This document shows positions 1 through 64,000 of a DNA stretch of 64,000 nt, in pieces. Location: positions 1 to 64,000 of the forward strand of contig NC_017966.1 of the NCBI RefSeq assembly GCF_000264455.2, in the 5' to 3' direction. Under the pieces are notes generated by a model. It saw only the letters and a program-made list of their open reading frames with translations. It did no database searches and was not told where the DNA came from. The translations under genes were made by a program, and so were the position numbers. Source of the DNA: Tistrella mobilis KA081020-065 (GTDB lineage: Bacteria; Pseudomonadota; Alphaproteobacteria; Tistrellales; Tistrellaceae). Numbering within the stretch: the stretch's first letter is position 1; the number at the start of each line of letters is the position of its first letter.

Positions 1-1170
1 ATGAAGGCGCTCACCTGGCACGGCAAGGGCGATATCCGCTGCGAAACCGTTCCCGATCCCGCCATCGAACACGGCCGGGACGCGATCATCCGCGTCAGCT
101 CCTGCGCGATCTGCGGATCGGATCTGCACCTCTTTGACGGGGTGATGCCGTCGATGCATCATGGCGACGTGCTGGGGCATGAAGCGATGGGCGAGGTGGT
201 AGAGGTCGGGCGCGACAATCAGGCGCTGTCGGTCGGCGATCGGGTGGTGGTGCCCTTCACCATCTCCTGCGGCGAATGCTTCTTCTGCCGGCGCGGTTTC
301 TTCTCGGGCTGCGAGCGCTCCAACCCCAATGCGGCCGATGCGAAGAAGCTCTGGGGGCAGTCCCCGGCGGGGCTGTTCGGCTATTCCCACCTGCTGGGCG
401 GCTATGCCGGGGGGCAGGCGGAATATCTGCGCGTGCCCTATGCCGATGTCGGGCCGATCCGGGTGCCGGATGGCATGCCCGATGAACAGGCGCTGTTCCT
501 GTCGGATATCTTCCCCACCGGCTATATGGCGGCCGGGTTCTGCGACATCCAGCCCGACGACACCATTGCGGTCTGGGGCTGCGGGCCGGTCGGGCAGATG
601 GCGATCCGCAGCGCCTTTCTGCTGGGGGCCGGCCGGGTGATCGCCATCGACACCGTGCCCGAGCGTCTGGCCATGGCACAGGCCGCCGGGGCGCTGACGC
701 TCGACTTCATGGCCGAGGACATCTACGACCGGATCCAGGAACTGACCCGCGGCCGCGGCGCCGATGCCTGCATCGACGCTGTCGGCACCGAGCCCGAGAC
801 CAGAAGCGGCCTCGATGCCGTGATCGACCGGGTGAAGGTTGCAGCCTTCATGGGCACCGACCGGCCGCATGTGCTGCGTCAGGCGATCCAATGCTGCCGC
901 AATTTCGGCACGGTCTCGATCGTGGGCGTCTATGGCGGGCTGCTCGACAAGATCCCGATGGGTTCGGCGATCAATCGCGGCCTGACCTTCCGCATGGCCC
1001 AGACGCCGGTGCAGCGCTATCTGCCGCGGCTGGTGGAACTGATCACCTCGGGCCGCTTCGATCCCTCTTTCGTGGTCACCCATCAGGCCGGGCTGGATGC
1101 CGGGCCCGATCTCTATGCCACCTTCCGCGACAAGGCCGATGGCTGCGTGAAGGTGATGCTGCGGCCCTGA
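1..1170 (+). CDS. Zinc-dependent alcohol dehydrogenase, glutathione-independent formaldehyde-dehydrogenase-like
   Basis: A 389-residue medium-chain dehydrogenase that oxidises an alcohol with NAD(P)+ in the cytoplasm. The N-terminus ([20 protein letters not shown]) is the usual family start, so the gene is complete although it begins at base 1. CAICGSDLH (around residues 36-44) and [10 protein letters not shown] (59-68) carry the catalytic zinc ligands. A cluster of four cysteines near residues 90-104 ([15 protein letters not shown]) is the structural zinc site. The nucleotide-binding segment is [11 protein letters not shown] near residue 191. The long form with an insert after the structural zinc resembles the glutathione-independent FDH-like branch. 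The true substrate cannot be told. It converges on the tail-module genes and is not part of them. Confidence 0.9.
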
Positions 1171-1203
1171 GCCCGCCCCGGTTCTGACCGACACGCTTCC
1201 CCT

Positions 1204-2205
1204 CTACCCGGCCCCGTTCTCTTCCTCTGCCGTCGGCGGTTCGCACTCCAGCACCACCCGATATCCCTGGTTGTCCAGCGTATGGGTGGCGGTGACCACC
1301 GACCAGCGGCCATCCACCGGCGTGCGGATGCCTGAGACCTCGACCGGTGTTTCGGCCCGCAGCGCCGCATCGCCGGGAAGGGTGAGGCGCAGCCGACGAC
1401 GGGCGCGTTCTGCGGCTTCGCCGGCGGCCTGGGCGGCGGCCCGGGCGTCCTCTGCCGAGGCGAAGCTGCGCCGGAGCGTGCGTGCCGGGGCCGATGGATC
1501 GGCACCGGGCACCTCCACCCGTTCCGATCGCCGTTCCCCGGTTGCGGTATCGGTATAGGCGGCGATCACCGCGCCATGGGCCGGGCGTTCGGTCTGGGAC
1601 AGCGCCCAGTCGGTCAGCCTTTCGGCCGGCAGGGCGATCGGGTCGAGCAGCTCGCCGCCGGCGCTGCGGCCGCGCGCGGCAGAGACAAACAGCAGCCGGC
1701 CGGCCACCGGCTTCGCCACCGCGTCATGATCCTTCGCCAGCCGGGTCAGCAGGTTCAGGTCGCTCTCACCCGTCTGGTCTACCCGGGTCAGAACCCGGCC
1801 GGCCAGATCTTCGGACACGCGCGGTGTCAGCCCGTGACGGCCGGCGATCCCGGCGACCAGGTCGCCGATCGTGATCCGGTCGCGCCCCAGGGTGCGCGGC
1901 TCCTTCAGGCTGGCGGCAAAGGCGGCGGCGCTGGCGATGATCGTCATGCGGGCCGGCGGGCCGGCATGTTCCAGCCCGTCGACCTGAAACCGGCCCATCA
2001 GCTCGGGCCGGCCCAGCCCCAGCCAGAGGCTGAGGTCGACGCCGGTTCGCGGCCAGGCGATGCGGCTGTCGCGGTCGTCGAGCACGATCCGCAGCGTGTC
2101 GGCATGCATGCCGGCGGCATCGCTGACCGTCAGCGAGATCAGCCGGTCGGCGAGCAGCGGGGTGAGATCGGCATCCCCCGCCGTCAGACGGAAAATCGGG
2201 CGCAT
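1204..2205 (-). CDS. D: Phage late control protein gpD (tail hub)
   Basis: A 333-residue P2 gpD family protein. This protein forms the central hub between tube and spike, equivalent to the gp27-like part of T4. The sequence starts MRPIFRLTAGDADLTPLLADR, matching the usual opening of the family. It contains the segment SDLNLLTRLAKDHDAVAKPV around residue 155, typical of the middle of gpD, and the C-terminal DNQGYRVVLECE. It is the last gene of the tail operon. Its start at 2205 shares one base with the stop of gpX, so the two are translationally coupled. The order U-X-D matches P2. Confidence 0.9.
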   Translation of the reverse strand: MRPIFRLTAGDADLTPLLADRLISLTVSDAAGMHADTLRIVLDDRDSRIAWPRTGVDLSLWLGLGRPELMGRFQVDGLEHAGPPARMTIIASAAAFAASLKEPRTLGRDRITIGDLVAGIAGRHGLTPRVSEDLAGRVLTRVDQTGESDLNLLTRLAKDHDAVAKPVAGRLLFVSAARGRSAGGELLDPIALPAERLTDWALSQTERPAHGAVIAAYTDTATGERRSERVEVPGADPSAPARTLRRSFASAEDARAAAQAAGEAAERARRRLRLTLPGDAALRAETPVEVSGIRTPVDGRWSVVTATHTLDNQGYRVVLECEPPTAEEENGAG

Positions 2206-2432
2206 CAGTCCCAGAGCCTCACCCGTTCGCGCGCCACCGGAATGGTGCGTCCGGCCGTCGCTCGCGGCAGATCGGGCAGCAGCACGGCAAGGTTGGCAGG
2301 ATAGACCGGGCCCTTCGCGGCCAGGCCCGGATTGGCGGCCAGCACCTCGGCCACCACGTCATGGCGGCCGTAATGCCGCCAGCAGATGCGGTCGAGCACA
2401 TCGCCGTCGATGGTGCGGTAGAGCGTGGTCAT
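2205..2432 (-). CDS. X: Phage tail protein gpX (LysM-like)
   Basis: A 75-residue protein of the P2 gpX family. The sequence TIDGDVLDRICWRHYGRHD is the short LysM-like fold found in these proteins, followed by LAANPGLAAKGPVYPANLAVLLPDLP. In P2-like tails, gpX is a small protein needed for tail assembly near the baseplate. It overlaps the end of the gpU-like gene by four bases (2429-2432) and touches the start of gpD, so U, X and D form one translational unit. Confidence 0.9.
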   Translation of the reverse strand: MTTLYRTIDGDVLDRICWRHYGRHDVVAEVLAANPGLAAKGPVYPANLAVLLPDLPRATAGRTIPVARERVRLWD

Positions 2433-3679
2433 GCGGCCTCCGAGGTGGGGTCGTCCTCGCCATAATAGGCGAGCGAAATCTGCAGATCGATCGCCCGGGC
2501 AAGGCCGCCCGGCCCGAAGACCCGGCCGGTCTCATCGATGCGGGTGATGACCCAGAAGCCCAGCACGCGGCCGTCGGACAGGGTGAAGAGCAGCGGCTGC
2601 CCTTCGGCTGCCATCGCACGCAGCTGCTCGATCTGGCCGGTCCCGCCGCGCCACCAGGGATGAAGGGTGGCCGGCAGGGTGATCTCGTCGGTGCCGGGGC
2701 CCACATATTGCAGGGCAGGGGCGCGGCCGATCCGGTCCTGTGCCGGCCACCGCCAGGCGGTTGCGCGGCGGAGTTCAGTATAGGCCACCGTGGACAGGCC
2801 GAAGCCGAACCGGCCGAGCCGGGCAAGCTGGGCCGGTACGATGCCGGCCGCCTCGGCGATGCCGCCGAGCGCCGCCGCCACCCCGGGCGGGACATAGATG
2901 GTCGCCGCCACCTGCGCGACGACGCCATCTGCCGCCGCCATCGCGCTCCGGACCCGGCCGTGAAGATCCAGCCGGCCGGCGGCCCGGCCCAGCATCGCCC
3001 CCAGATCCGATCCCGCCGCCATGCCGTCCGGCAGCCCGTCGCGTGCCACGCTTTCCAGCGCGGCCAGCATCGGGTCGGCAGCTCCGGGGGCAAGACCGTT
3101 CATCCAGCCGAGCATCACCCCGGCTGTGGCATCGGCCCGACCCTGGCCGCGCAGCATCACCTGGGCGGCGGCCCCGACCGCGTCGACCAGCGCCATGCCT
3201 TTCAGCCCCAGCCGCGGCGCTGCCGCCAGAAGCCGCGGCAGATCGGCCGCGAGTGCCCGCATCGCGACTGGCCGATCGCCGGTCCCGTCGTCGGCGGTGA
3301 GGGTGGATTGCAGCAGCCGGTCCCAGGCGGCGGCCATATCGCTGCCCGGGATCTTCGCCTGCTGCATCAGGCTCGCCGACACCGCAATCGTCTCGTCGAG
3401 CGCCACCCCGGCCGCGAGGGCCGCAAGCGCCGAGGGCCTGAGGGCCAGCAGGGCGCCGGACAGCGCCGTGCCGCGGCCGACAAGCCAGGTCAGCGCCCCG
3501 GTCAGGGCATCGGGGTCCTGACCGCTTTCCGCCTGGATGCGGAGGATGGCGGAAACGGTGTCGTCGAAGGCGCGACGCTGGGCCGCAGTGGCGCCGCCGC
3601 CGGGTTCCAGCAGATGGGGGGCAACGCCCACCAGGGCGGCGATGCGGCGCCGGATGCCCGGATCAGAGATCGTGGTCAT
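2429..3679 (-). CDS. gpU-like tail protein with long helical N-terminal extension
   Basis: The C-terminal ~140 residues (from about LGRFGFGLSTVAYTELRRA to YYGEDD) match P2 gpU, the tail terminator/completion protein, which is normally about 160 residues. Here 416 residues are encoded, and the ~250 N-terminal residues are Ala/Leu-rich helix that resembles the repetitive core of tail tape-measure proteins (for example ALAALAAGVALDETIAVSAS). I chose the ATG at 3679 because GGGGAG lies six bases upstream; an in-frame ATG at 3697 has no such site. The start overlaps the tape-measure stop by 17 bases. The gpU assignment is firm. The tape-measure-like nature of the extension is an inference from composition and pattern. 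Confidence 0.8.
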   Translation of the reverse strand: MTTISDPGIRRRIAALVGVAPHLLEPGGGATAAQRRAFDDTVSAILRIQAESGQDPDALTGALTWLVGRGTALSGALLALRPSALAALAAGVALDETIAVSASLMQQAKIPGSDMAAAWDRLLQSTLTADDGTGDRPVAMRALAADLPRLLAAAPRLGLKGMALVDAVGAAAQVMLRGQGRADATAGVMLGWMNGLAPGAADPMLAALESVARDGLPDGMAAGSDLGAMLGRAAGRLDLHGRVRSAMAAADGVVAQVAATIYVPPGVAAALGGIAEAAGIVPAQLARLGRFGFGLSTVAYTELRRATAWRWPAQDRIGRAPALQYVGPGTDEITLPATLHPWWRGGTGQIEQLRAMAAEGQPLLFTLSDGRVLGFWVITRIDETGRVFGPGGLARAIDLQISLAYYGEDDPTSEAA

Positions 3680-5381
3680 AAAGCACTCCCCAGTCATTGT
3701 TCAGGACGCCCTGCCGGAATTCCGACGCGATGCGCTGGCCATCGGCGGGGCCGGTGACGTTGATCGTCACGTTCCAGGTGTGGCTGATGGCGGGTGGTGT
3801 ATGGCCGGTGGCAGTCATGACCGGTTGAGGCGGCATCAGTTGTGGCAGGGGCGCCACCTGCTCTTCGGTCCCGTCCTGACGGATGATCCCACCGTCGAAG
3901 GAGGGCATGGGCAGAGAGACGACGTTGCCGTGCGAACCCGCCCGATCGGTGCTGGCCCCGCTCAAAAGCTCGTTGCCGGTTGCGACGATATCGTCCCAGA
4001 AGTAGACGATGAGGCCGGTTGCGGCCAGGGCTGCCAGAACCTGGGGTTTGGCGACGGTTGACATGACCACGGGGCCGATAAGAGGCATCAACCAGCGCAT
4101 GATCCCGGCGCCGCTACCCAGTCGGGCGATCAGACCGCCAGCCGTCTTTGCCACCCCGCCGACCCGGCCCGCCACGCCGCCGACCGTTCCCGCCACCGTC
4201 GCAGTACCCGCGGCCAGGACCAGTGCCGAGGTCAGCCCGGGCATGGCCTCGATCAGCCGGTTGATGCCGTTCAGCAGGTCGGTCACCACGTCGGCGATGC
4301 GGGCAAGATCCGGTTCCATCGCAGTCAACAGGGTGGATACGCTGCCTTCCCAGGCGGCGGTCATGCGCTGGACGGAACCGCCAGCGCTTTCGCCCACACG
4401 CGCCGCCGCCGCTTCCAGCGATCCCGGCGGTGCGCCCTGTGCCACGCCGCCGCGCCCGGGCAGGCCGGCACCTGCGCTCAGCACGCTGGTGCGCAGCCGA
4501 TCGTAATCTTCGCCGCCGGTCATCAGGCGAGCGGCTGTGCTGGCCGCCAGTTCATCGCCGAACAGCGCATCCAGATCCGGCAGATTGCCGCCGGTCGCGC
4601 GGCGGATGTCGTCGAGCACCCGGCGCAGCGGATCGGCGCCCGTTGCCTGTGCAGCCTGGACCGCGGCCCGGATATCGACGCCCAGCGCATCGGCACGTGT
4701 CGACACCGCCCGGCTTTTCAGCGCCTGCAGCAGGGCGGCCATGCCAGCGGTCGCTTCGGCACCGTCAGCGCCTGCGATCTGAAGGGCGGCGGCCAGGCTG
4801 GCGACGCCGCCGGTACCGGTCAGACCGATCCCGGCTGCCGTGCCGGCAAGGGCGGGCAGGGCAGGGACGGCGCTGCGGAAGTCGGTGACCCGGCCCGCCA
4901 CGCCGGCACGGTTCAGCATCTCGAAGGCGATGCCGATCTCTGCCGGATCCAGTGCCATCTCGCGGGCGAGGCCGATGGCGCCGCCGGTCAGCGCCTCCAC
5001 CCCGGCGCCGGTGGCCTGATCGGTCCGGGCGATCACCTGCACGGTTTCCAGCGCCCCGGCCGGGTCGGTGCGGTTACGCACCAGCACCTCGAAGGCGGCG
5101 GTGAGACGGGCTGCATCTCCGCCGGTCTGTGTCGCCGTCTCGTTCAGCGGCGCTATATAGCTCGTCAGGGTGTCGGGTGCGGTGCCGGTGATCGTGGCCA
5201 GCCTCTGCAGCCGGGTCGAGACCTCGATCGCGGGGCCCATTGCGTTCAGAATGCCCGAGGCAAAGCCGGTCACCCGCCCCAGATCGTCATAGGTCTGGCG
5301 AATGCCCTCGCCATAGCGCCGCACCGCCGCGGCGATCACCTCGGCGCGGTCGGCAGCTGCGGGCGCGCTGTTCTCTGCCAT
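3663..5381 (-). CDS. T: Phage tail tape-measure protein (gpT)
   Basis: A 572-residue tape-measure protein; it sets tail length and fills the tube before firing. It is mostly predicted helix with Ala/Gly-rich hydrophobic stretches near residues 395-470 (MPGLTSALVLAAGTATVAGT and GPVVMSTVAKPQVLAALAAT), as expected. The N-terminal third has the TP901-type core pattern. The C-terminus (HTWNVTINVTGPADGQRIAS) is the common tape-measure end. It is shorter than P2 gpT (815 residues), implying a shorter tail if the scaling holds. It starts 14 bases after the E' stop with GGAGA just upstream. The next gene carries a second tape-measure-like segment. Confidence 0.85.
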   Translation of the reverse strand: MAENSAPAAADRAEVIAAAVRRYGEGIRQTYDDLGRVTGFASGILNAMGPAIEVSTRLQRLATITGTAPDTLTSYIAPLNETATQTGGDAARLTAAFEVLVRNRTDPAGALETVQVIARTDQATGAGVEALTGGAIGLAREMALDPAEIGIAFEMLNRAGVAGRVTDFRSAVPALPALAGTAAGIGLTGTGGVASLAAALQIAGADGAEATAGMAALLQALKSRAVSTRADALGVDIRAAVQAAQATGADPLRRVLDDIRRATGGNLPDLDALFGDELAASTAARLMTGGEDYDRLRTSVLSAGAGLPGRGGVAQGAPPGSLEAAAARVGESAGGSVQRMTAAWEGSVSTLLTAMEPDLARIADVVTDLLNGINRLIEAMPGLTSALVLAAGTATVAGTVGGVAGRVGGVAKTAGGLIARLGSGAGIMRWLMPLIGPVVMSTVAKPQVLAALAATGLIVYFWDDIVATGNELLSGASTDRAGSHGNVVSLPMPSFDGGIIRQDGTEEQVAPLPQLMPPQPVMTATGHTPPAISHTWNVTINVTGPADGQRIASEFRQGVLNNDWGVLYDHDL

Positions 5382-5394
5382 GGGATGTCTCCGG

Positions 5395-5834
5395 TCATCT
5401 GCGGGATGGCGTGGTGCCGCGCATCTGCGGCGTCAGAATCAGATGGGCACGGGCGATCGCCCGGCGGTGCCAGGCAATCGCCTCGTCCAGCGTCAGGGCG
5501 GACAGCTCGGATGGCTGCCAGCCGAAGATCAGCGCGAGGTCGGCTGCGAGGTCGTCGGGGTCGACCCGGAGCCGCTGCCGAAAAAACCCAGCAGACCCAC
5601 GCAGAGCCGGGTGAAGTCGGCGGGATCGAGCCCATCGACCACGGCGGGGTCCAGCACCGGCGTCGAGGTGCGCGAGATCAGCTCGGCCACGGCGCCCACC
5701 TCCATCTGGTAGACGTCGAGCAGCTTCACGCCGCGCAGCTGGCCGATCCGCGGCCGGGTCAGCACGATCTGGTCGGTGGGCACGCCGTCGACGGTGACGG
5801 GCGTGTCGAGGCGGATGGTCACGGTGTCGGTCAT
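5395..5834 (-). CDS. gpE+E' tail assembly chaperone made by -1 frameshift
   Basis: If ribosomes slip back one base at the GGGTTTT heptamer (5589-5583), translation of gpE continues in a frame that has no start codon of its own, ending at the TGA at 5397-5395. The extension of about 62 residues reads DDLAADLALIFGWQPSELSA and then LTLDEAIAWHRRAIARAHLI. This resembles the P2 GpE' family, whose members have the pattern IFHW...M.L.EL..WRE. The fusion would be 146 residues. P2 and lambda (G/GT) make tail assembly chaperones this way. The extension ends 13 bases before the tape-measure start, which is its expected position. Confidence 0.85.
5529..5834 (-). CDS. E: Tail assembly chaperone gpE (unshifted product)
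   Basis: A 101-residue protein beginning MTDTVTIRLDTPVTVDGVPT, with LTRPRIGQLRGVKLLDVYQM and DFTRLCVGLLGFF. It matches the P2 gpE / Phage_TAC tail chaperone family, whose members start with a short beta strand and contain the phrase 'LR.P..G.L'. In P2 this protein coats the tape measure during tail assembly. It lies between the tube protein and the tape measure, as in P2. The last 17 codons downstream of the slippery site would be made only in the unshifted form. Confidence 0.88.
   Translation of the reverse strand: MTDTVTIRLDTPVTVDGVPTDQIVLTRPRIGQLRGVKLLDVYQMEVGAVAELISRTSTPVLDPAVVDGLDPADFTRLCVGLLGFFGSGSGSTPTTSQPTSR
5583..5589 (-). promoter_or_regulatory. -1 ribosomal frameshift slippery site GGGTTTT
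   Basis: In the gpE reading frame the codons are CTG-GGT-TTT-TTC. This makes G-GGT-TTT a perfect X-XXY-YYZ heptamer. Slipping back one base re-pairs as GGG-TTT and opens the E' frame. It lies 55 bases before the gpE stop codon. A self-complementary GGGTCGACCC follows downstream and may or may not act as a stimulator. Confidence 0.85.
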
Positions 5835-5915
5835 GGCGGAAGATCCTGACGTGGAGAAAGGGGGGGGGGAGGGAAGGCGGGGCCGGCGATCTGCGGCCCC
5901 GCCTTCCGGTCCGGA

Positions 5916-6419
5916 TCAGACGCCGAGCGCCGTGCGCAGATCGGACATCTGGTCGATACCGCCAATGCGGCGGACCATGTTGAGCGCGTCGATTTCCACC
6001 AGCTCCCGTCCGCCGATGGTCAGCCGGTAATAGCTGAGGGCCGCGGTGTAGGTGGTGGCGGCGCTTTCACCCGGCGTCCAGTCGCCGGGATCGACGGCCT
6101 TCCAGCGGCCGCGCATGTCGACCACGATGGTTTCGGCCTCGGTACCGTCCGAGGCCGCACCACGGGCGGTGATGCCGATCTCGGCGCCGAACAGGCCGAA
6201 ATGCTCGATCATGGTCGCGGACAGCTCGGCCAGTTCGAAACTGGCTTCCAGCTTTTCGAGCCCCATGTCGATCTCGACCGGCAGATCCATGCCGCCGGCA
6301 CGGAAATCTTCGGTCTTGACCGTCAGCTTGGGCAGGGTGAGCTTGGTCGCGCGGCCGAGATACCCCCGGCCGTCGACATAAAGCGCGCAGGCGCGCAGGA
6401 TCTTGGGCAGCGTTGCCAC
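5916..6419 (-). CDS. FII: Phage major tail tube protein (FII)
   Basis: A 167-residue P2 FII family protein forming the inner tube of the contractile tail. It opens MATLPKILRACALYVDGRGY, as family members do ('P..L....ly.dG..y.G'). It contains LPKLTVKTEDFRAGGMDLPV and ends with the usual LVEIDALNMVRRIGGID, close to the common 'id.ln.i..vnG.D' ending. Length is typical. It follows the sheath gene by 91 bases. The 81-base gap to gpE holds a G-run but no clear terminator. Confidence 0.93.
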   Translation of the reverse strand: MATLPKILRACALYVDGRGYLGRATKLTLPKLTVKTEDFRAGGMDLPVEIDMGLEKLEASFELAELSATMIEHFGLFGAEIGITARGAASDGTEAETIVVDMRGRWKAVDPGDWTPGESAATTYTAALSYYRLTIGGRELVEIDALNMVRRIGGIDQMSDLRTALGV

Positions 6420-6510
6420 GGAAAATCGCCTCTCTGTTCAGGGCGGATCGGGAAGGTGGAATGGCCGCCCGCCGCGCGGGAGCCGCCGCACGGCGGGGCA
6501 GGCTTTCCAC

Positions 6511-7686
6511 TCAGACGGCGAGCGCTTCGGTCCAGTACTCGGCGTTGCGATGGGCGCGGAAGGTCAGGCGCTCCAGCGGTGCCGGCGGCTCGATGTCGAA
6601 ATCGACATAGAGCTTGCCCGCCTGAAGGGTGGCCGGCGTGTTCAGGTCCGGGTCCAGCCAGGCCTTGCCGCCGACGATGGCGCCCAGCGCGATCAGCTCG
6701 CGCAGATAGGCGTTCACGCTGCCTTCGATATCGGCGAAGAGCTGGCGCGACAGCGGCCGGTCCATCGCCCAGAGCAGGGCGCGTTCGATGCTGTCATAGA
6801 TCAGGTCCGCGGTACGGCGCACCGGCAGGAACTGCCAGAGCGGATCCTGCGCCGTGGTGCGGTTGCCCCACAGGCGGAAGCCGTTGTTGCGGATGATCGT
6901 GGCGATCTTCGCTTCGTTCAGCAGGTTGGATTCCGAATTCGAATCCGACAGCGCGAAATCGACCGGGCGCGAGATGCCGACGATGCCGGCGATCTCGTGA
7001 TTGCTGGGCGACCACCAGAAGCCACGCTCGTTGTCGATCCGGGCGATCAGCCCGGCAACGCGGGCAGAGGCGGGCTCTGCCACGGCAGCATCGGTTTCCT
7101 GCGACCAGACCATGACCTTGGGGTCGACGACGAACAGGCGGTCGGAGCCGAGCGACTGGCCATAGGTCAGGGCGGCGGCCGTGGTGGTGGCCGGGCCGTC
7201 GGCGATCACCACCGCCCGCATCGACGGCGCGACCGACAGCAGGGCCGCGACCACCGGGTTGGCGGGTGTGCCGCCATCGGTGCCCTGATGGGTGAAGCCG
7301 GTGGCGATCAGGATGCGCGGCGAGGCGCCGAGTACGGCCTGTGCCGCCTTCAGCGCGTGCACGCCGGTGCCGTCGAGGCTGCTGCCGGCGACATTGCCCA
7401 GCGTGTCGGCCTCGTCGGTGCCTTCGGTGACGCGGATCACCGCGACCACGGCGCCGGCCTGGTCATAGATGCCGGCCAGTGCCTTGGGCAGGCTGCCGCT
7501 GTCGCCCAGGCCGGCGAGCTGGCGGCGATTGGTCACCAGCACGGGCGTGTCGAGCGGCCAGTCGGCGGCGACCGCGTCGGGTGCGGTGCCGATCAGGCCG
7601 ATCACCGAGGAGCGGACGGTCTGGATCGGCCGGATGCCGTCGTCGACCTCAAGCACCTCGATGCCATGGAGGAAATCGGTGGCCAT
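6511..7686 (-). CDS. FI: Phage contractile tail sheath protein (FI)
   Basis: A 391-residue sheath subunit, the usual P2 FI length. MATDFLHGIEVLEVDDGIRP is a typical start. Family landmarks are SSVIGLIGTAPDA near residue 27, GFWWSPSNHEIAGIVGISRP around residues 222-241, LLNEAKIATIIRNNGFRLWGNRT around 252-274 and LQAGKLYVDFDIEPPAPLERL near the C-terminus. Sheath subunits form the outer layer that contracts to drive the tube into the target cell. A sheath confirms the tail is contractile (myovirus/R-type) rather than flexible. Confidence 0.95.
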   Translation of the reverse strand: MATDFLHGIEVLEVDDGIRPIQTVRSSVIGLIGTAPDAVAADWPLDTPVLVTNRRQLAGLGDSGSLPKALAGIYDQAGAVVAVIRVTEGTDEADTLGNVAGSSLDGTGVHALKAAQAVLGASPRILIATGFTHQGTDGGTPANPVVAALLSVAPSMRAVVIADGPATTTAAALTYGQSLGSDRLFVVDPKVMVWSQETDAAVAEPASARVAGLIARIDNERGFWWSPSNHEIAGIVGISRPVDFALSDSNSESNLLNEAKIATIIRNNGFRLWGNRTTAQDPLWQFLPVRRTADLIYDSIERALLWAMDRPLSRQLFADIEGSVNAYLRELIALGAIVGGKAWLDPDLNTPATLQAGKLYVDFDIEPPAPLERLTFRAHRNAEYWTEALAV

Positions 7687-7689
7687 GGA

Positions 7690-8166
7690 TCAGTATCCCC
7701 TGAGTGCGGTGCGCGCCGCGGTCACGGCGGCCTCGATCGCGGTGGCATCGTCCAGCAGGTCCAGACCCTGCTTGGCCGAGACGCGGATGGCCTCGATATT
7801 GGCGGCGGCAGCGATCCAGGCGGTGCGGGCGGCCAGGATCTCGTCGGCCAGCGCGGCCACGGTCATGGCGCGGGCCTGGGCCTCGGCCGTCAGCATCGGC
7901 CAGGCCGAGGCGTCGGCCGGCCGGCCGGCCGCGACGAAGGCCGCGGCGGCTTCCGCCTTCATCTGGTAAATGCCGTCCTGGCCGGCGAGCGGGCTGGCAT
8001 GGCGGCCACGGGCGGCAACCGCAGCCGCGTCGATCGCGCGCCGGCCCTGTTCGCGGGCATCCTGAAGCGCGGCTGCGGCATAAACCCCGGCTGGCAGGCC
8101 CAGCATGGCCGCAGCATCGGCATCGGTCACGCCGGCATAGCGGCGCCCGTCATAGATGATATCCAT
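7690..8166 (-). CDS. Tail fibre assembly protein-like (DUF4376-type)
   Basis: A 158-residue protein beginning MDIIYDGRRYAGVTDADAAA. The Ala-rich second half (AIDAAAVAARGRHASPLAGQ ... ILAARTAWIAAAANIEAIR) looks like the DUF4376 domain common in putative fibre-assembly proteins. I chose the ATG at 8166 over an upstream in-frame ATG at 8223. That upstream start would run far into the fibre gene, and GAGG lies before 8166. It sits between the sheath and the second fibre gene, where a fibre chaperone would be expected. The family match is by pattern only. Confidence 0.6.
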   Translation of the reverse strand: MDIIYDGRRYAGVTDADAAAMLGLPAGVYAAAALQDAREQGRRAIDAAAVAARGRHASPLAGQDGIYQMKAEAAAAFVAAGRPADASAWPMLTAEAQARAMTVAALADEILAARTAWIAAAANIEAIRVSAKQGLDLLDDATAIEAAVTAARTALRGY

Positions 8167-8176
8167 AGGGGAAGCC

Positions 8177-8989
8177 TCAGAGTTCGGTGGAGGAGAGGAC
8201 GTTGTAGACGCGGCCGGTTGCATCGGTCTTCAGACCGGCCATGAGGTCGCTATAGGTCAGGCCTTCGGGCAGGACGTTGTTCGATGCGCCGAAGATCGCC
8301 GGCTGCTGTGCGGCATTGAGCAGCACGCCCCGCCCGGCAGTGCTGCGGGTGATGGTGCTGCCGTAGATCTGCAGCCACATGCTGGCGGTGCCGGAGCTGC
8401 GGTTAACGAACGACGTCGTGCCGAGCGTGATGTCGCAGAACAGCACCCCGACCAGGGCCCCCATCATATCGATGCGGCGGACCAGGCCATCGGACGGCAC
8501 CGTCTCCAGATCGGCGGGGGTCGCCGTTTCCAACGCGCAGTAGACGAAGGAGACCGATGCATCCTGAACATAGAAGCCATAGACTTCGTTCTCATCTGCG
8601 CTGAGCCGCTGACGGATGATCGGCCTGTTGCCGGTCGTCAGGTTGGCCTGAGAACGGAACTGGATCGTCTTCCTGCGCAGATAGATGTCCGCATCGATAT
8701 CGTAAACATGCGGCGCAGCCGCCAGATAGATGATCCCGTGACCACCCACCGGCACGGCATCACAGGCGGCTTTAAGAGTGCGGAAGGGCTGGCTGCTGCT
8801 GGTCCCGGAATTGGTGTCGGCACCGGTTGCGGCATTCAGATAGTAGGTCTTCGAATTGTTCGGGATCGCGTTCAGCGCATTGGCGACCGACTGGTCGATC
8901 GTCTGCGCCTTGGTGCGATAGGTCTCGTAGAGCGAGTCGACTTTGCCCGTCAGGGCGGCGATCTCGGTTTCGAGGGCGGTGAAGGCCAT
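8177..8989 (-). CDS. Second tail fibre/tailspike, beta-helix-like
   Basis: A 270-residue protein. Residues 1-45 look like a short helical trimerisation segment (LETEIAALTGKVDSLYETYR). They are followed by TYYLNAATGADTNSGTSSSQ and PFRTLKAACDAVP, the common opening of phage right-handed beta-helix (pectate-lyase-like) spikes. The rest is strand-rich and Ser/Thr/Asn-rich. It probably binds or cuts a cell-surface glycan and sets target specificity. No catalytic residues can be assigned. It follows the gpH-like fibre by three bases, so a two-fibre arrangement is likely. Confidence 0.65.
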   Translation of the reverse strand: MAFTALETEIAALTGKVDSLYETYRTKAQTIDQSVANALNAIPNNSKTYYLNAATGADTNSGTSSSQPFRTLKAACDAVPVGGHGIIYLAAAPHVYDIDADIYLRRKTIQFRSQANLTTGNRPIIRQRLSADENEVYGFYVQDASVSFVYCALETATPADLETVPSDGLVRRIDMMGALVGVLFCDITLGTTSFVNRSSGTASMWLQIYGSTITRSTAGRGVLLNAAQQPAIFGASNNVLPEGLTYSDLMAGLKTDATGRVYNVLSSTEL

Positions 8990-8992
8990 CGA

Positions 8993-11125
8993 TCAGGCTC
9001 CTTCGGCAAAGCGGGCCATTGCCTCGATATAGGCAGGCGACCCTTCGTGGTAGACGGGGTGGACGGGGTAGCGGGTGCGGATCAGGGTGGTGCCGCCACC
9101 GTCCTTCGACACAGGTGGCAGGAAGACCCGGACACCGCTGGCACGGACCGCGCGGGTGGTACCGTCGGCATCCAGGGCGAAGCGTGCGCCGGCGCTGGTG
9201 TCGGCGTCGTCGCCCGCGGTTTCGCCCTGGAACAGGCTATCGGGCGTGAACCAGTTGACGCTGGCGGCACGATAGCCGTTGTAGGGGGAAGCCTCGGTGC
9301 CGGCACCGGTGATGGTGGTCTGTTCGGGGATGCCGTAGGGGTTCCAGCTCTCCAGCGGCGTGCGCAGGATCAACTCCAGCGGGATCGCCCAGCTCGCCCG
9401 ATAGGTGCGGCCGTCGCGCTCGAAGCCCGAGACGCGTTCCTGCGTGGTCAGGGCGGCCCAGAGGGTGGGATCGTTGAAGCCGCGGTGGAAACCGGTGCGC
9501 CCTGACGCATCCGGCACGCTCAGGCTGGCACGCCGGCTGTAATAGGCGGCGTTCAGCGTGGTGCCGGCGCTCCAGCCGGTGATCTGCTTCCACTCACTGT
9601 CTTCGAAATACTCTTCCAGCAGGCTGGCGCCGGCACCATCGAGCCCCGGAATCTTCTCCATCCAGGTGTCGGGGGTCTTCAGCGCGAAACGGGCATAGCG
9701 GCTTCCCTCCACATCCGCCGGCACTTCGCTGCGCATCCGGGTCGGCACATCGTCGACGAAGGCGACCATGTCCGAAATCTTGTGATCCTTCAGCGTCGAG
9801 ACGGTGCGGGTCAGGATGCGGTAGCGCAGCACAGCGATCTGAGGCCGGCCGCGGATCGACCGCACGGCCACCGGCACGAACGGGTTGTTCTCGGCCCGCA
9901 GCTTGGCACCGGTGGTGTCGATCATCTGGATGGTGTTCAGCAGCCCCGCCGCCGAGGTATCGTCGGCCTGGTGACGCGGGGAATAGAACGAGTCCGCCAC
10001 GCCGCCACTCTCGGGCAGCACCTCCCACCAGACCTCGGCATAGGCCAGGTCCCAGCGGAAATGCTGGGCGTCGGCATCGGCGATGCTGCCATCGGTCACC
10101 TTGTGCAGCAGGTTGCGCATCTTGGTGATCTGTTCGGCAGGCGTACCCGTCACCGACGCCGGCACCGTCACCGGATCCTGGCGACGCACCGCCAGATAGC
10201 CGCTGCCTTTCGCAGCCGGCGTGTTGTCGACATAGTCGTTATGGCGGGTGCGCAGGTACCAGCCGTTGACCACCATGCCGAGTTCCGCGAGGCCCATCAC
10301 GCCCGCCAGATTGGCGTGATCATGGGCGTTCAGCGCCGCATAGCCGATCGTGGTCGGCCGGTACCAGGGCTCTTCGCCGCGGCTGCGGATGTTGTACTGG
10401 CGGGTGACGATGATGCCGGACTGGCCGTTGGCGCGCAGCACTTCGGCCTGCGATTCGGCGGCCGATGCGGCCGAGAGCGCCAGGCTCGCCGCCAGTCGTT
10501 CGGTCGATGCGACCCGCTCGCCGACCTGCCGCTCCAGCAGCAGACGGTACTGTTCGGTTTCCTGGCCGATAAGGCGCAGCTGCTCCTTGATGTCGCGGAT
10601 CTCGGCATCCCGCTCCAGCCCCCGCCGGCCCTCGTCGGTGAAGGCGGCGCTGAGTGCCGTGGCGGCGGTGGCGCTTTCGGCGATCGCCGGCTCGATGGCA
10701 AGGTCCAGCGGCTGGCCCTGATCGACGATCTCGATCGCGCCCAGTGGCACGTCGGTGACCGTCAGCGTCAGGCCGAGCAGGAAGCGCACCGGCGCGGTCT
10801 TGTAGCCGAGCGCGCCGGAACTCATCGACCAGAGCCAGACCAGCGTGCCGTCTTCGGCGAAGAAGCCGACCTCGCGGATCCAGTATTCGCCGTCGTCGAC
10901 GATCGCCGCAGACAGCGCCAGCTGGTGATTCTGCGGGTCGACCTCGGCATGGGCGATCTCGACCCGCGCTTTTTCAGAGGTGAGGGCGGTGGCGGATGCA
11001 AGCGGCGTGTAGCCGGCATCGCCCACCGCGACATGGGTGATCTTCAGTTTCAGACCGGCCGTGTCGGCGTCGAGAATCGCCTGCTGGCCGGCGGTCGTGG
11101 TAACGACCTGGAGATTGGTGGTCAT
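8993..11125 (-). CDS. Tail fibre protein gpH-like (DUF3751 N-terminus)
   Basis: A 710-residue fibre. The first ~160 residues match the phage tail-collar fibre N-terminus that attaches to the baseplate: LKITHVAVGDAGYTPLASAT, then ARVEIAHAEVDPQNHQLALS and WIREVGFFAEDGTLVWLWS. A coiled-coil region follows (about residues 170-240, RDAEIRDIKEQLRLIGQETE). The long C-terminal part (about 250-710) is not one I recognise and is likely the receptor-binding region. I chose the ATG at 11125 because GAGAGGACG precedes it and the domain starts there; an in-frame start further up runs into gpI. Confidence 0.8.
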   Translation of the reverse strand: MTTNLQVVTTTAGQQAILDADTAGLKLKITHVAVGDAGYTPLASATALTSEKARVEIAHAEVDPQNHQLALSAAIVDDGEYWIREVGFFAEDGTLVWLWSMSSGALGYKTAPVRFLLGLTLTVTDVPLGAIEIVDQGQPLDLAIEPAIAESATAATALSAAFTDEGRRGLERDAEIRDIKEQLRLIGQETEQYRLLLERQVGERVASTERLAASLALSAASAAESQAEVLRANGQSGIIVTRQYNIRSRGEEPWYRPTTIGYAALNAHDHANLAGVMGLAELGMVVNGWYLRTRHNDYVDNTPAAKGSGYLAVRRQDPVTVPASVTGTPAEQITKMRNLLHKVTDGSIADADAQHFRWDLAYAEVWWEVLPESGGVADSFYSPRHQADDTSAAGLLNTIQMIDTTGAKLRAENNPFVPVAVRSIRGRPQIAVLRYRILTRTVSTLKDHKISDMVAFVDDVPTRMRSEVPADVEGSRYARFALKTPDTWMEKIPGLDGAGASLLEEYFEDSEWKQITGWSAGTTLNAAYYSRRASLSVPDASGRTGFHRGFNDPTLWAALTTQERVSGFERDGRTYRASWAIPLELILRTPLESWNPYGIPEQTTITGAGTEASPYNGYRAASVNWFTPDSLFQGETAGDDADTSAGARFALDADGTTRAVRASGVRVFLPPVSKDGGGTTLIRTRYPVHPVYHEGSPAYIEAMARFAEGA

Positions 11126-11138
11126 GAACGTCCTCTCG

Positions 11139-11987
11139 TCAGGATGCGGCCGCCATGGCGGTGGCAAGCACCACCGGGCGCCGGAGGATCGCGGCGGGAT
11201 ACAGGTGCAGGTCGACCTGTGCTTCGATGTCGGCCAAGGGGACCTCCGATCGGGTGTGGGCCAGGGCTGCCGGGCGGGTGAGGGCGGCACCGATCCGATG
11301 CACCGGCCCCGCCGCGGCAGAGAGATGGCGGAAGGGCACGGCGGCCGTTCCGTGGGTGAGGCTTGCCGGCCGTGTGAGCCGGGCGGCGACCGCCTGGCCG
11401 ACCCGCACCGATCCCCGGGGCTCCGGGGTGGCGGACAGGTCGTGCGACACCAGCGTCGAGCGGCGCATGGCGCCGCCGATTTGCGGTCCGGCGCCGAAAT
11501 CGGCGCCGATGCGCAGGTCGAAATGCACCCGGGCCGGTGCCGTGCGTTGCAGGATTTCGGTCAGATCGCGCGCCAGATCGTCTATCGTCCAGTCGGGGCC
11601 GCGATCGGCGTAGTCGTTGGCATAGGCATCGACCAGCACCGTGTAGGGCGCCCCCTCTACTCCCGGATCGAACCATTCTCTGAGCGAGATCCGGGTCTTG
11701 AGGGCGCTGAGCGCGGTGTGGACGGCGGCCGGGGTGCCGCGGGTGGCGCGGGTCTTCAGCATGCTGCGGATGACGTTGCGCTTGACCTCGGCCGGCCAGC
11801 CCGGGCGCCAGTAATCGACCCCCACCGCCCAGGCGAGCCACGGCAGCCGGTCCTCGGGGCAGGCATCCACATCCCAAAGCGGCTCGATCGGCACCGGCAC
11901 ATCGCCGATGCGGGCGAAACCCTCGTCCAGCCGCCGCTCCAGGCGGGTGGCGTTGGGCGGCATCAGGCCCTTGAAGCCGTCACTCAT
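11139..11987 (-). CDS. I: Baseplate protein gpI
   Basis: A 282-residue protein. The first ~190 residues match P2 gpI: LMPPNATRLERRLDEGFARI, PEDRLPWLAWAVGVDYWRPG and the conserved RATRGTPAAVHTALSALK. The C-terminal ~100 residues, rich in repeated 'LTRPA...LTH' phrases, extend past usual gpI and may contact the fibre. The ATG at 11987 overlaps the gpJ stop by eight bases. gpI works with gpJ in the baseplate wedge, and the order W-J-I-H matches P2. Confidence 0.88.
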   Translation of the reverse strand: MSDGFKGLMPPNATRLERRLDEGFARIGDVPVPIEPLWDVDACPEDRLPWLAWAVGVDYWRPGWPAEVKRNVIRSMLKTRATRGTPAAVHTALSALKTRISLREWFDPGVEGAPYTVLVDAYANDYADRGPDWTIDDLARDLTEILQRTAPARVHFDLRIGADFGAGPQIGGAMRRSTLVSHDLSATPEPRGSVRVGQAVAARLTRPASLTHGTAAVPFRHLSAAAGPVHRIGAALTRPAALAHTRSEVPLADIEAQVDLHLYPAAILRRPVVLATAMAAAS

Positions 11988-12876
11988 CGCCCACCGTCCC
12001 GCCATCGGCCGGATCGGTGTCCAGCGTCACCTCGATCGCCTCGCACCAGGCGGCCTCGTGGGCCTCGGGCAGCAGATCGCCTGCCGGTTCCAGCAGGCGG
12101 ACCCGTTCCACCCCGCCCTGATGCAGGGCCTGCATCAGGCCCGAAATCGCGACCGGCGTACCCAGCATCCGGCGGGCCTCGACATAGCGGGCGACCGATG
12201 CGGTGCCGTCGGCCATGATCACCTCGGCATCGGGCAGGCTGGTGATGGTCAGCTTTGCCACCACCCGGTAGGGCAGAATGCTTGCGGCGGCGACGCTCAC
12301 CCGGTCGGTCAGCGGCCGGACGGTCCGGTCGTTGGCGGCGTCGAGCACGGCATCGAGCAGGGCGGTCAGCCGTGCCTGATCTTCAGGCGTGCCCGACGGT
12401 CGCCATTCCGGCAGCACGGTCACCACCACATCTCCGGGTGCCGGAGAGGTCGCGATCGCATCGCGGATATCGACCGACACATCCAGTGCCCGGGCACGAT
12501 AGGCCGCGGCGGGGCCGGCCACCGACCAGCCGTCGGGCGTGGTCAGCACGCGGCTGCGCAGGCGGTCGTCGGTTTCATCGGCAATCCGCGACACGCCGTA
12601 AAGCGCCGCCAGATGATCCAGATCGGTGCCGGTCGCATAGGCCAGCATCACGCTCTGTGCTGCATCGTTCACCCGCTGGCGCAGCAGAAGCTCGCGATAG
12701 GCCACCACCTCCACCAGCTTGCGCAGAGGCTCGCTTTCCAGCTGCAAGGCGCCCTCCAGCGAGGGGCTTTTTTCCACGAGGTCGGCGATGATCTCGTCGC
12801 GGATGGCCTCGGCGGTCAGGGTTTCCACCACATCCGGCCGGGGCAGGCGCGACAGGTTGAGCGGCGCGTCGGTCAC
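11980..12876 (-). CDS. J: Baseplate assembly protein gpJ
   Basis: A 298-residue P2 gpJ family baseplate wedge protein. It begins LNLSRLPRPDVVETLTAEAI, the family start ('dlsqLp.P.vie'). It contains AYRELLLRQRVNDAAQSVML, ATGTDLDHLAALYGVSR and the conserved AAAYRARALDVSVDIRDA. Length is normal. It overlaps gpW by four bases (ATGA-type) and gpI by eight bases, so W, J and I are translationally coupled. Confidence 0.93.
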   Translation of the reverse strand: MTDAPLNLSRLPRPDVVETLTAEAIRDEIIADLVEKSPSLEGALQLESEPLRKLVEVVAYRELLLRQRVNDAAQSVMLAYATGTDLDHLAALYGVSRIADETDDRLRSRVLTTPDGWSVAGPAAAYRARALDVSVDIRDAIATSPAPGDVVVTVLPEWRPSGTPEDQARLTALLDAVLDAANDRTVRPLTDRVSVAAASILPYRVVAKLTITSLPDAEVIMADGTASVARYVEARRMLGTPVAISGLMQALHQGGVERVRLLEPAGDLLPEAHEAAWCEAIEVTLDTDPADGGTVGDE

Positions 12877-13256
12877 AGGATCAGTCCTTCAAGAACCAGG
12901 GGGCGGCCGTCGGGGCGGTAGACGGCGTCGATGGCGATCTCCAGCCGGCCGGTGGCAGCGTCGGCCGCGACCAGCCGGACCCGGTCGATCCGGATCCGCG
13001 GCTCCCAGCGCGCCAGCGCATCGGCGGTTTCTGCCGCCACATCAGCGGCGAGCGCCGCACCCAGCGGCCGGTCGATCAGCGCCGGCAGGTCGGATCCGTA
13101 ATCCCGCACCAGCACGCGGCTGCCCTTGGGTGTGGTCAGGATGTCGCGGATCGACTGGCGGACATGGTCCAGCCCGCCGAGTGGCCGGCCGGTGGCGCGC
13201 GAACTGCCACCGATGCCGCCGTCGGCGACGGCGGTCGCGAATGTGGTCAGGGTCAT
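12873..13256 (-). CDS. W: Baseplate protein gpW (gp25-like)
   Basis: A 127-residue lysozyme-related gp25/gpW baseplate protein without catalytic function. The segment LDHVRQSIRDILTTPKGSRV then LVRDYGSDLPALIDRPLG is the signature of the family. The ATG at 13256 was chosen because GGAGACTGACC lies just upstream and the start sits five bases after the PAAR gene. An earlier in-frame start would run into that gene. Confidence 0.9.
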   Translation of the reverse strand: MTLTTFATAVADGGIGGSSRATGRPLGGLDHVRQSIRDILTTPKGSRVLVRDYGSDLPALIDRPLGAALAADVAAETADALARWEPRIRIDRVRLVAADAATGRLEIAIDAVYRPDGRPLVLEGLIL

Positions 13257-13261
13257 GGCGG

Positions 13262-13555
13262 TCAGTCTCCGATCAGGATCCGGGCCTCGCCCTCGGCAAC
13301 CCGGCTGCCGCACGAGACCGGATCGTCGATCCGGCCGATCGCGCGGCCGCCGACCGTCAGACGCGGCGCACCGGCTGCAAGCACGCCGCCATGGGTTTCG
13401 GGAATGGCGGGGCAGGTATGGGCGGCGAAGGCATGGCCGACCAGGACGACCGGCCGGCCGCCCACGGTCAGCCGCGTCTCGCCTTCGATCGACGGGCGGC
13501 CCGGCCAGCAGCCATGGCCGGTGCAGGCATCGCCTTTCAGCGTCACGGGCGGCAT
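13262..13555 (-). CDS. PAAR-domain spike tip protein
   Basis: A 97-residue PAAR protein that caps the spike and binds a metal ion. Glycine-rich PAAR motifs include RLTVGGRPVVLVGHAF and RLTVGGRAIGRIDDPVSCGS. Possible metal ligands are the His/Cys in GHGCW, HTCP and VSCGS. The ATG at 13555 begins right after the spike gene (4-base gap). A separate PAAR gene is not present in P2 itself, where gpV carries its own tip, but it is common in other contractile systems. Confidence 0.85.
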   Translation of the reverse strand: MPPVTLKGDACTGHGCWPGRPSIEGETRLTVGGRPVVLVGHAFAAHTCPAIPETHGGVLAAGAPRLTVGGRAIGRIDDPVSCGSRVAEGEARILIGD

Positions 13556-13559
13556 GGGG

Positions 13560-14012
13560 TCAGCCTCCTTCCAGAAGCCGGATCGCCTGGGCGTCGACAT
13601 GAATGGTGCCGCCGGCCCGGATCACCAGATCCCCGGGAAGGTCGATCACCACCCGTTTCGCCGCCCGGTCGACCGTGACACTCGACCCGTCGCCATGGAC
13701 GGTGCGGTGGATATCGGCCGAGGCTGCCGGTGCCGGTGCGCCGGTCGAATAAAGCGCGGGCAGGATCACCCCCAGCCCCGGCTCGCCTTCAGGACAGAGC
13801 AGCACCACGGCCTCGCCGGGTTCCGGTGCCCACCAGCTGCGATCACCGCCGGCGCGGGTGGTGATCCAGGGCAGCCAGGCGGTCAAAAGCTCACCCGACC
13901 GGACGCGGGCGCGGGCATTGGCGGGGTCGGTCTCGGCGATCACCCCGCGGCGGAGCAGGTTGACGAGCCGGCGTTCCAGCTCGCTCACTCGGAAAGCGAG
14001 ATCCGGGCTCAT
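13560..14012 (-). CDS. V: Phage baseplate spike protein gpV
   Basis: A 150-residue gpV-like spike. The N-terminal OB-fold segment is IAETDPANARARVRSGELLT then WLPWITTRAGGDRSWWAPEP and GEAVVLLCPEGEPGLGVILP, the family hallmark. The C-terminal part (IHVDAQAIRLLEGG) is short and lacks the terminal His-x-His metal tip of P2 gpV. The separate PAAR protein next door probably takes that role. The start at 14012 overlaps the upstream stop by four bases. Confidence 0.9.
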   Translation of the reverse strand: MSPDLAFRVSELERRLVNLLRRGVIAETDPANARARVRSGELLTAWLPWITTRAGGDRSWWAPEPGEAVVLLCPEGEPGLGVILPALYSTGAPAPAASADIHRTVHGDGSSVTVDRAAKRVVIDLPGDLVIRAGGTIHVDAQAIRLLEGG

Positions 14013-14632
14013 GGCTGGCCTCCGCCTGCATCCGGATCGTCCAGGCCGGTCACCGGCACGTAGTCCGCGACGTGATCGGGGCCGATCCGCGGAGCGAAGC
14101 CCGCCAGAATCTCCGTCGGCAATGGGTCGACCGGCTCGGCCGGTGCCTCGCCCAGCACCACCTCCTGCAGCCATTCGACCCGCCAGAGGCAGATGGCTGG
14201 ATCCGCAGCCGGGGGCGTGTACAGACCGGCGGCAACGTCATGCGGGGCACCGGGTGCCGGCTCGTCGTCTTCCGCAACACCGGCCGGATCGGCCAGCGGG
14301 GCGGCGAGCGGCAGGCGGCCCGTGACCGCTTCGACCAGATCCAGCGCAGCCCGATCGCGATCGCCGGCGTCGTCATGCCGGGTGGCGATCCAGGCGGCCA
14401 GAGCCGCAGCATGGAGATGACGGCCGTCATCCATCATCCGGCCGCGGCCGAGGCCGGTGACGATCACCGTCACCAGTGCCTCGGTGCCGGCCGGCTCCGC
14501 GCCGATCAGCGCGGCTGCGACCGCGGCATCCACGGCACCGGGATGGGACCGGCAGACGGCAGCCTCGGGGAGCCAGGCGGCGATCAGCCCGGTCATCCGG
14601 TCGCGCAGCATCTGAAGACGTCGGGTGGACAT
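14009..14632 (-). CDS. Putative tail terminator / Mu gp37-like protein
   Basis: A 207-residue protein. The pattern is MLRDRMTGLIAAWLPEAAVC at the start, then a strand-rich middle (AAALAAWIATRHDDAGDRDR AALDLVEAVTG split over the line), then AAGLYTPPAADPAICLWRVE W. This resembles Mu gp37 / DUF1834 tail proteins, which pair a 'Rd.L..ll' start with a 'nLys...d..GvalW.v.w.q' end. The position, first in the structural operon before the spike, fits a tail-end protein such as P2 gpR/gpS. The start at 14632 is preceded by GAGGAA. The assignment rests on pattern and place, so confidence is moderate. Confidence 0.55.
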   Translation of the reverse strand: MSTRRLQMLRDRMTGLIAAWLPEAAVCRSHPGAVDAAVAAALIGAEPAGTEALVTVIVTGLGRGRMMDDGRHLHAAALAAWIATRHDDAGDRDRAALDLVEAVTGRLPLAAPLADPAGVAEDDEPAPGAPHDVAAGLYTPPAADPAICLWRVEWLQEVVLGEAPAEPVDPLPTEILAGFAPRIGPDHVADYVPVTGLDDPDAGGGQP

Positions 14633-14815
14633 GTGGGGCCGTTCCTCGTCGAAGGAGCCGGGACACCGGTCTTCCGGTGCCCCGCTTTGCCCGGCGGACC
14701 GGCCGGATACGCGGCCGGCCTGCCGGGGTGACGAGGGGGATGATGGCCCGGAACCGGCGCCGGGCATGCGCTGTACCGGTTCAGGTGAAATGCGACCGCA
14801 TGGCGCTGCCGGTGA

Positions 14816-15188
14816 TCAGGCCCCGGCGCGCCGTGCGGCCCGAACGGCCGCCCGGCAGGCATAGACCCAGCGTTCGGTCACGCCGAAGCGGCGCGCCACC
14901 GCATGCGCCGGGCCTGCGGCGTCGCCGATCAGGCGGCGGCGATCGGCCCGGTTTGTCGGGTGGCGCGGCAGGGTCAGATGGCCGGGACCGAAGGCGTCGC
15001 AGAACCGGGTCGCGGCCTCGGGCCCGATCAGGGCCGACAGCCAGTGGCCCCCGGTCCAGGCGCCCGGCGGACGGAATGTAGCGGCGGGTGCCGCCATAGC
15101 TGCCGATCAGCAGATCTGTGGCCTCGGCACCGATAAGCGCTGCGATGCGGGCTGCGCCTGGCTGGGTGGTCTCGGGTTCCGTGATCAT
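14816..15188 (-). pseudogene. Mor/C-like transcriptional activator, broken by one-base insertion
   Basis: Two overlapping frames together make one Mor-family-like protein. The N-terminal part (from ATG 15188) reads AARIAALIGAEATDLLIGSY then GGTRRYIPSAG. The C-terminal part, in the next frame, reads HWLSALIGPEAATRFCDAFG followed by the helix-turn-helix AVARRFGVTERWVYACRAAV. Removing one C from the C5 run at 15048-15052 (G5 on the coding strand) joins them into 123 residues. Mor/C proteins activate late phage promoters, so this was probably the tail-module regulator. It is either a recent loss-of-function mutation or a homopolymer read error. Confidence 0.75.
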
Positions 15189-15300
15189 GTCCGTGCTCCG
15201 GTTTTGTCGTCAGGTTCACGGGATGCGGCATAGCAGAGGCCGGAGCGGCGTCTCTACATACCCGGTGCTGCAACTGCCGGCCGGTTTGCGGCCGCAAACG

Positions 15301-15330
15301 AAAACCCCGCCATCCGATTGGATGGCGGGG
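15301..15330 (-). terminator. Rho-independent terminator of amtB
   Basis: A perfect 11-bp stem (CCCCGCCATCC / GGATGGCGGGG, 15305-15315 with 15320-15330) and a 4-base loop. On the minus strand it is followed by TTTT (15304-15301). It lies about 40 bases after the amtB stop. Confidence 0.9.
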
Positions 15331-15370
15331 GTCTGAGATCGTCCGACGGTCCCCTGTCGGGGCGGCGGGA

Positions 15371-16723
15371 TCAGCTGTGGTAGGCGGCCTCGCCGTGGCT
15401 GGACAGGTCCAGGCCCTCGCTCTCGGCTTCCTTGCTGACGCGCAGACCGACGATCAGGTCGACGATCTTGTAGAGGATCAGGCTGCCGATGCCCGACCAG
15501 GCGATGGTGACCAGCACGGCCAGGATCTGGGTCCAGACCTGGTCGGCCATGGTCACGCCGTCGGCATAGCCGATGCCGCCGAGCGACGCGCTGGTGAACA
15601 CGCCGGTGCCGACTGCGCCGATGATGCCGCCGATGCCGTGCACGCCGAACACGTCCAGGCTGTCGTCATAGCCCAGCTTGTTCTTCACCACGGTCACGAA
15701 GAAGTAGCAGATCGCCGAGGCGATGATGCCGAGCACGATCGCGCCCACCGGGCCGATCAGGCCGGCGGCCGGGGTGACGGCGACCAGGCCGGCGACGATG
15801 CCCGAGGCGGCGCCCAGCATCGAGGCCTTGCCGCGGGCGAGGCTTTCGATCACCACCCAGGCGACCAGCGCGCCGGCAGTGGCGGTGAAGGTGTTGATCA
15901 TGGCAAGGGCGGCACCGCCGGTGGCTTCCAGGTTGGAACCGGCGTTGAAGCCGAACCAGCCCACCCACAGGATCGAAGCACCGACCATGGTCAGCGTCAT
16001 CGAATGCGGGGCCATCATGTCACGGCCGAGACCGGTGCGCTTGCCGACCATGATGCAGCCTACCAGGCCCGCGATGCCGGCATTGATGTGCACGACCGTG
16101 CCGCCGGCGAAATCCAGCGCGCCCCAGGCGAAGAGCATGCCGTCCGAATCCCACACCATGTGGGCGATCGGGAAGTAGACGAAGGTGACCCACAGGATGA
16201 CGAACAGCACCACCGCCGTGAAGCGCATGCGCTCGGCGAAGGCGCCGACGATCAGTGCCGGGGTGATGCAGGCGAAGGTCATCTGGAAGCAGATGAACAC
16301 GTATTCCGGGATCACCACGCCGTCGGTGAAGGTGGCGGCGACGCTGTCCATGGTGACGCCGGCGAGGAAGGCCTTGTCGAGCCCGCCCCAGAACATGCTG
16401 GGGGCATCGCCGAAGGCCATCGAATAGCCCCAGAGCGTCCAGACGATGATCACCACGCCGGTGATCATGGTGCACTGCATCAGCACCGAGAGCATGTTCT
16501 TGGCGCGCACCAGGCCGCCATAGAACAGTGCCAGACCCGGCAGGATCATGAAGAGGACCAGGATGGTGGAGACCATCATCCAGGCGGTATCGCCCTTGTC
16601 CATCGTCACGGCGGCCTCGGTGGCCGCCTCTGCGGCTGCGGGTGCCGCATCCTGCGCCCAGGCCGGCAGCGCCGACAAGGCGAGGGCGGGCGCCGCAGCG
16701 AGTAGGGTTTTCAGGTGCTTCAT
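15371..16723 (-). CDS. amtB: Ammonium transporter AmtB
   Basis: A 450-residue inner-membrane ammonium channel. A Sec signal peptide (MKHLKTLLAAAPALALSALP then AWAQ) is followed by 11 hydrophobic segments. Landmarks include GDTAWMMVSTILVLFMILPG, LALFYGGLVRAKN, VGAFAERMRF and ALDFAGGTVVHINAGIAGLV, with the pore His there and in DVFGVHGIGG. The start at 16723 has AGGGG upstream. Unlike most genomes, no glnK lies next to it here. A sigma-54-type promoter about 100 bases upstream implies induction by nitrogen limitation through NtrC. Confidence 0.96.
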   Translation of the reverse strand: MKHLKTLLAAAPALALSALPAWAQDAAPAAAEAATEAAVTMDKGDTAWMMVSTILVLFMILPGLALFYGGLVRAKNMLSVLMQCTMITGVVIIVWTLWGYSMAFGDAPSMFWGGLDKAFLAGVTMDSVAATFTDGVVIPEYVFICFQMTFACITPALIVGAFAERMRFTAVVLFVILWVTFVYFPIAHMVWDSDGMLFAWGALDFAGGTVVHINAGIAGLVGCIMVGKRTGLGRDMMAPHSMTLTMVGASILWVGWFGFNAGSNLEATGGAALAMINTFTATAGALVAWVVIESLARGKASMLGAASGIVAGLVAVTPAAGLIGPVGAIVLGIIASAICYFFVTVVKNKLGYDDSLDVFGVHGIGGIIGAVGTGVFTSASLGGIGYADGVTMADQVWTQILAVLVTIAWSGIGSLILYKIVDLIVGLRVSKEAESEGLDLSSHGEAAYHS

Positions 16724-16826
16724 TACTATCCCCTGGTCCTCGAGGAACTGCATGACTGCGAAGCGGTCGAAAGTCGGTCTTCATCGGCGGGCCGGTGAGG
16801 CCCGGACGCGGCCACCGCCCCATAAG

Positions 16827-16841
16827 GCAAACTTCGCGCCA
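16827..16841 (-). promoter_or_regulatory. Sigma-54 promoter of amtB
   Basis: The minus strand reads TGGCGCGAAGTTTGC. It matches TGGCACG-N4-TTGC with the exact -24/-12 spacing and one mismatch. The predicted start is near 16815, giving a 5' leader of about 90 bases. This is the usual control of ammonium transporters in proteobacteria. Confidence 0.8.
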
Positions 16842-17036
16842 ATTTCCGAAGTCACGGAAAACTCACCCGAAAAACCCTGGTCGGCCACGGCGGTGCAGCA
16901 TGGTGCACGCTCATTGAATGATCAGACGCCTAAAATGCAGGCAATTGTCACATATGGGCAGAGACGCAGATGCCGCCCCGTCCGGGCGGACGGGGCGGCA
17001 TGCAGCGCTGCTTTTGCGACGGGTGGACCCGGGCGG
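16842..17036. other. Upstream region of amtB with a possible NtrC half-site
   Basis: No gene is seen here. GGTGCAGCATGGTGCAC at 16892-16908 contains TGGTGCA, a good NtrC half-site, about 60 bases upstream of the -24 element, where an enhancer would be expected. The second half is poor, so the call is weak. The stretch also separates amtB from the TauD operon, and I see no terminator for either. Confidence 0.3.
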
Positions 17037-17879
17037 TCAGACCGGCCGGTCGGTCCCCTTGATCGTGGTCCGGTGCATGATCCGCCGGTACTTCACATCG
17101 TCATAGGGGGTGGCCTTGTGCATGGTGCAGCGGTTGTCCCAAATCAGCAGATCGCCCTCCTGCCATTTGTGGCGGTAGACGAATTCGTCCGAGATCGCAT
17201 GAGCGTTGAGCGTGGCGAGCAGCGCGGCCGCCTCGTCCGCCGGCAGGTCCAGGATCTCCTTCACGATATCCTCGCCCACATAGAGCGACAGCCGGCCGGT
17301 CTCGGGATGGGTGCGCACCACCGGGTGCACGACATCCGGGGTGGCGGCGCGCTGGGCATCGGTCAGCGGCTCGCGATCGCCGAAGGCCTTGTCGTAATAG
17401 CCGGCATAGGAATGCACCGCCTTCAGATGGCGGATCTTCGCCTGCATCTCGGGGTCGAGCGCCTCCCAGGCGGCATGCATCGACGAGAACAGGGTGTCAG
17501 CACCTTCCGGCGGGCATTCGCGGGCGTAGAGCACGGATCCGAAGCAGGGGATCTCCAGATAGGACCAGTCGGAGTGCCAGTTCCAGCCCTCCTTGTGGTT
17601 GCCGATCGAGCGGCCGGCTTCCTTGACGTTCGACAACACATAGATTTCGGGATGCGCCGTCGTCAGGTACTGGGTCAGCACGTGGATCTGCAGATCGCCG
17701 AAATGGCGCGAGAAGGCGATGTGCTGGGCCTCGGTCAGGTTCTGGCCGCGCAGCAGCAGCACCGAATGCGTGTTCAGCAGGTCGCGCATCTCCGCGACCA
17801 TGGCATCGGAAATCGGCGCCGAGGCGTCGACGCCCAGGATCTCGACGCCGATCACGGGCGAGAGTTCCTTGATCTCCAT
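17037..17879 (-). CDS. TauD/TfdA-type Fe(II)/2-oxoglutarate dioxygenase
   Basis: A 280-residue cytoplasmic dioxygenase that couples 2-oxoglutarate decarboxylation to substrate hydroxylation. The iron triad is visible as H102 and D104 (NWHSDWSY) and H254 (CTMHKATPYD). R270 (RIMHRTTIKG) would bind 2-oxoglutarate. The ATG at 17879 was chosen for its GGAAGGA site nine bases upstream. It is the last gene of an ABC-importer/aldolase operon, so it probably hydroxylates the imported compound or its breakdown product. The substrate is unknown. Taurine is only one possibility, and no taurine-specific residues can be confirmed. Confidence 0.9.
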   Translation of the reverse strand: MEIKELSPVIGVEILGVDASAPISDAMVAEMRDLLNTHSVLLLRGQNLTEAQHIAFSRHFGDLQIHVLTQYLTTAHPEIYVLSNVKEAGRSIGNHKEGWNWHSDWSYLEIPCFGSVLYARECPPEGADTLFSSMHAAWEALDPEMQAKIRHLKAVHSYAGYYDKAFGDREPLTDAQRAATPDVVHPVVRTHPETGRLSLYVGEDIVKEILDLPADEAAALLATLNAHAISDEFVYRHKWQEGDLLIWDNRCTMHKATPYDDVKYRRIMHRTTIKGTDRPV

Positions 17880-17952
17880 GAGACTGATCCTTCCGTGCAG
17901 ACGTGGGGGAATTGTCGGTGGTCTCTGATCCGCGTAGCCAGGGGCCACGACG

Positions 17953-18720
17953 TCAGTCGGCGTAGCCGGGGGCGACGTCTCTGAGCAGGCGCAGGAAACC
18001 CGGCCATTCGCGAAAGCCAGGGCGTTTGATGTCGCCGGCGAATTCGGTGAACTGGCGGGCGGCCTTTTCCGAGACCTCGGGCGGCGGCAGGGCCAGACTG
18101 CCGCCGGATGCCGCCGCGGCCGCCTGGGCCTTCAGCTGGATCCGGGCCGCGCGCTCGAAGTAATAGGCCAGCATGAAGGCCTCGGGGATCGTCTGGCCGA
18201 CGGTCAGGAAACCGTGATTGCGCAGCAGCAGCACCCGGTGCTGGCCGATATCGGCCACCAGCCGGTCCTGTTCCTCCAGATCCAGCGCCACGCCTTCGTA
18301 GGGGTGGATGCCGATCCGGTTGTGGAAATGCATCGCGAACTGGCTGACCGGCAGCAGCCCCTCGGGCAGGGCCGAAACCGCGGTTGCCGCGTCCGAATGC
18401 AGATGCAGCACACAGATCGCATCGGCGCGGGCACGGTGGATGGCGGCATGGATCACGAACCCGGCCCGGTTGACCTCGCCTGCGCCATTGCACAGCTTGT
18501 TGCCCTCAAGATCGATCTTGAGCAGCGAGCTTGCCGTGATCTCGCGGAAGAACATGCCATAGGGGTTGATCAGGAAGTGGTGATCGCTCCCCGGCACCCG
18601 GGCGGAGATGTGGTTGTAGATCAGGTCGTCCATGCCGAAATGGGCGACGAGGCGATAGCAGGCGGCCAGCTGACGGCGCAGCTCGTCTTCGGTCGCGGGA
18701 TGGTCGGAGACGGACATCAT
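17953..18720 (-). CDS. Class II aldolase/adducin family protein
   Basis: A 255-residue class II aldolase-fold protein. Zinc ligands appear as the HLH pair in AICVLHLHSDAATAVSA and as H in LLRNHGFLTVG; FGMDDLIYNHISARVPGSDH is a typical N-terminal segment. Family members are aldolases, epimerases or decarboxylases. It lies between the importer permease and the dioxygenase, suggesting that it acts on the same imported compound. A near-copy of the last ~25 bases of the gene follows directly after its stop (see findings). ATG 18720 and ATG 18717 are both possible starts. Confidence 0.88.
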   Translation of the reverse strand: MMSVSDHPATEDELRRQLAACYRLVAHFGMDDLIYNHISARVPGSDHHFLINPYGMFFREITASSLLKIDLEGNKLCNGAGEVNRAGFVIHAAIHRARADAICVLHLHSDAATAVSALPEGLLPVSQFAMHFHNRIGIHPYEGVALDLEEQDRLVADIGQHRVLLLRNHGFLTVGQTIPEAFMLAYYFERAARIQLKAQAAAAASGGSLALPPPEVSEKAARQFTEFAGDIKRPGFREWPGFLRLLRDVAPGYAD

Positions 18721-18738
18721 GTCCTCGTTTTCAGGAAA

Positions 18739-19509
18739 TCACTGCCACCAGACCAGCTTGCGGTCGACCCAGACCAGCAGCAGGTACAGGATCATGCTGG
18801 CGACCGATGCGGTGAGCACGCCGGCCCAGACCAGCAGGAAATCGACCTGCTGGGTGGCCTGGAAGATCACCCAGCCGATACCGGCATAGGCGCCGAGCAT
18901 TTCAGACACGATCGCGATCAGCACCGCACGGACCACCGCGACCCGGAGCCCGTTCACCACCGAGGGCAGGGCCGCCGGCACCCGCAGCTTGGCCATGATG
19001 GTGATCGGGCCGGCGCCGAAGCTGCGCATCAGGTTGATCGCCGCCTCTTCGGGCCGCTTCAGCCCGTGCAGCGTGTTGACCAGGATCACGAAACCCACGG
19101 CGAGCGTGACCATGGCGATCTTGGAAGCCGGGCCGATCCCCAGCCAGATCAGCGCGAGCGGGGTATAGGCCACCACCGGTACCGAATTGATCGCGACCAC
19201 AACCGGCATCAATCCGCGTTCGACCGCCGGCAGGAAGACCATCAGCATGGCCAGCGCCACACCGATGGCAGTGCCGAGCGCGTAGCCGAGGCCCGCTTCA
19301 TAAAGCGTCGCCTGCAGGGCGGTCAGCATCATCGGCAGGTCGTCGATGGTGGCGCCGAAGATGGCGGTGAGCGAGGGCAGCACATAGGGCTTCACGTCGA
19401 AGGCCCATATGGCGGCCTCCCAGATGCCGCCGATGACCGCCAGGCCCAGGACCACCGGCAGGACCCGCTCGCGCAGAACCGCGCCGATGTTCAATCCTGC
19501 CGCCACCAT
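18739..19509 (-). CDS. ABC transporter permease (SsuC/TauC-like), second of two
   Basis: A 256-residue inner-membrane permease of the nitrate/sulfonate/taurine importer class. About six membrane segments are visible (for example VLPVVLGLAVIGGIWEAAIW and LAVGFVILVNTLHG). The EAA-type coupling loop is NLMRSFGAGPITIMAKLRVP AALP. The start at 19509 has AGGAAG just upstream and overlaps the first permease stop by 19 bases. The two permeases are only distantly alike and would form a heterodimer. Confidence 0.9.
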   Translation of the reverse strand: MVAAGLNIGAVLRERVLPVVLGLAVIGGIWEAAIWAFDVKPYVLPSLTAIFGATIDDLPMMLTALQATLYEAGLGYALGTAIGVALAMLMVFLPAVERGLMPVVVAINSVPVVAYTPLALIWLGIGPASKIAMVTLAVGFVILVNTLHGLKRPEEAAINLMRSFGAGPITIMAKLRVPAALPSVVNGLRVAVVRAVLIAIVSEMLGAYAGIGWVIFQATQQVDFLLVWAGVLTASVASMILYLLLVWVDRKLVWWQ

Positions 19510-20273
19510 ATGAACTTCCTTTCGAACAGGGAGACCACGGTATAGAGGGCGGAGCCCAGCAGGCCGCAGGCAAGGATGATCGCCCAGAGCCGCGGCACGG
19601 CTTCGGTGTACATCGCCTGGATCAGCATCACGCCCAGCCCCACCGTGTCGCCGAACCATTCGCCCACGATCGCGCCGATCAGGCTGAGCGAGATGCCGAG
19701 CCGGAGCGCCACCGCGATCACCGGCAGGGCGGTGGGGAAGCGCAGCTTGCGGAAGATGGTCCACTCGCCGGCACCGAAGCTCTTCATCAGCGCCACCTTC
19801 TGCGGGTCGCAGCCCAGCAGGCCGCGATGCGTGTTCACGGTGACGGGGAAGAAGGTTACGTAGAAGGCGATGATCACCTTCGACAGGATGGTATTGCCGA
19901 ACCAGATGATCACCAGCGCGCCGAAGGCGATGACCGGGATGGTCTGCGACACCACGAACAGCGGAAAAAGCGCCCGTTCCAGATTGCGGGAATAGGCGAA
20001 GACCACGCCGCAGAAGATGCCGAAGGCCGATCCGGTCAGGAAGCCCAGCACGGTTTCAAGGAAGGTGCGGCCGGTGCTGCGCAGCAGATAGGACCAGACC
20101 GAGGCGGCATCGGCCAGCACCACCGACAGCGGCGGGAAGAACGAGGCCGGCACCTCGAAGATCCGGGTGATGCCTTCCCAGAGGATGGCGAGGGTGATGA
20201 TGGTCAGCAGCGGCAGTCGCACCGCCTGCCAGACCCGTGCCGCCGGCCCGCCGGATGCCCGGGCGGCACTCAT
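19491..20273 (-). CDS. ABC transporter permease (SsuC/TauC-like), first of two
   Basis: A 260-residue permease with about six membrane segments. The coupling loop is LMKSFGAGEWTIFRKLRFPT ALP, closely similar to that of its partner. VWQAVRLPLLTIITLAILWE is the first membrane segment. The ATG at 20273 overlaps the ATPase stop (20270-20272) in an ATGA junction, so the two are translationally coupled. Confidence 0.9.
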   Translation of the reverse strand: MSAARASGGPAARVWQAVRLPLLTIITLAILWEGITRIFEVPASFFPPLSVVLADAASVWSYLLRSTGRTFLETVLGFLTGSAFGIFCGVVFAYSRNLERALFPLFVVSQTIPVIAFGALVIIWFGNTILSKVIIAFYVTFFPVTVNTHRGLLGCDPQKVALMKSFGAGEWTIFRKLRFPTALPVIAVALRLGISLSLIGAIVGEWFGDTVGLGVMLIQAMYTEAVPRLWAIILACGLLGSALYTVVSLFERKFIWWRQD

Positions 20274-21166
20274 CCCGCACCCCCGGTCGTGGAGACGAAG
20301 CTCTTGCGGGCTTCCTCCTCGATCGCGCCCAGCAGGCGGCGCTTGATCTCGATGAATTCGGGCGAGGTCACGATACCGGCATCGCGCGGACGTGGCAGCT
20401 CGATCACCTCGTCGCATTTGATCGTGCCGGGACGCGACGTCATCACCACCACCCGGTCGCCCAGGAAGATCGCCTCGTCGATGTCGTGGGTGATGAACAG
20501 CACCGTACGGCGATAGCGCGCCCAGATGTCGAGCAGCCAGCGCTGCATCATCGCCCGGGTCAGCGCATCCAGCGCGCCGAAGGGTTCGTCGAGCAGGATC
20601 ATGTCGCGCTCGAACAGGAAGGTGCGCATCAGCGCCACCCGCTGGCGCATGCCGCCCGACAGCTGGTGCGGATAGTGCTTCTCAAAGCCCTTCAGGCCGA
20701 AATCCGGCAGCATCTCCAGCGCCCTGGCGCGGGCGGCGGCCTTGGGCGTGCCCTCCACCTCCAGCCCCAGGATGGCGTTGTCGACCACATTGCGCCAGGC
20801 GAACAGAAGATCGCGCTGCGGCATGAACGACACCTTGCCGAGCAGGGCGCCATCGGCCATCGGCCGGCCATGCATCAGGATCGAGCCGTCATCGTCGGCC
20901 GGCAGCAGCCCGCCCACCATGTTGAACAGGGTGGATTTGCCGCAGCCCGAGGGGCCGACCAGACAGACGAACTCGCCCTCGCGGATCTTCAGGTTGACGT
21001 TCGAGACTGCGGTCACCTGCGCCGGGCCGTCGCCGAACCGCTTCCACAGATTGACCAGTTCGAGCAGGGGCGGCTTCTCCCCCGCCACGGCCGGGGCCGT
21101 GGCGGCAGAGGAGACGGAAGACGACGAGGGCGCCATCGCGGTGCTGGTGGAGGAGGGGGGCATCAT
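20270..21166 (-). CDS. ABC transporter ATP-binding protein (SsuB/TauB/ThiZ-like)
   Basis: A 298-residue ATPase. Walker A is GPSGCGKSTLFN, the signature is LSGGMRQRVAL, Walker B is MILLDEPFGALD and the switch is ITHDIDEA. The N-terminal ~35 residues are Ser/Ala-rich and variable, so translation may begin further in. This ATPase class drives importers for nitrate, sulfonates, taurine and pyrimidine precursors. The gene follows the binding-protein gene by 14 bases. Confidence 0.93.
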   Translation of the reverse strand: MMPPSSTSTAMAPSSSSVSSAATAPAVAGEKPPLLELVNLWKRFGDGPAQVTAVSNVNLKIREGEFVCLVGPSGCGKSTLFNMVGGLLPADDDGSILMHGRPMADGALLGKVSFMPQRDLLFAWRNVVDNAILGLEVEGTPKAAARARALEMLPDFGLKGFEKHYPHQLSGGMRQRVALMRTFLFERDMILLDEPFGALDALTRAMMQRWLLDIWARYRRTVLFITHDIDEAIFLGDRVVVMTSRPGTIKCDEVIELPRPRDAGIVTSPEFIEIKRRLLGAIEEEARKSFVSTTGGAG

Positions 21167-21180
21167 CCGCCTTTCCGCTC

Positions 21181-22221
21181 TCAGAGCTTCTTGTCTTCGG
21201 CCGGGACCTTGTCCCAGAAGGAGGGATCGAACGCGGCCTTCAGATCGACCGGAGCCTTCATCACGCCATTGGCGAGCAGGATGTCGTGCTGCTTCTGCAG
21301 GCTGTCGAAATCGATCGCGAGCAGGCCGTCGCTGGCGCCCTTGCCATAGACCATCACGTCCTGGATGGCCTCGATCATGGCTTCCTGATGCTTGCGATCC
21401 ATGCCGGGATCGGCCTTCATCATGATGTCGATCGCCTCGGCCTTGTGCTCGAGCGCATATTTCCAGCCCTTGAGCGTGGCGGTGAGAAAGCCCTGTACCA
21501 GCTCCGGCTTGTCCTTGACGGTGTCGGTGGTGGTGACCAGCGTGTCGCGCTGCACGGTGATGCCGAAATCATCGGGCTGGAACAGCACCAGATCGGTCAG
21601 GCCGCGCGACTTCAGCGTGTTCAGCTCGTTGTAGAGCGTTGCGGTCGCGACATCGACCTCGCCGTCGATGAACGGGTTCAGCGACACCGACTGCGGCATC
21701 AGGGTGAAATCGCCCTCGCCGACGCCGCCGGTCGCCAACATCGCCTTCAGCGTGTACTGCGCGCCGGTGTACCAGGTGGAGACCTTCTTGCCCTTGAAGT
21801 CGGCGAGCGTCTTGATGCCGCTGTCGGGCTTGGTGACGAAGGCATAGGGCGTCTTCTGATGCGAAACGCCGATCGCGACCAGGGGCATGCCCTTGTCCAC
21901 CGCCGCCAGATGGCTTTCCACGCCGCCGGTCAGGCCGAAAGTATCGGCGCCCGAAGCGACCAGCGCTTCGGCGTTCAGGTTCGGGCCGCCTGGATTGATG
22001 GTCAGGTCGATGCCCTCGGCTTCGTAGAAGCCCTTGGCCTTCGCGACGTAGAAGCCGGCGAACTGCGCCTGGGGCAGCCATTTCAGCCGGAGCGAGGCTT
22101 TCTCTGCCGCCCGGGCATCCTGGGCGCCGCCCAGGGTCGCGGCCGCCAGCAGCGGTGCCGCAAGCGCAAGGGCGACGGCGGCCCGGCGGGCGCCTTTCGC
22201 GAAGAGGGGTGCGAAAGCCAT
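21181..22221 (-). CDS. ABC transporter periplasmic binding protein (NMT1/THI5-like)
   Basis: A 346-residue exported binding protein. Its signal peptide includes RRAAVALALAAPLLAAATLG. The mature N-terminus (SLRLKWLPQAQFAGFYVAKA) with KGFYEAEGIDLTINPGG is the NMT1/THI5-like signature found in thiamine-precursor and related importers. GVSHQKTPYAFVTKPDSGIK and LADFKGKKVSTW follow in the expected order. The start at 22221 has GAGGAGACC upstream. It is the first gene of a six-gene operon (binding protein, ATPase, two permeases, aldolase, dioxygenase). The ligand is unknown. Confidence 0.9.
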   Translation of the reverse strand: MAFAPLFAKGARRAAVALALAAPLLAAATLGGAQDARAAEKASLRLKWLPQAQFAGFYVAKAKGFYEAEGIDLTINPGGPNLNAEALVASGADTFGLTGGVESHLAAVDKGMPLVAIGVSHQKTPYAFVTKPDSGIKTLADFKGKKVSTWYTGAQYTLKAMLATGGVGEGDFTLMPQSVSLNPFIDGEVDVATATLYNELNTLKSRGLTDLVLFQPDDFGITVQRDTLVTTTDTVKDKPELVQGFLTATLKGWKYALEHKAEAIDIMMKADPGMDRKHQEAMIEAIQDVMVYGKGASDGLLAIDFDSLQKQHDILLANGVMKAPVDLKAAFDPSFWDKVPAEDKKL

Positions 22222-22474
22222 GTCGTCTGGTCTCCTCGATCGTCGGGGGCCGTTGAAGGCGTGGCGGCGGTGATGTCGACCATGGGCCTGCGGTCCGGGT
22301 TGCGGAACCTGGCTGCATGCCATGTCATGCGGGTGCTGCCTTTGCGGCACCCTGCCGGAGCGTTGCAACGGCCGTGCCAGACGCGGCAGCGTGTGACGGA
22401 GAGATGACGGTTCTGCCCGCAATCGGCCGCAGACCGCCGTGCACCGGCCGCGTGCACGAATGCGCGGCACAGCA

Positions 22475-22490
22475 TTCTTGTATGCAAGAA
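22475..22490. promoter_or_regulatory. Palindromic operator, probable GntR/FCD site
   Basis: TTCTTGTATGCAAGAA is a perfect 6+6 palindrome around TATG, in the 435-bp divergent gap between the importer operon and the HD-oxygenase gene. The core TTGTATGCAA closely resembles the TTGTATACAA-type sites of FCD-class GntR regulators. Such a regulator is encoded just downstream at 23401. Confidence 0.65.
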
Positions 22491-22505
22491 AGCCAAAGGC
22501 CGCAT

Positions 22506-22543
22506 AAAATTTGGCCAATTTCGGATATGTGTGCCCAAATTTT
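22506..22543. promoter_or_regulatory. 9-bp inverted repeat in divergent promoter region
   Basis: AAAATTTGG (22506-22514) and CCAAATTTT (22535-22543) are perfect inverted repeats, 20 bases apart. Being AT-rich in GC-rich DNA, the segment stands out. It lies 15 bases from the GntR-like palindrome. It could be a second regulator site or part of the promoters. Function is inferred from position only. Confidence 0.4.
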
Positions 22544-22628
22544 CCGCACGGAAGCCCGAATGCTCATGAAAAAGGCATGGATGCCCTGGTGCGATCTGGA
22601 CAGATTGCGCGGTTCTCGATACAAAAAA

Positions 22629-22640
22629 TGCAGATCTGCA
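22629..22640. promoter_or_regulatory. Palindrome TGCAGATCTGCA just before the HD-oxygenase start
   Basis: A perfect 12-base palindrome ending 16 bases before the start codon at 22657, just upstream of the ribosome-binding site AGGAG. It could be an operator or a leader hairpin. It is short, so chance cannot be excluded. Confidence 0.3.
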
Positions 22641-22656
22641 TGCAGGAGATGGCGAC

Positions 22657-23268
22657 ATGGTCGACGTACCGCCCGCCGCCGGCAGCCCGGGGCTGCCCTT
22701 CACGCCCGACGAACGGGCGGATTATCGCAGCATCCGCGAAAGCCAGGCCCGGGATTACGAAATCCAGGAGCGCCACATGGCGCGTCATCGCCAGGGCACG
22801 CCGGATCTGTATCTGCGGCTGCTGGCGGGGTTGGCGACCCCGCATCTCGGCTTCCCGATCGACCGGCTGGAACATTCCCTGCAAACGGCAAGCCGGGCCC
22901 TGCGCGACGGCCGGGACGAACTTTATGTCTTCGCGGCGCTGTTCCATGATGTCGGCGATGCCGTTGCACCCGCCAATCATCCCGAGGCCGGGGCGGCGAT
23001 GCTGCGCCCCTATGTCTCCGACGATCTTTACTGGATGGTCCGCCATCACGGCAGCTTCCAGGGTTATTACTACTGGCACTTCCTGGGCCGCGACCGCGAC
23101 GCGCGGGAGAAATACCGGGATCATCGCCTGTTCGGCTTCACCGCCGAGTTCTGCGAACTCTATGATCAGGCGGCCTTCGATCGGGACTACCGGTCATTGA
23201 GCCTGGCGGATTTCGAGCCACTGGTGCGGGAGGTGATGTCTCGGCCGCGGAATTTCGTCCCCGACTAA
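22657..23268 (+). CDS. HD-domain protein, PhnZ/TmpB-like mixed-valent diiron oxygenase candidate
   Basis: A 203-residue HD-fold protein. Likely metal ligands are H73 (RLEHSLQTA), H97-D98 (LFHDVGD), H108 (ANHPEAG), H130/H131 (MVRHHGSFQGYYYW) and D170 (ELYDQAAFD). The EHSLQTA and HD pair and the Tyr-rich segment resemble the PhnZ/TmpB diiron oxygenases, which cleave C-P bonds after a 2-oxoglutarate dioxygenase hydroxylates the substrate. A TauD-type dioxygenase is in the facing operon, giving the same pair of enzyme types. The start at 22657 has AGGAG nine bases upstream. It could instead be an HD phosphohydrolase. Confidence 0.7.
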   Translation: MVDVPPAAGSPGLPFTPDERADYRSIRESQARDYEIQERHMARHRQGTPDLYLRLLAGLATPHLGFPIDRLEHSLQTASRALRDGRDELYVFAALFHDVGDAVAPANHPEAGAAMLRPYVSDDLYWMVRHHGSFQGYYYWHFLGRDRDAREKYRDHRLFGFTAEFCELYDQAAFDRDYRSLSLADFEPLVREVMSRPRNFVPD

Positions 23269-23400
23269 TGCAGAGGGCCTGTGCGTATGCTCATCCGGCG
23301 GTTCTGCGTGCATGGTGACGATAAAACCGCTATTGTCCGCGGGGCGGTATCGCTCCGCCGTCTCCGTTGAGCGGATCCGCGCCCCCATGAAGATGGTGTC

Positions 23401-24090
23401 ATGAAGATCAAGACGGTGCCCGTGGTGACCGAAACCCGTGCCGAAAGCCTGCGCCGCAGCCTGGAACAGCAGATCGTCCGTGGCGAGCTGCGCCCCGGCG
23501 ACCGGCTGGACGAGGTGGAACTGGCCGAGCGCTTCAACGTGTCGCGGACCCCGGTGCGCGAGGCCCTGCATGCGCTGGCCGCGGCCGGGCTGATCGAGAT
23601 GCGCTCCCGCCAGGGGGCGACGGTGTCCACCGTGTCGATCTCGATGCTGCTGGAGATGTTCCAGATCATGGCCGAGCTGGAAGGCCTCTGCGCCAGCTTT
23701 GCCGCCCGCCGCGCCAATGCCGCCCAGCGCCGCAACCTTCAGGCCATCCATGAACGCCTGGTCCGGGTGATCCAGGACGACGAGCCCGAGGCCTTCTACG
23801 AGGTCAACCGGGAATTCCACGAGGCGATCTACGATGCCTCGAATTCCGAATTCATCGCCGAACAGACGCTGGCGCTGCGCAACCGCGTGTCGCCCTATCG
23901 CCGCTATGTCACCTTCCTGCCTGGCCGGATGACCGCAACGCTGGACGAGCACGAGCGGGTGCTGAACGCGATCCTCGCCGCCGATTCCGCCGGCGCCCAG
24001 GCGGCGATGCGCGATCATGTCACCCTGCTGGGCGACAATCTGACCGACTTCATCGCCGCCATCCCGCCGAGCGTGCTCAAAACCGCCTGA
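23401..24090 (+). CDS. GntR family (FCD) transcriptional regulator
   Basis: A 229-residue regulator. The N-terminal winged helix (about residues 10-75) contains GELRPGDRLDEVELAERFNV then SRTPVREALHALAAAGLIE, the standard GntR signature. The C-terminal FCD ligand domain contains EFHEAIYDASNSEF and ends with a DEHERVLNAI...H motif whose His/Asp residues can bind a metal. It follows the HD-oxygenase gene by 132 bases on the same strand. It probably controls both divergent units through the TTGTATGCAA palindrome. Ligand unknown, probably the imported substrate. Confidence 0.9.
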   Translation: MKIKTVPVVTETRAESLRRSLEQQIVRGELRPGDRLDEVELAERFNVSRTPVREALHALAAAGLIEMRSRQGATVSTVSISMLLEMFQIMAELEGLCASFAARRANAAQRRNLQAIHERLVRVIQDDEPEAFYEVNREFHEAIYDASNSEFIAEQTLALRNRVSPYRRYVTFLPGRMTATLDEHERVLNAILAADSAGAQAAMRDHVTLLGDNLTDFIAAIPPSVLKTA

Positions 24091-24114
24091 GCCCCTGGCC
24101 AGGCGTTCCGGCGA

Positions 24115-24506
24115 TTATTTCACGCCGACATGCCGTTCGGCCGGGACACGAGCGGTCCGGAATTCGTAGGTGATCTCGTCGCCTTCGGCCGACAGGATAC
24201 GCAGTTCGGCACGATCGCCCGACTGCCGCTCGCACCAGCTGCCCGGCGACGCCTGGCGGGCCTGATAGCTGCGGGTGCCAGCCTGGCTGCCGACATAGTC
24301 GAAATCGATCGTGCAGTTCCGCGGCGCTCCGAAGGCCAGGCGCAGGCGGTTCTTCGCCTCCCCGCCTCACCCGGCACCAGCAGCATCACCGCCTGCGGCC
24401 GGTCATTGATCATGAAGACCGAGTGATAGCGGCCAGCGGTCTCTTCCGCCGCCTGCGCCGGCATGGCGGCCAATCCGAGAAGCAGGGCCAGGGTGGTGCG
24501 TGTCAT
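24115..24506 (-). pseudogene. Small exported protein, frameshifted
   Basis: The 5' part encodes a clear signal peptide (MTRTTLALLLGLAAMPAQA) and then RYHSVFMINDRPQAVMLLVP. The frame is lost at a G4 run (24363-24360). In the neighbouring frame the coding continues as EAKNRLRLAFGAPRNCTIDF and WCERQSGDRAELRILSAEGD to a TAA at 24117. Adding one G would give about 130 residues. I do not recognise the family; the mature part has two Cys that could pair. It converges with the GntR gene. The break may be a real mutation or a read error. Confidence 0.65.
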
Positions 24507-24693
24507 GAGTGACATCCGTCGGGCTTTCGATCGAGGGTGACGATCTTCGCATCATAGATGCAATTTTCAGGTCATGTGCGCCGATCTGCCCTGATCCATC
24601 CGCAGGCCGGTATAGGGGCGTGCGAATTCCCCTTTTCATCGCCCCGCCCCGGTCACATGATGGCCAATGTGTAGTGACCTGCGGAGCATCGGC

Positions 24694-27600
24694 GTGTCCG
24701 TCCGGGGCGTCATCTTGAGCCTTCTGGTCGTGCTGCTCTGCGTGGTCGGGCGGCATGGGTTTGCTGTTGAGGCAGAACCGGCCGCCGGGCGGCCGGTTCT
24801 GGATCCGGCGCAGCAGGCCTGGCTTGCCGCTTACGGTCCGGTCACCTTTGGGGTGGTGGAGGCCGGCTGGCCGCCCTATGACAGCGTCACCGCCGACGGC
24901 AGCTGGGAGGGGATGAGCGCCGATTACGTGGCCGCCATCGCCCGGGCTGTGGGCGCCCGGATCCGCGAGGTCCGCTTTCCCGACTGGAACGCTGCGATCG
25001 CTGCCCTGAGCGCCGGGCAGATCGACGCCCTGGCCAGCATGAACCGCACGCCTGCGCGTGAAGCGGCGATGAGCTTCACCACCGCCTATGTCACCAGCCG
25101 GGCGGTGATCGTCTCTCCGCGCGACCGCCTGCCGCCGACATCCCTGGACGACCTGGCGGGCGAGACCGTCGCCATGGAACGCGGCTATGCCACCACCGAG
25201 CATCTCGCCGCCGGCTATCCCGCCATCCGGCTCGCCCTGGTCGCCGATACCGCCGCGGCGCTTGACATGGTCGCCTCGGGCCAGGCCGCCGCCTATGTCG
25301 GCGAAATGGCGGCCGCGAGCTGGATCATCCGCCACCGCCGGCTGGACGGGCTGCAGATCGGCGCCGTGACCGATCTCAACACCGGCGCGCTGTCCATCGC
25401 CGTCACCCGCAATCTGCCGCCGCTGACCGGGATTCTGTCCGCCGGCATCCGCGCATTGACGCCCGAACAGCACCGCGAGATCCGCGGCCGGTGGCTGTCT
25501 TCGGTGGCCGTCGGCATGCTGGATGTAGCACGGCCGCGCCTTGATGATCGTCAGGCCGACTGGATCGCGCGCCACCGGGTGCTGACGGTCGCGGCCACCC
25601 GCAGTACCGCACCGCTCGGTTTCATCGACCGCAATGGCCACCATGCCGGCATCGCCGCCGATGTGCTCGACCACATCGCCACCGCCACCGGTTTCACCAT
25701 TAATCTGGTGCCGGCTGACAGCCCGGCCGAGGCGCGCCGTCTGCTGTATGAAGGCCGGGTCGATGCGGTGGCGAGCCTCGGTCATCTGCGCGAGGTGGAA
25801 GACGGCATCGTCTTTCCGGTCGCCCATGCCCGCACCCCCTGGGTGCTGGTCGACCGGATCGACACCAAGCCGATCCAGGCGGCGGGTGACCTGTTCGGGC
25901 GGCGGGTCGCGGTGGTCGACGGCAGTGCGGTCGCGGCGGCGGTGAAGGGTATCGCACCGGGGCTGGTGGTCACCCGCTGGCCGACGGCCGAGGCGGCGCT
26001 CAAGGCCGTCGCCGGCGGTGCCGCCGATGTGGCCGCGGCAGAGCTTGCGGTGGCCAGCTGGGAAATCCGCCGGCTTGGCCTGGGCAATCTGAAGCTGACC
26101 GGTCTGCCAGGCGGCAATGATGTCGTCTTCGGCCTGGCGGTCCTGGCCGACAGCCACATGCTGGCCGGCATCCTGCGGGTGGCGGGTGCCGATCTCGACA
26201 CCGGCACGCTCAACGCTATCACCGCCCGCTGGCAGGAGGGGCGGTTCGAACAGCGGCTCGACCTGTCTGTCGTGCTGCCCTGGATCCTGCCGCCGGCCGC
26301 GGCGATCCTGGCGGCGCTTGCGATCTTCGGCATCTGGAACCGGCGCCTGAAGGCAGAGGTCGCCGAGCGGGCGCGCGCGGAAGAAGACAGTGCCGAAGCG
26401 ACGGCCCGGCTTCGGATGATCCTGGATCTGCTGCCCGGCGCCGTCTATCTCATCGGGCCCGACGGCCGGCTGCGCTTCGTCAACCCCGGTTTCGCCAGCC
26501 TGTTCGGTGTGCCGGCAGACATCGCTCAGCCCGGCATGGCGATGATGGACGTCGTCCGCCGCTTCGCGACCGAAGGCGTCTACGGGCCGACCGACGATCC
26601 TGAGGCCGTCGCGCGCCGGCGCTGGGATGCCTTTCTGGGCGCCCCCAGCACCGGCACGCTTGCCACTTTCCTCACCCTGCCCGACGGGCGTTCGGTCAAT
26701 GTGGTGCGCTCACCCTCCACCGCCGACGGGGTGCTGTGTGTCGCAACCGACGTCACCGACCGGGTGCGCGCGGAACGGGCGCTGGAGGCGAGCGAGGCGA
26801 CGCTCCGCGGCATCATCGCCTCGGCCTTCGATGCCATCGTGATGATCGATGCCCGCGAACATGTTCTGTTGTGGAACCCGGCGGCCGAACAGCTCTTCGG
26901 CTATGCTGCGGCCGATACGGTGGGGCGCAATGTCCACGACCTGATCACGCCCGACCGCCACCGGGCGGTGCTGAGGGCGGGGGCTGCCCGTGCCATGGCC
27001 GATGCCGGCGACACCCCCTGGACGCGCACCCGCGAGATCGAGGCGCGGCGCGCCGACGGCACCGAATTCCCGGTGGAATTCAGCCTCTCGACCTTCAGGC
27101 TGCACGGTGCCTGGCATGGCGTGGTCTTCGTGCGCGACATCACCCCGCGCCGGCATGCGGCCGACGAGCTGGCCCGCGCCCGCGATCTGGCCGAGCAGGC
27201 CAGCCGGTTGAAGAGCGATTTCCTCGCCAATATGAGCCATGAAATCCGCACCCCGATGAATGCCGTGATCGGCATGACCCATCTGGCGCTCAAGACCGAA
27301 CTCACCCCCCGCCAGCGCGACTATCTGCAGAAGATCCAGGGGGCGGCCGACGGGCTGCTCGGCATCATCAACGACATCCTCGACTTCTCGAAGATCGAGA
27401 ACGGCCGGCTGGAGCTGGAGGCGGTGGATTTCCGCCTCGACGACGTGCTCGGCAATCTTGCGACCGTGATCGGCCATCGCGCGGAAGAGAAGCGGCTGGA
27501 ATTCATCTTCGACGTTGCCCCCGACGTGCCCGGCACGCTTCTGGGTGATCCGCTCCGTCTGGGCCAGGTGCTGATCAACCTGGCCGGCAATGCGGTCAAG

Positions 27601-29427
27601 TTCACCGAGACCGGCGAGGTGGTGGTCTCGGTCCGGCTGGTGATCTCCGATGCCGATGGCCACCGGCTGCGCTTCGCGGTGCGCGACACCGGCATCGGCA
27701 TGACGCCCGACCAGATGTCGCATCTGTTCGAGCCCTTCACCCAGGCCGACGGCTCCATCACCCGGCGCTATGGCGGCACCGGGCTCGGCCTCAGCATCAG
27801 CCGCCGCCTGGTCCGGATGATGGATGGCGAGGTGACGGTTGAGAGCACGCCCGGTGCCGGCAGTGTCTTCACCTTCGATGCCGCCTTCGGCCGCAGCCGT
27901 GCCCGCTGGTCGCGGATCACGGCACGGCCGGATCTGCGCGGCCTGCATGTGCTGGTGATCGACGACAACCCGCTCGCCCGCCAGGTCTTGACCGGCATGC
28001 TGGAGGGCATGGCCTTCCGGGTGGTGGCGGTGCCCTCGGGGGAGGCGGGGCTGGAAGCGCTCGCCCGCGGCCGCGAGGTGGAGGATCCCTATAGCCTGGT
28101 CCTGCTCGACTGGCGGCTGGGGGCCGGGCTCGACGGGCTCGCCACCGCCGGGTTGATCGCCCAGGCGGCGGCCGAAGCGGGCGCGCCGGTGCCGCCGATC
28201 GTGATGATCACCGCCTTCGGGCGCGACGATCTGCGCCAGTCGGCCGAGGCGGCGGGCATCCGGGCGGTGCTGGGCAAGCCCTTCAACGCCTCCACCCTGT
28301 TCGACACCATCATGCATGTCTTCGACGACGGCGGCGGTGATGATGTCCGGGCGGCAGCCACCCAGGCCCTGCCCGATCTGCGGGGCGGGCGGGTGCTGCT
28401 GGTAGAGGACAATGCCCTTAACCAGCAGGTGGCGCTGGAGCTGCTGGAGGCCGCGGGGCTGGTGGTCGATGTCGAAACCGACGGTCGGGCGGCGCTCGAC
28501 CGGCTGGTGGCAGGGCCGCGACCGCCGGTGCACGATCTGGTGCTGATGGATCTGCAGATGCCGGTGATGGATGGCTACGAGGCGACGCGGGCGATCCGGG
28601 CGACGCCCGGCCTGGCGAATCTGCCGATCGTGGCGATGACCGCCCATGCCCTGGCCGAGGAACGCCAGCGCTGCCTGGAGGCGGGCATGAACGACTGCGT
28701 CACCAAGCCGGTCGATCCGGAGCGGCTGATGGCGGTGGTGGCGGGGTTCGTCCGTCCCGGCGGCGATCTGGCGGGCCTGCTGCCGGTCCTGCCGGCGCCG
28801 TGCGATCTGGCGGCCCTGCCGCCGCTTGCCGGCATTGAGGTGGAGGCGGCCCTGCGTCGCCTGGCCGGCAATGCCCGGCTCTATCGTGACCTGCTGTTGC
28901 GCCTGCTGGCCGATCATGCCGATGCCGCGGGCCGGATCCGCACCGCCCTCGGGTCCGGCGATGCGGCAGAGGCGCGGATGATCGCCCATGCCCTGGCCGG
29001 TGTGGCCGGCAATCTGGGCATCACGGCCCTCGCCGCCGCCGCGGGTGGGGTCGAGGCGGCGTTGAAGCATCCGGATGGCGACCCCGAGGCGGCGGTCGCG
29101 GCCCTTGAAGCGGCCTTCGATGCCGCGGCCGAGGTGATCCGGCCCCTGGCGGGGCTGGAAGACTCCGAACCGGATCCACCGCCGCCGGCCGATGCCGCCG
29201 CCGTCGCCCGGGCACATGATGCGCTTGCACGGCTGGCGGCTCTGCTGCGCGACAGCGACGGCGCCGCCGTCGACCTGTTCGAGGCCGAGCGCGGCACGCT
29301 TGTCGCGATCCTGCCCCCCGCCATGCTGGCGACACTGGGCGGGCGGATCGATGCCTTCGATTTTGACGGAGCCAGTACCCTGATCGCCGGCACCCTGATC
29401 GCCGGGGCCATGGAGGCGGACGAATGA
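24694..29427 (+). CDS. Hybrid sensor histidine kinase with two periplasmic binding domains (BvgS/EvgS-like)
   Basis: About 1577 residues. A signal segment precedes two tandem SBP_bac_3 sensing domains (about 45-270 and 290-505, opening [14 protein letters not shown] and [14 protein letters not shown]). A membrane helix follows (about 527-549), then two PAS domains, HisKA ([12 protein letters not shown]849), HATPase ([16 protein letters not shown]), two receivers (D1139 in [10 protein letters not shown]1286 in [13 protein letters not shown]) and Hpt (H1432 in [14 protein letters not shown]). This is a His-Asp-His phosphorelay with an extra receiver. I chose GTG 24694 for its GGAG site; an ATG at 24667 has none. 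The next gene overlaps by ATGA and is the likely output. Confidence 0.93.
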
Positions 29428-30527
29428 CCGACCGCAAGACCATTCTGCTGGTGGACGATACGCCGTCCAATCTCACCATTATCAACGCGGTGCTGAAGGA
29501 CGACTACCGCACCCGCATCGCGACCGGCGGCGCCAAGGCGCTGGAGATCGCCGCCGGGCCCGAGGGCCGGCCCGATCTGGTGCTGATGGACGTGATGATG
29601 CCGGGCATGGATGGCTACGAGGTCTGCCGGCGGCTGAAGGCCGATCCGGCCACCGCCGACATTCCGGTTATCTTCCTGACCGCACTCCACGATGAGCGCG
29701 ACGAGCGCGCGGGCTTCGCGGCGGGTGGGGTCGACTTCATCACCAAGCCGTTCTCGCCCGAGATCGTGCGCGCCCGGGTGCGCACCCATCTGGCGCTCAG
29801 GGAAGCCAATGCCCGGCTTGCGCGCCAGAATGCCGAGCTGGAGCGGCGGGTGGACGAGCGCACCCGCGAACTGGCCCTGGTCCGCGACCTGACCATCTTC
29901 TCGCTGGCCTCGCTGGCCGAAACCCGCGACAACGAGACCGGCAACCATATCCGCCGCACCCAGACCTATGTCCGCGAACTGGCACTGGCCCTCAGGGACC
30001 ATCCCCGTTTCCGGGCCGAACTCGACGATGCCACCATCGACCTGCTCTACAAATCCGCCCCGCTGCACGATATCGGCAAGGTCGGCGTGCCCGACGCCAT
30101 CCTGCTCAAGCCCGGCCGGCTGACGCCCGAGGAATTCGAGGTGATGAAGCAGCACGCCGAATTCGGCCGCGCCGCCATCGCCGCCGCCGAGGCCCGGATC
30201 GGCTCGGGCAATGGCAATTCCTTCCTCCGCTACGCTCGCGAGATCGCCCACACCCATCACGAAAAATGGGACGGCAGCGGCTATCCCCGCGGCCTTGCCG
30301 GCGATGCCATCCCGCTCTCAGGCAGGCTGATGGCGGTGGCGGACGTCTATGACGCGCTGATCTGCAAGCGGATCTACAAGCCCGCCTATTCCCACGAGAC
30401 CGCCGTCGACATCATCACCCAGGGCCGCGGCACCCATTTCGACCCCGACATCGTCGACGCCTTCCTGACCCTCGCCGACCGCTTCCGCGACATCGCGGCG
30501 GAGTTTGCCGATCCGGAAGAGGCGTGA
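29424..30527 (+). CDS. Response regulator with HD-GYP phosphodiesterase output (RpfG-like)
   Basis: A 367-residue protein. The receiver (about 1-120) has LVDD near the N-terminus and the phosphoacceptor D56 in [13 protein letters not shown], with the conserved Lys in [11 protein letters not shown] coiled-coil linker (about 130-155) leads to an HD-GYP domain with H215-D216 ([13 protein letters not shown]) and the [14 protein letters not shown] motif. Such proteins hydrolyse cyclic di-GMP. The start overlaps the kinase stop by ATGA, so the pair is translationally coupled. A periplasmic solute seen by the kinase would thus lower c-di-GMP, affecting motility or biofilm. Confidence 0.95.
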
Positions 30528-30545
30528 CGCCCATATCGGGCGTCA
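30525..30545. terminator. Hairpin built from two convergent stop codons
   Basis: TGACGCCC / GGGCGTCA form a perfect 8-bp stem with loop ATATC. The outer three bases are the stop codons of the HD-GYP gene (plus) and the MFS gene (minus). There is no T-run, so termination efficiency is uncertain. Confidence 0.45.
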
Positions 30546-31739
30546 GCGCCGGCGGCGGAGCTGCATCACACTCGCCACCGCCGCAAACCCCGCGCCAAGA
30601 ATGGTGACGGCCATCCACCCGCCCGCCTGCCAGGCCGCTGTGGCTGTGGCGGAACCGGTGGCGCCGCCCAGGAACATGGCGCCCATGAACAGGGTGTTGA
30701 TCCGGGCGCGGGCTTCCGGGGCGAGGGCGAAGATGACGTGCTGGTTGGAGACCAGGGCCGCCTGGACGGCGAAGTCGAGCAGGACGACGCCCGCGATCAT
30801 GCCGGCGAGGCTGGTCCAGGCGCCGAAGATCGCCCAGGCGGCGAGGGTGCCGAGGGCGCCGGCCAGGATCACCCGGTCGGGGCCGCGGCGGTCGGCGATG
30901 CGGCCGGCGAGGGGCGCGGCCAGCACGCCGGCCATGCCGACCAGGCCGAAGGCGCCGGCGGCATCCGCCCCCAGGCCGAAGCGCGGATCCTGCAACCGGA
31001 AGGCGAGCACCGTCCAGAACACCGAGAAGGCGGCGAAGAGCAGCGCCTGGGTCGCCGCCGCCCGGCGCAGCGCGCCATGCGCCCGCCAGAGCCCGGCGAG
31101 AGAGCGGAGCGACGCAGCCCAGGTCAGGCCCCCGGCCGGCCGGGCCGGGGCATGGGGCAGGCGCCAGGCGAGCAGGGCCGCGGTGCCGAGCGCCAGCGGC
31201 ACGCCCAGCCAGAACATCTCGCGCCAGCCGGCATGGCTGCCGACGAAACCGGCCAGCGTGCGGCTGAGCAGGATGCCGGCAAGCAGCCCCGACATCACCG
31301 TGCCGACCACCGCCCCCCGGCGTGCGGGCGCCGCCAGATGGGCGGCGAAGGGCACGATCTGCTGGGCGACGGTGGCGGCAAGGCCGATCGCGAACGACGC
31401 CGCCACCAGCAGCAGCGCATCGGGCGCCAGCGCCGCCCCGACCAGAGCCAGGGCGAGGGCCAGGAACTGCAGGGTGATCAGCCGCCGCCGCTCTACCAGA
31501 TCGCCCAGCGGCACCAGCAGGAACAGCCCCGCGGCATAGCCCAGCTGGGTGGCGGTGGGCACCAGCGCGGTCGCGGTGCCGCTGAGGTCCTGTCCGATCA
31601 ACCCCAGCAATGGCTGGTTGTAATAGATATTGGCGGCAGCAATACCGGTTGCGGCTGCCATGGTGAAGCTCAGGCCCCGGCCGATTCCGGTGGCCGGGGC
31701 GGCCTGGCCGGCCGTGCCGGCTGCGGTTCCTGCGGTCAT
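30543..31739 (-). CDS. MFS transporter (drug/sugar efflux type)
   Basis: A 398-residue major-facilitator protein with about 12 membrane segments. The segment after the second helix ([20 protein letters not shown]) is the family motif A loop (G..aDr.grr). [22 protein letters not shown] resembles the motif C region of 12-helix exporters. It is probably a proton-driven exporter, though substrate cannot be told. It faces away from a LysR regulator 95 bases upstream, the usual regulator-target layout. Confidence 0.88.
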
Positions 31740-31820
31740 GATCGCCTCGCATCTTGTTGGCCCCGCTAATCTGGCCTACCCTCAAGATCCGCGGTACCGG
31801 CCGCGATTGATCAGCCTGCC

Positions 31821-31835
31821 TATCGGAAAACGATA
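31821..31835. promoter_or_regulatory. Possible LysR-type operator
   Basis: TATCGGAAAACGATA is a perfect 5+5 inverted repeat with a 5-base centre. It abuts the LysR start codon, in the divergent gap. This spacing is common for LysR half-sites and would allow autorepression. Confidence 0.5.
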
Positions 31836-32716
31836 TGATTGACCTGAACGACGTCGCGGTGCTGGTGGAGGCGGTGGCGGCCGGCAGCCTGGCGGGGGCG
31901 GCCCGCCGGTTGGGCATCGGCCCGATGGTCGCCTCGCGCCGGCTGGCGGCGCTGGAGGACGAACTCGGCGTGCGGCTGGTCCACCGCACCACCCGCGCCC
32001 TGTCGCTCACGCCCGAGGGCGAGGCCTTCTGGCCCTATGCCCAGACCCTGCTGGAGAACGCGACCGATGGCCGCGCTGCCGTGCGCCCGGCCGCGTCGGG
32101 GGCGGCGGGCCGGCTGCGGGTCACCTGTTCGGTACCTTTTGCGCGCAAGGTGGTGGCGCCGATGATGGGCGGCTTCCTGCGCGACAATCCGGCGCTGGAG
32201 GTGGAGCTGGTGGCGAGCGATGCGGTCGTCGACATCGTGGCCCAGGGGCTGGATCTCGCGATCCGCATCGCGCCCCTGCGCGACAGCACCCTGATCGCGC
32301 GGCGGGTGGCGCCCAATCCGCGGCAGCTGGTTGCCTCGCCCGCCTATTTGGCCGCCCGCGGCACGCCGTGCCGGGTGGCGGAGCTTGCGGATCATGACTG
32401 CCTCACTACACCCGGCACCGGCCACTGGTCCTTTTCGGGGCCCGCGGGCCCGCTTCGCCAGCGGGTGCGCGGACGCTTTACCGCCACTTCGATCGATGCC
32501 CTGCAGGAGGCCTGTATCGACGGGCTGGGCCTTACCATCATCGCCGACTGGAATGTCCGCGACGACCTCGCGACCGGCCGTCTTCGGGTCGTGACGCTTG
32601 AAGACGGCGCGCCCGAGCCGCTGACCATCTGGGCGATCCACCCCACCACCCGCTTCGTGCCGCCCAAGGTCCGTCTGTTCGTGGCGGCGCTGGAGGCGCA
32701 TCTCGGCGCCCGCTGA
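31835..32716 (+). CDS. LysR family transcriptional regulator
   Basis: A 293-residue regulator. The N-terminal winged HTH contains VLVEAVAAGSLAGAARRLGI then SRRLAALEDELGVRLVHRTT RALSLTPEGE, the LysR signature. The effector domain (about 95-290) includes DLAIRIAPLRDSTLIARRV and a C-terminal IHPTTRFVPPKVRLFVAAL, typical of the CrgA/AaeR-like branch. It is divergent from the MFS gene and probably controls it. Its stop lies 15 bases from the convergent SulP stop, within an inverted repeat (CGCTGAC / GTCAGCG, 32711-32748). Confidence 0.92.
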   Translation: MIDLNDVAVLVEAVAAGSLAGAARRLGIGPMVASRRLAALEDELGVRLVHRTTRALSLTPEGEAFWPYAQTLLENATDGRAAVRPAASGAAGRLRVTCSVPFARKVVAPMMGGFLRDNPALEVELVASDAVVDIVAQGLDLAIRIAPLRDSTLIARRVAPNPRQLVASPAYLAARGTPCRVAELADHDCLTTPGTGHWSFSGPAGPLRQRVRGRFTATSIDALQEACIDGLGLTIIADWNVRDDLATGRLRVVTLEDGAPEPLTIWAIHPTTRFVPPKVRLFVAALEAHLGAR

Positions 32717-32731
32717 CGGCGTGTCGCGCCG

Positions 32732-34468
32732 CTATCCGGCGGTCAGCGCCTGCCGCGCCGCGGCAACCGCCGTGCCTGTATCGCCGCGGAAATGGACCGC
32801 GGGCGGGGTCAGCCCATGGCGGTGGAGCATGTGACGCACGGCGGGGCGGGCAGCGGCGATCCACAAGGTGGCGCCCTGGCGGTCGGCCTTGCGGCGGAAA
32901 CCGTCGATGGTGGCGGCGCCGGTGGAATCGAGCAGGGGCACCGCGCTCATATCCAGCACGTAAGCCTTGGGGGCCGCGGCGCCGACATTGTCGAGCGTGG
33001 CGCCGACGGTCGCTGCGGCGCCGAAGAAGAAGGCGCCGGAGATGCGCAGCACGGCCACCGCGCGCTCGTCGCCTTCGGCCGGCTGCCAAGCGGTGCGGCC
33101 GCCGGTTTCGGGGCGGTCGCTGTCGGCGCGGTCGGGTTCGATCAGCGGCACGCCGGTCTCCACCGCCACCGTGCCGGCCATGCGGTGCAGGAAGATCAGC
33201 GCGCCCAGCGAGAAGCCGGCGACGATGCCGGCGGTCAGATCCTCGAACACCGTCAGCAGGAAGGTGACCGCCAGCACGGCGGCGTCCCCGCGGGAGGCGC
33301 GGAGCAGGATGCCGATCGCGTGGCGCTCGATCATGTTCCACGACACCACCGCCAGCACGCCGGCCAGCGCTGCGAGCGGGATATAGGCTGCGAGCGGCGC
33401 CGCGATCACCATGAAGCCCAGCAGGAACAGGGCATGCAGCATGCCCGAGACCGGGCCGCGTGCGCCCGAGCGGACATTGGTGGCCGTGCGGGCGATGGTG
33501 CCGGTCACGCAGATGCCGCCGAACAGGGCGGAGGCGATGTTGGCCACACCCTGGGCGACCAGTTCGCAGTTCGACCGGTGGCGCCGGCCGGTCATGGCAT
33601 CGGCCACCACCGCCGAGAGCAGGCTTTCGATCGAGCCCAGCAGCGCGAAGGAAAGGGCGGCCGGCAGCACGGCCATGACCTTCTCGACCGAGATCGCCGG
33701 CAGGGCGGGGGCGGGCAGCATGGAGGGGATGCCGCCGAACCGGCTGCCGATGGTCTCAACCGGCAGGCCGGCGAGGGCGGCGACCAGGGCGGTGCCGACC
33801 ACGGCGATCAGCATGCCCGGCAGGCGGGGGGCGAAGCGTTTGGTGCCCTGGATGATCAGGATGGCGGCCAGGGCCAGCGCGATTGCCGCCGGGCTGGCGG
33901 TGCCCGCGGCATCGGCCAGCGCGTGCAGCTTGGGCAGGATGGCGGCGGGTTCGGGGCCCGCCAGATGCAGCCCCGCCAGATCCTTGATCTGGCTTGAGAA
34001 GATGATCACCGCGATACCGGCGGTGAAGCCCACCGTCACCGGATAGGGGATGTATTTGATGAAGGTGCCGAGCCGGAGTGCCCCGATCGCAAGCAGGATC
34101 AGGCCGGAGAGCATCGTTGCCAGGATCAGCCCGTCGACGCCGTGGGTCGCGACGGTGGATGCCACCAGCACGATGAAGGCGCCGGCCGGGCCGCCGATCT
34201 GGAAGCGGCTGCCGCCGAGGGCGGAGACCAGAAAACCGCCGATGATGGCGGTGTAGAGGCCGCGTTCGGGCCCAACGCCCGAGGCGATCGCGATCGCCAT
34301 CGACAGCGGCAGGGCGACGATGGCGACGGTCAGGCCGGCGATCGCATCGGCGCGCAGTGCGCCCAGGCCGTAGCCTTCACGTAGCACGGTGAGGAGTTTG
34401 GGGGTGAAAAGCTCCGCCAGGCGCGGGCTCTGGGCTGAGGCGGCCATCCGTTCCGGATCCCTTGGCAT
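32732..34468 (-). CDS. SulP family anion transporter with STAS domain
   Basis: A 578-residue inner-membrane SLC26/SulP transporter. The SulP core is visible as DAIAGLTVAIVALPLSMAIA, RFQIGGPAGAFIVLVASTVA, GSIESLLSAVVADAMTGRRH and FGGICVTGTIARTATNVRSG. A STAS domain follows (about 455-560; AYVLDMSAVPLLDSTGAATI). Substrate may be sulfate, bicarbonate or a dicarboxylate. The conserved start with GGGGGAGGGG upstream is at 34468; a much longer open frame upstream is not likely coding. A small XRE regulator gene lies directly upstream. Confidence 0.92.
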   Translation of the reverse strand: MPRDPERMAASAQSPRLAELFTPKLLTVLREGYGLGALRADAIAGLTVAIVALPLSMAIAIASGVGPERGLYTAIIGGFLVSALGGSRFQIGGPAGAFIVLVASTVATHGVDGLILATMLSGLILLAIGALRLGTFIKYIPYPVTVGFTAGIAVIIFSSQIKDLAGLHLAGPEPAAILPKLHALADAAGTASPAAIALALAAILIIQGTKRFAPRLPGMLIAVVGTALVAALAGLPVETIGSRFGGIPSMLPAPALPAISVEKVMAVLPAALSFALLGSIESLLSAVVADAMTGRRHRSNCELVAQGVANIASALFGGICVTGTIARTATNVRSGARGPVSGMLHALFLLGFMVIAAPLAAYIPLAALAGVLAVVSWNMIERHAIGILLRASRGDAAVLAVTFLLTVFEDLTAGIVAGFSLGALIFLHRMAGTVAVETGVPLIEPDRADSDRPETGGRTAWQPAEGDERAVAVLRISGAFFFGAAATVGATLDNVGAAAPKAYVLDMSAVPLLDSTGAATIDGFRRKADRQGATLWIAAARPAVRHMLHRHGLTPPAVHFRGDTGTAVAAARQALTAG

Positions 34469-34527
34469 GATCGGCCCCTCCCCCGTCGGGGGCGGGCATG
34501 ATCTGGGCCGGTGGCGGGGACAGGCGG

Positions 34528-34788
34528 TCAGCGGCCGGGCGGTGCCTCTTTCAGGCGCACGCCGCGACCCTGGCCGAGGCTCTGGGCCCCGTCGCCGATC
34601 AATTCCACGCCCGCCCGATCGAAGGCCTCGATCACCTTGGTCAGGGTGTCGACGACCCCGCGCACCGTCCCTTCGCTCGCCTCCATCCGCTGGATGGTGG
34701 GGAGCGACACACCGGCAAGCTCGGCCAGCTGACGCTGGTCGATGCCGAGCAGGGCGCGGGCTGCGCGCATCTGGGCCGCCGTGATCAA
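34528..34788 (-). CDS. Small XRE-type helix-turn-helix regulator
   Basis: An 86-residue Cro/CI-type regulator. Its HTH reads MRAARALLGIDQRQLAELAG then VSLPTIQRMEAS. The C-terminal part DTLTKVIEAFDRAGVELIGD is the usual ending of this small family. The start appears to be TTG at 34788 because GGAGG lies seven bases upstream; the first ATG is codon 7. It is followed on the same strand by SulP after 59 bases, so the pair is probably one operon and the regulator may control the transporter. Confidence 0.85.
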   Translation of the reverse strand: MITAAQMRAARALLGIDQRQLAELAGVSLPTIQRMEASEGTVRGVVDTLTKVIEAFDRAGVELIGDGAQSLGQGRGVRLKEAPPGR

Positions 34789-34938
34789 GGGGTCCTCCGG
34801 TCCGGACTGGCAATCCTCATGTTAGTACCTTCAAAAATGATGTCCAGAACATCAGTATCGGCGTTTACAGCATCAGGACTTGCATATGCTGCATGGCTCG
34901 GCTGCGCATCATAGCCGCTGCCCGGGGCTGCGTCAGGC

Positions 34939-34993
34939 TTGACTCGCAGTGTCATGTTTGTACTGTTCGATACAGAAATTATCAAACGGTACA
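34939..34993 (+). promoter_or_regulatory. Promoter and TetR operator of the NTF2-like/TetR operon
   Basis: TGTACTGTTCGATA (34959-34972) and TATCAAACGGTACA (34980-34993) are inverted repeats matching at 12 of 14 positions, 7 bases apart. A TTGACT box at 34939-34944 with TACTGT 16 bases later could be -35/-10, and the second box lies inside the operator. A TetR gene is second in this operon, so autorepression is likely. Confidence 0.65.
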
Positions 34994-35011
34994 GATCATC
35001 GGAGATCGCCC

Positions 35012-35473
35012 ATGCGTCCGCCCATCCCACCCTTCACCGCCGAAGCCGCCGCCCTGAAGGTGCGCGCCGCCGAAGACGGCTGGAACAGCCGCGACCCTGA
35101 ACGGGTCGCCGGCGCCTATACGCCCGACTGCCTGTGGCGCAACCGGGCGAGTTTCGTGCGCGGCCGCGCGGAGATCGTGACCTTCCTGACCGCGAAATGG
35201 ACCCGCGAACTCGACTACCGGCTGATCAAGGAACTCTGGGCCACGGCAGGGGATCGGATCGCGGTGCGCTTCGCCTATGAATGGCATGACGACAGCGGCA
35301 ACTGGTTCCGCTCCTACGGCAACGAGAACTGGGAGTTCGACACGGACGGGCTGATGAAGCGCCGGATCGCCAGCATCAACGATCTGCCGATCGCGGCGGC
35401 CGACCGCAAATTCTTCTGGCCCCTGGGGCGGCGGCCGGATGATCATCCGGGCCTGAGCGATCTGGGTCTGTAA
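35012..35473 (+). CDS. Nuclear transport factor 2 family protein (DUF1348/SnoaL-like)
   Basis: A 153-residue NTF2-fold protein. It contains [20 protein letters not shown] then [40 protein letters not shown] and [24 protein letters not shown], matching the DUF1348 group. These are small cone-shaped proteins, often of unknown enzymatic role. The ATG at 35012 is preceded by GGAG. A TetR gene follows 23 bases later, and the pair recurs in many proteobacteria. Confidence 0.9.
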
Positions 35474-35496
35474 GAGAGGGGAGGCGGCGCGACGCC

Positions 35497-36090
35497 ATGG
35501 CACGGCTGGTCAGGGAACGCAGCGACATCATCCCGCTTCTGGGCGAGGTGTTCCGCGCCCATGGCTATGAGGGGGCCAGCTTGCAGGTGATCGGCGCCGC
35601 CACCGGGCTCGGCCGCGGCAGCCTGTACAATTTCTTCCCCGGGGGGAAGGAAGAGATGGCGGCGGCCGTGCTGGCCGATATCGACCGCTGGTTCCGGGAC
35701 GAGATCTTCCGGGCCCTTGAGACCGCCGCCGCCTCGGGCGATCCCCATCGCGCCCGGGCGGCGATCGAGGAAACGGCGGCCGCGGTCGGGCGGTATTTCC
35801 GCGGCGGGCGGCGGATCTGCCTGGTCGGCGCCTTCGCGCTCGATGGTGTGCGCGACCGTTTCGCGGCGGCGGTCGCCAGCTATTTCCGGGCCTGGATCGA
35901 TGCCCTTGCTGCGGCGCTGGACACAATGGGGCTTGCCCCCGGCACGGCGCGCGACCGGGCGGTCACGGCGGTCGCCGACATCCAGGGGGCCCTGGTTCTG
36001 GCCCGCGCGCTCGACGATCCCGGCCTGTTCGAAACCCGGCTCAGGGCGATCGTGACCGCCCTCACCGCAGATCCGACCGGGGCGGATTAG
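35497..36090 (+). CDS. TetR/AcrR family regulator
   Basis: A 197-residue TetR-type repressor. The N-terminal HTH contains FRAHGYEGASLQVIGAATGL then GRGSLYNFFPGGKEEMAAAV, the TetR pattern with the conserved 'LY.fF..Ke'. The C-terminal part includes TAVADIQGALVLARALDDPG, usual for this subgroup. It lies downstream of the NTF2-like gene in one operon and probably binds the inverted repeat at 34959-34993. Confidence 0.92.
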   Translation: MARLVRERSDIIPLLGEVFRAHGYEGASLQVIGAATGLGRGSLYNFFPGGKEEMAAAVLADIDRWFRDEIFRALETAAASGDPHRARAAIEETAAAVGRYFRGGRRICLVGAFALDGVRDRFAAAVASYFRAWIDALAAALDTMGLAPGTARDRAVTAVADIQGALVLARALDDPGLFETRLRAIVTALTADPTGAD

Positions 36091-36175
36091 GCTCGGGGGC
36101 TCTGGTCGCGGCGCCCCTGCGGTCATATATGTGGGGGCTTGCCGTCGTCCCCCGCGTGAACAGGACCCGCCTCTG

Positions 36176-38086
36176 ATGTCTCCGATCGATACCGGCCGCC
36201 TGAACGGCCGGTCCCCGGCCAGCCGGATCATGCGGTGGTTCGAGTCCCGGCTCGACCCCTATCCGCCGGCGGCGCCGACCCAGCCGCCGCGCGGGCTGGT
36301 CGCCTTCTGCCGCCATTACACCCGGGGGGCGGAACCCTGGCTGATCGCCATGGCGCTGCTCTCCACCGCCATCGCGCTGGCCGAGGTGGCGCTGTTCTCG
36401 TTCATGGGCTCGCTGGTCGATCTGCTTCAGGCGAACACGCCCGAGGGGCTGTTCGCGGCCGAAGGCTGGAAGCTCATCGGCATGGCGGTACTGGTGCTGG
36501 TGGTGATGCCGGCGATCGCGCTCGGCAATTCGCTGATCATCCACCAGACCCTGCTCGGCAATTTCCCGATGCGCATCCGCTGGAGCCTGCACCGCTATCT
36601 GGTGCGCCAGTCGATGAGCTATTTCCAGGACGAGTTCGCCGGCCGGGTCGCGACCAAGCTGATGCAGACCTCGCTCGCGGTGCGCGAGACCGTGATCAAG
36701 CTGCTCGACATGGGCAATTACGTGCTGGTCTACATGACCGGCGCCCTGATCGTCGCGGCCTCGGCGGACTGGCGGCTGATGCTGCCCTTCCTTGCCTGGA
36801 TCCTGCTTTATGCCGCGCTGCTGCGCTGGTTCATTCCGCGCATGCGCGCGGTCTCTCAGGCCCAGGCCGATGCGCGGTCCGAGATGACCGGGCGGATCGT
36901 CGACAGCTACACCAATATCGCGACCGTCAAACTGTTCTCCCATGCCCGCCGCGAGGACGGCTATGCCCGCGACGCCATGGAGAGTTTCCTCAAGACGGTG
37001 CATCTGCAGATGCGGATGTCGACCGTGGTCCAGGTCGGCAATCTGTGTCTGAACTATCTGCTGATCGCCTCGGTGGCGGCGCTGGGCATCTGGCTCTGGA
37101 CGGTGCAGGCGGTCAGCGTGGGCGAGATTGCGGTGGCGGTATCGTTCACGCTGCGTCTGATGGGCATGTCGCAGTGGATCATGTGGGAAATGGCCGGGCT
37201 GTTCGAGAATATCGGCACGGTCCAGGACGGCATGAACTCGATCTCGCTGCCCTACGAGGTGGCCGACCGGCCGGATGCGCGCGCGCTTGGCCCGGTGACG
37301 GGGGCCATCCGTTTCGATCACGTCGGCTTCAATTACGGCGGCCGCCGGCCGGTGGTGCGCGATTTCGACCTGGTGGTGAAACCGGGCGAGAAGATCGGGC
37401 TGATCGGCCGGTCCGGTGCCGGCAAGTCGACGGTGGTGAACCTTCTGCTGCGCTTCTACGACGTCGAACAGGGCCGGATCACCATCGACGGCACCGACAT
37501 CGCGACCGTCACCCAGGATTCTCTGCGGGCGGCGATCGGCGTGGTGACGCAGGATACCTCCCTGCTGCATCGCTCGGTGCGCGACAACATCGTCTATGGC
37601 CGGCCCGATGCCGGCGATGACGAGATGATCCGTGCCGCCCGCCGGGCCGAGGCCGATGATTTCATCGCCACCCTGGTCGACAGCCATGGCCGCCGCGGCT
37701 ATGACGCCCATGTGGGTGAGCGCGGGGTGAAGCTCTCGGGCGGTCAGCGCCAGCGCGTCGCCATCGCCCGGGCGATGCTCAAGGACGCGCCGATCCTGAT
37801 CCTCGACGAGGCGACGGCCGCGCTCGATTCCGAAGTCGAGGCGGCGATCCAGGCCAATCTCGACCGGCTGATGGAGGGCAAGACCGTGATCGCCATCGCC
37901 CATCGCCTGTCGACCATTGCCGCCATGGACCGGCTGGTGGTGATGGATCAGGGCCGCATCGTCGAACAGGGCACCCATGATCAGCTGATCGCGGCCGGCG
38001 GCCTCTATGCCCGGCTGTGGCATCGCCAGTCGGGCGGCTTCATCCAGGCCGATGACGAGCCGGCAGAGGTGCTGCAGGGGGCCTGA
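36176..38086 (+). CDS. ABC exporter, fused membrane and ATPase domains
   Basis: A 636-residue half-transporter. About six membrane helices lie in residues 45-330 (such as PWLIAMALLSTAIALAEVAL and YVLVYMTGALIVAASADWRL). The ATPase domain follows from about 375: Walker A GRSGAGKSTVV, signature KLSGGQRQRVA, Walker B ILILDEATAALD and IAHRLSTIAAMDRL. It resembles MsbA/multidrug exporters and would work as a dimer. The ATG at 36176 has AGGA upstream; an in-frame GTG at 36131 does not. Substrate unknown. A small membrane protein gene follows. Confidence 0.93.
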   Translation: MSPIDTGRLNGRSPASRIMRWFESRLDPYPPAAPTQPPRGLVAFCRHYTRGAEPWLIAMALLSTAIALAEVALFSFMGSLVDLLQANTPEGLFAAEGWKLIGMAVLVLVVMPAIALGNSLIIHQTLLGNFPMRIRWSLHRYLVRQSMSYFQDEFAGRVATKLMQTSLAVRETVIKLLDMGNYVLVYMTGALIVAASADWRLMLPFLAWILLYAALLRWFIPRMRAVSQAQADARSEMTGRIVDSYTNIATVKLFSHARREDGYARDAMESFLKTVHLQMRMSTVVQVGNLCLNYLLIASVAALGIWLWTVQAVSVGEIAVAVSFTLRLMGMSQWIMWEMAGLFENIGTVQDGMNSISLPYEVADRPDARALGPVTGAIRFDHVGFNYGGRRPVVRDFDLVVKPGEKIGLIGRSGAGKSTVVNLLLRFYDVEQGRITIDGTDIATVTQDSLRAAIGVVTQDTSLLHRSVRDNIVYGRPDAGDDEMIRAARRAEADDFIATLVDSHGRRGYDAHVGERGVKLSGGQRQRVAIARAMLKDAPILILDEATAALDSEVEAAIQANLDRLMEGKTVIAIAHRLSTIAAMDRLVVMDQGRIVEQGTHDQLIAAGGLYARLWHRQSGGFIQADDEPAEVLQGA

Positions 38087-38125
38087 CGCCCCCTGTTTCT
38101 GCAAATCATGGGAGATCAAAGCCAT

Positions 38126-38839
38126 ATGGCCCTGTTGCGCCGCCTCGCCGCCCTGGCCCTGCTGGTGGCGGCGGCGATCGGGATCTTCCATGTCCTGGCC
38201 GGGATGCGGGCAGGGACCGTCCGGCCCGGTCTGGTGCTGATGACCGGCCTGCTCGCCATCGGGGTGCAGGTGGCGGCCCATCAGCTGGTCATCCACGGCC
38301 TTGCCCGCGGCGGCCGCAGGCGGGCCGCCGTCGCTGCGGTCTCGGCCTTGCTCGCGACCACGCTGTTCGCGGGCGGTGCCGGGGTGCTGGCCGATCTGAT
38401 GATCACCCACCGGCAGATGATGATGACCGGCACCGGCGGCGCCATGCTGACCGTGGCCGTGCTGCTGCTCTACACCGCCTTTCTGGTGCTGGCGAGCCAT
38501 CGGACGGAGCGGGTGGGGCGGGGGCCTGCCATCCTCTCCACCCTTCCGATCCTGGCAGTCCTCGGCTGGGCCGGCTGGCGGATCGCCTCAGGCCCGGGTT
38601 TCGCCGCCATCCCCGCCATCCTGGCCGACGGGAGCGGCGCCGACCGGCTCGCGTTGGCCTGCGTCGCCCTGATGACCATCGGGCTGGTGGCGCAGGGGGC
38701 ACGCCAGCTGCTGAAACGACAGGTCACCCCGGATCTGCCGTCAGGGCTTCCGGCGCCGTCCTATCGCGATGGCGGAGTTTATGTGCCGGAGTCCGGGTGG
38801 GACGGGAGCGGTGACGGTGGGGATGGGTCCTGCGACTGA
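38126..38839 (+). CDS. Putative integral membrane protein, unknown
   Basis: A 237-residue protein with about five hydrophobic segments (for example LAALALLVAAAIGIFHVLAG, AVAAVSALLATTLFAGGAGV, MLTVAVLLLYTAFLVLASH and LALACVALMTIGLVAQGARQ). The C-terminal ~40 residues are soluble and Gly/Asp/Ser-rich. I do not recognise the family. The ATG at 38126 was chosen for the GGGAG upstream; an ATG at 38108 has no site. It lies 39 bases after the ABC exporter and is probably cotranscribed with it. Confidence 0.65.
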   Translation: MALLRRLAALALLVAAAIGIFHVLAGMRAGTVRPGLVLMTGLLAIGVQVAAHQLVIHGLARGGRRRAAVAAVSALLATTLFAGGAGVLADLMITHRQMMMTGTGGAMLTVAVLLLYTAFLVLASHRTERVGRGPAILSTLPILAVLGWAGWRIASGPGFAAIPAILADGSGADRLALACVALMTIGLVAQGARQLLKRQVTPDLPSGLPAPSYRDGGVYVPESGWDGSGDGGDGSCD

Positions 38840-38855
38840 TGGTGCCGAACGAGAA

Positions 38856-38923
38856 GCGGGGGCGGATGCCGTGCACCCGCCCCCGCCCGGCCATACCGGA
38901 GGGACCCGTGTTTCCGGTATGGC
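38856..38923. terminator. Two hairpins between convergent genes
   Basis: First, GCGGGGGCGG / CCGCCCCCGC (38856-38865 with 38877-38886), a perfect 10-bp stem. Second, GCCATACCGGA / TCCGGTATGGC (38890-38900 with 38913-38923), a perfect 11-bp stem directly after the binding-protein stop. Neither has a T-run. Together they probably stop transcription from both sides. Confidence 0.5.
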
Positions 38924-40501
38924 TCACTTCGTCTTCGTCACGCCCCAGAAGCGGTCGAAACCGGCCGACCAGGGGGTGTAACCCTTGAGGTCGGGCGCCG
39001 TGGCGATGACGCGGACGTCGTTGTAAAGGCCGATCACCGGCACCGCCTCGGCCATGCGGCTGTGGATGCGGTCGAAGATCTTGCCGCGGACCGCCGGATC
39101 CATGGTCTGCTTGGCGGCTTCCAGCAGCTTGATCGCGTCCGGATCGTCCCAGCTGGCGCTGGGCTGTTCGGTCTTGTCGCCGATGATCGAGGAATAGGCG
39201 AGCGCCGGATCCAGCCGCGAGGAATAGACGAAGGACTGCATCTGATACTTGCCCTGCAGATAGTTCTGCAGCTGCGTCGCCCAGTCCAGCACCTCGATCT
39301 GGGCGTTGATGCCCGCCGCCTGCATCATCGCCTGGGCGGTGACCGCGGTTTCGTGATAGCCGCCGGGGCGCATATTGGTCTGGATGCGGATCGGCTCGCC
39401 CTTATAGCCGGCCTCTTTCAGCAGCTTCTGCGCAAGCGCCGGATCATAGGCCGGCCACTGATCATGGGTGGCGTTGTGATAGGGGCTGGCGGTGGCGACG
39501 CCGGACGGATTGGCGGTGGCGACGCCTTCGCTGGCGACCGCTACAACCGAAGGCACGTCGATTGCGTGCGCAATCGCCTTGCGGATGCGGGGGTCCTTCA
39601 GCACCGGATCCTGGATCTGGATCAGCAGCAGGTGCCAGGACAGGATCGGCTGTTTGTAGATCGACACCCCGCGGCTTTCGGCCTCCGGGATCTCGGCGGC
39701 GCCGAGTTCGGGCACGAAATCCAGCTCGCCGGCATAAAGCGCGTTCTTCATCACCGTGCCGTCGGGCGCGATCAGGAAGCGCAGATGATCGGCCAGCGCC
39801 GGCTTGGCGCCGGTCATGCCGTCCGACGGGCCCTCGCGGCCGGTATAGCCGTCGAAGCGGTCCAGCTCGACATAGCGGCCGGGCTTCCAGTCGCCGATCA
39901 CATAGGGGCCGGTGCCGACCGGCGCCTTCCAGCTGCCGTCTTCATTGACCGAGGACGGGTGCAGGATGGCGGCGTTGCACTGCAGGTTCGACATGAACAG
40001 CGGCAGCATCGGGTTCGGCTTTTCCAGCCGGAACACCACCGCATAGGGCTCGGGCGTCTCGATCGCGGTGATCGCAGCACCCTGTTTGCCGTCGAAGAAG
40101 CGCTTGCACTGCCAGGCGGTCTCCGCCTTCAGATAGCGGTTCCAGCTCCAGGCGACATCGGCCGAGGTCATCTCGGCGCCGTTCTGGAAGTGGACGCCCT
40201 TGCGCAGCTGAAAGCGCCAGGACAGGCCGTCGGCCGAGGGCTCGAAGCTTTCCGCCAGGACCGGGCCGACCGACAGATCCTGACGGTGGCCGACCAGCCC
40301 CTCGACCACGTGGTTCATGATCAGATCCGCGGTGCCGTCGCGCTGCACGCCGGGATTGGTGCTGCGCAGATCGGTCGGGATCGCGATGGTGATCCGTTCC
40401 GTCCGCTGCGCTTCATCGGCGGAAAAGGCAGTCTGCGGCAGGATCAGCGCCGCGGTGACGACGGCCGCGGCGCCAAGCTGCCGCGTGGTCACGCAGGTCA
40501 T
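38924..40501 (-). CDS. ABC transporter periplasmic binding protein (family 5, peptide/nickel class)
   Basis: A 525-residue SBP_bac_5 protein. The signal peptide includes LGAAAVVTAALILPQTAFSA. Family marks are SFEPSADGLSWRFQLRKGVH FQNG and DPRIRKAIAHAIDV. The C-terminus QRTERIT...AEAVPVIGLYND is normal. The start at 40501 has GGGGAAGACC upstream. It is the last gene of the importer cluster (DppB, DppC, DppD-F, hydrolase, binding protein) on the same strand. Ligands of this class include peptides, opines, glutathione and other amides. Confidence 0.93.
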   Translation of the reverse strand: MTCVTTRQLGAAAVVTAALILPQTAFSADEAQRTERITIAIPTDLRSTNPGVQRDGTADLIMNHVVEGLVGHRQDLSVGPVLAESFEPSADGLSWRFQLRKGVHFQNGAEMTSADVAWSWNRYLKAETAWQCKRFFDGKQGAAITAIETPEPYAVVFRLEKPNPMLPLFMSNLQCNAAILHPSSVNEDGSWKAPVGTGPYVIGDWKPGRYVELDRFDGYTGREGPSDGMTGAKPALADHLRFLIAPDGTVMKNALYAGELDFVPELGAAEIPEAESRGVSIYKQPILSWHLLLIQIQDPVLKDPRIRKAIAHAIDVPSVVAVASEGVATANPSGVATASPYHNATHDQWPAYDPALAQKLLKEAGYKGEPIRIQTNMRPGGYHETAVTAQAMMQAAGINAQIEVLDWATQLQNYLQGKYQMQSFVYSSRLDPALAYSSIIGDKTEQPSASWDDPDAIKLLEAAKQTMDPAVRGKIFDRIHSRMAEAVPVIGLYNDVRVIATAPDLKGYTPWSAGFDRFWGVTKTK

Positions 40502-40667
40502 GGGTCTTCCCCTTCCCTTCGCTGGGTGATGGTGAAGCGACACCGGCGGCACACCACCGGTCCCCGTCACGAGCCGGCCGGACATTGTTTTCGGATCGTC
40601 CGGTCCGGGAGTATTGCGGGGGCGGGGCGCATGCTCCCCATGCGCGCCGCCCGATCTGGTGTCTGCG

Positions 40668-41528
40668 TCAGGCCCTGGTGGCGGCCACGGCCCCGGCCAG
40701 GAAGTCCTGGACGGCGCCGACCACCTTCAGCCCTTCATGGCGCACGCCCGGCAACAGGTCGAGCCGCACGGGAATGCCCTTCGCCTCGAACGAGGCCTTC
40801 AGGCTCCGGATCTTGTCGACCCGGGTGGCGCCGGCGATGTTGGCATCGGGCATCCAGCCGGGCATGCCCGGCTTCAGCGTGATTTCCCAGGTGTCGAGAT
40901 CGGCATCGCCCACCACCATCTGCACCGCCACACGGCGCATGGCGTCGACATCGGGATCGGTGCCGAACACCTCGCGCAGATTGCGGATGCCGACCCACCA
41001 GTCGCGATCCTCGTCCAGCAGGGTCACGCCGCCGGGCGCGCCGATCGAGACCGCGAACAGCCGGTCGGCATGCAGATAGAGGAAGCGGTGGGTGAAATGG
41101 CCGCCGCCCGAAAAGCCGAACAGGGCCACGCGCGAGACGTCGATGTCGTAGCGCTTGCCCACCAGATCGACCATGTCGAGCACCAGCCGGTCGAAGCGCA
41201 TGTCGTGGAATTTGATGCGCTTATAGTTCGACATCTCTCCCGGCTCGATCAGCCCGACGGGAAAGAGCGGCGCCAGCACGATGCAGTCATGGGCGTCGGC
41301 AAAGGCGGCGAAATGGTCGCGATAGGCCGCCGCGGTGCGGCCGGTGCCATGCATGGCGACGATCAGCCGCCAGCGCCGGCGCGCCTCGGCATCGGCCGTG
41401 GCAAAGCTCTTGGGCACATAGAGGCAATAGGAGACGCGCTGTTCGTTCGGCAGGGCGAAGAAGGGCGTCGGCCCGAAATCGTAGAAGTTCAGATGCGGCT
41501 GCGCGAGGGTGATGCCGTCGGGGATCAT
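40668..41528 (-). CDS. Alpha/beta hydrolase (PHB-depolymerase/esterase-like)
   Basis: A 286-residue alpha/beta-fold hydrolase. The nucleophile elbow is LFGFSGGGHFTHRFL (Gly-Phe-Ser-Gly-Gly), the oxyanion segment is VAMHGTGRTAAAYRD and a likely catalytic His is in LLPGVRHEGLKV near the C-terminus. The start is uncertain; ATG 41528 has GGAG ten bases upstream, while ATG 41597 has no site. No signal peptide is seen, so it is probably cytoplasmic. It lies between the importer ATPase and its binding protein, so it probably hydrolyses an imported ester or amide. Confidence 0.8.
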   Translation of the reverse strand: MIPDGITLAQPHLNFYDFGPTPFFALPNEQRVSYCLYVPKSFATADAEARRRWRLIVAMHGTGRTAAAYRDHFAAFADAHDCIVLAPLFPVGLIEPGEMSNYKRIKFHDMRFDRLVLDMVDLVGKRYDIDVSRVALFGFSGGGHFTHRFLYLHADRLFAVSIGAPGGVTLLDEDRDWWVGIRNLREVFGTDPDVDAMRRVAVQMVVGDADLDTWEITLKPGMPGWMPDANIAGATRVDKIRSLKASFEAKGIPVRLDLLPGVRHEGLKVVGAVQDFLAGAVAATRA

Positions 41529-41645
41529 GGGCGCGGGCTCCGGCAGGGTCGGGAGGGCAAGGCAGGCGGGGGACGGCCCTGGCTCGTCTTCGAGCATAGG
41601 ACCGCCCGCCGCGAAGGCCAAGGGCAAAAACTGCTTTTATGACGG

Positions 41646-43295
41646 TTATAGTGCAGAACGATCATTGGCGGCACCGGCCAGCCGCCAACCGCCGCCGGGT
41701 GCCGGCTCCAGCACAGGTGCGGCGGCGAGCAGTGCGCGGGTATAGGCATGGCGCGGCCGGGCGAAGAGGTCTTCGGTCGCCGCCGTCTCGACGATCCGGC
41801 CATCCTTCATCACCGCCACCCGGTGGGCGATGCGGCGCACCACCGACAGCGCATGGGTGATGAACAGGCAGGAAAAGCCGTGGCGCTGCTGCAGATCGCC
41901 GAACAGGTCCAGCACCTGGGCCTGAACCGTCATGTCCAGCGCCGAGACCGCCTCGTCGGCGACCACGAAGGCCGGGCGGCGGACGATGGCGCGGGCGATG
42001 GCGACCCGCTGGCGCTGGCCGCCCGAGAGTTCATGCGGCAGGCGCTTCGCATAGGCCGCGCCCAGCCCGACCTCTTCCAGCACCTCGTCCACCCGGCGAC
42101 GCGCGTCTTCAGCCGAAAGCCCGGGCACATGGCGCAGCGGTTCCGCCACGATCCGCCCCACGCCATGGCGTGGGTCCAGCGACGAGAACGGATCCTGGAA
42201 CACCATCTGGCAGTCCAGCCGCCGCGCGCGGGCCTCGGCGCCGGTGGTGCGGGCGAGATCGGCACCGCGGAACATCAGCTGCCCGCCGCTCGGCCGGGTG
42301 AGGCCGACCAGGCAGCGGCCGATGGTGGTCTTGCCCGAGCCGCTTTCGCCGACCAGCGCCAGGGTCTCGCCCGGCGCCACCTGAAAGCTGACCCCGTCGA
42401 CGGCGCGCTTGTCGGGCTGGCGCTTCAGCATCCGCCGCCGGCCCTTGTGGATCACCACCAGATCGCGGGCCTCCACCACCGGCACATCGGCCCGGGCGGG
42501 CGGCGCCAGACGGCGCGGCCGCGGCATCGCCTCCAGCAGGTTGCGGGTGTAGTCATGCTGCGGGTCGAGCAGGATCCGTGCTGTGGGGCCGCGCTCGATC
42601 ACCCGGCCGCCGCGCATCACCACCACGTCGTCGGCATAGCGCGCCACCAGCCCCAGATCATGGCTGACCAGCAGGATGGCGGTGTCGTTCTCGCGCGCCA
42701 GCTCTACCATCAGCTCCAGCACCTCGCGCTGGACCAGGGTATCGAGCGCGGTGGTCGGCTCGTCGGCGATCAGCAGCCGGGGCTTCAGCAGCATCACCGA
42801 GGCGAGCATGATCCGCTGGCGCATGCCGCCCGAGAATTCATGCGGCCAGGCGCCGAAACAGCGCGCCGGATCGTCGATCCGGATGCGGGCGAGCATGGCG
42901 AGCGCCCGCGCCCGGGCCTCGGCGCGGCCGATCCTCTCGTGCAGCATCAGCCCTTCGACCAGCTGCGCGCCCACCGACAGGGCCGGGTTGAGCGAGACCA
43001 TCGGTTCCTGGAACACCATGCCGATCTGGCCGCCGCGCACCTTGCGGCGCGCGGCCCCTTCGAGCGTGGTGATGTCGCGGCCGTCGAACAGGATCCGGCC
43101 GGACTGGCGGATCAGCGGTGCCGGCAGCAGGTCGAGCACCGCCCGCGAGACCACGGTCTTGCCCGAGCCGCTTTCGCCCACCACCGCCAGAATGCGGCCG
43201 CGCGCGATCGACAGGCTGGCATCTTCCACAACTGTTGGTCCGTGTTCTAGGCCAACAGACAGCTTTTGGATGTCTAGAAGCAGGTCGCTGGTCAT
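41646..43295 (-). CDS. Fused ABC ATPase, DppD-DppF type
   Basis: A 549-residue protein with two complete ATPase domains. The first (about 1-260) has GESGSGKTVVS, FSGGMRQRIML and LLIADEPTTALD. The second (about 270-530) has GESGSGKTTIG, LSGGQRQRVAI and FVVADEAVSALD, where Glu-Ala replaces the usual Glu-Pro. Both have the oligopeptide-type C-terminal extension (HDYTRNLLEAMPRP and HAYTRALLAAAP). It powers the dipeptide-class importer with the two permeases upstream. Its start overlaps the DppC-like stop by four bases. Confidence 0.94.
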   Translation of the reverse strand: MTSDLLLDIQKLSVGLEHGPTVVEDASLSIARGRILAVVGESGSGKTVVSRAVLDLLPAPLIRQSGRILFDGRDITTLEGAARRKVRGGQIGMVFQEPMVSLNPALSVGAQLVEGLMLHERIGRAEARARALAMLARIRIDDPARCFGAWPHEFSGGMRQRIMLASVMLLKPRLLIADEPTTALDTLVQREVLELMVELARENDTAILLVSHDLGLVARYADDVVVMRGGRVIERGPTARILLDPQHDYTRNLLEAMPRPRRLAPPARADVPVVEARDLVVIHKGRRRMLKRQPDKRAVDGVSFQVAPGETLALVGESGSGKTTIGRCLVGLTRPSGGQLMFRGADLARTTGAEARARRLDCQMVFQDPFSSLDPRHGVGRIVAEPLRHVPGLSAEDARRRVDEVLEEVGLGAAYAKRLPHELSGGQRQRVAIARAIVRRPAFVVADEAVSALDMTVQAQVLDLFGDLQQRHGFSCLFITHALSVVRRIAHRVAVMKDGRIVETAATEDLFARPRHAYTRALLAAAPVLEPAPGGGWRLAGAANDRSAL

Positions 43296-44158
43296 GCGTT
43301 GCGCATCCTGGGATCGAGCCGGTCGCGCAGCGCATCGCCCAGCAGGCAGATGCCGAGCAGGGCCATGGTGATGCAGGCGCCGGGGAAGATGGTGAGCCAG
43401 TCGGCCTGGGCCAGATAGGGCCGGCCGGCGGAGAGCATCGAGCCCCAGGTCGCCGCCGGCGGCGGCACGCCGAGCCCCAGGAAGCTGAGTGCGCTTTCCG
43501 ACAGCAGGGCCCAGCCGAACATGGAGGTGGCGAGCACGATGATCGGCGAGGCGGCATTGGGCAGCACATGCACCGCCATGGTGTAGAGCGTGGAATTGCC
43601 GGTGACGGCCGAGGCCTCGACGAATTCCCGCGCCCGCAGCGACATCACGATGCTGCGCACCACCCGTGCCATCGAGGGGGTATAGGCGATGCCCAGCGCG
43701 ATCACGATGCTGGTCTCGCCCGGCCCCATCACCGCCATCAGCCCCAGCGCCATCAGAATGCCGGGGAAGGCGAGCAGCGCATCGATGACCACGGCCAGCA
43801 TCCGGTCGACCGCGCCGCCCAGAAAGCCGGCCAGCACGCCGATCGGCGCGCCCAGCAGCGTCGCCACCGCGACCGTGGCAAGCCCGATCGACACGCTGGT
43901 GGTGGCGCCGCTCATCAGCCTTGAGAGCACGTCGCGGCCGAATTCATCGGTGCCCAGCCAGTGCAGTTCCGAGGGCGGCTGCAGGCGATGGGGGATGCTC
44001 AGCGCCATCGGGTTGTAGGGCGTCCAGACGGCGCCGGTGACGGCAAGCATCAGCACGATGCCGACCAGGATCACCCCCAGCCACAGCCCCGGCTGAAGCC
44101 GGCGACGCAGCGGTTTCAGGCCGCGGGTATCGGCGGTGGAAGCAGGTGCAGAGGTCAT
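43292..44158 (-). CDS. ABC permease, DppC type
   Basis: A 288-residue inner-membrane permease. HWLGTDEFGRDVLSRLMSGA is the DppC signature. Later come EFVEASAVTGNSTLYTMAVH and VLPNAASPIIVLATSM (the EAA coupling loop) and SFLGLGVPPPAATWGSML. The ATG at 44158 overlaps the DppB-type stop by ATGA. Confidence 0.95.
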   Translation of the reverse strand: MTSAPASTADTRGLKPLRRRLQPGLWLGVILVGIVLMLAVTGAVWTPYNPMALSIPHRLQPPSELHWLGTDEFGRDVLSRLMSGATTSVSIGLATVAVATLLGAPIGVLAGFLGGAVDRMLAVVIDALLAFPGILMALGLMAVMGPGETSIVIALGIAYTPSMARVVRSIVMSLRAREFVEASAVTGNSTLYTMAVHVLPNAASPIIVLATSMFGWALLSESALSFLGLGVPPPAATWGSMLSAGRPYLAQADWLTIFPGACITMALLGICLLGDALRDRLDPRMRNA

Positions 44159-45096
44159 GCCGCAACCCTCGGATCGAACAGCGGGTGGAGCAGGTCGACG
44201 ATAAGGTTGATCACCACGTAAAGCCCGGCGATGAAGAGAAGCCCGCCCTGGACGACCGGATAGTCGCGGGCATAGATCGCATCGACCAGTAGCCGGCCGA
44301 GACCGGGCAGCGAGAAGATGGTTTCGGTGACCGCAATGCCGCCCAGAAGATTGCCCAGGATCAGCCCGACCAGGGTCAGGGTCGGTGCGAAGGCGTTGGG
44401 AAACACATGGCGCGCCATCACGGTGTGTTCCGGCAGCCCCTTGGCGCGGGCATGGGTGACGTATTCCAGCCGCAGCACCTCCACCGTATTGGCGCGCGCC
44501 ATGCGGGTCAGGATGCCGATTTCGACGATGGTCAGCGTCAGCACCGGCATGACCAGATAGGCGAGCGCCCGGCCGGCATCCTCGGCGAAGCCGACATAGC
44601 CCACGATCGGCAGCCAGCCCAGATTGAGCCCCAGCCACATCAGGATCAGCAGCCCCAGCCAGAAGGTCGGGATGGACATCAGCAGGGTGGCACAGGCGGT
44701 GATGGCGAGATCCGTGCCGGCCCCGCGCCGCCAGGCCGCGATCATGCCCAGCGGCACCGCGACCAGGGTCGCGATCAGGACAGCCGGGAAGACCACGCCG
44801 GCCGTGACCGAGAAGCGATCGGCCACCAGCTCTGCCACCGGCAGGCCGTTGGTGATGGACTGGCCGAGATCGCCCGAGGCCAGCCGCTCGACCCAGAGCA
44901 CGAACTGCCAGGGCCAGGGGCCGTCCAGCCCATAGGCCTGACGCAGCGCCTGAACCGTGGCCGGATCGGCCTGATCGCCGAGCATGGTGGTGACCGGATC
45001 GCCTGGAATCGCGCGGATCAGCACGAAGACCGCAAGCGCCACCACCACGAGTGTCGGGATCGCCGACGCCAGGCGGTAGAGGATGAAGCGCAACAT
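44155..45096 (-). CDS. ABC permease, DppB type
   Basis: A 313-residue permease. It starts MLRFILYRLASAIPTLVVVA and has DLGQSITNGLPVAELVADRF. The C-terminal half has YVTHARAKGLPEHTVMARHV FPNAFAPTLTLVG, all typical of DppB. The start at 45096 is preceded by AGGAG. Upstream in the same direction are the 62-bp repeats and then the C45 acyltransferase gene, so the operon may begin at that gene. Confidence 0.95.
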   Translation of the reverse strand: MLRFILYRLASAIPTLVVVALAVFVLIRAIPGDPVTTMLGDQADPATVQALRQAYGLDGPWPWQFVLWVERLASGDLGQSITNGLPVAELVADRFSVTAGVVFPAVLIATLVAVPLGMIAAWRRGAGTDLAITACATLLMSIPTFWLGLLILMWLGLNLGWLPIVGYVGFAEDAGRALAYLVMPVLTLTIVEIGILTRMARANTVEVLRLEYVTHARAKGLPEHTVMARHVFPNAFAPTLTLVGLILGNLLGGIAVTETIFSLPGLGRLLVDAIYARDYPVVQGGLLFIAGLYVVINLIVDLLHPLFDPRVAA

Positions 45097-45118
45097 GGCG
45101 GGCTCCTTTTTTGTTGGT

Positions 45119-45354
45119 CCCTCGCCGGGCGGGCGCTGCCGCGCCCTTGGCCGCCGCCTCAATGGCGGAAGTCTGTATGGCCCTCGCCGGGCGGCCACTG
45201 CCGTGGCCTTGGCCGCCGCCTCAATGGCGGGAGTCTGTTCGACCCTCGCCGGGCGGTCACTTCCGTGGCCTTGGCCGCCGCCTCAATGGCGGGAGTCTGT
45301 TAGTCCCTCGCCGGGCGGCCACTACCGTGGCCTTGGCCGCCGCCTCAATGGCGG
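45119..45354. repeat. Four tandem 62-bp palindromic repeats (array 1)
   Basis: Units at 45119-45180, 45181-45242, 45243-45304 and 45305-45354 (last one 50 bases). Each starts CCCTCGCCGGGCGG and ends CCGCCTCAATGGCGG. Inside each is a 6-bp stem with a 4-base loop: GGGCGC/GCGCCC in unit 1, GGCCAC/GTGGCC in units 2 and 4, and GGTCAC/GTGGCC in unit 3. A second stem is CCGCC/GGCGG. The array lies between the C45 acyltransferase gene and the DppB start, so if transcribed it is inside an operon. No unit encodes a convincing protein. Confidence 0.95.
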
Positions 45355-45400
45355 CTTGGGCCAGCCGTTGCAAGGGGCAACGACTGGCCCCGGCTCGTCG

Positions 45401-46564
45401 TCAGGCGCGGGGGGCGGTGATCGCGCCGTCCATGTCCAGCGTGTAGGTGGTGAAGCGGGTCGACAGGGCCGGCATGGGGCAGACCTCCATCAGGCCCAGC
45501 GCCGGTTCCATCACCACCATGGCGACGGTGGAGGAGATGGAGCCCCCGGCCCCCGGCCGGGGCGGGCGGCAGACCGAATAGGGGACGCCGAAATCGTCGA
45601 AGAAGGCGGCCTTCAGCACGTCGCGGTCGATCTGCCCGGCCTTGGCCGCCAGCGCCCGGCGCACCCGCCAGTCGCGATAGAAGCTTTCCGGCACGAAGGG
45701 GATGCCGGTGTCGCGGATCTTGGTGCGGGCGATGTCGCCGATCCAGTGATTGGCATGCACGATCATGCCGTTCTCGTCCGGCCAGATCGGGAAGGCCTCG
45801 TCGGGGGCGCATTCGAAATCGATCGCGAAGCCTTCCGACCAGCTCAGCATCATGTTGTTCGAGGCCGATTTGGGCGTGCAGGACACCGCCTTCATCGCCA
45901 GCGCCATATGCTGCTGTTCCAGCGCCTTGCGCCGGATCAGCGCCAGCGGCACGCCGACCTGGGCGTAGTCGCGGTCGCTTTCCAGATAATTGGCGGTGAT
46001 GGCGATGCCGGCCGAATTCAGGCCGCAGCGCGCCAGGCCGCCGGCTTCGGTCATGGTCAGCAGGTCGGGGCCGTCGTCGCGGCGGATCTTCAGCACCACG
46101 GTGGTGTGGGCGCATTCCGGCCGCCAGTCCCAGTTCTGGCCGTGGATCAGCCGGCCATGGGCCGTATGGCTGCCCAGGATCACCGCACCGGTGCATCCGT
46201 CCGGCTCCTCGTCCGGAATGCCGGCGCGCTGGCGGCCGATCTGCAGGATTTCGGTGCGGGCATTGATCAGCAGGATGTGTTCAAGGTCGCAGCCCGCCCC
46301 CTCGGCGATGCCGCGCATCTCTTCCACATAGGCGGGGTCGAAATTCTCCACCAGCGGCAGGAATTCCCGCGCGATGGCGGCGATCGCCGACCAGTCGTGG
46401 TTCATCGCCCGGAGCTGGGCGGTGTAGAGCGCAACACTGCCCAGAACCTGGGATTTCAGCGCCGCGCCATAGGTCCGCCCCCGCTCGACGGGGGTGCCGC
46501 GCAGCTCGACCATGGGGAAATCGACGACATCGGCGGCAGATGTCGGGGCCACGGGTGGGATCAT
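45401..46564 (-). CDS. C45 family Ntn-hydrolase (isopenicillin-N/6-APA acyltransferase-like)
   Basis: A 387-residue protein of the acyl-CoA:6-aminopenicillanate acyltransferase family. The autocatalytic N-terminal Cys is C124 in PDGCTGAVIL, which becomes the nucleophile after self-cleavage. Other family marks are RGIAEGAGCDLEHILLINAR TEIL, HGQNWDWRPECAHTTVVLKI and GLARCGLNSAGIAITANYL. Bacterial members hydrolyse or transfer amide-bound acyl groups. I chose ATG 46564 with AAGGAA upstream; in-frame starts further up run toward the GntR gene. It is divergent from the GntR gene and is followed by the importer genes. Confidence 0.9.
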   Translation of the reverse strand: MIPPVAPTSAADVVDFPMVELRGTPVERGRTYGAALKSQVLGSVALYTAQLRAMNHDWSAIAAIAREFLPLVENFDPAYVEEMRGIAEGAGCDLEHILLINARTEILQIGRQRAGIPDEEPDGCTGAVILGSHTAHGRLIHGQNWDWRPECAHTTVVLKIRRDDGPDLLTMTEAGGLARCGLNSAGIAITANYLESDRDYAQVGVPLALIRRKALEQQHMALAMKAVSCTPKSASNNMMLSWSEGFAIDFECAPDEAFPIWPDENGMIVHANHWIGDIARTKIRDTGIPFVPESFYRDWRVRRALAAKAGQIDRDVLKAAFFDDFGVPYSVCRPPRPGAGGSISSTVAMVVMEPALGLMEVCPMPALSTRFTTYTLDMDGAITAPRA

Positions 46565-46767
46565 CGGGGGAGGTTCCTTGGAAGAGGGCTGACCCATGTT
46601 GCACTGAAGGCGTGCAGAAGACAATTTTTCCGGGCCGGACCGCGCCGGGCGCAGCGCCGTGCAACCCGTGCTTGATCGGCGGCCGAAGCCGTGGTTAACA
46701 GGGGATGCATGCGCGCGGCCGGCCGGCGACCGGGCGCGCCTTCCCCACAGAGCAGGCTGTCTTTTCG

Positions 46768-47880
46768 ATGGTGACGATGCCCGAGGCCGAGGACGACGCC
46801 GCACCGCAGGCCGGGCTGTCGGCCCTGCAGATCGAGGTTGCCCGCCGCATCCTGGAACGCATCCGCGACGGCCGCTGGGCGCCGGGCGAACGCGCGCCGG
46901 AGCTGGCGCTGGCCAAGGCGCTGGACGTGTCGCGCACGCCGGTGCGCCGGGCGCTGGAACTGCTGGAAAGCGAAGGGCTGATCGCCCAGTCGCCCGGCCG
47001 CAGCTTCCGGCTGATCGAGGATCCCGCCGCCATCGAGGCCGCCGCTGCCCGCGTCGAGGCCCGGCTGCCCGCCTCGGATACCGAGCGGGTCTATCAGATG
47101 ATCATCGCCGACAAGGCCCAGGGGCGCATCGCCCAGGATGTTTCCGAGGCCGAGCTGCTGCCCCGCTATGGCGTCTCTCACGGCACGCTCCGCCGGGTGC
47201 TGATCCGCCTGTCGACCGAGGGGCTGGTCACCCGCCAGCCCGGCCATGGCTGGCGCTTCGTCGACAGCCTGGACGACGACGACGCGGTGACCGAAAGCTA
47301 TGCCTTCCGCATCGCCATCGAATGCCAGGCCCTGGCTCAGCCCCGCTACCGGGTCGACACCGCCCGCTTCGCCGAGCTGCGCGCCGCCCATCTGAAGGTG
47401 CTGGCCGCCGATCGCGAGACGCTGGACGAGCGCGAATGGTTCCGGGTCAACGCCGCCTTCCACGAGGCGATCGTGGCCGGCGCCGGCAACCGCTTCTTCG
47501 ACCAGGCCATCGCCCAGCAGAACAATCTCCGCCGCATCCAGGAACGCGACGAGTTCCGCCGGCTGACGCCTGATCGGGTGGTGCAGTCCTGTTGCGAACA
47601 TCTGGCGATCCTCCAGGCGATCGAGGCCGGCAACCGCCGGCTGGCGGCGGCCCTGCTCCGCCATCATCTGGCCCAGGCGGCGGAGTTCCCCGAGGACGAG
47701 GGAGGGAGTCTTTTTTTAGCCCCTCGCCGGGCGGGCACTGCCGTGCCCTTGGCCGCCGCCTCAATGGCGGGAGTCTGTTTGACCCTCGCCGGGCGGCCAC
47801 TTCCGTGGCCTTGGCCGCCGCCTCAATGGCGGCTGGGAGCCCTGTGGTCCTGCGGCGGGGAAGAGGCTCACTGGCGATAG
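46768..47880 (+). CDS. GntR regulator with two winged-helix domains, 3' end formed by repeats
   Basis: A 370-residue FCD-class regulator. Two separate winged helices are visible: about 15-85 (VARRILERIRDGRWAPGERA then SRTPVRRALELLESEGLIAQ) and about 100-165 (ELLPRYGVSHGTLRRVLIRL STEGLV). The FCD domain follows (EWFRVNAAFHEAIVAGAGNR). From about residue 313 the reading frame enters array 2 of the 62-bp repeat, adding ~58 Pro/Trp/Ala-rich residues. The original stop seems lost. Start 46768 is a best guess among ATG 46705, 46768 and 46777. It probably controls the divergent C45/importer operon. Confidence 0.85.
   Translation: MVTMPEAEDDAAPQAGLSALQIEVARRILERIRDGRWAPGERAPELALAKALDVSRTPVRRALELLESEGLIAQSPGRSFRLIEDPAAIEAAAARVEARLPASDTERVYQMIIADKAQGRIAQDVSEAELLPRYGVSHGTLRRVLIRLSTEGLVTRQPGHGWRFVDSLDDDDAVTESYAFRIAIECQALAQPRYRVDTARFAELRAAHLKVLAADRETLDEREWFRVNAAFHEAIVAGAGNRFFDQAIAQQNNLRRIQERDEFRRLTPDRVVQSCCEHLAILQAIEAGNRRLAAALLRHHLAQAAEFPEDEGGSLFLAPRRAGTAVPLAAASMAGVCLTLAGRPLPWPWPPPQWRLGALWSCGGEEAHWR
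47721..47832. repeat. Two tandem 62-bp palindromic repeats (array 2)
   Basis: Units at 47721-47782 and 47783-47832 of the same family as array 1. Stems are GGGCAC/GTGCCC in the first and GGCCAC/GTGGCC in the second, with the same CCGCC/GGCGG second stem. A T7 run lies just before (47711-47717), and a T-run likewise precedes array 1. The array is inside the 3' end of the GntR gene and next to the stop of the PaiB-like gene. Confidence 0.93.
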
Positions 47881-48505
47881 TGCGCGGCCATTTCGGCGGC
47901 GAGGGCACGGTCTTCGTCGCGGGGGCTTTCCGCCAGCGCGCGGATCACCGCGGCGCGGTCGGCCTCGGGTCTCTCCTGGCTGAACTTGGCCAGGGCCTCC
48001 ACCGTCTGGATGACGATCTCGAAGGCCTGGATCCGCGGCAGCATCGCCTGGATGTCGGCCTCGTTCAGTTGATCCAGCGGCCAGGGCTGCGGTTGCTGCG
48101 CCTCGAAATGCGCAACCGTGCGGGCAAGCGCCGCGCGGTTGGCCTCAGGCCCGGTCAGCAGGCGGATATGTGGCCGGTCACGTGCAGCGCCGAATAGTTC
48201 CAGGTCGGCGCATCGGCCCCGGTGACGTACCAGGCGGGGGAGACATAGCCGTCGGGCCCCGTGAAGACCGCCAGCACCGGCACGCCGTCACGAAGCCGCG
48301 CCGCCTGCGGGTTGACGCAGGCGATATGGCCGAGCAGCCGGTCGCCGGGCGCCAGGCCGTCATCCAGCCTGAGCAGCGGCAGATGGCTGGCCAGCGGCGC
48401 ACCGCCCTGGGGCGGCACATCCACCAGCATGGCGAAGCCGTGGGCGTCGACGAAGGCCGCGCGGCGCGCGGCCTCCTCAATGCGATAGCGTGCGGGTGCA
48501 TACAT
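47868..48505 (-). pseudogene. PaiB-like FMN-binding protein, frameshifted by an AT duplication
   Basis: The 5' part encodes MYAPARYRIEEAARRAAFVD, ASHLPLLRLDDG, LLGHIACVNPQAARL and YVSPAWYVTGADAPTWNYSA LHVTG, all typical of the PaiB/FMN-binding negative regulator family. It then stops early. In a neighbouring frame the rest of the family sequence is intact: RLLTGPEANRAALARTVAHF, then IQAFEIVIQTVEALAKFSQE and MAAHYRQ to TGA at 47868. Removing one AT from ATAT (48166-48169) restores 211 residues, the usual length. It lies 14 bases after the amidase gene. Either a recent pseudogene or a sequence error. Confidence 0.85.
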
Positions 48506-48519
48506 GGCGACGGGTGTCC

Positions 48520-49974
48520 TCAGCCGCGCGAGGCGTGGACCGGCGGCAGATGCTGCGCCCAGGGCGCCGCCTCTTCGATCCGCGCCGCCAGGCGGAACAG
48601 CGTCGCCTCGTCGCCGGGACGGGCGATGAACTGCACGCCGACCGGCAGGCCGCCGTCGCTGAAGCCGCCCGGCACCGACATCGCCGGCTGGCCGGTGACA
48701 TTGGCGATATGGGTGAAGCCCAGATGGCCCAGCACCCGCGCGAGATAGACGTCGAGGTCCAGCCCGTCACTGTCCAGATAGCCATGGGCCATCGGCGCCT
48801 GCGGCAGGGTCGGGGTCATCAGCAGGTCGTAATCGCCGAAGAAGCGGCAAAAACGCCGGGCCTCCGCCCCCATCCGGCCGCGGGCATCCAGCAGCGCCGG
48901 CGCCGGCGTGGCCCGGCCGCGTTCCGCCGCAGCCAGAATGCCGCCTTCGACCGTGCTGCGATCGACCGGCCGGCCCATGATCTTCGACAGGTCGTCGACC
49001 TGCGCCGCATCATAGGCGCAGACCATCAGCTTCAGCGCCTCGGCAACCGCCTCGCCGTCATAGACCGGCACGGCCTCGACCACCTCGTGGCCCATCTCTT
49101 CCAGCAGCTTCGCCATGCGCAGCGTGGCAGCGCGGACATCTTCGGTCACCTCCACCGGCACCGGCGGGGTCAGGCTGAGGGCGATCTTCAGCCGGCCGGG
49201 GGCGGCGGCGACCTCTTCGAACCACGGCCGGGTCTTGGGCGGCGCAAAATAGGGGGCGCCGACATCCGGGCCGTCGGTCAGGTCCAGCATCAGCGCGCTG
49301 TCGCGGACGCTGCGGGTGACGACGTGTTCCGAAACCAGCCCACCCCACAGATCCCACGACACCGGCCCGGCCGGGGTGCGGGCGCGCGAGGGCTTCAGCC
49401 CGAAGGTGCCGGTCGACGAGGCCGGGCAGCGGATCGAACCCGCGCCGTCATTGGCATAGGCGATCGGCACCATGCCGGCGGCCACCGCCGCCGAAGAGCC
49501 GCCACTGGAGCCGCCGACGCTGAAACCATGCTTCCAGGGATTGTGCGTCGGCCCATTCGCAACCGGTTCGGTTGTGGCGTTGGAGCCGTATTCCGGCAGA
49601 TTGGTCTTGCCGACCACGATCACGCCGGCCTTGCGGTAGCGCGCCATGATCTCGGTGTCGTAATCGCGGGTGAAACCGGCGGCCAGGCGGCTGGCATTGG
49701 CGCTGGGCACACCGGCATAGGACTGGCAATCGTCCTTCAGCAGCACCGGCACGCCATAGAGCGGGGTGGCCGCGGGATCGAGCCGGTCGAGCGCCGCCAG
49801 CTGCTCTTCGGCCTGGGCCTCCATGCGCATGATCACGGCATTCAGGGCAGGATCGACCCGGTCGATCGCGGCAAAGGCGGCCGCGACGGCCTCGCGCGGG
49901 CTCACTTCCTTCGCACGGATACGCGCGGCCAGCGCGACGGCATCATCCGTCGCATAGGTCTCGACGAAGCTCAT
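48520..49974 (-). CDS. Amidase (amidase signature family)
   Basis: A 484-residue amidase that cleaves amides in the cytoplasm. The Ser-cisSer-Lys triad is visible: K80 (GVPVLLKDD), the cis-Ser in [14 protein letters not shown] (about 156-157) and the nucleophile S180 ([12 protein letters not shown]). The C-terminal segment [22 protein letters not shown] is characteristic. The start at 49974 has GAGGG upstream. With the C45 enzyme, hydrolase and peptide-class importer nearby, it suggests use of external amides. The next gene is the broken PaiB-like gene. Confidence 0.94.
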
Positions 49975-50058
49975 CAATCTGCCCTCTGTTGGAGCGGGGT
50001 GCATGTGGCTGATGAGGAGGACCGTAACAAACTGCGTTCTGAACGTAAATAAGACAGT

Positions 50059-50955
50059 TTAAAAAATGCGAAGCCGCATCGGCGCCTCTCCGTCGGGGGT
50101 GATCTCGACCGCCGCGGTCATGCCGGCGACCAGTTCGACCCCGGGCGGCACCGCATCGATCCGGATGCGGACGGGGATGCGCCGGGCCAGGCGCACCCAG
50201 GCGAATGTCTCAGGCACATCGGGCAGGCCCTGCGCGCCGGGCGTGTCGTTGTCGTTCTCGATACCGCGGCCGATGCTGTCGACATGGCCCGACAACGGCC
50301 GGTCGAACCCCATCAGCCGGATCTGCGCCGGGCGCCCCGGGTGGACATGGCGGATTTTGGTCTCTTCGAAATAGCCGGTGATCCGGAAGCTGCCGGCATC
50401 GACGATCGAGATACGGCTTTCGCCCGCGATCGCATAGTCCCCGGGCCGGAGGCGCAGGGTGCTGACATAGCCGTCGACCGGAGAACGCACGGTCGTGCGC
50501 GCCAGATCGAGCCGGGCGAGATCCAGCCGCGCCTGTGCCGCCCGCCAGTCGGCATCGGCCACCGCCGCCGCGGCCTCCACCTGCTGAAGATCTTCGCGCG
50601 AGATCGCCTCGCGGAGCCGCTTGCGCCGCTCTGCCGCCGCCCGGCGGACGATCATCTCCTGACGCCTGGCTTCGACATCGGCCTCGGCGGACCGGACGGC
50701 AAGGCGGTAGCGCTCGGGGTCGATGACATACAGCACATCGCCCCGCTGAACATGGCCGTTGTCGCCGACCTCGACCGTGGCGACGGTGCCCGACACCTCG
50801 GGCGCCAGCCGGACGACATCGGCGCTGACCCGGCCGTCGCGGGTCCAGGGCACCTGCTGATACCGATCCCAGTACTGCAGGGCGATCACGGCGGCGGGCA
50901 CGACGATGCAGAGGGTGAGGACATAGCGGCCGAGGCGGGAGAGGATCCTGGTCAT
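50059..50955 (-). CDS. HlyD-family periplasmic adaptor (AaeA/EmrA-like)
   Basis: A 298-residue membrane-fusion protein. It has one N-terminal membrane anchor (YVLTLCIVVPAAVIALQYWD), then the biotinyl-lipoyl half-motif APEVSGTVATVEVGDNGHVQ RGDVLY, a coiled-coil hairpin rich in Ala/Arg/Glu (about 85-145) and RSPVDGYVSTLRLRPGDYA as the second half. The start at 50955 overlaps the DUF1656 stop by ATGA. It links the FUSC-type pump to an outer-membrane channel that is not encoded here. Confidence 0.93.
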   Translation of the reverse strand: MTRILSRLGRYVLTLCIVVPAAVIALQYWDRYQQVPWTRDGRVSADVVRLAPEVSGTVATVEVGDNGHVQRGDVLYVIDPERYRLAVRSAEADVEARRQEMIVRRAAAERRKRLREAISREDLQQVEAAAAVADADWRAAQARLDLARLDLARTTVRSPVDGYVSTLRLRPGDYAIAGESRISIVDAGSFRITGYFEETKIRHVHPGRPAQIRLMGFDRPLSGHVDSIGRGIENDNDTPGAQGLPDVPETFAWVRLARRIPVRIRIDAVPPGVELVAGMTAAVEITPDGEAPMRLRIF

Positions 50956-51167
50956 TGGAAAAGCCCGGTGGATGGCAGGTGCTGGAGCAGCAGCCCGTAA
51001 ATGATGGCGAAGACGGCAAGCTCGACGAGCGGCCGGCCGGCGAAGAGGCGGCTGAGCCCCGTGACGACCAGAACCCGGATCACCAGCAGGGTGGCAACGA
51101 GCGCCAGGACCGCCAGCACCAGCAGGCCGGGGATGAAAACGCCGCCGAGGGCGAGATCGGTGATCAT
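50952..51167 (-). CDS. DUF1656 small membrane protein (AaeX-like)
   Basis: A 71-residue protein with two membrane segments (GLLVLAVLALVATLLVIRVL and LVELAVFAIIYGLLLQHL) and the typical start MITDLALGGVFIPGLLV. It overlaps both neighbours by four bases (51164-51167 and 50952-50955). In the aae operon of Escherichia coli a similar small gene (aaeX) accompanies the aaeA and aaeB efflux genes; its role is unclear. Confidence 0.92.
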   Translation of the reverse strand: MITDLALGGVFIPGLLVLAVLALVATLLVIRVLVVTGLSRLFAGRPLVELAVFAIIYGLLLQHLPSTGLFQ

Positions 51168-53257
51168 GGGTGTGGCTCCCCGTCGGGCGTGCCGCCACTG
51201 CCCAGCCCCAGCGCGAAGCGCAGATCGATGATCAGGTCGAGCAGGCGGGCACGGTTGTGAAGCGAACTGCCGGCGATCAGCCCGGCCAGCGCCCGGATGC
51301 GCGGCTCCAGCCCGGCGATCTGGCCGGGGTCCGGCTGCCGGGCCGCGAAGCCGGCCGCGATCGCCGCCAGCAGCCCGCGGGCATCGCGGCCGATATGGCC
51401 CTCCACCCGGCCGATCTCGTGGCGGAGCTGCCCGGCGGCATGGCCGATGCGCAGATGATGCATGGTATCGTCGAGCAGATGGCCCTGCAGGCGGCCCGAG
51501 AGCCGCAGCCTGGGCAGCAGCAGCGCCGTGCGGTCGACCATGAGGTTCGTCCACCAGGCCTCGTCGGGGGCGGTGCCGAGAATGCGCCGCCGGACATCCC
51601 TGCGGCTCAGCCGCAGCAGGCGTCCGATCGCCGCATGGGGCGGGACGGTCTGAAAAATCGTCATGCTCACCATCGCAAAGCCGACGGCCGCGAACAGCGC
51701 GACCACGTTGTTGAGGGCGGCGGCGAAATCGCCGTGATAGACGCTGTCCAGCCCGCCCAGGATCGGCACCGTCAGCGTGATGCCGAGCGCCATGAAGGTC
51801 GTGGGCGGGCGCGCCTGCAGGGATCCGGCGAACAGGAAGACGGGGGCCAGGACTACGACGAGACCGGCGAAATCCGGCACCCGTGGCAGGATCGCGAAGC
51901 CGTAGACCAGGCTGATCGCCACCCCGTAGACCGAGCCCAGCATGTAGGTCCGCAGATGCGGCGCCGGCGCATCGACGGTTCCGAACAGGGCACAGCACAC
52001 ACCCAGGATCGAGACCGCCATCCCGCCATCCGGCCAGCCCGACCAGATCCAGAACAGGCAGCCCATGGTGATGCCGATGGCGGCACCGGCCCCCGCCCTG
52101 ACCGCCATCCACGGGTCGCGGTGATAGACATAGCCCCTGGCCGGACGGGGGGTCGATCGGCCGGGGCCGGCCCTCAGGGCCTGTTGCCAGAGCCGATCAG
52201 TGTCACGAAGCAGGCCGGCCATCAGGGCCAGACGGCCGGCGAGATTGGCGGCCAGCCGGTCGCGCGGCGTCGCCGCCCCCGCGGCAAGCCGGGCCCCGAG
52301 GGCTTCCGCCCGGTCGATCAGGCCGCTCGCCGCGGCTGCCCGCGCGGCGGCATCGTCCATGGCGATCCAGCGGCGGAGATCCGCCACCAGCCGCGCGGTT
52401 TCGTCTGCCGGATCGCCTGTCTCAAGGCCCAGGGCGGCGATCTTTTCTTCCACCTCCATCGTCAGCGGCAGCAGGTGGGACAGCCGGTCGTGGATCATCC
52501 GGCGCAGCCCGATATGCGGCACCAGCGGTGCCGGATCATAGGGCAACTGCGTGCCGAGCCCCTGCAGGCCGAGAAGATCGGCGGCAAGCTGGCGGCGATC
52601 ATCGCGCGTCTGCCGCGCCGCGGCCCCGCCCAGGGCATCATCCGCCAGGCGCCGGGCATCGCGGAGCGTGGCCGCCAGCCGGCCGGTGAACTGGTCGGTC
52701 GCATGTTTGGGCAGAACGATGCGATGAACCAGAACCGCGCAGAGGATGCCGACCGAGATTTCCTGAACCCGCACCAGGGCGGTGGTGAAGATCTGGCCCG
52801 GATCGAGCACGCCCGGAAAGCCGATCAGGCTGGCGGTGTAGCCGGCCAGAACGAAGGCATAGGCGCGGGGTGTGCGATCGAGCAGGGACAGGCCGAGGCA
52901 CAGGCCGATCCAGCAGGCGAGCACGATGCTGCACAGGATGGGGTCGTTCACGAAGGCCGGAATGATCACCACCGTCGCCGCCGCACCGACCAGGGTGCCG
53001 GCAAAGCGATAGACGCCGCGGCCGAGCGAGGCGCCCGCCGAGCCTTGCGAGACGATATAGACGGTCAGAACCGCCCAATAGGGCCGCGGCAGTCCGATCC
53101 GCAGCGCGAGATAACAGGCCAGCATCGCGGCGATGAAGCTTTTTGCCGAGAACAGCAGCGCGTCTGCATCCGCCCGCAGCAGGGGCGAACGGCAGAGGCG
53201 CCGGAGGTGACGGCCGGCTGCGGCAATGGGACGCTCGGGGCGATGATCGGTGCTCAT
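51164..53257 (-). CDS. FUSC-family efflux transporter (AaeB-like)
   Basis: A 697-residue pump of the aromatic acid exporter class. It has two clusters of membrane helices, residues about 30-180 (AKSFIAAMLACYLALRIGLP RPYWAVLTVY, SLLDRTPRAYAFVLAGYTAS) and about 370-520 (WPDGGMAVSILGVCCALFGT, FMALGITLTVPILGGLDSVY). Each is followed by a soluble helical domain. RPYWAVLTVYIVSQGSAGAS LGRGVYRFAGTLVGA is the FUSC family hallmark. It is the first gene of a three-gene operon with the DUF1656 protein and the adaptor. Likely substrates are weak organic acids. Confidence 0.93.
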   Translation of the reverse strand: MSTDHRPERPIAAAGRHLRRLCRSPLLRADADALLFSAKSFIAAMLACYLALRIGLPRPYWAVLTVYIVSQGSAGASLGRGVYRFAGTLVGAAATVVIIPAFVNDPILCSIVLACWIGLCLGLSLLDRTPRAYAFVLAGYTASLIGFPGVLDPGQIFTTALVRVQEISVGILCAVLVHRIVLPKHATDQFTGRLAATLRDARRLADDALGGAAARQTRDDRRQLAADLLGLQGLGTQLPYDPAPLVPHIGLRRMIHDRLSHLLPLTMEVEEKIAALGLETGDPADETARLVADLRRWIAMDDAAARAAAASGLIDRAEALGARLAAGAATPRDRLAANLAGRLALMAGLLRDTDRLWQQALRAGPGRSTPRPARGYVYHRDPWMAVRAGAGAAIGITMGCLFWIWSGWPDGGMAVSILGVCCALFGTVDAPAPHLRTYMLGSVYGVAISLVYGFAILPRVPDFAGLVVVLAPVFLFAGSLQARPPTTFMALGITLTVPILGGLDSVYHGDFAAALNNVVALFAAVGFAMVSMTIFQTVPPHAAIGRLLRLSRRDVRRRILGTAPDEAWWTNLMVDRTALLLPRLRLSGRLQGHLLDDTMHHLRIGHAAGQLRHEIGRVEGHIGRDARGLLAAIAAGFAARQPDPGQIAGLEPRIRALAGLIAGSSLHNRARLLDLIIDLRFALGLGSGGTPDGEPHP

Positions 53258-53334
53258 GCCGCAGAGTATCGCCGCGGTGCCAAATCGGTTAAATTCGATA
53301 TCCGGTCATAAAATCACTAAAAACTGCCAAAGCG

Positions 53335-54138
53335 ATGTGCCCCTCCCCAAGATCTGCCGTCTCCGCCGTCTCGGTCTTCGATCCGGACCTCACCGACCGG
53401 CCGGCGGTCGCCAGCCAGCTCGATTTCGCAGACCATGCGGAAGAGGTGCCGGTCCACCGGCATCGCAAGGGGCAGTTGATCCTGGCGCGGCGCGGCGCGG
53501 TGACCTGCACGGCGGATAACGACATCTGGATCGTGCCGCCCAATTGCGCCGTCTGGATCCCGGGCGGCATGCCGCACAGCGCCCGGGCGACCGCGAACGC
53601 CCGCCTCAGTTATCTGTTCGTGGAACCGGGCGCCGCCCTGCTGCCCGACAGCTGCTGCACCCTGTCGCTCTCGCCGCTGGTGCGGGAAATGGTCGACCGG
53701 TTGGCTCAGGAGCCGGCGGATTATCCGGCCGACAGCCATGCCGCCCGGCTGGCGCGCGTCACCCTGGACGAGCTGGCGGGGATGCCGCGGGAGCGTTTCA
53801 ACCTGCCGATCTCGAGCCATCCCAAGATCCGCGCCATCGCCGACGCTCTGACCCTCGACCCGGCCGACCGCAGCACGCTCGGTGACTGGGCAAAGCGCGT
53901 GGCGATGAGCGAACGTTCGCTCGCCCGCCTGATGATCCGGGAAACCGGCCTGACCTTCGGCCGCTGGCGACAGCAGCTGCACCTGATCGTCGCCCTGCGC
54001 ACACTGGCCGCCGGCACCGCGGTTCAGAACGTCGCGGTGGAACTGGGCTATGAGTCGGTCAATGCCTTCATCGCCATGTTCAAAAAGGCGCTGGGCAGCA
54101 CGCCGGCACAGTATTTCGCCCAGCGGCGGCGGGGGTAA
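53335..54138 (+). CDS. AraC family regulator with cupin domain
   Basis: A 267-residue regulator. The N-terminal cupin part has AEEVPVHRHRKGQLILARRG and NCAVWIPGGMPHSARATANA, where the HxH and later His are usual. The C-terminal AraC DNA-binding domain has LGDWAKRVAMSERSLARLMI then RETGLTFGRWRQQLHLIVAL and VAVELGYESVNAFIAMFKKA LGSTPAQYF. It is divergent from the FUSC operon (78-bp gap) and probably activates it in response to an effector. Confidence 0.94.
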   Translation: MCPSPRSAVSAVSVFDPDLTDRPAVASQLDFADHAEEVPVHRHRKGQLILARRGAVTCTADNDIWIVPPNCAVWIPGGMPHSARATANARLSYLFVEPGAALLPDSCCTLSLSPLVREMVDRLAQEPADYPADSHAARLARVTLDELAGMPRERFNLPISSHPKIRAIADALTLDPADRSTLGDWAKRVAMSERSLARLMIRETGLTFGRWRQQLHLIVALRTLAAGTAVQNVAVELGYESVNAFIAMFKKALGSTPAQYFAQRRRG

Positions 54139-54664
54139 GGCCGGCCAGGCCCAGACCGTTCAGATAGGTAAAAGTGCAGCCGGCCGACATGGGTGACAGC
54201 TGTGCAAGATGGTCGCGGAGGTGCGGCCATGGCGTGGCAAGAGACCCGTGTGATGGATGAGCGGTTGTGTTTTGTGTCGGCGTGCCTCGAGGGCGGCGAC
54301 AGCATCTCGGAGTTGTGCCGTGTGTTCGGCATAAGCCGGAAGACGGGGCATACATGGCTGGGTCGCTATCGCCGTGACGGGTTCGCGGGCTGGAGGATCG
54401 GTCGCGGGCGCCGCATGGCAATCCACGAGCGGTTCCTGATCGGCCCCGAGACCTGGCGGGATCGCGATCCCGCACCAAACCAAGGCCGGAACCGGGGTGA
54501 GCTGTTACCTGTGTCGCCGGTCTGAAGTGTTGCCCGTCTTTCCGGTTGCTCAAGGAGACTAAGCGAACATCGACCGCCCACCATATGGCGATAGCGGGCG
54601 ATCATATGGTTCCAGCGGATTGCGATCTGCTATAAAATGTGAGCAGGTCTCGAAGGAGTATCCG
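54139..54664. other. Intergenic region holding an IS remnant
   Basis: Besides the transposase fragment, TGACAGCTGTGCAAGATGG at 54192-54210 looks like an IS481-type end sequence. Further on, GTTACCTGTGTCGCCGGTCT (54504-54523) resembles the ends of other insertion sequences. No full element or clear target duplication was found. This marks a past insertion boundary before the unknown four-gene cassette. Confidence 0.5.
54229..54525 (+). pseudogene. IS481-family transposase fragment (N-terminus only)
   Basis: MAWQETRVMDERLCFVSACL then GGDSISELCRVFGISRKTGH TWLGRYRRDGFAGW is the N-terminal helix-turn-helix of IS481-type transposases, which normally continue for some 300 residues with a DDE catalytic domain. 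Here the similarity is lost near residue 65 and the remaining residues are unrelated. No DDE residues are present, so it cannot be active. The open frame begins further up, but the family start is ATG 54229. Confidence 0.85.
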
Positions 54665-55303
54665 ATGCAGCGGCGACTTCGCAATATCCTTCTGGCAGCG
54701 GTCGCGGCGGCTGCGTCGATATGCGCCCACACCGCGGGCGCGCAAAGCCTCACGCCCGAGCAGTTGCGGGCCCTGGTGGACAAGCGCGTCACCGCGCTCA
54801 ATCCGTATCAGGAACTCCTCAACGATCCGGATCCGGCACGAAGCCTGGCTGCCATGCAGATCATGCTGGAGAGCGACGATGCCGAACTGACCCGTCTTGC
54901 ATTGGAGTTCGGGCTGCTGTCACCCAACCCTTCGGTGAAACGCGCCGCCTTCGAGAGTTTTCTCAAAACCCGCCCGATCTTCTCGATTCGTCTGGACGGC
55001 AGGGCAGTGAAGGACAACGACTTTACCGGCGTGATTCGGGATCGGTGGAACGGCAACGTTACGCCTGAAAAGATCGCGTACTGGCGGATCGGCGTCGGTG
55101 ACTACTCTCCGGACAAGCGCTGCTACGTGAATGCGAATGCGGGTAACGAGTGTTTCGTGACCGTCAATGCGGATGGCATCTTTCTGACTGCGAGCTACCT
55201 GAATGCGCGGGGGATCATCGGCGATGACGGCGCCATTGCGGGTTCAGCCACCTTGGGGGCGGTAGACGAACCGGTACCGTTCGCGATCAAACTGCTCGAA
55301 TGA
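54665..55303 (+). CDS. Exported protein of unknown function (cassette gene 1)
   Basis: A 212-residue protein with a Sec signal peptide (MQRRLRNILLAAVAAAASIC then AHTAGAQ). Residues ~30-110 are helical, with a HEAT-like look (SLAAMQIMLESDDAELTRLA LEFGLLSPNPSVKRAAFESF). The C-terminal ~100 residues are strand-rich, with two cysteines (DKRCYVNANAGNECF) that may form a disulfide in the periplasm. The ATG at 54665 has AAGGAG seven bases upstream. I do not recognise the family. It faces the trypsin-like gene tail to tail. Confidence 0.75.
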   Translation: MQRRLRNILLAAVAAAASICAHTAGAQSLTPEQLRALVDKRVTALNPYQELLNDPDPARSLAAMQIMLESDDAELTRLALEFGLLSPNPSVKRAAFESFLKTRPIFSIRLDGRAVKDNDFTGVIRDRWNGNVTPEKIAYWRIGVGDYSPDKRCYVNANAGNECFVTVNADGIFLTASYLNARGIIGDDGAIAGSATLGAVDEPVPFAIKLLE

Positions 55304-55322
55304 GGCAAACTGTCGAGTGAGG

Positions 55323-56402
55323 TTACTCGACAATCACGTCGTCGATCACGACCGGACCGGGACCCCAGGCATCAAGGATCGTGAACGCAATCCACCGGAT
55401 GTTGCGTGGTGCCATCCGGCCGGTATCGAACAGGCCGTCGGGGGCCATCTGGCCGCGGGTCCATTCCCGGAACTGCTGCCCTTCGTCGTCAAGGGAATAC
55501 TGGACGATGATCGTTCTGGGCAGCGCATAGTCTGCATCCGTCGGTGCGGTCATCCGGACACGATGCACTGCGGCGACGTTGCCGGTGGCAATACCAAACA
55601 CGATCCGGGCGCCCGGTACGCCCTCATAGACGAAAACGCCGTTGCCCGTCAGATTTTCCGGGCCATAGCGTGGGTTGACGGGCGGTATAGAGCTGCGGAC
55701 GACCACCAGCGGTAGCCCCGCCGCCGCCGGCATCCCGGCGGCTGGCGGTATCGCACCGGCCGGCGGGGCGCCATAGGCCGCCCCCTGTTCATTCAGAAAG
55801 CGGTGCAGGTTTATCAGAATCTCTTCCGAACGCATGAAGGTCGCCCGACGAGGGTCCGCAGAAGCATAGGCCATGCCGATCGGTGTTTCGCCGACGAAGG
55901 CGAAGGCACCGGACGTTCCCTGGCTGATCTCGCGACCGGCCAGGATCTCGCCCTCAAGAGTCAGGTAGCCGCGCTGGGTGATCCGCAGCGGCACACGCTC
56001 TTCCTCGCCCGTGGGTGTGAGGCGCAGAAGGCTGGCTTCGGCCGCCCGCCTGCCAGCCGCGTCGACGTCGAGTGCGTCCAGCTGCTCGCTGCAGCGATCC
56101 GTGCCGATGCCCCGTATCACGGCAAGTGCCAGATCGATGCCATCCCAGAACGGTGTGATCACGGTGCCCGTCCCGGTCTGCACCGGTGCCGCTGTGGAAA
56201 CGGTCACGCGCGGAAAGATGCCCGCCACGTGGCGGGGCATCACCGCATAGCAGGTGCCTGCCTGACCGAACATCCAGCCGAAGCCATTCTCTCCCTCGCC
56301 GTTCTTCACGGAAACGGTTTGTGCAAATGCGGATGTTCCGTAAATTGCCAGTAGGACGAGTGCCGAAAGGATCACGGTCATGACGTTGCGGAAAAGAATC
56401 AT
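55323..56402 (-). CDS. Exported trypsin-like serine protease candidate (cassette gene 2)
   Basis: A 359-residue protein with a signal peptide (MTVILSALVLLAIYGTSAFA within it). A chymotrypsin-like triad can be laid out in the usual order: H58 (CYAVMPRHVAGIF), D90 (FWDGIDLALAVI) and S164 (ISQGTSGAFAF, compare GDSGGP). The Ser motif is GTSGA, so the enzyme may be divergent or inactive. A Pro/Ala-rich linker (about 212-232) leads to a strand-rich C-terminal domain (235-359). Starts ATG 56402 or ATG 56381 are both possible; the first gives a better signal peptide. The family is not one I recognise. Confidence 0.6.
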   Translation of the reverse strand: MILFRNVMTVILSALVLLAIYGTSAFAQTVSVKNGEGENGFGWMFGQAGTCYAVMPRHVAGIFPRVTVSTAAPVQTGTGTVITPFWDGIDLALAVIRGIGTDRCSEQLDALDVDAAGRRAAEASLLRLTPTGEEERVPLRITQRGYLTLEGEILAGREISQGTSGAFAFVGETPIGMAYASADPRRATFMRSEEILINLHRFLNEQGAAYGAPPAGAIPPAAGMPAAAGLPLVVVRSSIPPVNPRYGPENLTGNGVFVYEGVPGARIVFGIATGNVAAVHRVRMTAPTDADYALPRTIIVQYSLDDEGQQFREWTRGQMAPDGLFDTGRMAPRNIRWIAFTILDAWGPGPVVIDDVIVE

Positions 56403-57084
56403 GTCTGTCTTTCTCGCGGCTCTCTTGATTCCGACCCCTGGGGCGATGGCACAGGACGAACCGGCACTCGAACTCGGCCAGGATGGCTTCAGGGAGATCG
56501 TCCGGCCAAGTGCATTGATTTCCGGCGCGATCGTCACCGGCGTGCAGGTCTATGCTGCGGCACAGGACGATATCTCCATGCGTGGCTTCGTCCCCCGGAG
56601 CTGGGCCGGTGAAAGCGTCTGTGCATCTGTTCTTACGATCAACGGGCTCTATGAGGCAACGGCGACCTACAGAATTCCGGCTGAATGGCCGGGTGGAATT
56701 GCACTGCTTCCTTTCCCGACCGTGCATGCGGACATTCTTTCCAATGCCGGATCCGATGGCCTGTCGATCCGTGTCAGCCGGAATGCCTGTGGCGCGGAGC
56801 TGGGGCGTGACATGTCCTTTGCGCTCTGGAATGGCGGTGGGGGAAACAGGCTGACCGTCCTGCTCAACTCGTTCCGGGCCGATGCGGTCTATCTGTATGT
56901 TGCCGGGCGCGAGACGCCGGTCCGCTGCCGTATGATCGATCTGCCGGCCCGCAGCGCATTCGATGTTGCCTGCGATCTGTCCGTCGACGGTCTTGCCGGT
57001 CCGACCCGGATCGAGATCCTGCGCATGGTGGAACGCAAGGTTGCGCCGCCCACCGATTTCGTTCTCTGGCTGCCGCAGGAGTAG
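56380..57084 (+). CDS. Exported protein of unknown function (cassette gene 3)
   Basis: A 234-residue protein with a signal peptide (MTLRKRIMSVFLAALLIPTP GAMA). The mature part is strand-rich with four cysteines (SVCASV, RNACGAEL, PVRCRMI, VACDLS) that may form two disulfides. No motif I know. The start at 56380 has AAGGA upstream. Its 5' end overlaps that of the divergent trypsin-like gene by about 23 bases if both upstream starts are used, so the two promoters must lie inside each other's coding regions. Confidence 0.7.
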   Translation: MTLRKRIMSVFLAALLIPTPGAMAQDEPALELGQDGFREIVRPSALISGAIVTGVQVYAAAQDDISMRGFVPRSWAGESVCASVLTINGLYEATATYRIPAEWPGGIALLPFPTVHADILSNAGSDGLSIRVSRNACGAELGRDMSFALWNGGGGNRLTVLLNSFRADAVYLYVAGRETPVRCRMIDLPARSAFDVACDLSVDGLAGPTRIEILRMVERKVAPPTDFVLWLPQE

Positions 57085-57087
57085 GCG

Positions 57088-57966
57088 GTGCGATACATGG
57101 CCTTTCTGAGGCGCTTCGTCTCGGGCTTCAGCGTTCTGGTTGTGGTGACGGTCGTCTTTCTGGCGACGACCGCGAATGATCGCTCGTTCCAGATCGAGGC
57201 CGAGACTCTGGGCGCCGCGATCACTTTCGAAGGCGACCAGAACATCTGGAACTTCTCGGCTGCCATCCTGTGCCTGCCGCGGGCGATACCTGATCTGCGG
57301 CAGCTGACGACGGAAGCGGTGGATCGGGATACCGCCTGTACCGAGGCATTCTTCGAACTGGCGGAGCGGACGGACCTTTCGATCCACTGGCACCATGGTG
57401 ACGAGGTCGCAGTTTCGGTCGACGGCGAGGGGCGGCTGGAGATCGAGATCAGGCGGCGTCGGGAGACGGATGTACCCGAGCACGCCTTTCTGGTCATACC
57501 CGCCGACATTTGGACCCGGCAGGGGGCCCTGACCTTCGTCGGCTCTGCGCGCATCGGCGGTGATATGGCAACGGGGGCCCGCGACTATCTGCGCGCCGGC
57601 AGGTGGGACGTGCGGCAGACAGGCATCGCCAATTCTCTGTTTCGGGATGTCACCGAGGTGGTGAAGCGTGGCGACTTTACGTTGGGCAGCTCCGTTCAGG
57701 TTCTGAATGCCGGCATGCCTGCCACGCTCTTCGGCAGTATCACCCGGTCGGCGGAAGCGGGCATACGGCTGGTCGCCCTCTCCGAACGGGGTGAGGTCGA
57801 ACTGCAGGTGGCCTATTTCGGGGTGGGCACTCCGGTCATTCTGCGCCCTGACTGGATCGACAGAATCGTCTCCAGTTCGGTGCTCATCGCACTGATCGGC
57901 GTCATGACCTTCGCGTCGAGCATTTTCCAGATATTCATGTTTGCCCGGTCCGGGCGCAACCTCTGA
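57088..57966 (+). CDS. Membrane-anchored periplasmic protein, unknown (cassette gene 4)
   Basis: A 292-residue protein with one membrane helix near each end (about 12-30, VSGFSVLVVVTVVFLATTA, and about 262-284, SVLIALIGVMTFASSIFQIF). The ~230 residues between are strand-rich and presumably periplasmic, with two cysteines (AILCLP and DTACTEAF). The GTG start at 57088, three bases after the stop of the previous gene, has AGGAG upstream; ATG 57097 is an alternative. I do not recognise the family. It is translationally linked to cassette gene 3. Confidence 0.7.
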   Translation: MRYMAFLRRFVSGFSVLVVVTVVFLATTANDRSFQIEAETLGAAITFEGDQNIWNFSAAILCLPRAIPDLRQLTTEAVDRDTACTEAFFELAERTDLSIHWHHGDEVAVSVDGEGRLEIEIRRRRETDVPEHAFLVIPADIWTRQGALTFVGSARIGGDMATGARDYLRAGRWDVRQTGIANSLFRDVTEVVKRGDFTLGSSVQVLNAGMPATLFGSITRSAEAGIRLVALSERGEVELQVAYFGVGTPVILRPDWIDRIVSSSVLIALIGVMTFASSIFQIFMFARSGRNL

Positions 57967-58004
57967 TCCCCTGGAGGGCAATCCGGTTTGCTCCGCGGCC
58001 AGTA

Positions 58005-58023
58005 GCATGATTTTTCATCATGC
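58005..58023. promoter_or_regulatory. Inverted repeat upstream of the amino-acid importer operon
   Basis: GCATGAT-TTTTC-ATCATGC is a perfect 7+7 inverted repeat, 80 bases upstream of the binding-protein start. A possible promoter (TTGTGA, 17 bases, CATACT) follows in the same AT-rich stretch. It could be an operator, but no regulator gene for this operon lies in the window. Confidence 0.45.
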
Positions 58024-58103
58024 AATGCCCAATATTCATGCGTTGTGATGCCAGCTGGATGATCCCATACTTGACCTACAAATAAAAATGAAGGTCAGGA
58101 GAC

Positions 58104-58955
58104 ATGCGGGATATGATGAATCGCAGGCGGTTCAACACCTTCCTCGGCGCGGGCATGGTCTCGGCTGCGGCAGGGCTGAAAATCGGGATGGGGCAGGCCT
58201 TCGCGGCCGATGGTTCCTTCCAGCGGGTGAAGAATTCGGGGGTTTTGCGCATCGGCGGCGTGCCGGATGGCGCCCCCTATTACAAGAAGAGTCTGACCGA
58301 CGGCAGCTGGCAGGGCTTTTATATCGATATCTGCAAGAAGCTTGCGGATGATCTGCGCCTCGAACTCTCGGTGCTGGAAACCACCTGGGGCAATTCGGTG
58401 CTGGATCTTCAGGCCGACAAGGTCGATGTCTTCTTCGGCCTGAACCCGACGCCCGAGCGGCAGAAGGTGATCGACTTCTCGGTGCCGGTGTTCAACAACG
58501 CCTTCTCGCTGGTGGCGAAGGAGGGGTTGGAGGCGACCAGCTGGGAAGACGTGAACAAGCCCGAGATCCGGATCGCGGTCGATGCCGGCTCGTCGCATGA
58601 TGCCGCCGTGACGCGCCATGCGCCCAACGCAACCGTCGTGCGCCTGAAGAACCAGAGCGACGCCACCGCCGCCCTGCAGTCGGGGCGGGCGGATGCGCAA
58701 TGCCTGGTGCTGGTGCTGGGCCTGTCGCTTCGGGCCAAGAACCCGAAGATCGGCAAGCTGATCATCCCGACGCCGGCCGACTACACCACCTCGAATGCCG
58801 GTTTCCGGCGCGAGGACGACCAGTCCTGGCGGCAGTTCGTCGACGGCTGGATCAAGGCCAACCGTGCGAGCGGCTTCATCAAGGATGCGATCATCCGCAA
58901 CATGCAGCTGGTGGGTGTGAAACAGTCCGACTTCCCGCCCGGTTTCGACGTCTGA
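58104..58955 (+). CDS. ABC transporter binding protein (family 3, amino-acid class)
   Basis: A 283-residue SBP_bac_3 protein. It has a twin-arginine-like signal (MMNRRRFNTFLGAGMVSAAA). The mature part contains GVLRIGGVPDGAPYYKKSLT, WQGFYIDICKKLADDLRLEL and VFFGLNPTPERQKVIDFSVP, the usual family pattern. The ATG at 58104 has AGGAGAC just upstream. It is the first gene of a probable six-gene operon that goes on into an enolase-superfamily enzyme, a flavoprotein and a ThDP enzyme. Ligand unknown, probably an amino acid or related compound. Confidence 0.93.
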   Translation: MRDMMNRRRFNTFLGAGMVSAAAGLKIGMGQAFAADGSFQRVKNSGVLRIGGVPDGAPYYKKSLTDGSWQGFYIDICKKLADDLRLELSVLETTWGNSVLDLQADKVDVFFGLNPTPERQKVIDFSVPVFNNAFSLVAKEGLEATSWEDVNKPEIRIAVDAGSSHDAAVTRHAPNATVVRLKNQSDATAALQSGRADAQCLVLVLGLSLRAKNPKIGKLIIPTPADYTTSNAGFRREDDQSWRQFVDGWIKANRASGFIKDAIIRNMQLVGVKQSDFPPGFDV

Positions 58956-59027
58956 TCTCCCCGGATCCGCGGCGGGGCCGGCTGCCGCCGCCGCGGATCC
59001 GCTGCCACCCTGGACCGGGAGATCCGG

Positions 59028-59690
59028 ATGTACGAGTGGGATTTCGGCCTGTTGTGGGGCTATCGCTGGCTCTTCCTCGACGGGCTGTGGGTGACGGTGT
59101 CGTTCACCGTCGCCATCGTGGCCGGGGGCCTTGCGGTCGGGCTGGTCGGTGCGCTGGGGCTGCTCTGCCGCTTCGCGCCGCTGCGCCTGGCCAGCCTCGC
59201 CTTCATCGAGGTCTTCCGCTGCACGCCGATCCTGGTGCAGCTGATCTGGTGCTATTACGCCCTGCCGATCCTGGCGGGTATCGAACTCAGCGCCACCAGT
59301 GCGGCGCTGATCGCGCTGTCCTGCTATGGCGGTGCCTTCTATGCCGAGATCATCCGCGGCGGCATCGTCTCGATCGATCCCGGCCAAAGCGAGGCGGGGG
59401 CGGCGCTGGGCATGACGCCGGCGCTGACCATGCGGCGGATCATCCTGCCCCAGGCGCTCCGGCGCATGATCCCGGCGCTGATGAACCAGTCGATCCTGCA
59501 GTTCAAGAACACCTCGCTGGTCTCGGTGCTGGCGGTGCCCGATCTGGTCTATCAGGGCCAGATGGCCGCCCATGACAGCTTCCGGCCGCTCGAGACCTAT
59601 ACCGCGATTGCGGTCGCCTATTTCGTCATCCTGTTCCCGCTGACGCTGTTCGTCCGCCATCGGGAGCGCAGGCTGGGGAGCCGGTCATGA
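59028..59690 (+). CDS. Amino-acid-class ABC permease
   Basis: A 220-residue HisM/GlnP-type permease with about five membrane helices. SLAFIEVFRCTPILVQLIWC YYALPIL is the family signature after the first helices, and EAGAALGMTPALTMRRIILP QALRRMIP is the coupling loop. Only one permease gene is present, so it probably forms a homodimer. The start at 59028 has GGGAGATCC upstream. Confidence 0.95.
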   Translation: MYEWDFGLLWGYRWLFLDGLWVTVSFTVAIVAGGLAVGLVGALGLLCRFAPLRLASLAFIEVFRCTPILVQLIWCYYALPILAGIELSATSAALIALSCYGGAFYAEIIRGGIVSIDPGQSEAGAALGMTPALTMRRIILPQALRRMIPALMNQSILQFKNTSLVSVLAVPDLVYQGQMAAHDSFRPLETYTAIAVAYFVILFPLTLFVRHRERRLGSRS

Positions 59691-60472
59691 CCGCCGCTGA
59701 AACCAGGCCGCAAGAGACCAAGATCGAGATCGCCGGCCTGCAGAAATCCTTCGGGCCCCTGGCCGTGCTGCGCGATATCGGCTTCACCGTGCCCGCGGGC
59801 GGCGTGGTCTCGCTGATCGGACCGTCGGGCTCGGGCAAGTCCACCTTGCTCCGCTGCATGAACCTGCTGGTGACGCCCGATCGCGGCAGCATCCGCGTCG
59901 GCGATGCCCGCTTCGTCTTCGGCAGCGGTGCGCCGTTGCCCTCGCATCGCGAGCTGGCGGGCTTTCGGGCGCGCACCGGCATGGTGTTCCAGAACTTCAA
60001 CCTCTTCCCGCATATGACCGTGCTTCAGAACGTGATGGAGGCTCCGGTTCAGGTGCGGCGCCGGCCCAAGGCCGAGGCACGGGAGATGGCGCTGGCCCAG
60101 CTTGAAAAAGTGGGCCTGGTCGACCGGGCCGGGCAGATGCCCGATACGCTGTCGGGCGGCCAGAAGCAGCGGGTGGCGATCGCCCGGGCGCTGGCCATGG
60201 AGCCCGAGGTGATGCTGTTCGACGAGGCGACCTCGGCACTCGATCCCGAACTGGTGGGCGAGGTGCTGGCGACGATCCTGAAACTCGCCGCCGACGGCAT
60301 GACCATGGTGATCGTGACCCACGAGATCGCCTTCGCGCGCGAGGTGTCCGACCGGGTGGTGTTCATGCGCGACGGCGTGGTGGTCGAAGACGGCCCCGCC
60401 GCCCAGGTGATCGGCGATCCCCGCCAGGACGCCACCCGCCAGTTCCTCAGCCATTTCCACAAAGCCATCTAG
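59687..60472 (+). CDS. Amino-acid-class ABC ATPase (GlnQ-like)
   Basis: A 261-residue ATPase. Walker A is GPSGSGKSTLLRC, the signature LSGGQKQRVAIARALA, Walker B VMLFDEATSALDPELV and the switch VTHEIAFAREVSDRV. Between Walker A and signature is GMVFQNFNLFPHMTVLQNVM, as in polar-amino-acid importers. It overlaps the permease stop by ATGA. Confidence 0.96.
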   Translation: MTAAETRPQETKIEIAGLQKSFGPLAVLRDIGFTVPAGGVVSLIGPSGSGKSTLLRCMNLLVTPDRGSIRVGDARFVFGSGAPLPSHRELAGFRARTGMVFQNFNLFPHMTVLQNVMEAPVQVRRRPKAEAREMALAQLEKVGLVDRAGQMPDTLSGGQKQRVAIARALAMEPEVMLFDEATSALDPELVGEVLATILKLAADGMTMVIVTHEIAFAREVSDRVVFMRDGVVVEDGPAAQVIGDPRQDATRQFLSHFHKAI

Positions 60473-60481
60473 GACCAAGCC

Positions 60482-61603
60482 ATGGAGCGCATTGAACGAC
60501 TGCGCGTCTTCCTGATCGAAAGCCCGATCGCGATGGCCCGGCTGCAGGGCGTCGGCAACGTCAAGGGCACGGTCAAGCGCGTCCTGGTCGAGGCGACCTC
60601 CACCTCCGGCCTTGTCGGCTGGGGCGAGGCGGCCCCCTGGGAGGTGTTCACCGGCACCGCCGAAGCGGCCTTCGCCGCGATCGACGTCTATCTGCGGCCG
60701 CTGGTGACCGGTGCGCCGGTCAATCGCATCCGCGCTCTGACCCGGGCGATGGACAAGGCCCTGGTCGGCCATGGCGAGGCCAAGCTCGCGATCGAGACCG
60801 CGCTGTTCGACATTCTGGGCAAGCGGTCGGGGCTGTCGGTCGCCGAGCTGCTGGGCGGCCGGGTGCGGGATGAGATCCCGCTCTCCTTCTCGATCGCAGA
60901 TCCCGATTTCGACGCCGATTTCGCCCGCATGCAGGCCATGGTTCCGGCCGGCAACCGGATCTTCAAGGTCAAGACCGGGGTCAAGCCCCATGCCGAAGAC
61001 ATGGCGCATCTGGAGGCGATCCGCGACGCCTTCGGCGAGACGGTCGACCTTCGGCTCGACTACAACCAGGCGCTCGATCCCTTCGGGGCCATCGCCATCC
61101 TGCGCGATGTCGACCGGTTCCGGCCCACCTTCATCGAACAGCCGGTGCCGCGCGACTGCCTGGCGGCGATGGCGTCCTTCGCGGCCGCCCTCGATACGCC
61201 GATCCTGGCCGATGAAAGCTGTTTCGACGCCCGCGACCTGCTGGAGATCGCCCGGCTGGGTGCCGCCGATGCCGTCTCGGTCAAGCTGATGAAAGCCGGC
61301 GGCATCCTGAAGGCGCAGGCGCTGATGGCCGTTGCCGATGCGCTGCATCTGCCGGGCTATGGCGGCACGCTCTGGGAAGGCGGCATCGCGCTTGCGGCCG
61401 GTACCCAGTTCATCGCCGCGACGCCGGGCATGTCGCTCGGCTGCGAATTCTACATGCCCCATCACGTGCTGACCGAGGATGTGCTGCTGGAGCGGGTTCC
61501 CAACCGCAATGGCAGGGTGATCGTCCCCACCGGCCCCGGCCTCGGCATCGAGGTGACGGAACAGTCGGTGCGCGGCAATGCCCGCATCCTCGCCGAAGCC
61601 TGA
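60482..61603 (+). CDS. Enolase superfamily enzyme, muconate-cycloisomerase subgroup
   Basis: A 373-residue enzyme. Metal ligands are D193 (LRLDYNQ), E219 (FIEQPVP) and D244 (ILADES). Catalytic lysines are K162/K164 (FKVKTG) and K268 (SVKLMKAGG). The spacings are the same as in muconate lactonizing enzyme. This subgroup includes cycloisomerases, dipeptide epimerases, N-succinylamino-acid racemases and betaine racemases. It follows an amino-acid-type importer and precedes a D-amino-acid-oxidase-like enzyme, so racemisation or epimerisation of an imported amino-acid derivative is more likely than muconate chemistry. That last point is an inference. Confidence 0.88.
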   Translation: MERIERLRVFLIESPIAMARLQGVGNVKGTVKRVLVEATSTSGLVGWGEAAPWEVFTGTAEAAFAAIDVYLRPLVTGAPVNRIRALTRAMDKALVGHGEAKLAIETALFDILGKRSGLSVAELLGGRVRDEIPLSFSIADPDFDADFARMQAMVPAGNRIFKVKTGVKPHAEDMAHLEAIRDAFGETVDLRLDYNQALDPFGAIAILRDVDRFRPTFIEQPVPRDCLAAMASFAAALDTPILADESCFDARDLLEIARLGAADAVSVKLMKAGGILKAQALMAVADALHLPGYGGTLWEGGIALAAGTQFIAATPGMSLGCEFYMPHHVLTEDVLLERVPNRNGRVIVPTGPGLGIEVTEQSVRGNARILAEA

Positions 61604-61660
61604 CATGCCGCCGCTGCGGGCCTGATACCGGCGCCGCGGCGGCGCCCCCAGGAAGCAGAG

Positions 61661-62932
61661 ATGTCCCAGACGAACGAGACGCAGGCCGTCGTCATCGGCG
61701 CCGGCATCGTCGGCGTGTGCGCGGCGCTGGCCCTTCGCCAGGCCGGCCTGGCCGTTACCCTGGTCGACCCGGACGAGCCCGGCGGCGAGCACGCGGCGAG
61801 CTATGGCAACGGTGCTTTCATCACCCCCGCCTCGATCATCCCCATGTCGGTGCCGGGTCTCTGGCGCAAGGTGCCGGGCTATCTGCTCGATCGCGACGGC
61901 CCGCTCACCATCCGCTGGCGGCATCTGCCGCGGCTCACCCCCTGGCTGCTGCGTTTTCTGGCCGCCGGCATGACCACGGCGCGGGTGGAGCGCACCGCCG
62001 CCATCCTGTCCGGCCTGCTGCACGACGCACCCGACCGCCATGCCGCCCTGGCCGCGGCGGCAGACGTGCCGGGGCTGATCGAGCGGCGCGGCGTGCTCTA
62101 CGTCTACCCCGACCGTGCCGCCTTTGCGGCCGAAGCCCTGTCCTGGCGGCTGCGGCGTACGGCCGGTGTGGTCTGGCGGGAGCTGGACGCGGCGGATCTG
62201 CAGGCCTTCGAACCCGCCTTGTCCCCCGCCTACCGCTTCGGTATCCACGTGCCGGCAGCGGCGAATTGCGCCGATCCGGGGGCCTATGTCGCGGCCCTGG
62301 CGGCTCATGGTGAACGTCTCGGCGTCCGCCGGGTCACCGCACAGGCCACCGGCTTCACCTTCGAGGGTATGAAACTGCGGGCGGTCGAGACCGATCAGGG
62401 GCCGATCGCCTGCAACCGGGTGGTGGTGGCGGCGGGCATGGCCTCGGCACGGCTTGCCGCCGCGGCGGGGGACCGTGTTCCGCTGGAGGCCGAGCGCGGC
62501 TATCACGTCCAGCTGACCGGCGGTGCCCCGGGCGGGCCGCATCTGCCGGTGATGCCGAGCGACGGCAAGATGGCGAATATCGTCACGCGCGAGGGGCTGC
62601 GCGCGGCGGGGCAGGTGGAACTGGCGGGGCCCGGTGCGCCGCCGGACTGGCGCCGGGCGGAGATCCTGCTGCGCCATCTCTACGCCACCTGGCCGGGGCT
62701 TTCCCGCGATCTGCCGGTGCGCCGCTGGATGGGCAACCGCCCTTCCACCCCCGACGGGCTGCCGGTGATTTCGGCCGCCCGCCGCAGCCCCGATGTCTTC
62801 TACGCCTTCGGCCATGGCCATGTCGGCCTGGCCGCCGGCCCCAAAAGCGCGGCGCTGGTCGCCGCCCTGGTCACCGGATCCACGCCACCCCTGTCGCCCG
62901 CGCCGTTCGCTGCGACGCGCTTCCGGTGGTGA
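61661..62932 (+). CDS. FAD-dependent oxidoreductase (DadA/D-amino-acid-oxidase-like)
   Basis: A 423-residue flavoprotein. The N-terminal FAD fold is VVIGAGIVGVCAALALRQAG then EHAASYGNGAFITPASIIPM, as in DadA. The C-terminal segment is RRWMGNRPSTPDGLPVISAA followed by VFYAFGHGHVGLAAGPKSAA, typical of the family. It oxidises an amine or D-amino acid to the imine. It follows the enolase-superfamily gene by 57 bases. A product of that enzyme would be a logical substrate. Confidence 0.93.
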   Translation: MSQTNETQAVVIGAGIVGVCAALALRQAGLAVTLVDPDEPGGEHAASYGNGAFITPASIIPMSVPGLWRKVPGYLLDRDGPLTIRWRHLPRLTPWLLRFLAAGMTTARVERTAAILSGLLHDAPDRHAALAAAADVPGLIERRGVLYVYPDRAAFAAEALSWRLRRTAGVVWRELDAADLQAFEPALSPAYRFGIHVPAAANCADPGAYVAALAAHGERLGVRRVTAQATGFTFEGMKLRAVETDQGPIACNRVVVAAGMASARLAAAAGDRVPLEAERGYHVQLTGGAPGGPHLPVMPSDGKMANIVTREGLRAAGQVELAGPGAPPDWRRAEILLRHLYATWPGLSRDLPVRRWMGNRPSTPDGLPVISAARRSPDVFYAFGHGHVGLAAGPKSAALVAALVTGSTPPLSPAPFAATRFRW

Positions 62933-62970
62933 CCGGTCCCGCGATGACCCTTGCCTCAAAAGGATCGACG

Positions 62971-64000
62971 ATGCGTGGTGCAGACATTCTGGTCGAGATG
63001 CTGATCGGTTACGGCGTCGACACCATCTTCGGCGTGCCCGGCGACACCAATGTGCCGTTCTACGAGGCGCTGCAGCTGCGCGCCGACGAGATCCGCCATG
63101 TGATGGCGCGCGACGAACGCTCCGCCGGTTTCATGGCCGATGCCTATGGCCGCTTCACCAACCGGCCGGGCGTGTTCGAATGCCCCTCGGGCGCCGGGGC
63201 GATGTATTCGCTGCCGCCGGTGGCGGAAAGCAACGGATCTTCGGTGCCGGTGATCCTGCTGACCATCGACATCCCGCTGCCGGGCGAGGGCCGGGGCGTG
63301 CTGACCGAGCTTGACTGCGCAAAGCTGTTCGAGCCGGTCACCAAGCTGTCGGTGCAGGTGAAGTCGCCGGAAAAACTGCCCGAGATCATCCGCCGCGCCT
63401 TCCGTGCCGCCTGTTCGGGCAAGCCCGGCGCGGTGCATCTCCAGATCCCCGAGGACATGCTGCTGGCCGAGGTCGATCCGGCCCGGATTTCGCTCCATGT
63501 CGAGGAGGAATGCCGGACCTTCCCGGCCTATCCGACCCTGCCGCCCGAGACCAAGTTGACCCGTCTGCTGGAACTGATCGCCCGCGCCGAGCGGCCGCTG
63601 ATCATCGCCGGCGGCGGCGTCAACCGCGCCGATGCCGGCGACGTGATCACCAGCTTCGCCGAGCGCCACGATATCCCGATCTGCACCACCATGACCGGCC
63701 AGGGCTCGATCCCCGACGATCATCGCCTGGCGATCGGGGTGATCGGCGACAACGGCTATCACCCCCATGCCAATCTGGCGCTGGAGAAATCCGACCTCGC
63801 GATCTTCGTGGGCTCGCGCATCGGATCGGTGGTCACCATCGGCTGGACCTTCCCGCAGGTGACGCTGAACCGCCGGCTGGTCCAGATCGACATCTCGCCC
63901 GAGGTGATGGCCAACAATTACGAAAACCTGCTCTCGGTGCAGGGTGATGCGAAGCTGGTCTTCCAGCGCTTGTTGCAGATGGAAACCGACACCAACCCCG
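62971..64000 (+). CDS. Thiamine-diphosphate enzyme (acetolactate synthase-like), cut by window end
   Basis: The first 343 residues of a ThDP-dependent enzyme. GADILVEMLIGYGVDTIFGV PGDTNVPFYEAL is the family opening, and E49 (ARDERSAGFMADAYGRF) is the cofactor-activating Glu. The middle domain has PLIIAGGGVNRADAGD and MTGQGSIPDDHRLAIGVIGD NGYHPHANLAL. The ThDP-binding GDG motif should lie beyond base 64000. I chose ATG 62971 with AAGGA eight bases upstream; an in-frame ATG at 62944 has no site. It probably acts on the 2-oxo acid made in this operon. Confidence 0.9.
   Translation, partial: MRGADILVEMLIGYGVDTIFGVPGDTNVPFYEALQLRADEIRHVMARDERSAGFMADAYGRFTNRPGVFECPSGAGAMYSLPPVAESNGSSVPVILLTIDIPLPGEGRGVLTELDCAKLFEPVTKLSVQVKSPEKLPEIIRRAFRAACSGKPGAVHLQIPEDMLLAEVDPARISLHVEEECRTFPAYPTLPPETKLTRLLELIARAERPLIIAGGGVNRADAGDVITSFAERHDIPICTTMTGQGSIPDDHRLAIGVIGDNGYHPHANLALEKSDLAIFVGSRIGSVVTIGWTFPQVTLNRRLVQIDISPEVMANNYENLLSVQGDAKLVFQRLLQMETDTNP

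Follow-up and report, generated by a model that had tools for sequence, protein, structure and literature searches.

A dispersed double-hairpin repeat of Tistrella mobilis, probably a mobile element of alphaproteobacteria

The palindromic units that form two arrays within the window (the whole 64,000-nucleotide stretch of Tistrella mobilis KA081020-065 analysed here) are, taking the explanation as a whole, probably copies of a non-autonomous, hairpin-forming mobile repeat (MITE/REP-like) of alphaproteobacteria. Bacterial gene ends are shaped by small palindromic repeats and, outside the RAYT system, what moves these is to our knowledge rarely known. The original prediction had described two arrays, and indeed six units were found, all on the + strand, at 45119-45354 and 47721-47832:

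45119..45168, + strand, core unit 1, stem GGGCGC/GCGCCC
45181..45230, + strand, core unit 2, stem GGCCAC/GTGGCC
45243..45292, + strand, core unit 3, stem GGTCAC/GTGGCC with one T.G wobble
45305..45354, + strand, core unit 4, stem GGCCAC/GTGGCC
45358..45391, + strand, third, locus-specific hairpin (GGGCCAG..CTGGCCC), directly after unit 4, at the place of hpR in other copies
47706..47719, + strand, GAGTC and T-tract, the usual left element boundary in the genus, at the end of a GntR reading frame
47721..47770, + strand, core unit 5, stem GGGCAC/GTGCCC
47771..47782, + strand, linker between units 5 and 6, GAGTCTGTTTGA
47783..47832, + strand, core unit 6, stem GGCCAC/GTGGCC

By sequence reading, the units start with CCCTCG at positions 45119, 45181, 45243, 45305, 47721 and 47783, and a covariance model, built later, finds these six units and no others in the window, at 73.9-82.7 bits. 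Tandem Repeats Finder reported 45112-45354 with a period of 62 (3.9 copies, score 381) and did not report units 5-6 (47721-47832). The predicted period of exactly 62 holds inside the window but not elsewhere in the genome, where periods of 61, 63, 64, 66, 94 and more also occur. Two base pairs of the inner stem differ on both arms among the six units and unit 3 carries the single wobble, both as had been claimed; the loop follows the proposed TNCC (TGCC, TGCC, TTCC, TACC, TGCC and TTCC in units 1 to 6) and the second stem, CCGCC/GGCGG with loop TCAAT, is likewise constant in the window. Folded as DNA, a single window unit is only moderately stable relative to shuffles (z -2.06 for the + strand, -0.98 for the - strand). 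The segment 45355-45395, which holds the third hairpin after the first array, folds at -15.5 kcal/mol (z -3.87), and no such hairpin is found at the matching place after the second array (47833-47875, z 0.59).

Searches of the whole genome and of related genomes found many further copies of the predicted dispersed repeat, and neither contrary outcome occurred, that is, an absence of copies elsewhere or genome-wide copies with uncompensated stem changes. The T. mobilis genome holds about 60 units at 31 places, only 7 of them on the largest replicon, which has 60% of the bases. A 22-mer of the core, allowing up to 3 mismatches, occurs at 61 places in this genome against 1 for the reversed pattern, so that the repeat is not due to chance; the same search in three genomes of the genus gives 61, 58 and 58 places (reversed pattern 1, 2 and 1). 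At the other 27 loci retrieved from this genome every cluster lies on one strand, and the frequent stems across its loci are GGGCGC (20), GGGTGC (11) and GGCCAC (10). Outside the genus, copies of the double-hairpin core of about 50 bp are found in Asticcacaulis, Magnetospirillum, Telmatospirillum and other Rhodospirillales, and local duplication is ruled out by the copies across genome and genera. The identical 22-mer occurs in at least 111 stretches; among the matches listed, the named carriers are Asticcacaulis, Magnetospirillum, Phaeospirillum and Telmatospirillum, the remaining ones being alphaproteobacterial or less precisely named MAGs. Among sampled genomes the core is present in at least 12 of 289 for the class, at least 12 of 149 for the Asticcacaulis family (model search) and at least 26 of 150 for a Magnetospirillum order, counts that are floors because 18-37 candidates were scored per genome, and that take in the centre genomes and some weak matches (E 1e-4 to 1e-3). 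Plasmid records gave core matches in Asticcacaulis and one Niveispirillum only, and phage and E. coli records gave none at E 0.1 and 0.01. A literature search returned no description of this repeat, and none of the papers listed by a text search contains a 20-mer of the core; a 12-mer occurs in listed papers on a human virus, maize and Salmonella.

Comparison between lineages supports real pairing kept by two-sided changes, as predicted, with 97.0% of 1319 cells in pairs as compared with 30.1-55.0% after sliding. In an alignment of 78 rows (78 of 104 distinct sequences, near-duplicates removed by eye; L112 and L116, whose left half is not core, excluded) the core starts with CCCTCG and ends with GGCGG in almost every row. 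Covariation between lineages is seen in both hairpins. In alignment A1 hairpin 2 could not vary, because copies had been chosen by exact match to the 22-mer, and its variation was first covered by a separate set of 238 distinct cores, a set that still requires the left arm plus TTGGC and in which hairpin 2 is missing from 65. The number of pairs with two-sided changes in the pairing alignment is not above that of shuffles (157/500), and some stems are direct repeats, such as GCTCGC..GCTCGC, with a mid-stem that is not complementary. The further claim, that selection for a hairpin in RNA or single-stranded DNA is at work, stands in part: pairing is kept across lineages, but there is no strand preference and stems switch as blocks. 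Among 107 distinct stems (of 122, those with fewer than 4 of 6 Watson-Crick pairs being set aside) the non-Watson-Crick cells include 11 G.T and 13 A.C, so that neither strand is favoured; selection on RNA, as judged by strand, is not supported.

Sister genomes indicate how the stems change. Orthologous units of three genomes of the genus differ in 21 of 30 comparisons, with 27 pairs changed on both sides and 9 on one side only, and stem-plus-loop blocks trade places within one array (L166). The two-sided changes look like an exchange of stem blocks and not like base-by-base repair, since the same stems recur at different loci and blocks are swapped within the L166 array. A caution follows for neighbouring repeats in general: stem changes on both sides are not by themselves a sign of compensatory selection, and in this family they seem to be passed on as whole blocks. 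It could also be that the stems are palindromic by mutation alone, with template switching copying one arm onto the other and no selection involved, a process that might act inside a mobile repeat. The excess of two-sided over one-sided changes and the lack of strand preference among variable stems are in line with it, but recurrence of stems at different loci and the swapped blocks are not, and the invariant loop and second hairpin require another cause; we regard template switching as an unlikely explanation.

Evidence for mobility comes from Asticcacaulis. Beyond the window's genus the core is part of a larger element whose end hairpins are specific to the lineage and which in Asticcacaulis measures 130-138 bp between end dinucleotides (27 copies). 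In 31 loci (221 kb), picked because they hold CTTGAGCGGAATGAT, hpR adjoins the core in 27 of 27 cases and hpL in 22 of 23, the 23rd adjoining a diverged core; a pattern search found both end hairpins for 19 of 34 cores in these loci and neither for 4. In this genus, hpL and hpR as independent repeats next to which the core had settled are ruled out, as both adjoin cores. Uninterrupted sites with contiguous flanks were found in relatives for 9 of 11 queried loci. Of these 9, 7 have one or more relatives that carry a single TA there, and two show TG or TC instead (TA in 14 of 22 empty-site rows, read by eye). In the copies themselves TA stands at the left end in 17 of 27 and at the right end in 23 of 27, and agreement between the two element ends is partial (GANCNNNATGATTNC, as judged by eye). 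These empty sites argue for a non-autonomous mobile repeat and not for local duplication. In the genus of the window the TA duplication demonstrated in Asticcacaulis is not found, no TA marking the boundaries that were read, and empty or alternative sites are not clean, being taken by other sequence, other hairpins or truncated copies. GAGTC lies within 16 nt before CCCTCG in 33/57, 31/55 and 29/54 units of three genomes of the genus against 1/118 units outside it, and what precedes this boundary varies widely between copies, in some cases being the interior of another unit.

An effect on RNA has also to be weighed, in which the element would be a cis-acting double hairpin of 3'-UTRs and intercistronic gaps, read on the + strand, that ends transcripts or blocks 3' exonucleases. 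Gene context was taken from the predictions of our own retrained gene caller, validated only by Pfam matches of the four neighbours it calls in the window. Of the 30 classed arrays in this genome, 23 have a co-oriented upstream gene, and 16 of these lie within 25 nt of its stop codon; orientation in tandem gene pairs is split 17 versus 5. Also, the constant stem forms G.U pairs on the + strand only (A-U in 3 of 78 rows), and at one locus (L175) the element stands where relatives have a different hairpin after the stop codon. All these fit a role in RNA; however, orientation in tandem pairs is even in other organisms (23 versus 27, from 86 classed arrays, with 34 left out because they were cut short or lay within an ORF), G.U is not preferred in the variable stem, and as RNA the window unit gains little stability over shuffles (z -1.35), its fold favouring a different pairing. 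No curated structured RNA family matches the element: Rfam gave no match at gathering score in the window and, in seven sources, three matches that all lie away from the element (tmRNA, tRNA). On balance such a role is improbable as the main explanation.

Membership of the RAYT-type REP/BIME family, whose palindromes a Y1 tyrosine transposase mobilises in single-stranded form, had been put forward as the nearest class. The repeat is indeed extragenic and palindromic, its dozens of copies frequently lie close to the 3' ends of genes, and its hairpins have irregular pairs, with a bulge and wobble pairs that differ between strands. However, Y1_Tnp (PF01797), checked as the prediction had proposed and with positive controls in E. 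coli and C. vibrioides, is absent from 9 of 11 element-bearing genomes, this one included, the other two having one match each, of which one covers part of the domain. Composite arrays do not alternate, as the six window units run head to tail with two different hairpins per unit, and the Asticcacaulis empty sites carry TA. RAYT-associated REPs bear a GTAG or CGTC tag at one end, according to the accessible part of PMC3733652, and neither was found on the core; the class in its strict sense is therefore rejected and this origin very improbable. No mobilising gene or partner IS was found for the element: IS630-type DDE_3 is present in just 2 of 5 Asticcacaulis genomes, at three loci (3.3-3.4 kb) that contain neither element ends nor core, so that IS630 is not supported as donor. 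Kinship with the Caulobacter CIR repeats is distinctly improbable, though somewhat less so. These are described, in the portions available, as alphaproteobacterial, intergenic elements of about 110 bp with two hairpin arms, a linker and GANTC in the loop of one arm (PMC2229807, PMC10969869). The present repeat is of the same size class and intergenic, has two arms and a middle part in Asticcacaulis, and carries GATTC in many hpR copies and GAGTC commonly at the left boundary in the window's genus. On the other hand, GANTC is not a fixed feature (it is missing from several hpR copies and stands just before the core in 6/118 units outside the genus), the core was found by model in so few genomes of the Asticcacaulis family, and the CIR descriptions compared here mention no conserved double-hairpin core.

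In the mobile repeat that we favour, each copy carries the conserved double-hairpin core, usually with a T-rich stretch before it and a lineage-specific hpR after it, and in many copies outside this genus also hpL. A trans-acting enzyme would insert the element, in Asticcacaulis at TA with TA duplication, as the empty sites show. Most copies lie between genes, and many of them follow a stop codon immediately. In the window's genus, where the left boundary is often GAGTC plus T's, head-to-tail multiplication would have given the arrays of 1 to 6 units, and cores would then be exchanged between copies, so that stems change on both arms at once. The machinery that moves or exchanges them presumably uses the DNA hairpin, as a cruciform or as single strand in replication, and any effect on the transcripts of neighbouring genes would be secondary.

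A transposase that recognises terminal repeats would not be expected to keep the core constant while the ends vary, and this counts against the mobile repeat. TA-ended MITEs (ERIC, Correia, RUP), as far as presented in the available part of PMC2229807, are similarly dispersed elements of about 130 bp with no gene seen and, like the copies in Asticcacaulis, insert at TA; here, unlike in those, the centre is conserved, the ends are lineage-specific, no autonomous partner was found and tandem arrays form in the genus. Tentatively, we propose a mobile repeat turned inside out, with a near-invariant core shared across orders and interchangeable lineage-specific ends, whose moving factor, other than Y1, would recognise the folded core (loop KCAAT, GCCGG/TTGGC stem) and not terminal repeats; in the genus it would re-enter its own copies at the fixed GAGTC edge and so build arrays. 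This conserved core with replaced ends, the reverse of an ordinary MITE, is the most novel point. Copies are numerous in this family, one genus provides clean empty sites, in another the arrays change fast from one sister genome to the next, and the conserved core can serve as bait. In architecture the repeat resembles the pneumococcal BOX elements of an unrelated organism, which are modular and have a repeated middle module, as both vary in the number of middle units.

The repeat of the window consists of six units, all on the plus strand and arranged head-to-tail with a period of 62 in two arrays, which were seen again both by reading of the sequence and with a covariance model, as the original prediction had described. 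Each unit contains a core of about 50 bp, beginning CCCTCG and ending GGCGG, which is made of two hairpins:

45119-45354, plus strand: array 1, four units, flanked by two minus-strand genes, one for a transporter inner-membrane component and the other for an AAT-family acyltransferase (Pfam names)
47721-47832, plus strand: array 2, two units, behind a GntR/FCD regulator gene and facing an FMN-binding-domain gene (Pfam names)
Hairpin 1: the stem GCCGG/TTGGC, which is constant and includes two G.T pairs, together with a GC bulge and a 6-bp stem that varies; the loop is TNCC
Hairpin 2: CCGCC TCAAT GGCGG

The proposal that the repeat is dispersed is borne out by a whole-genome search. When as many as 3 mismatches are allowed, TTGGCCGCCGCCTCAATGGCGG (22 nt) has 61 occurrences in the window's own genome and 58 each in a conspecific genome (G041) and in one of another species of the genus (G001), versus 1, 2 and 1 for the reversed pattern. 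With the covariance model, 63 places score E ≤ 0.1 across the window and the 27 fetched stretches. By hand count the copies of the window's genome fall into 31 arrays. The largest replicon, with 60% of the bases, carries 7 of them and the other four together carry 24, a skew towards the smaller replicons with a two-sided p of 2.6e-5. Two of the 3-mismatch matches, at loci L156 (inside a gene) and L177, look like chance, neither being found by the covariance model.

Both hairpins are real as pairings, because 97.0% of the 1319 cells examined in 78 distinct cores are paired, versus 30.1–55.0% with partners slid 1 to 3 columns, two-sided changes occupy 110 cells versus 34.5 in shuffles, and the pairs of hairpin 2 themselves change. 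A second search, which dropped the requirement for hairpin 2, yielded 238 distinct cores; it is kept in 173 of these, where pair 3 is CG in 149, GC in 9 and AT in 5, pair 4 is GC in 164 and CG in 5, and 126 have the loop TCAAT versus 35 with GCAAT. The palindromic unit with true pairing in both stems is thus upheld. In the 78 cores, the number of pairs with a two-sided change (5) was not above shuffles, being reached by 157 of 500, and three rows have A-U in place of the two G.U pairs of the constant stem. Stems reading GCTCGC..GCTCGC, which are direct and not inverted repeats in the middle, were observed at loci L050, L057 and L087 (hairpin 1) and L331 (hairpin 2).

The compensatory changes of the variable stem had been taken as the mark of selection for an RNA or single-stranded DNA, and of this reading the conservation of pairing holds: in the 107 distinct stems left after exclusion of 15 from 122, Watson-Crick pairs make up 596 of 642 cells, and the others are 11 G.T, 13 A.C and 22 of other kinds. 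If one RNA or one DNA strand were under selection, G.T should exceed A.C, and this preference is absent from the 107 stems. Between orthologous units of three genomes of the genus, the stems differ in 21 of 30 comparisons (not independent, and one misread in register), the changes being two-sided in 27 pairs and one-sided in 9, despite flanks that are about 88–99% identical; at locus L166, moreover, stem-plus-loop blocks trade places within the array. In the genus, the two-sided changes therefore resemble an exchange of blocks, not a series of separate compensatory events.

Outside the genus, the core is framed by end hairpins, in Asticcacaulis GATCATTATG..CATAATGATC followed by a T-rich stretch on the left and GAGCGGAATGATT..AATCATTCCGCTC on the right; by eye, other lineages have the same plan with different hairpin letters. 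In 31 loci (221 kb) selected by the motif CTTGAGCGGAATGAT, all 27 right hairpins adjoin a core, as do 22 of 23 left hairpins, the remaining one adjoining a diverged core; 19 of the 34 cores there have both end hairpins, 11 have one and 4 neither. Joining the flanks of 11 loci and searching 10 genomes revealed uninterrupted flanks in relatives for 9, with a single TA in at least one relative at 7 and TG or TC at the other two (by row, TA in 14 of 22, by eye), and filled copies mostly have TA on each side. Of 27 copies, 17 have TA as their left dinucleotide, 8 have TG and 2 have another; on the right, 23 have TA and 4 another. Insertion in Asticcacaulis thus occurs at TA.

In the genus of the window, neither a left hairpin of the Asticcacaulis kind nor TA at the boundaries was seen. 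The recurrent left edge is GAGTC within 16 nt before CCCTCG (33/57, 31/55 and 29/54 units in three genomes, versus 1/118 outside the genus), abutting a gene end, a unit end, a right hairpin or the inside of a further unit that is truncated there. Where the flanks were found, most arrays of the window's genome have a counterpart array, of differing unit number, at the corresponding position in sister genomes. Relatives lacking an array carry in its place another hairpin or a different palindromic repeat (L175, L159, L217) or a truncated copy (L165, L170, L214), the content being less clear at L183, L195/L212 and L210. In both sister genomes the sequences that match the two flanks of the array at L171 are separated by about 10 kb and oppositely oriented, so that this array may sit at a rearrangement point. 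At the G001 site of window array 1 (L203:8480-11690), where no genes were called, about 3.2 kb is taken up by long tandem repeats of several hundred bases each, which belong to a different palindromic family (GTCATCCCCGCGAAGGCGGGGATCC).

The distribution is patchy, although the core hardly changes. At least 111 stretches from a collection of 84,980 species contain the exact 22-mer; the named ones among the matches listed are Asticcacaulis, Magnetospirillum, Phaeospirillum, Telmatospirillum and MAGs mostly labelled Rhodospirillales, Rhodospirillaceae or alphaproteobacterial. With the covariance model, 12 of 289 genomes were positive in a class sample (six with matches above 50 bits), 12 of 149 in the family of an Asticcacaulis, 26 of 150 in the order of a Magnetospirillum, and 3 of 299 in a phylum sample, namely the window's own plus two others from its class (one weak). 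Loci L112 and L116 hold the core without its left half.

The double-hairpin repeat works like a MITE or REP, and an enzyme acting in trans would move it, the folded core being presumably what is recognised; cores may be exchanged between copies, and DNA, not RNA, would be the relevant molecule. A mobilising enzyme was not found among Y1_Tnp and IS630-type DDE_3 proteins: the former, the RAYT type that the original prediction had suggested looking for, is missing from 9 of 11 genomes, and on such features membership of the RAYT-REP class was rejected, while DDE_3 occurs in 2 of 5 and lies apart from the element's sequences. Only in Asticcacaulis do empty sites and TA duplication make the repeat a MITE. 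By their description (PMC2229807), CIR repeats have the arms-and-linker plan in common with it. Rfam holds no matching family, and no published description was found in a search that covered few subscription papers.

According to our purpose-made gene caller, 23 of 30 arrays of the window's genome have an upstream gene in their own orientation, and 16 of these 23 start within 25 nt of the stop codon. In other organisms, where 86 arrays were classed and 34 could not be, tandem gene pairs hold 23 sense and 27 antisense arrays, and 26 lie in convergent versus 10 in divergent gaps; what the arrays commonly prefer is therefore the ends of genes and not one strand. Window array 2, which comes in addition to the 30, falls within the open GntR/FCD frame (46768-47880), which is stop-free up to the array and continues through both units. 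In G041 and G001 the T-tract at this site is one base shorter and the element's TAG is then in frame; the repeat therefore sets the end of the protein.
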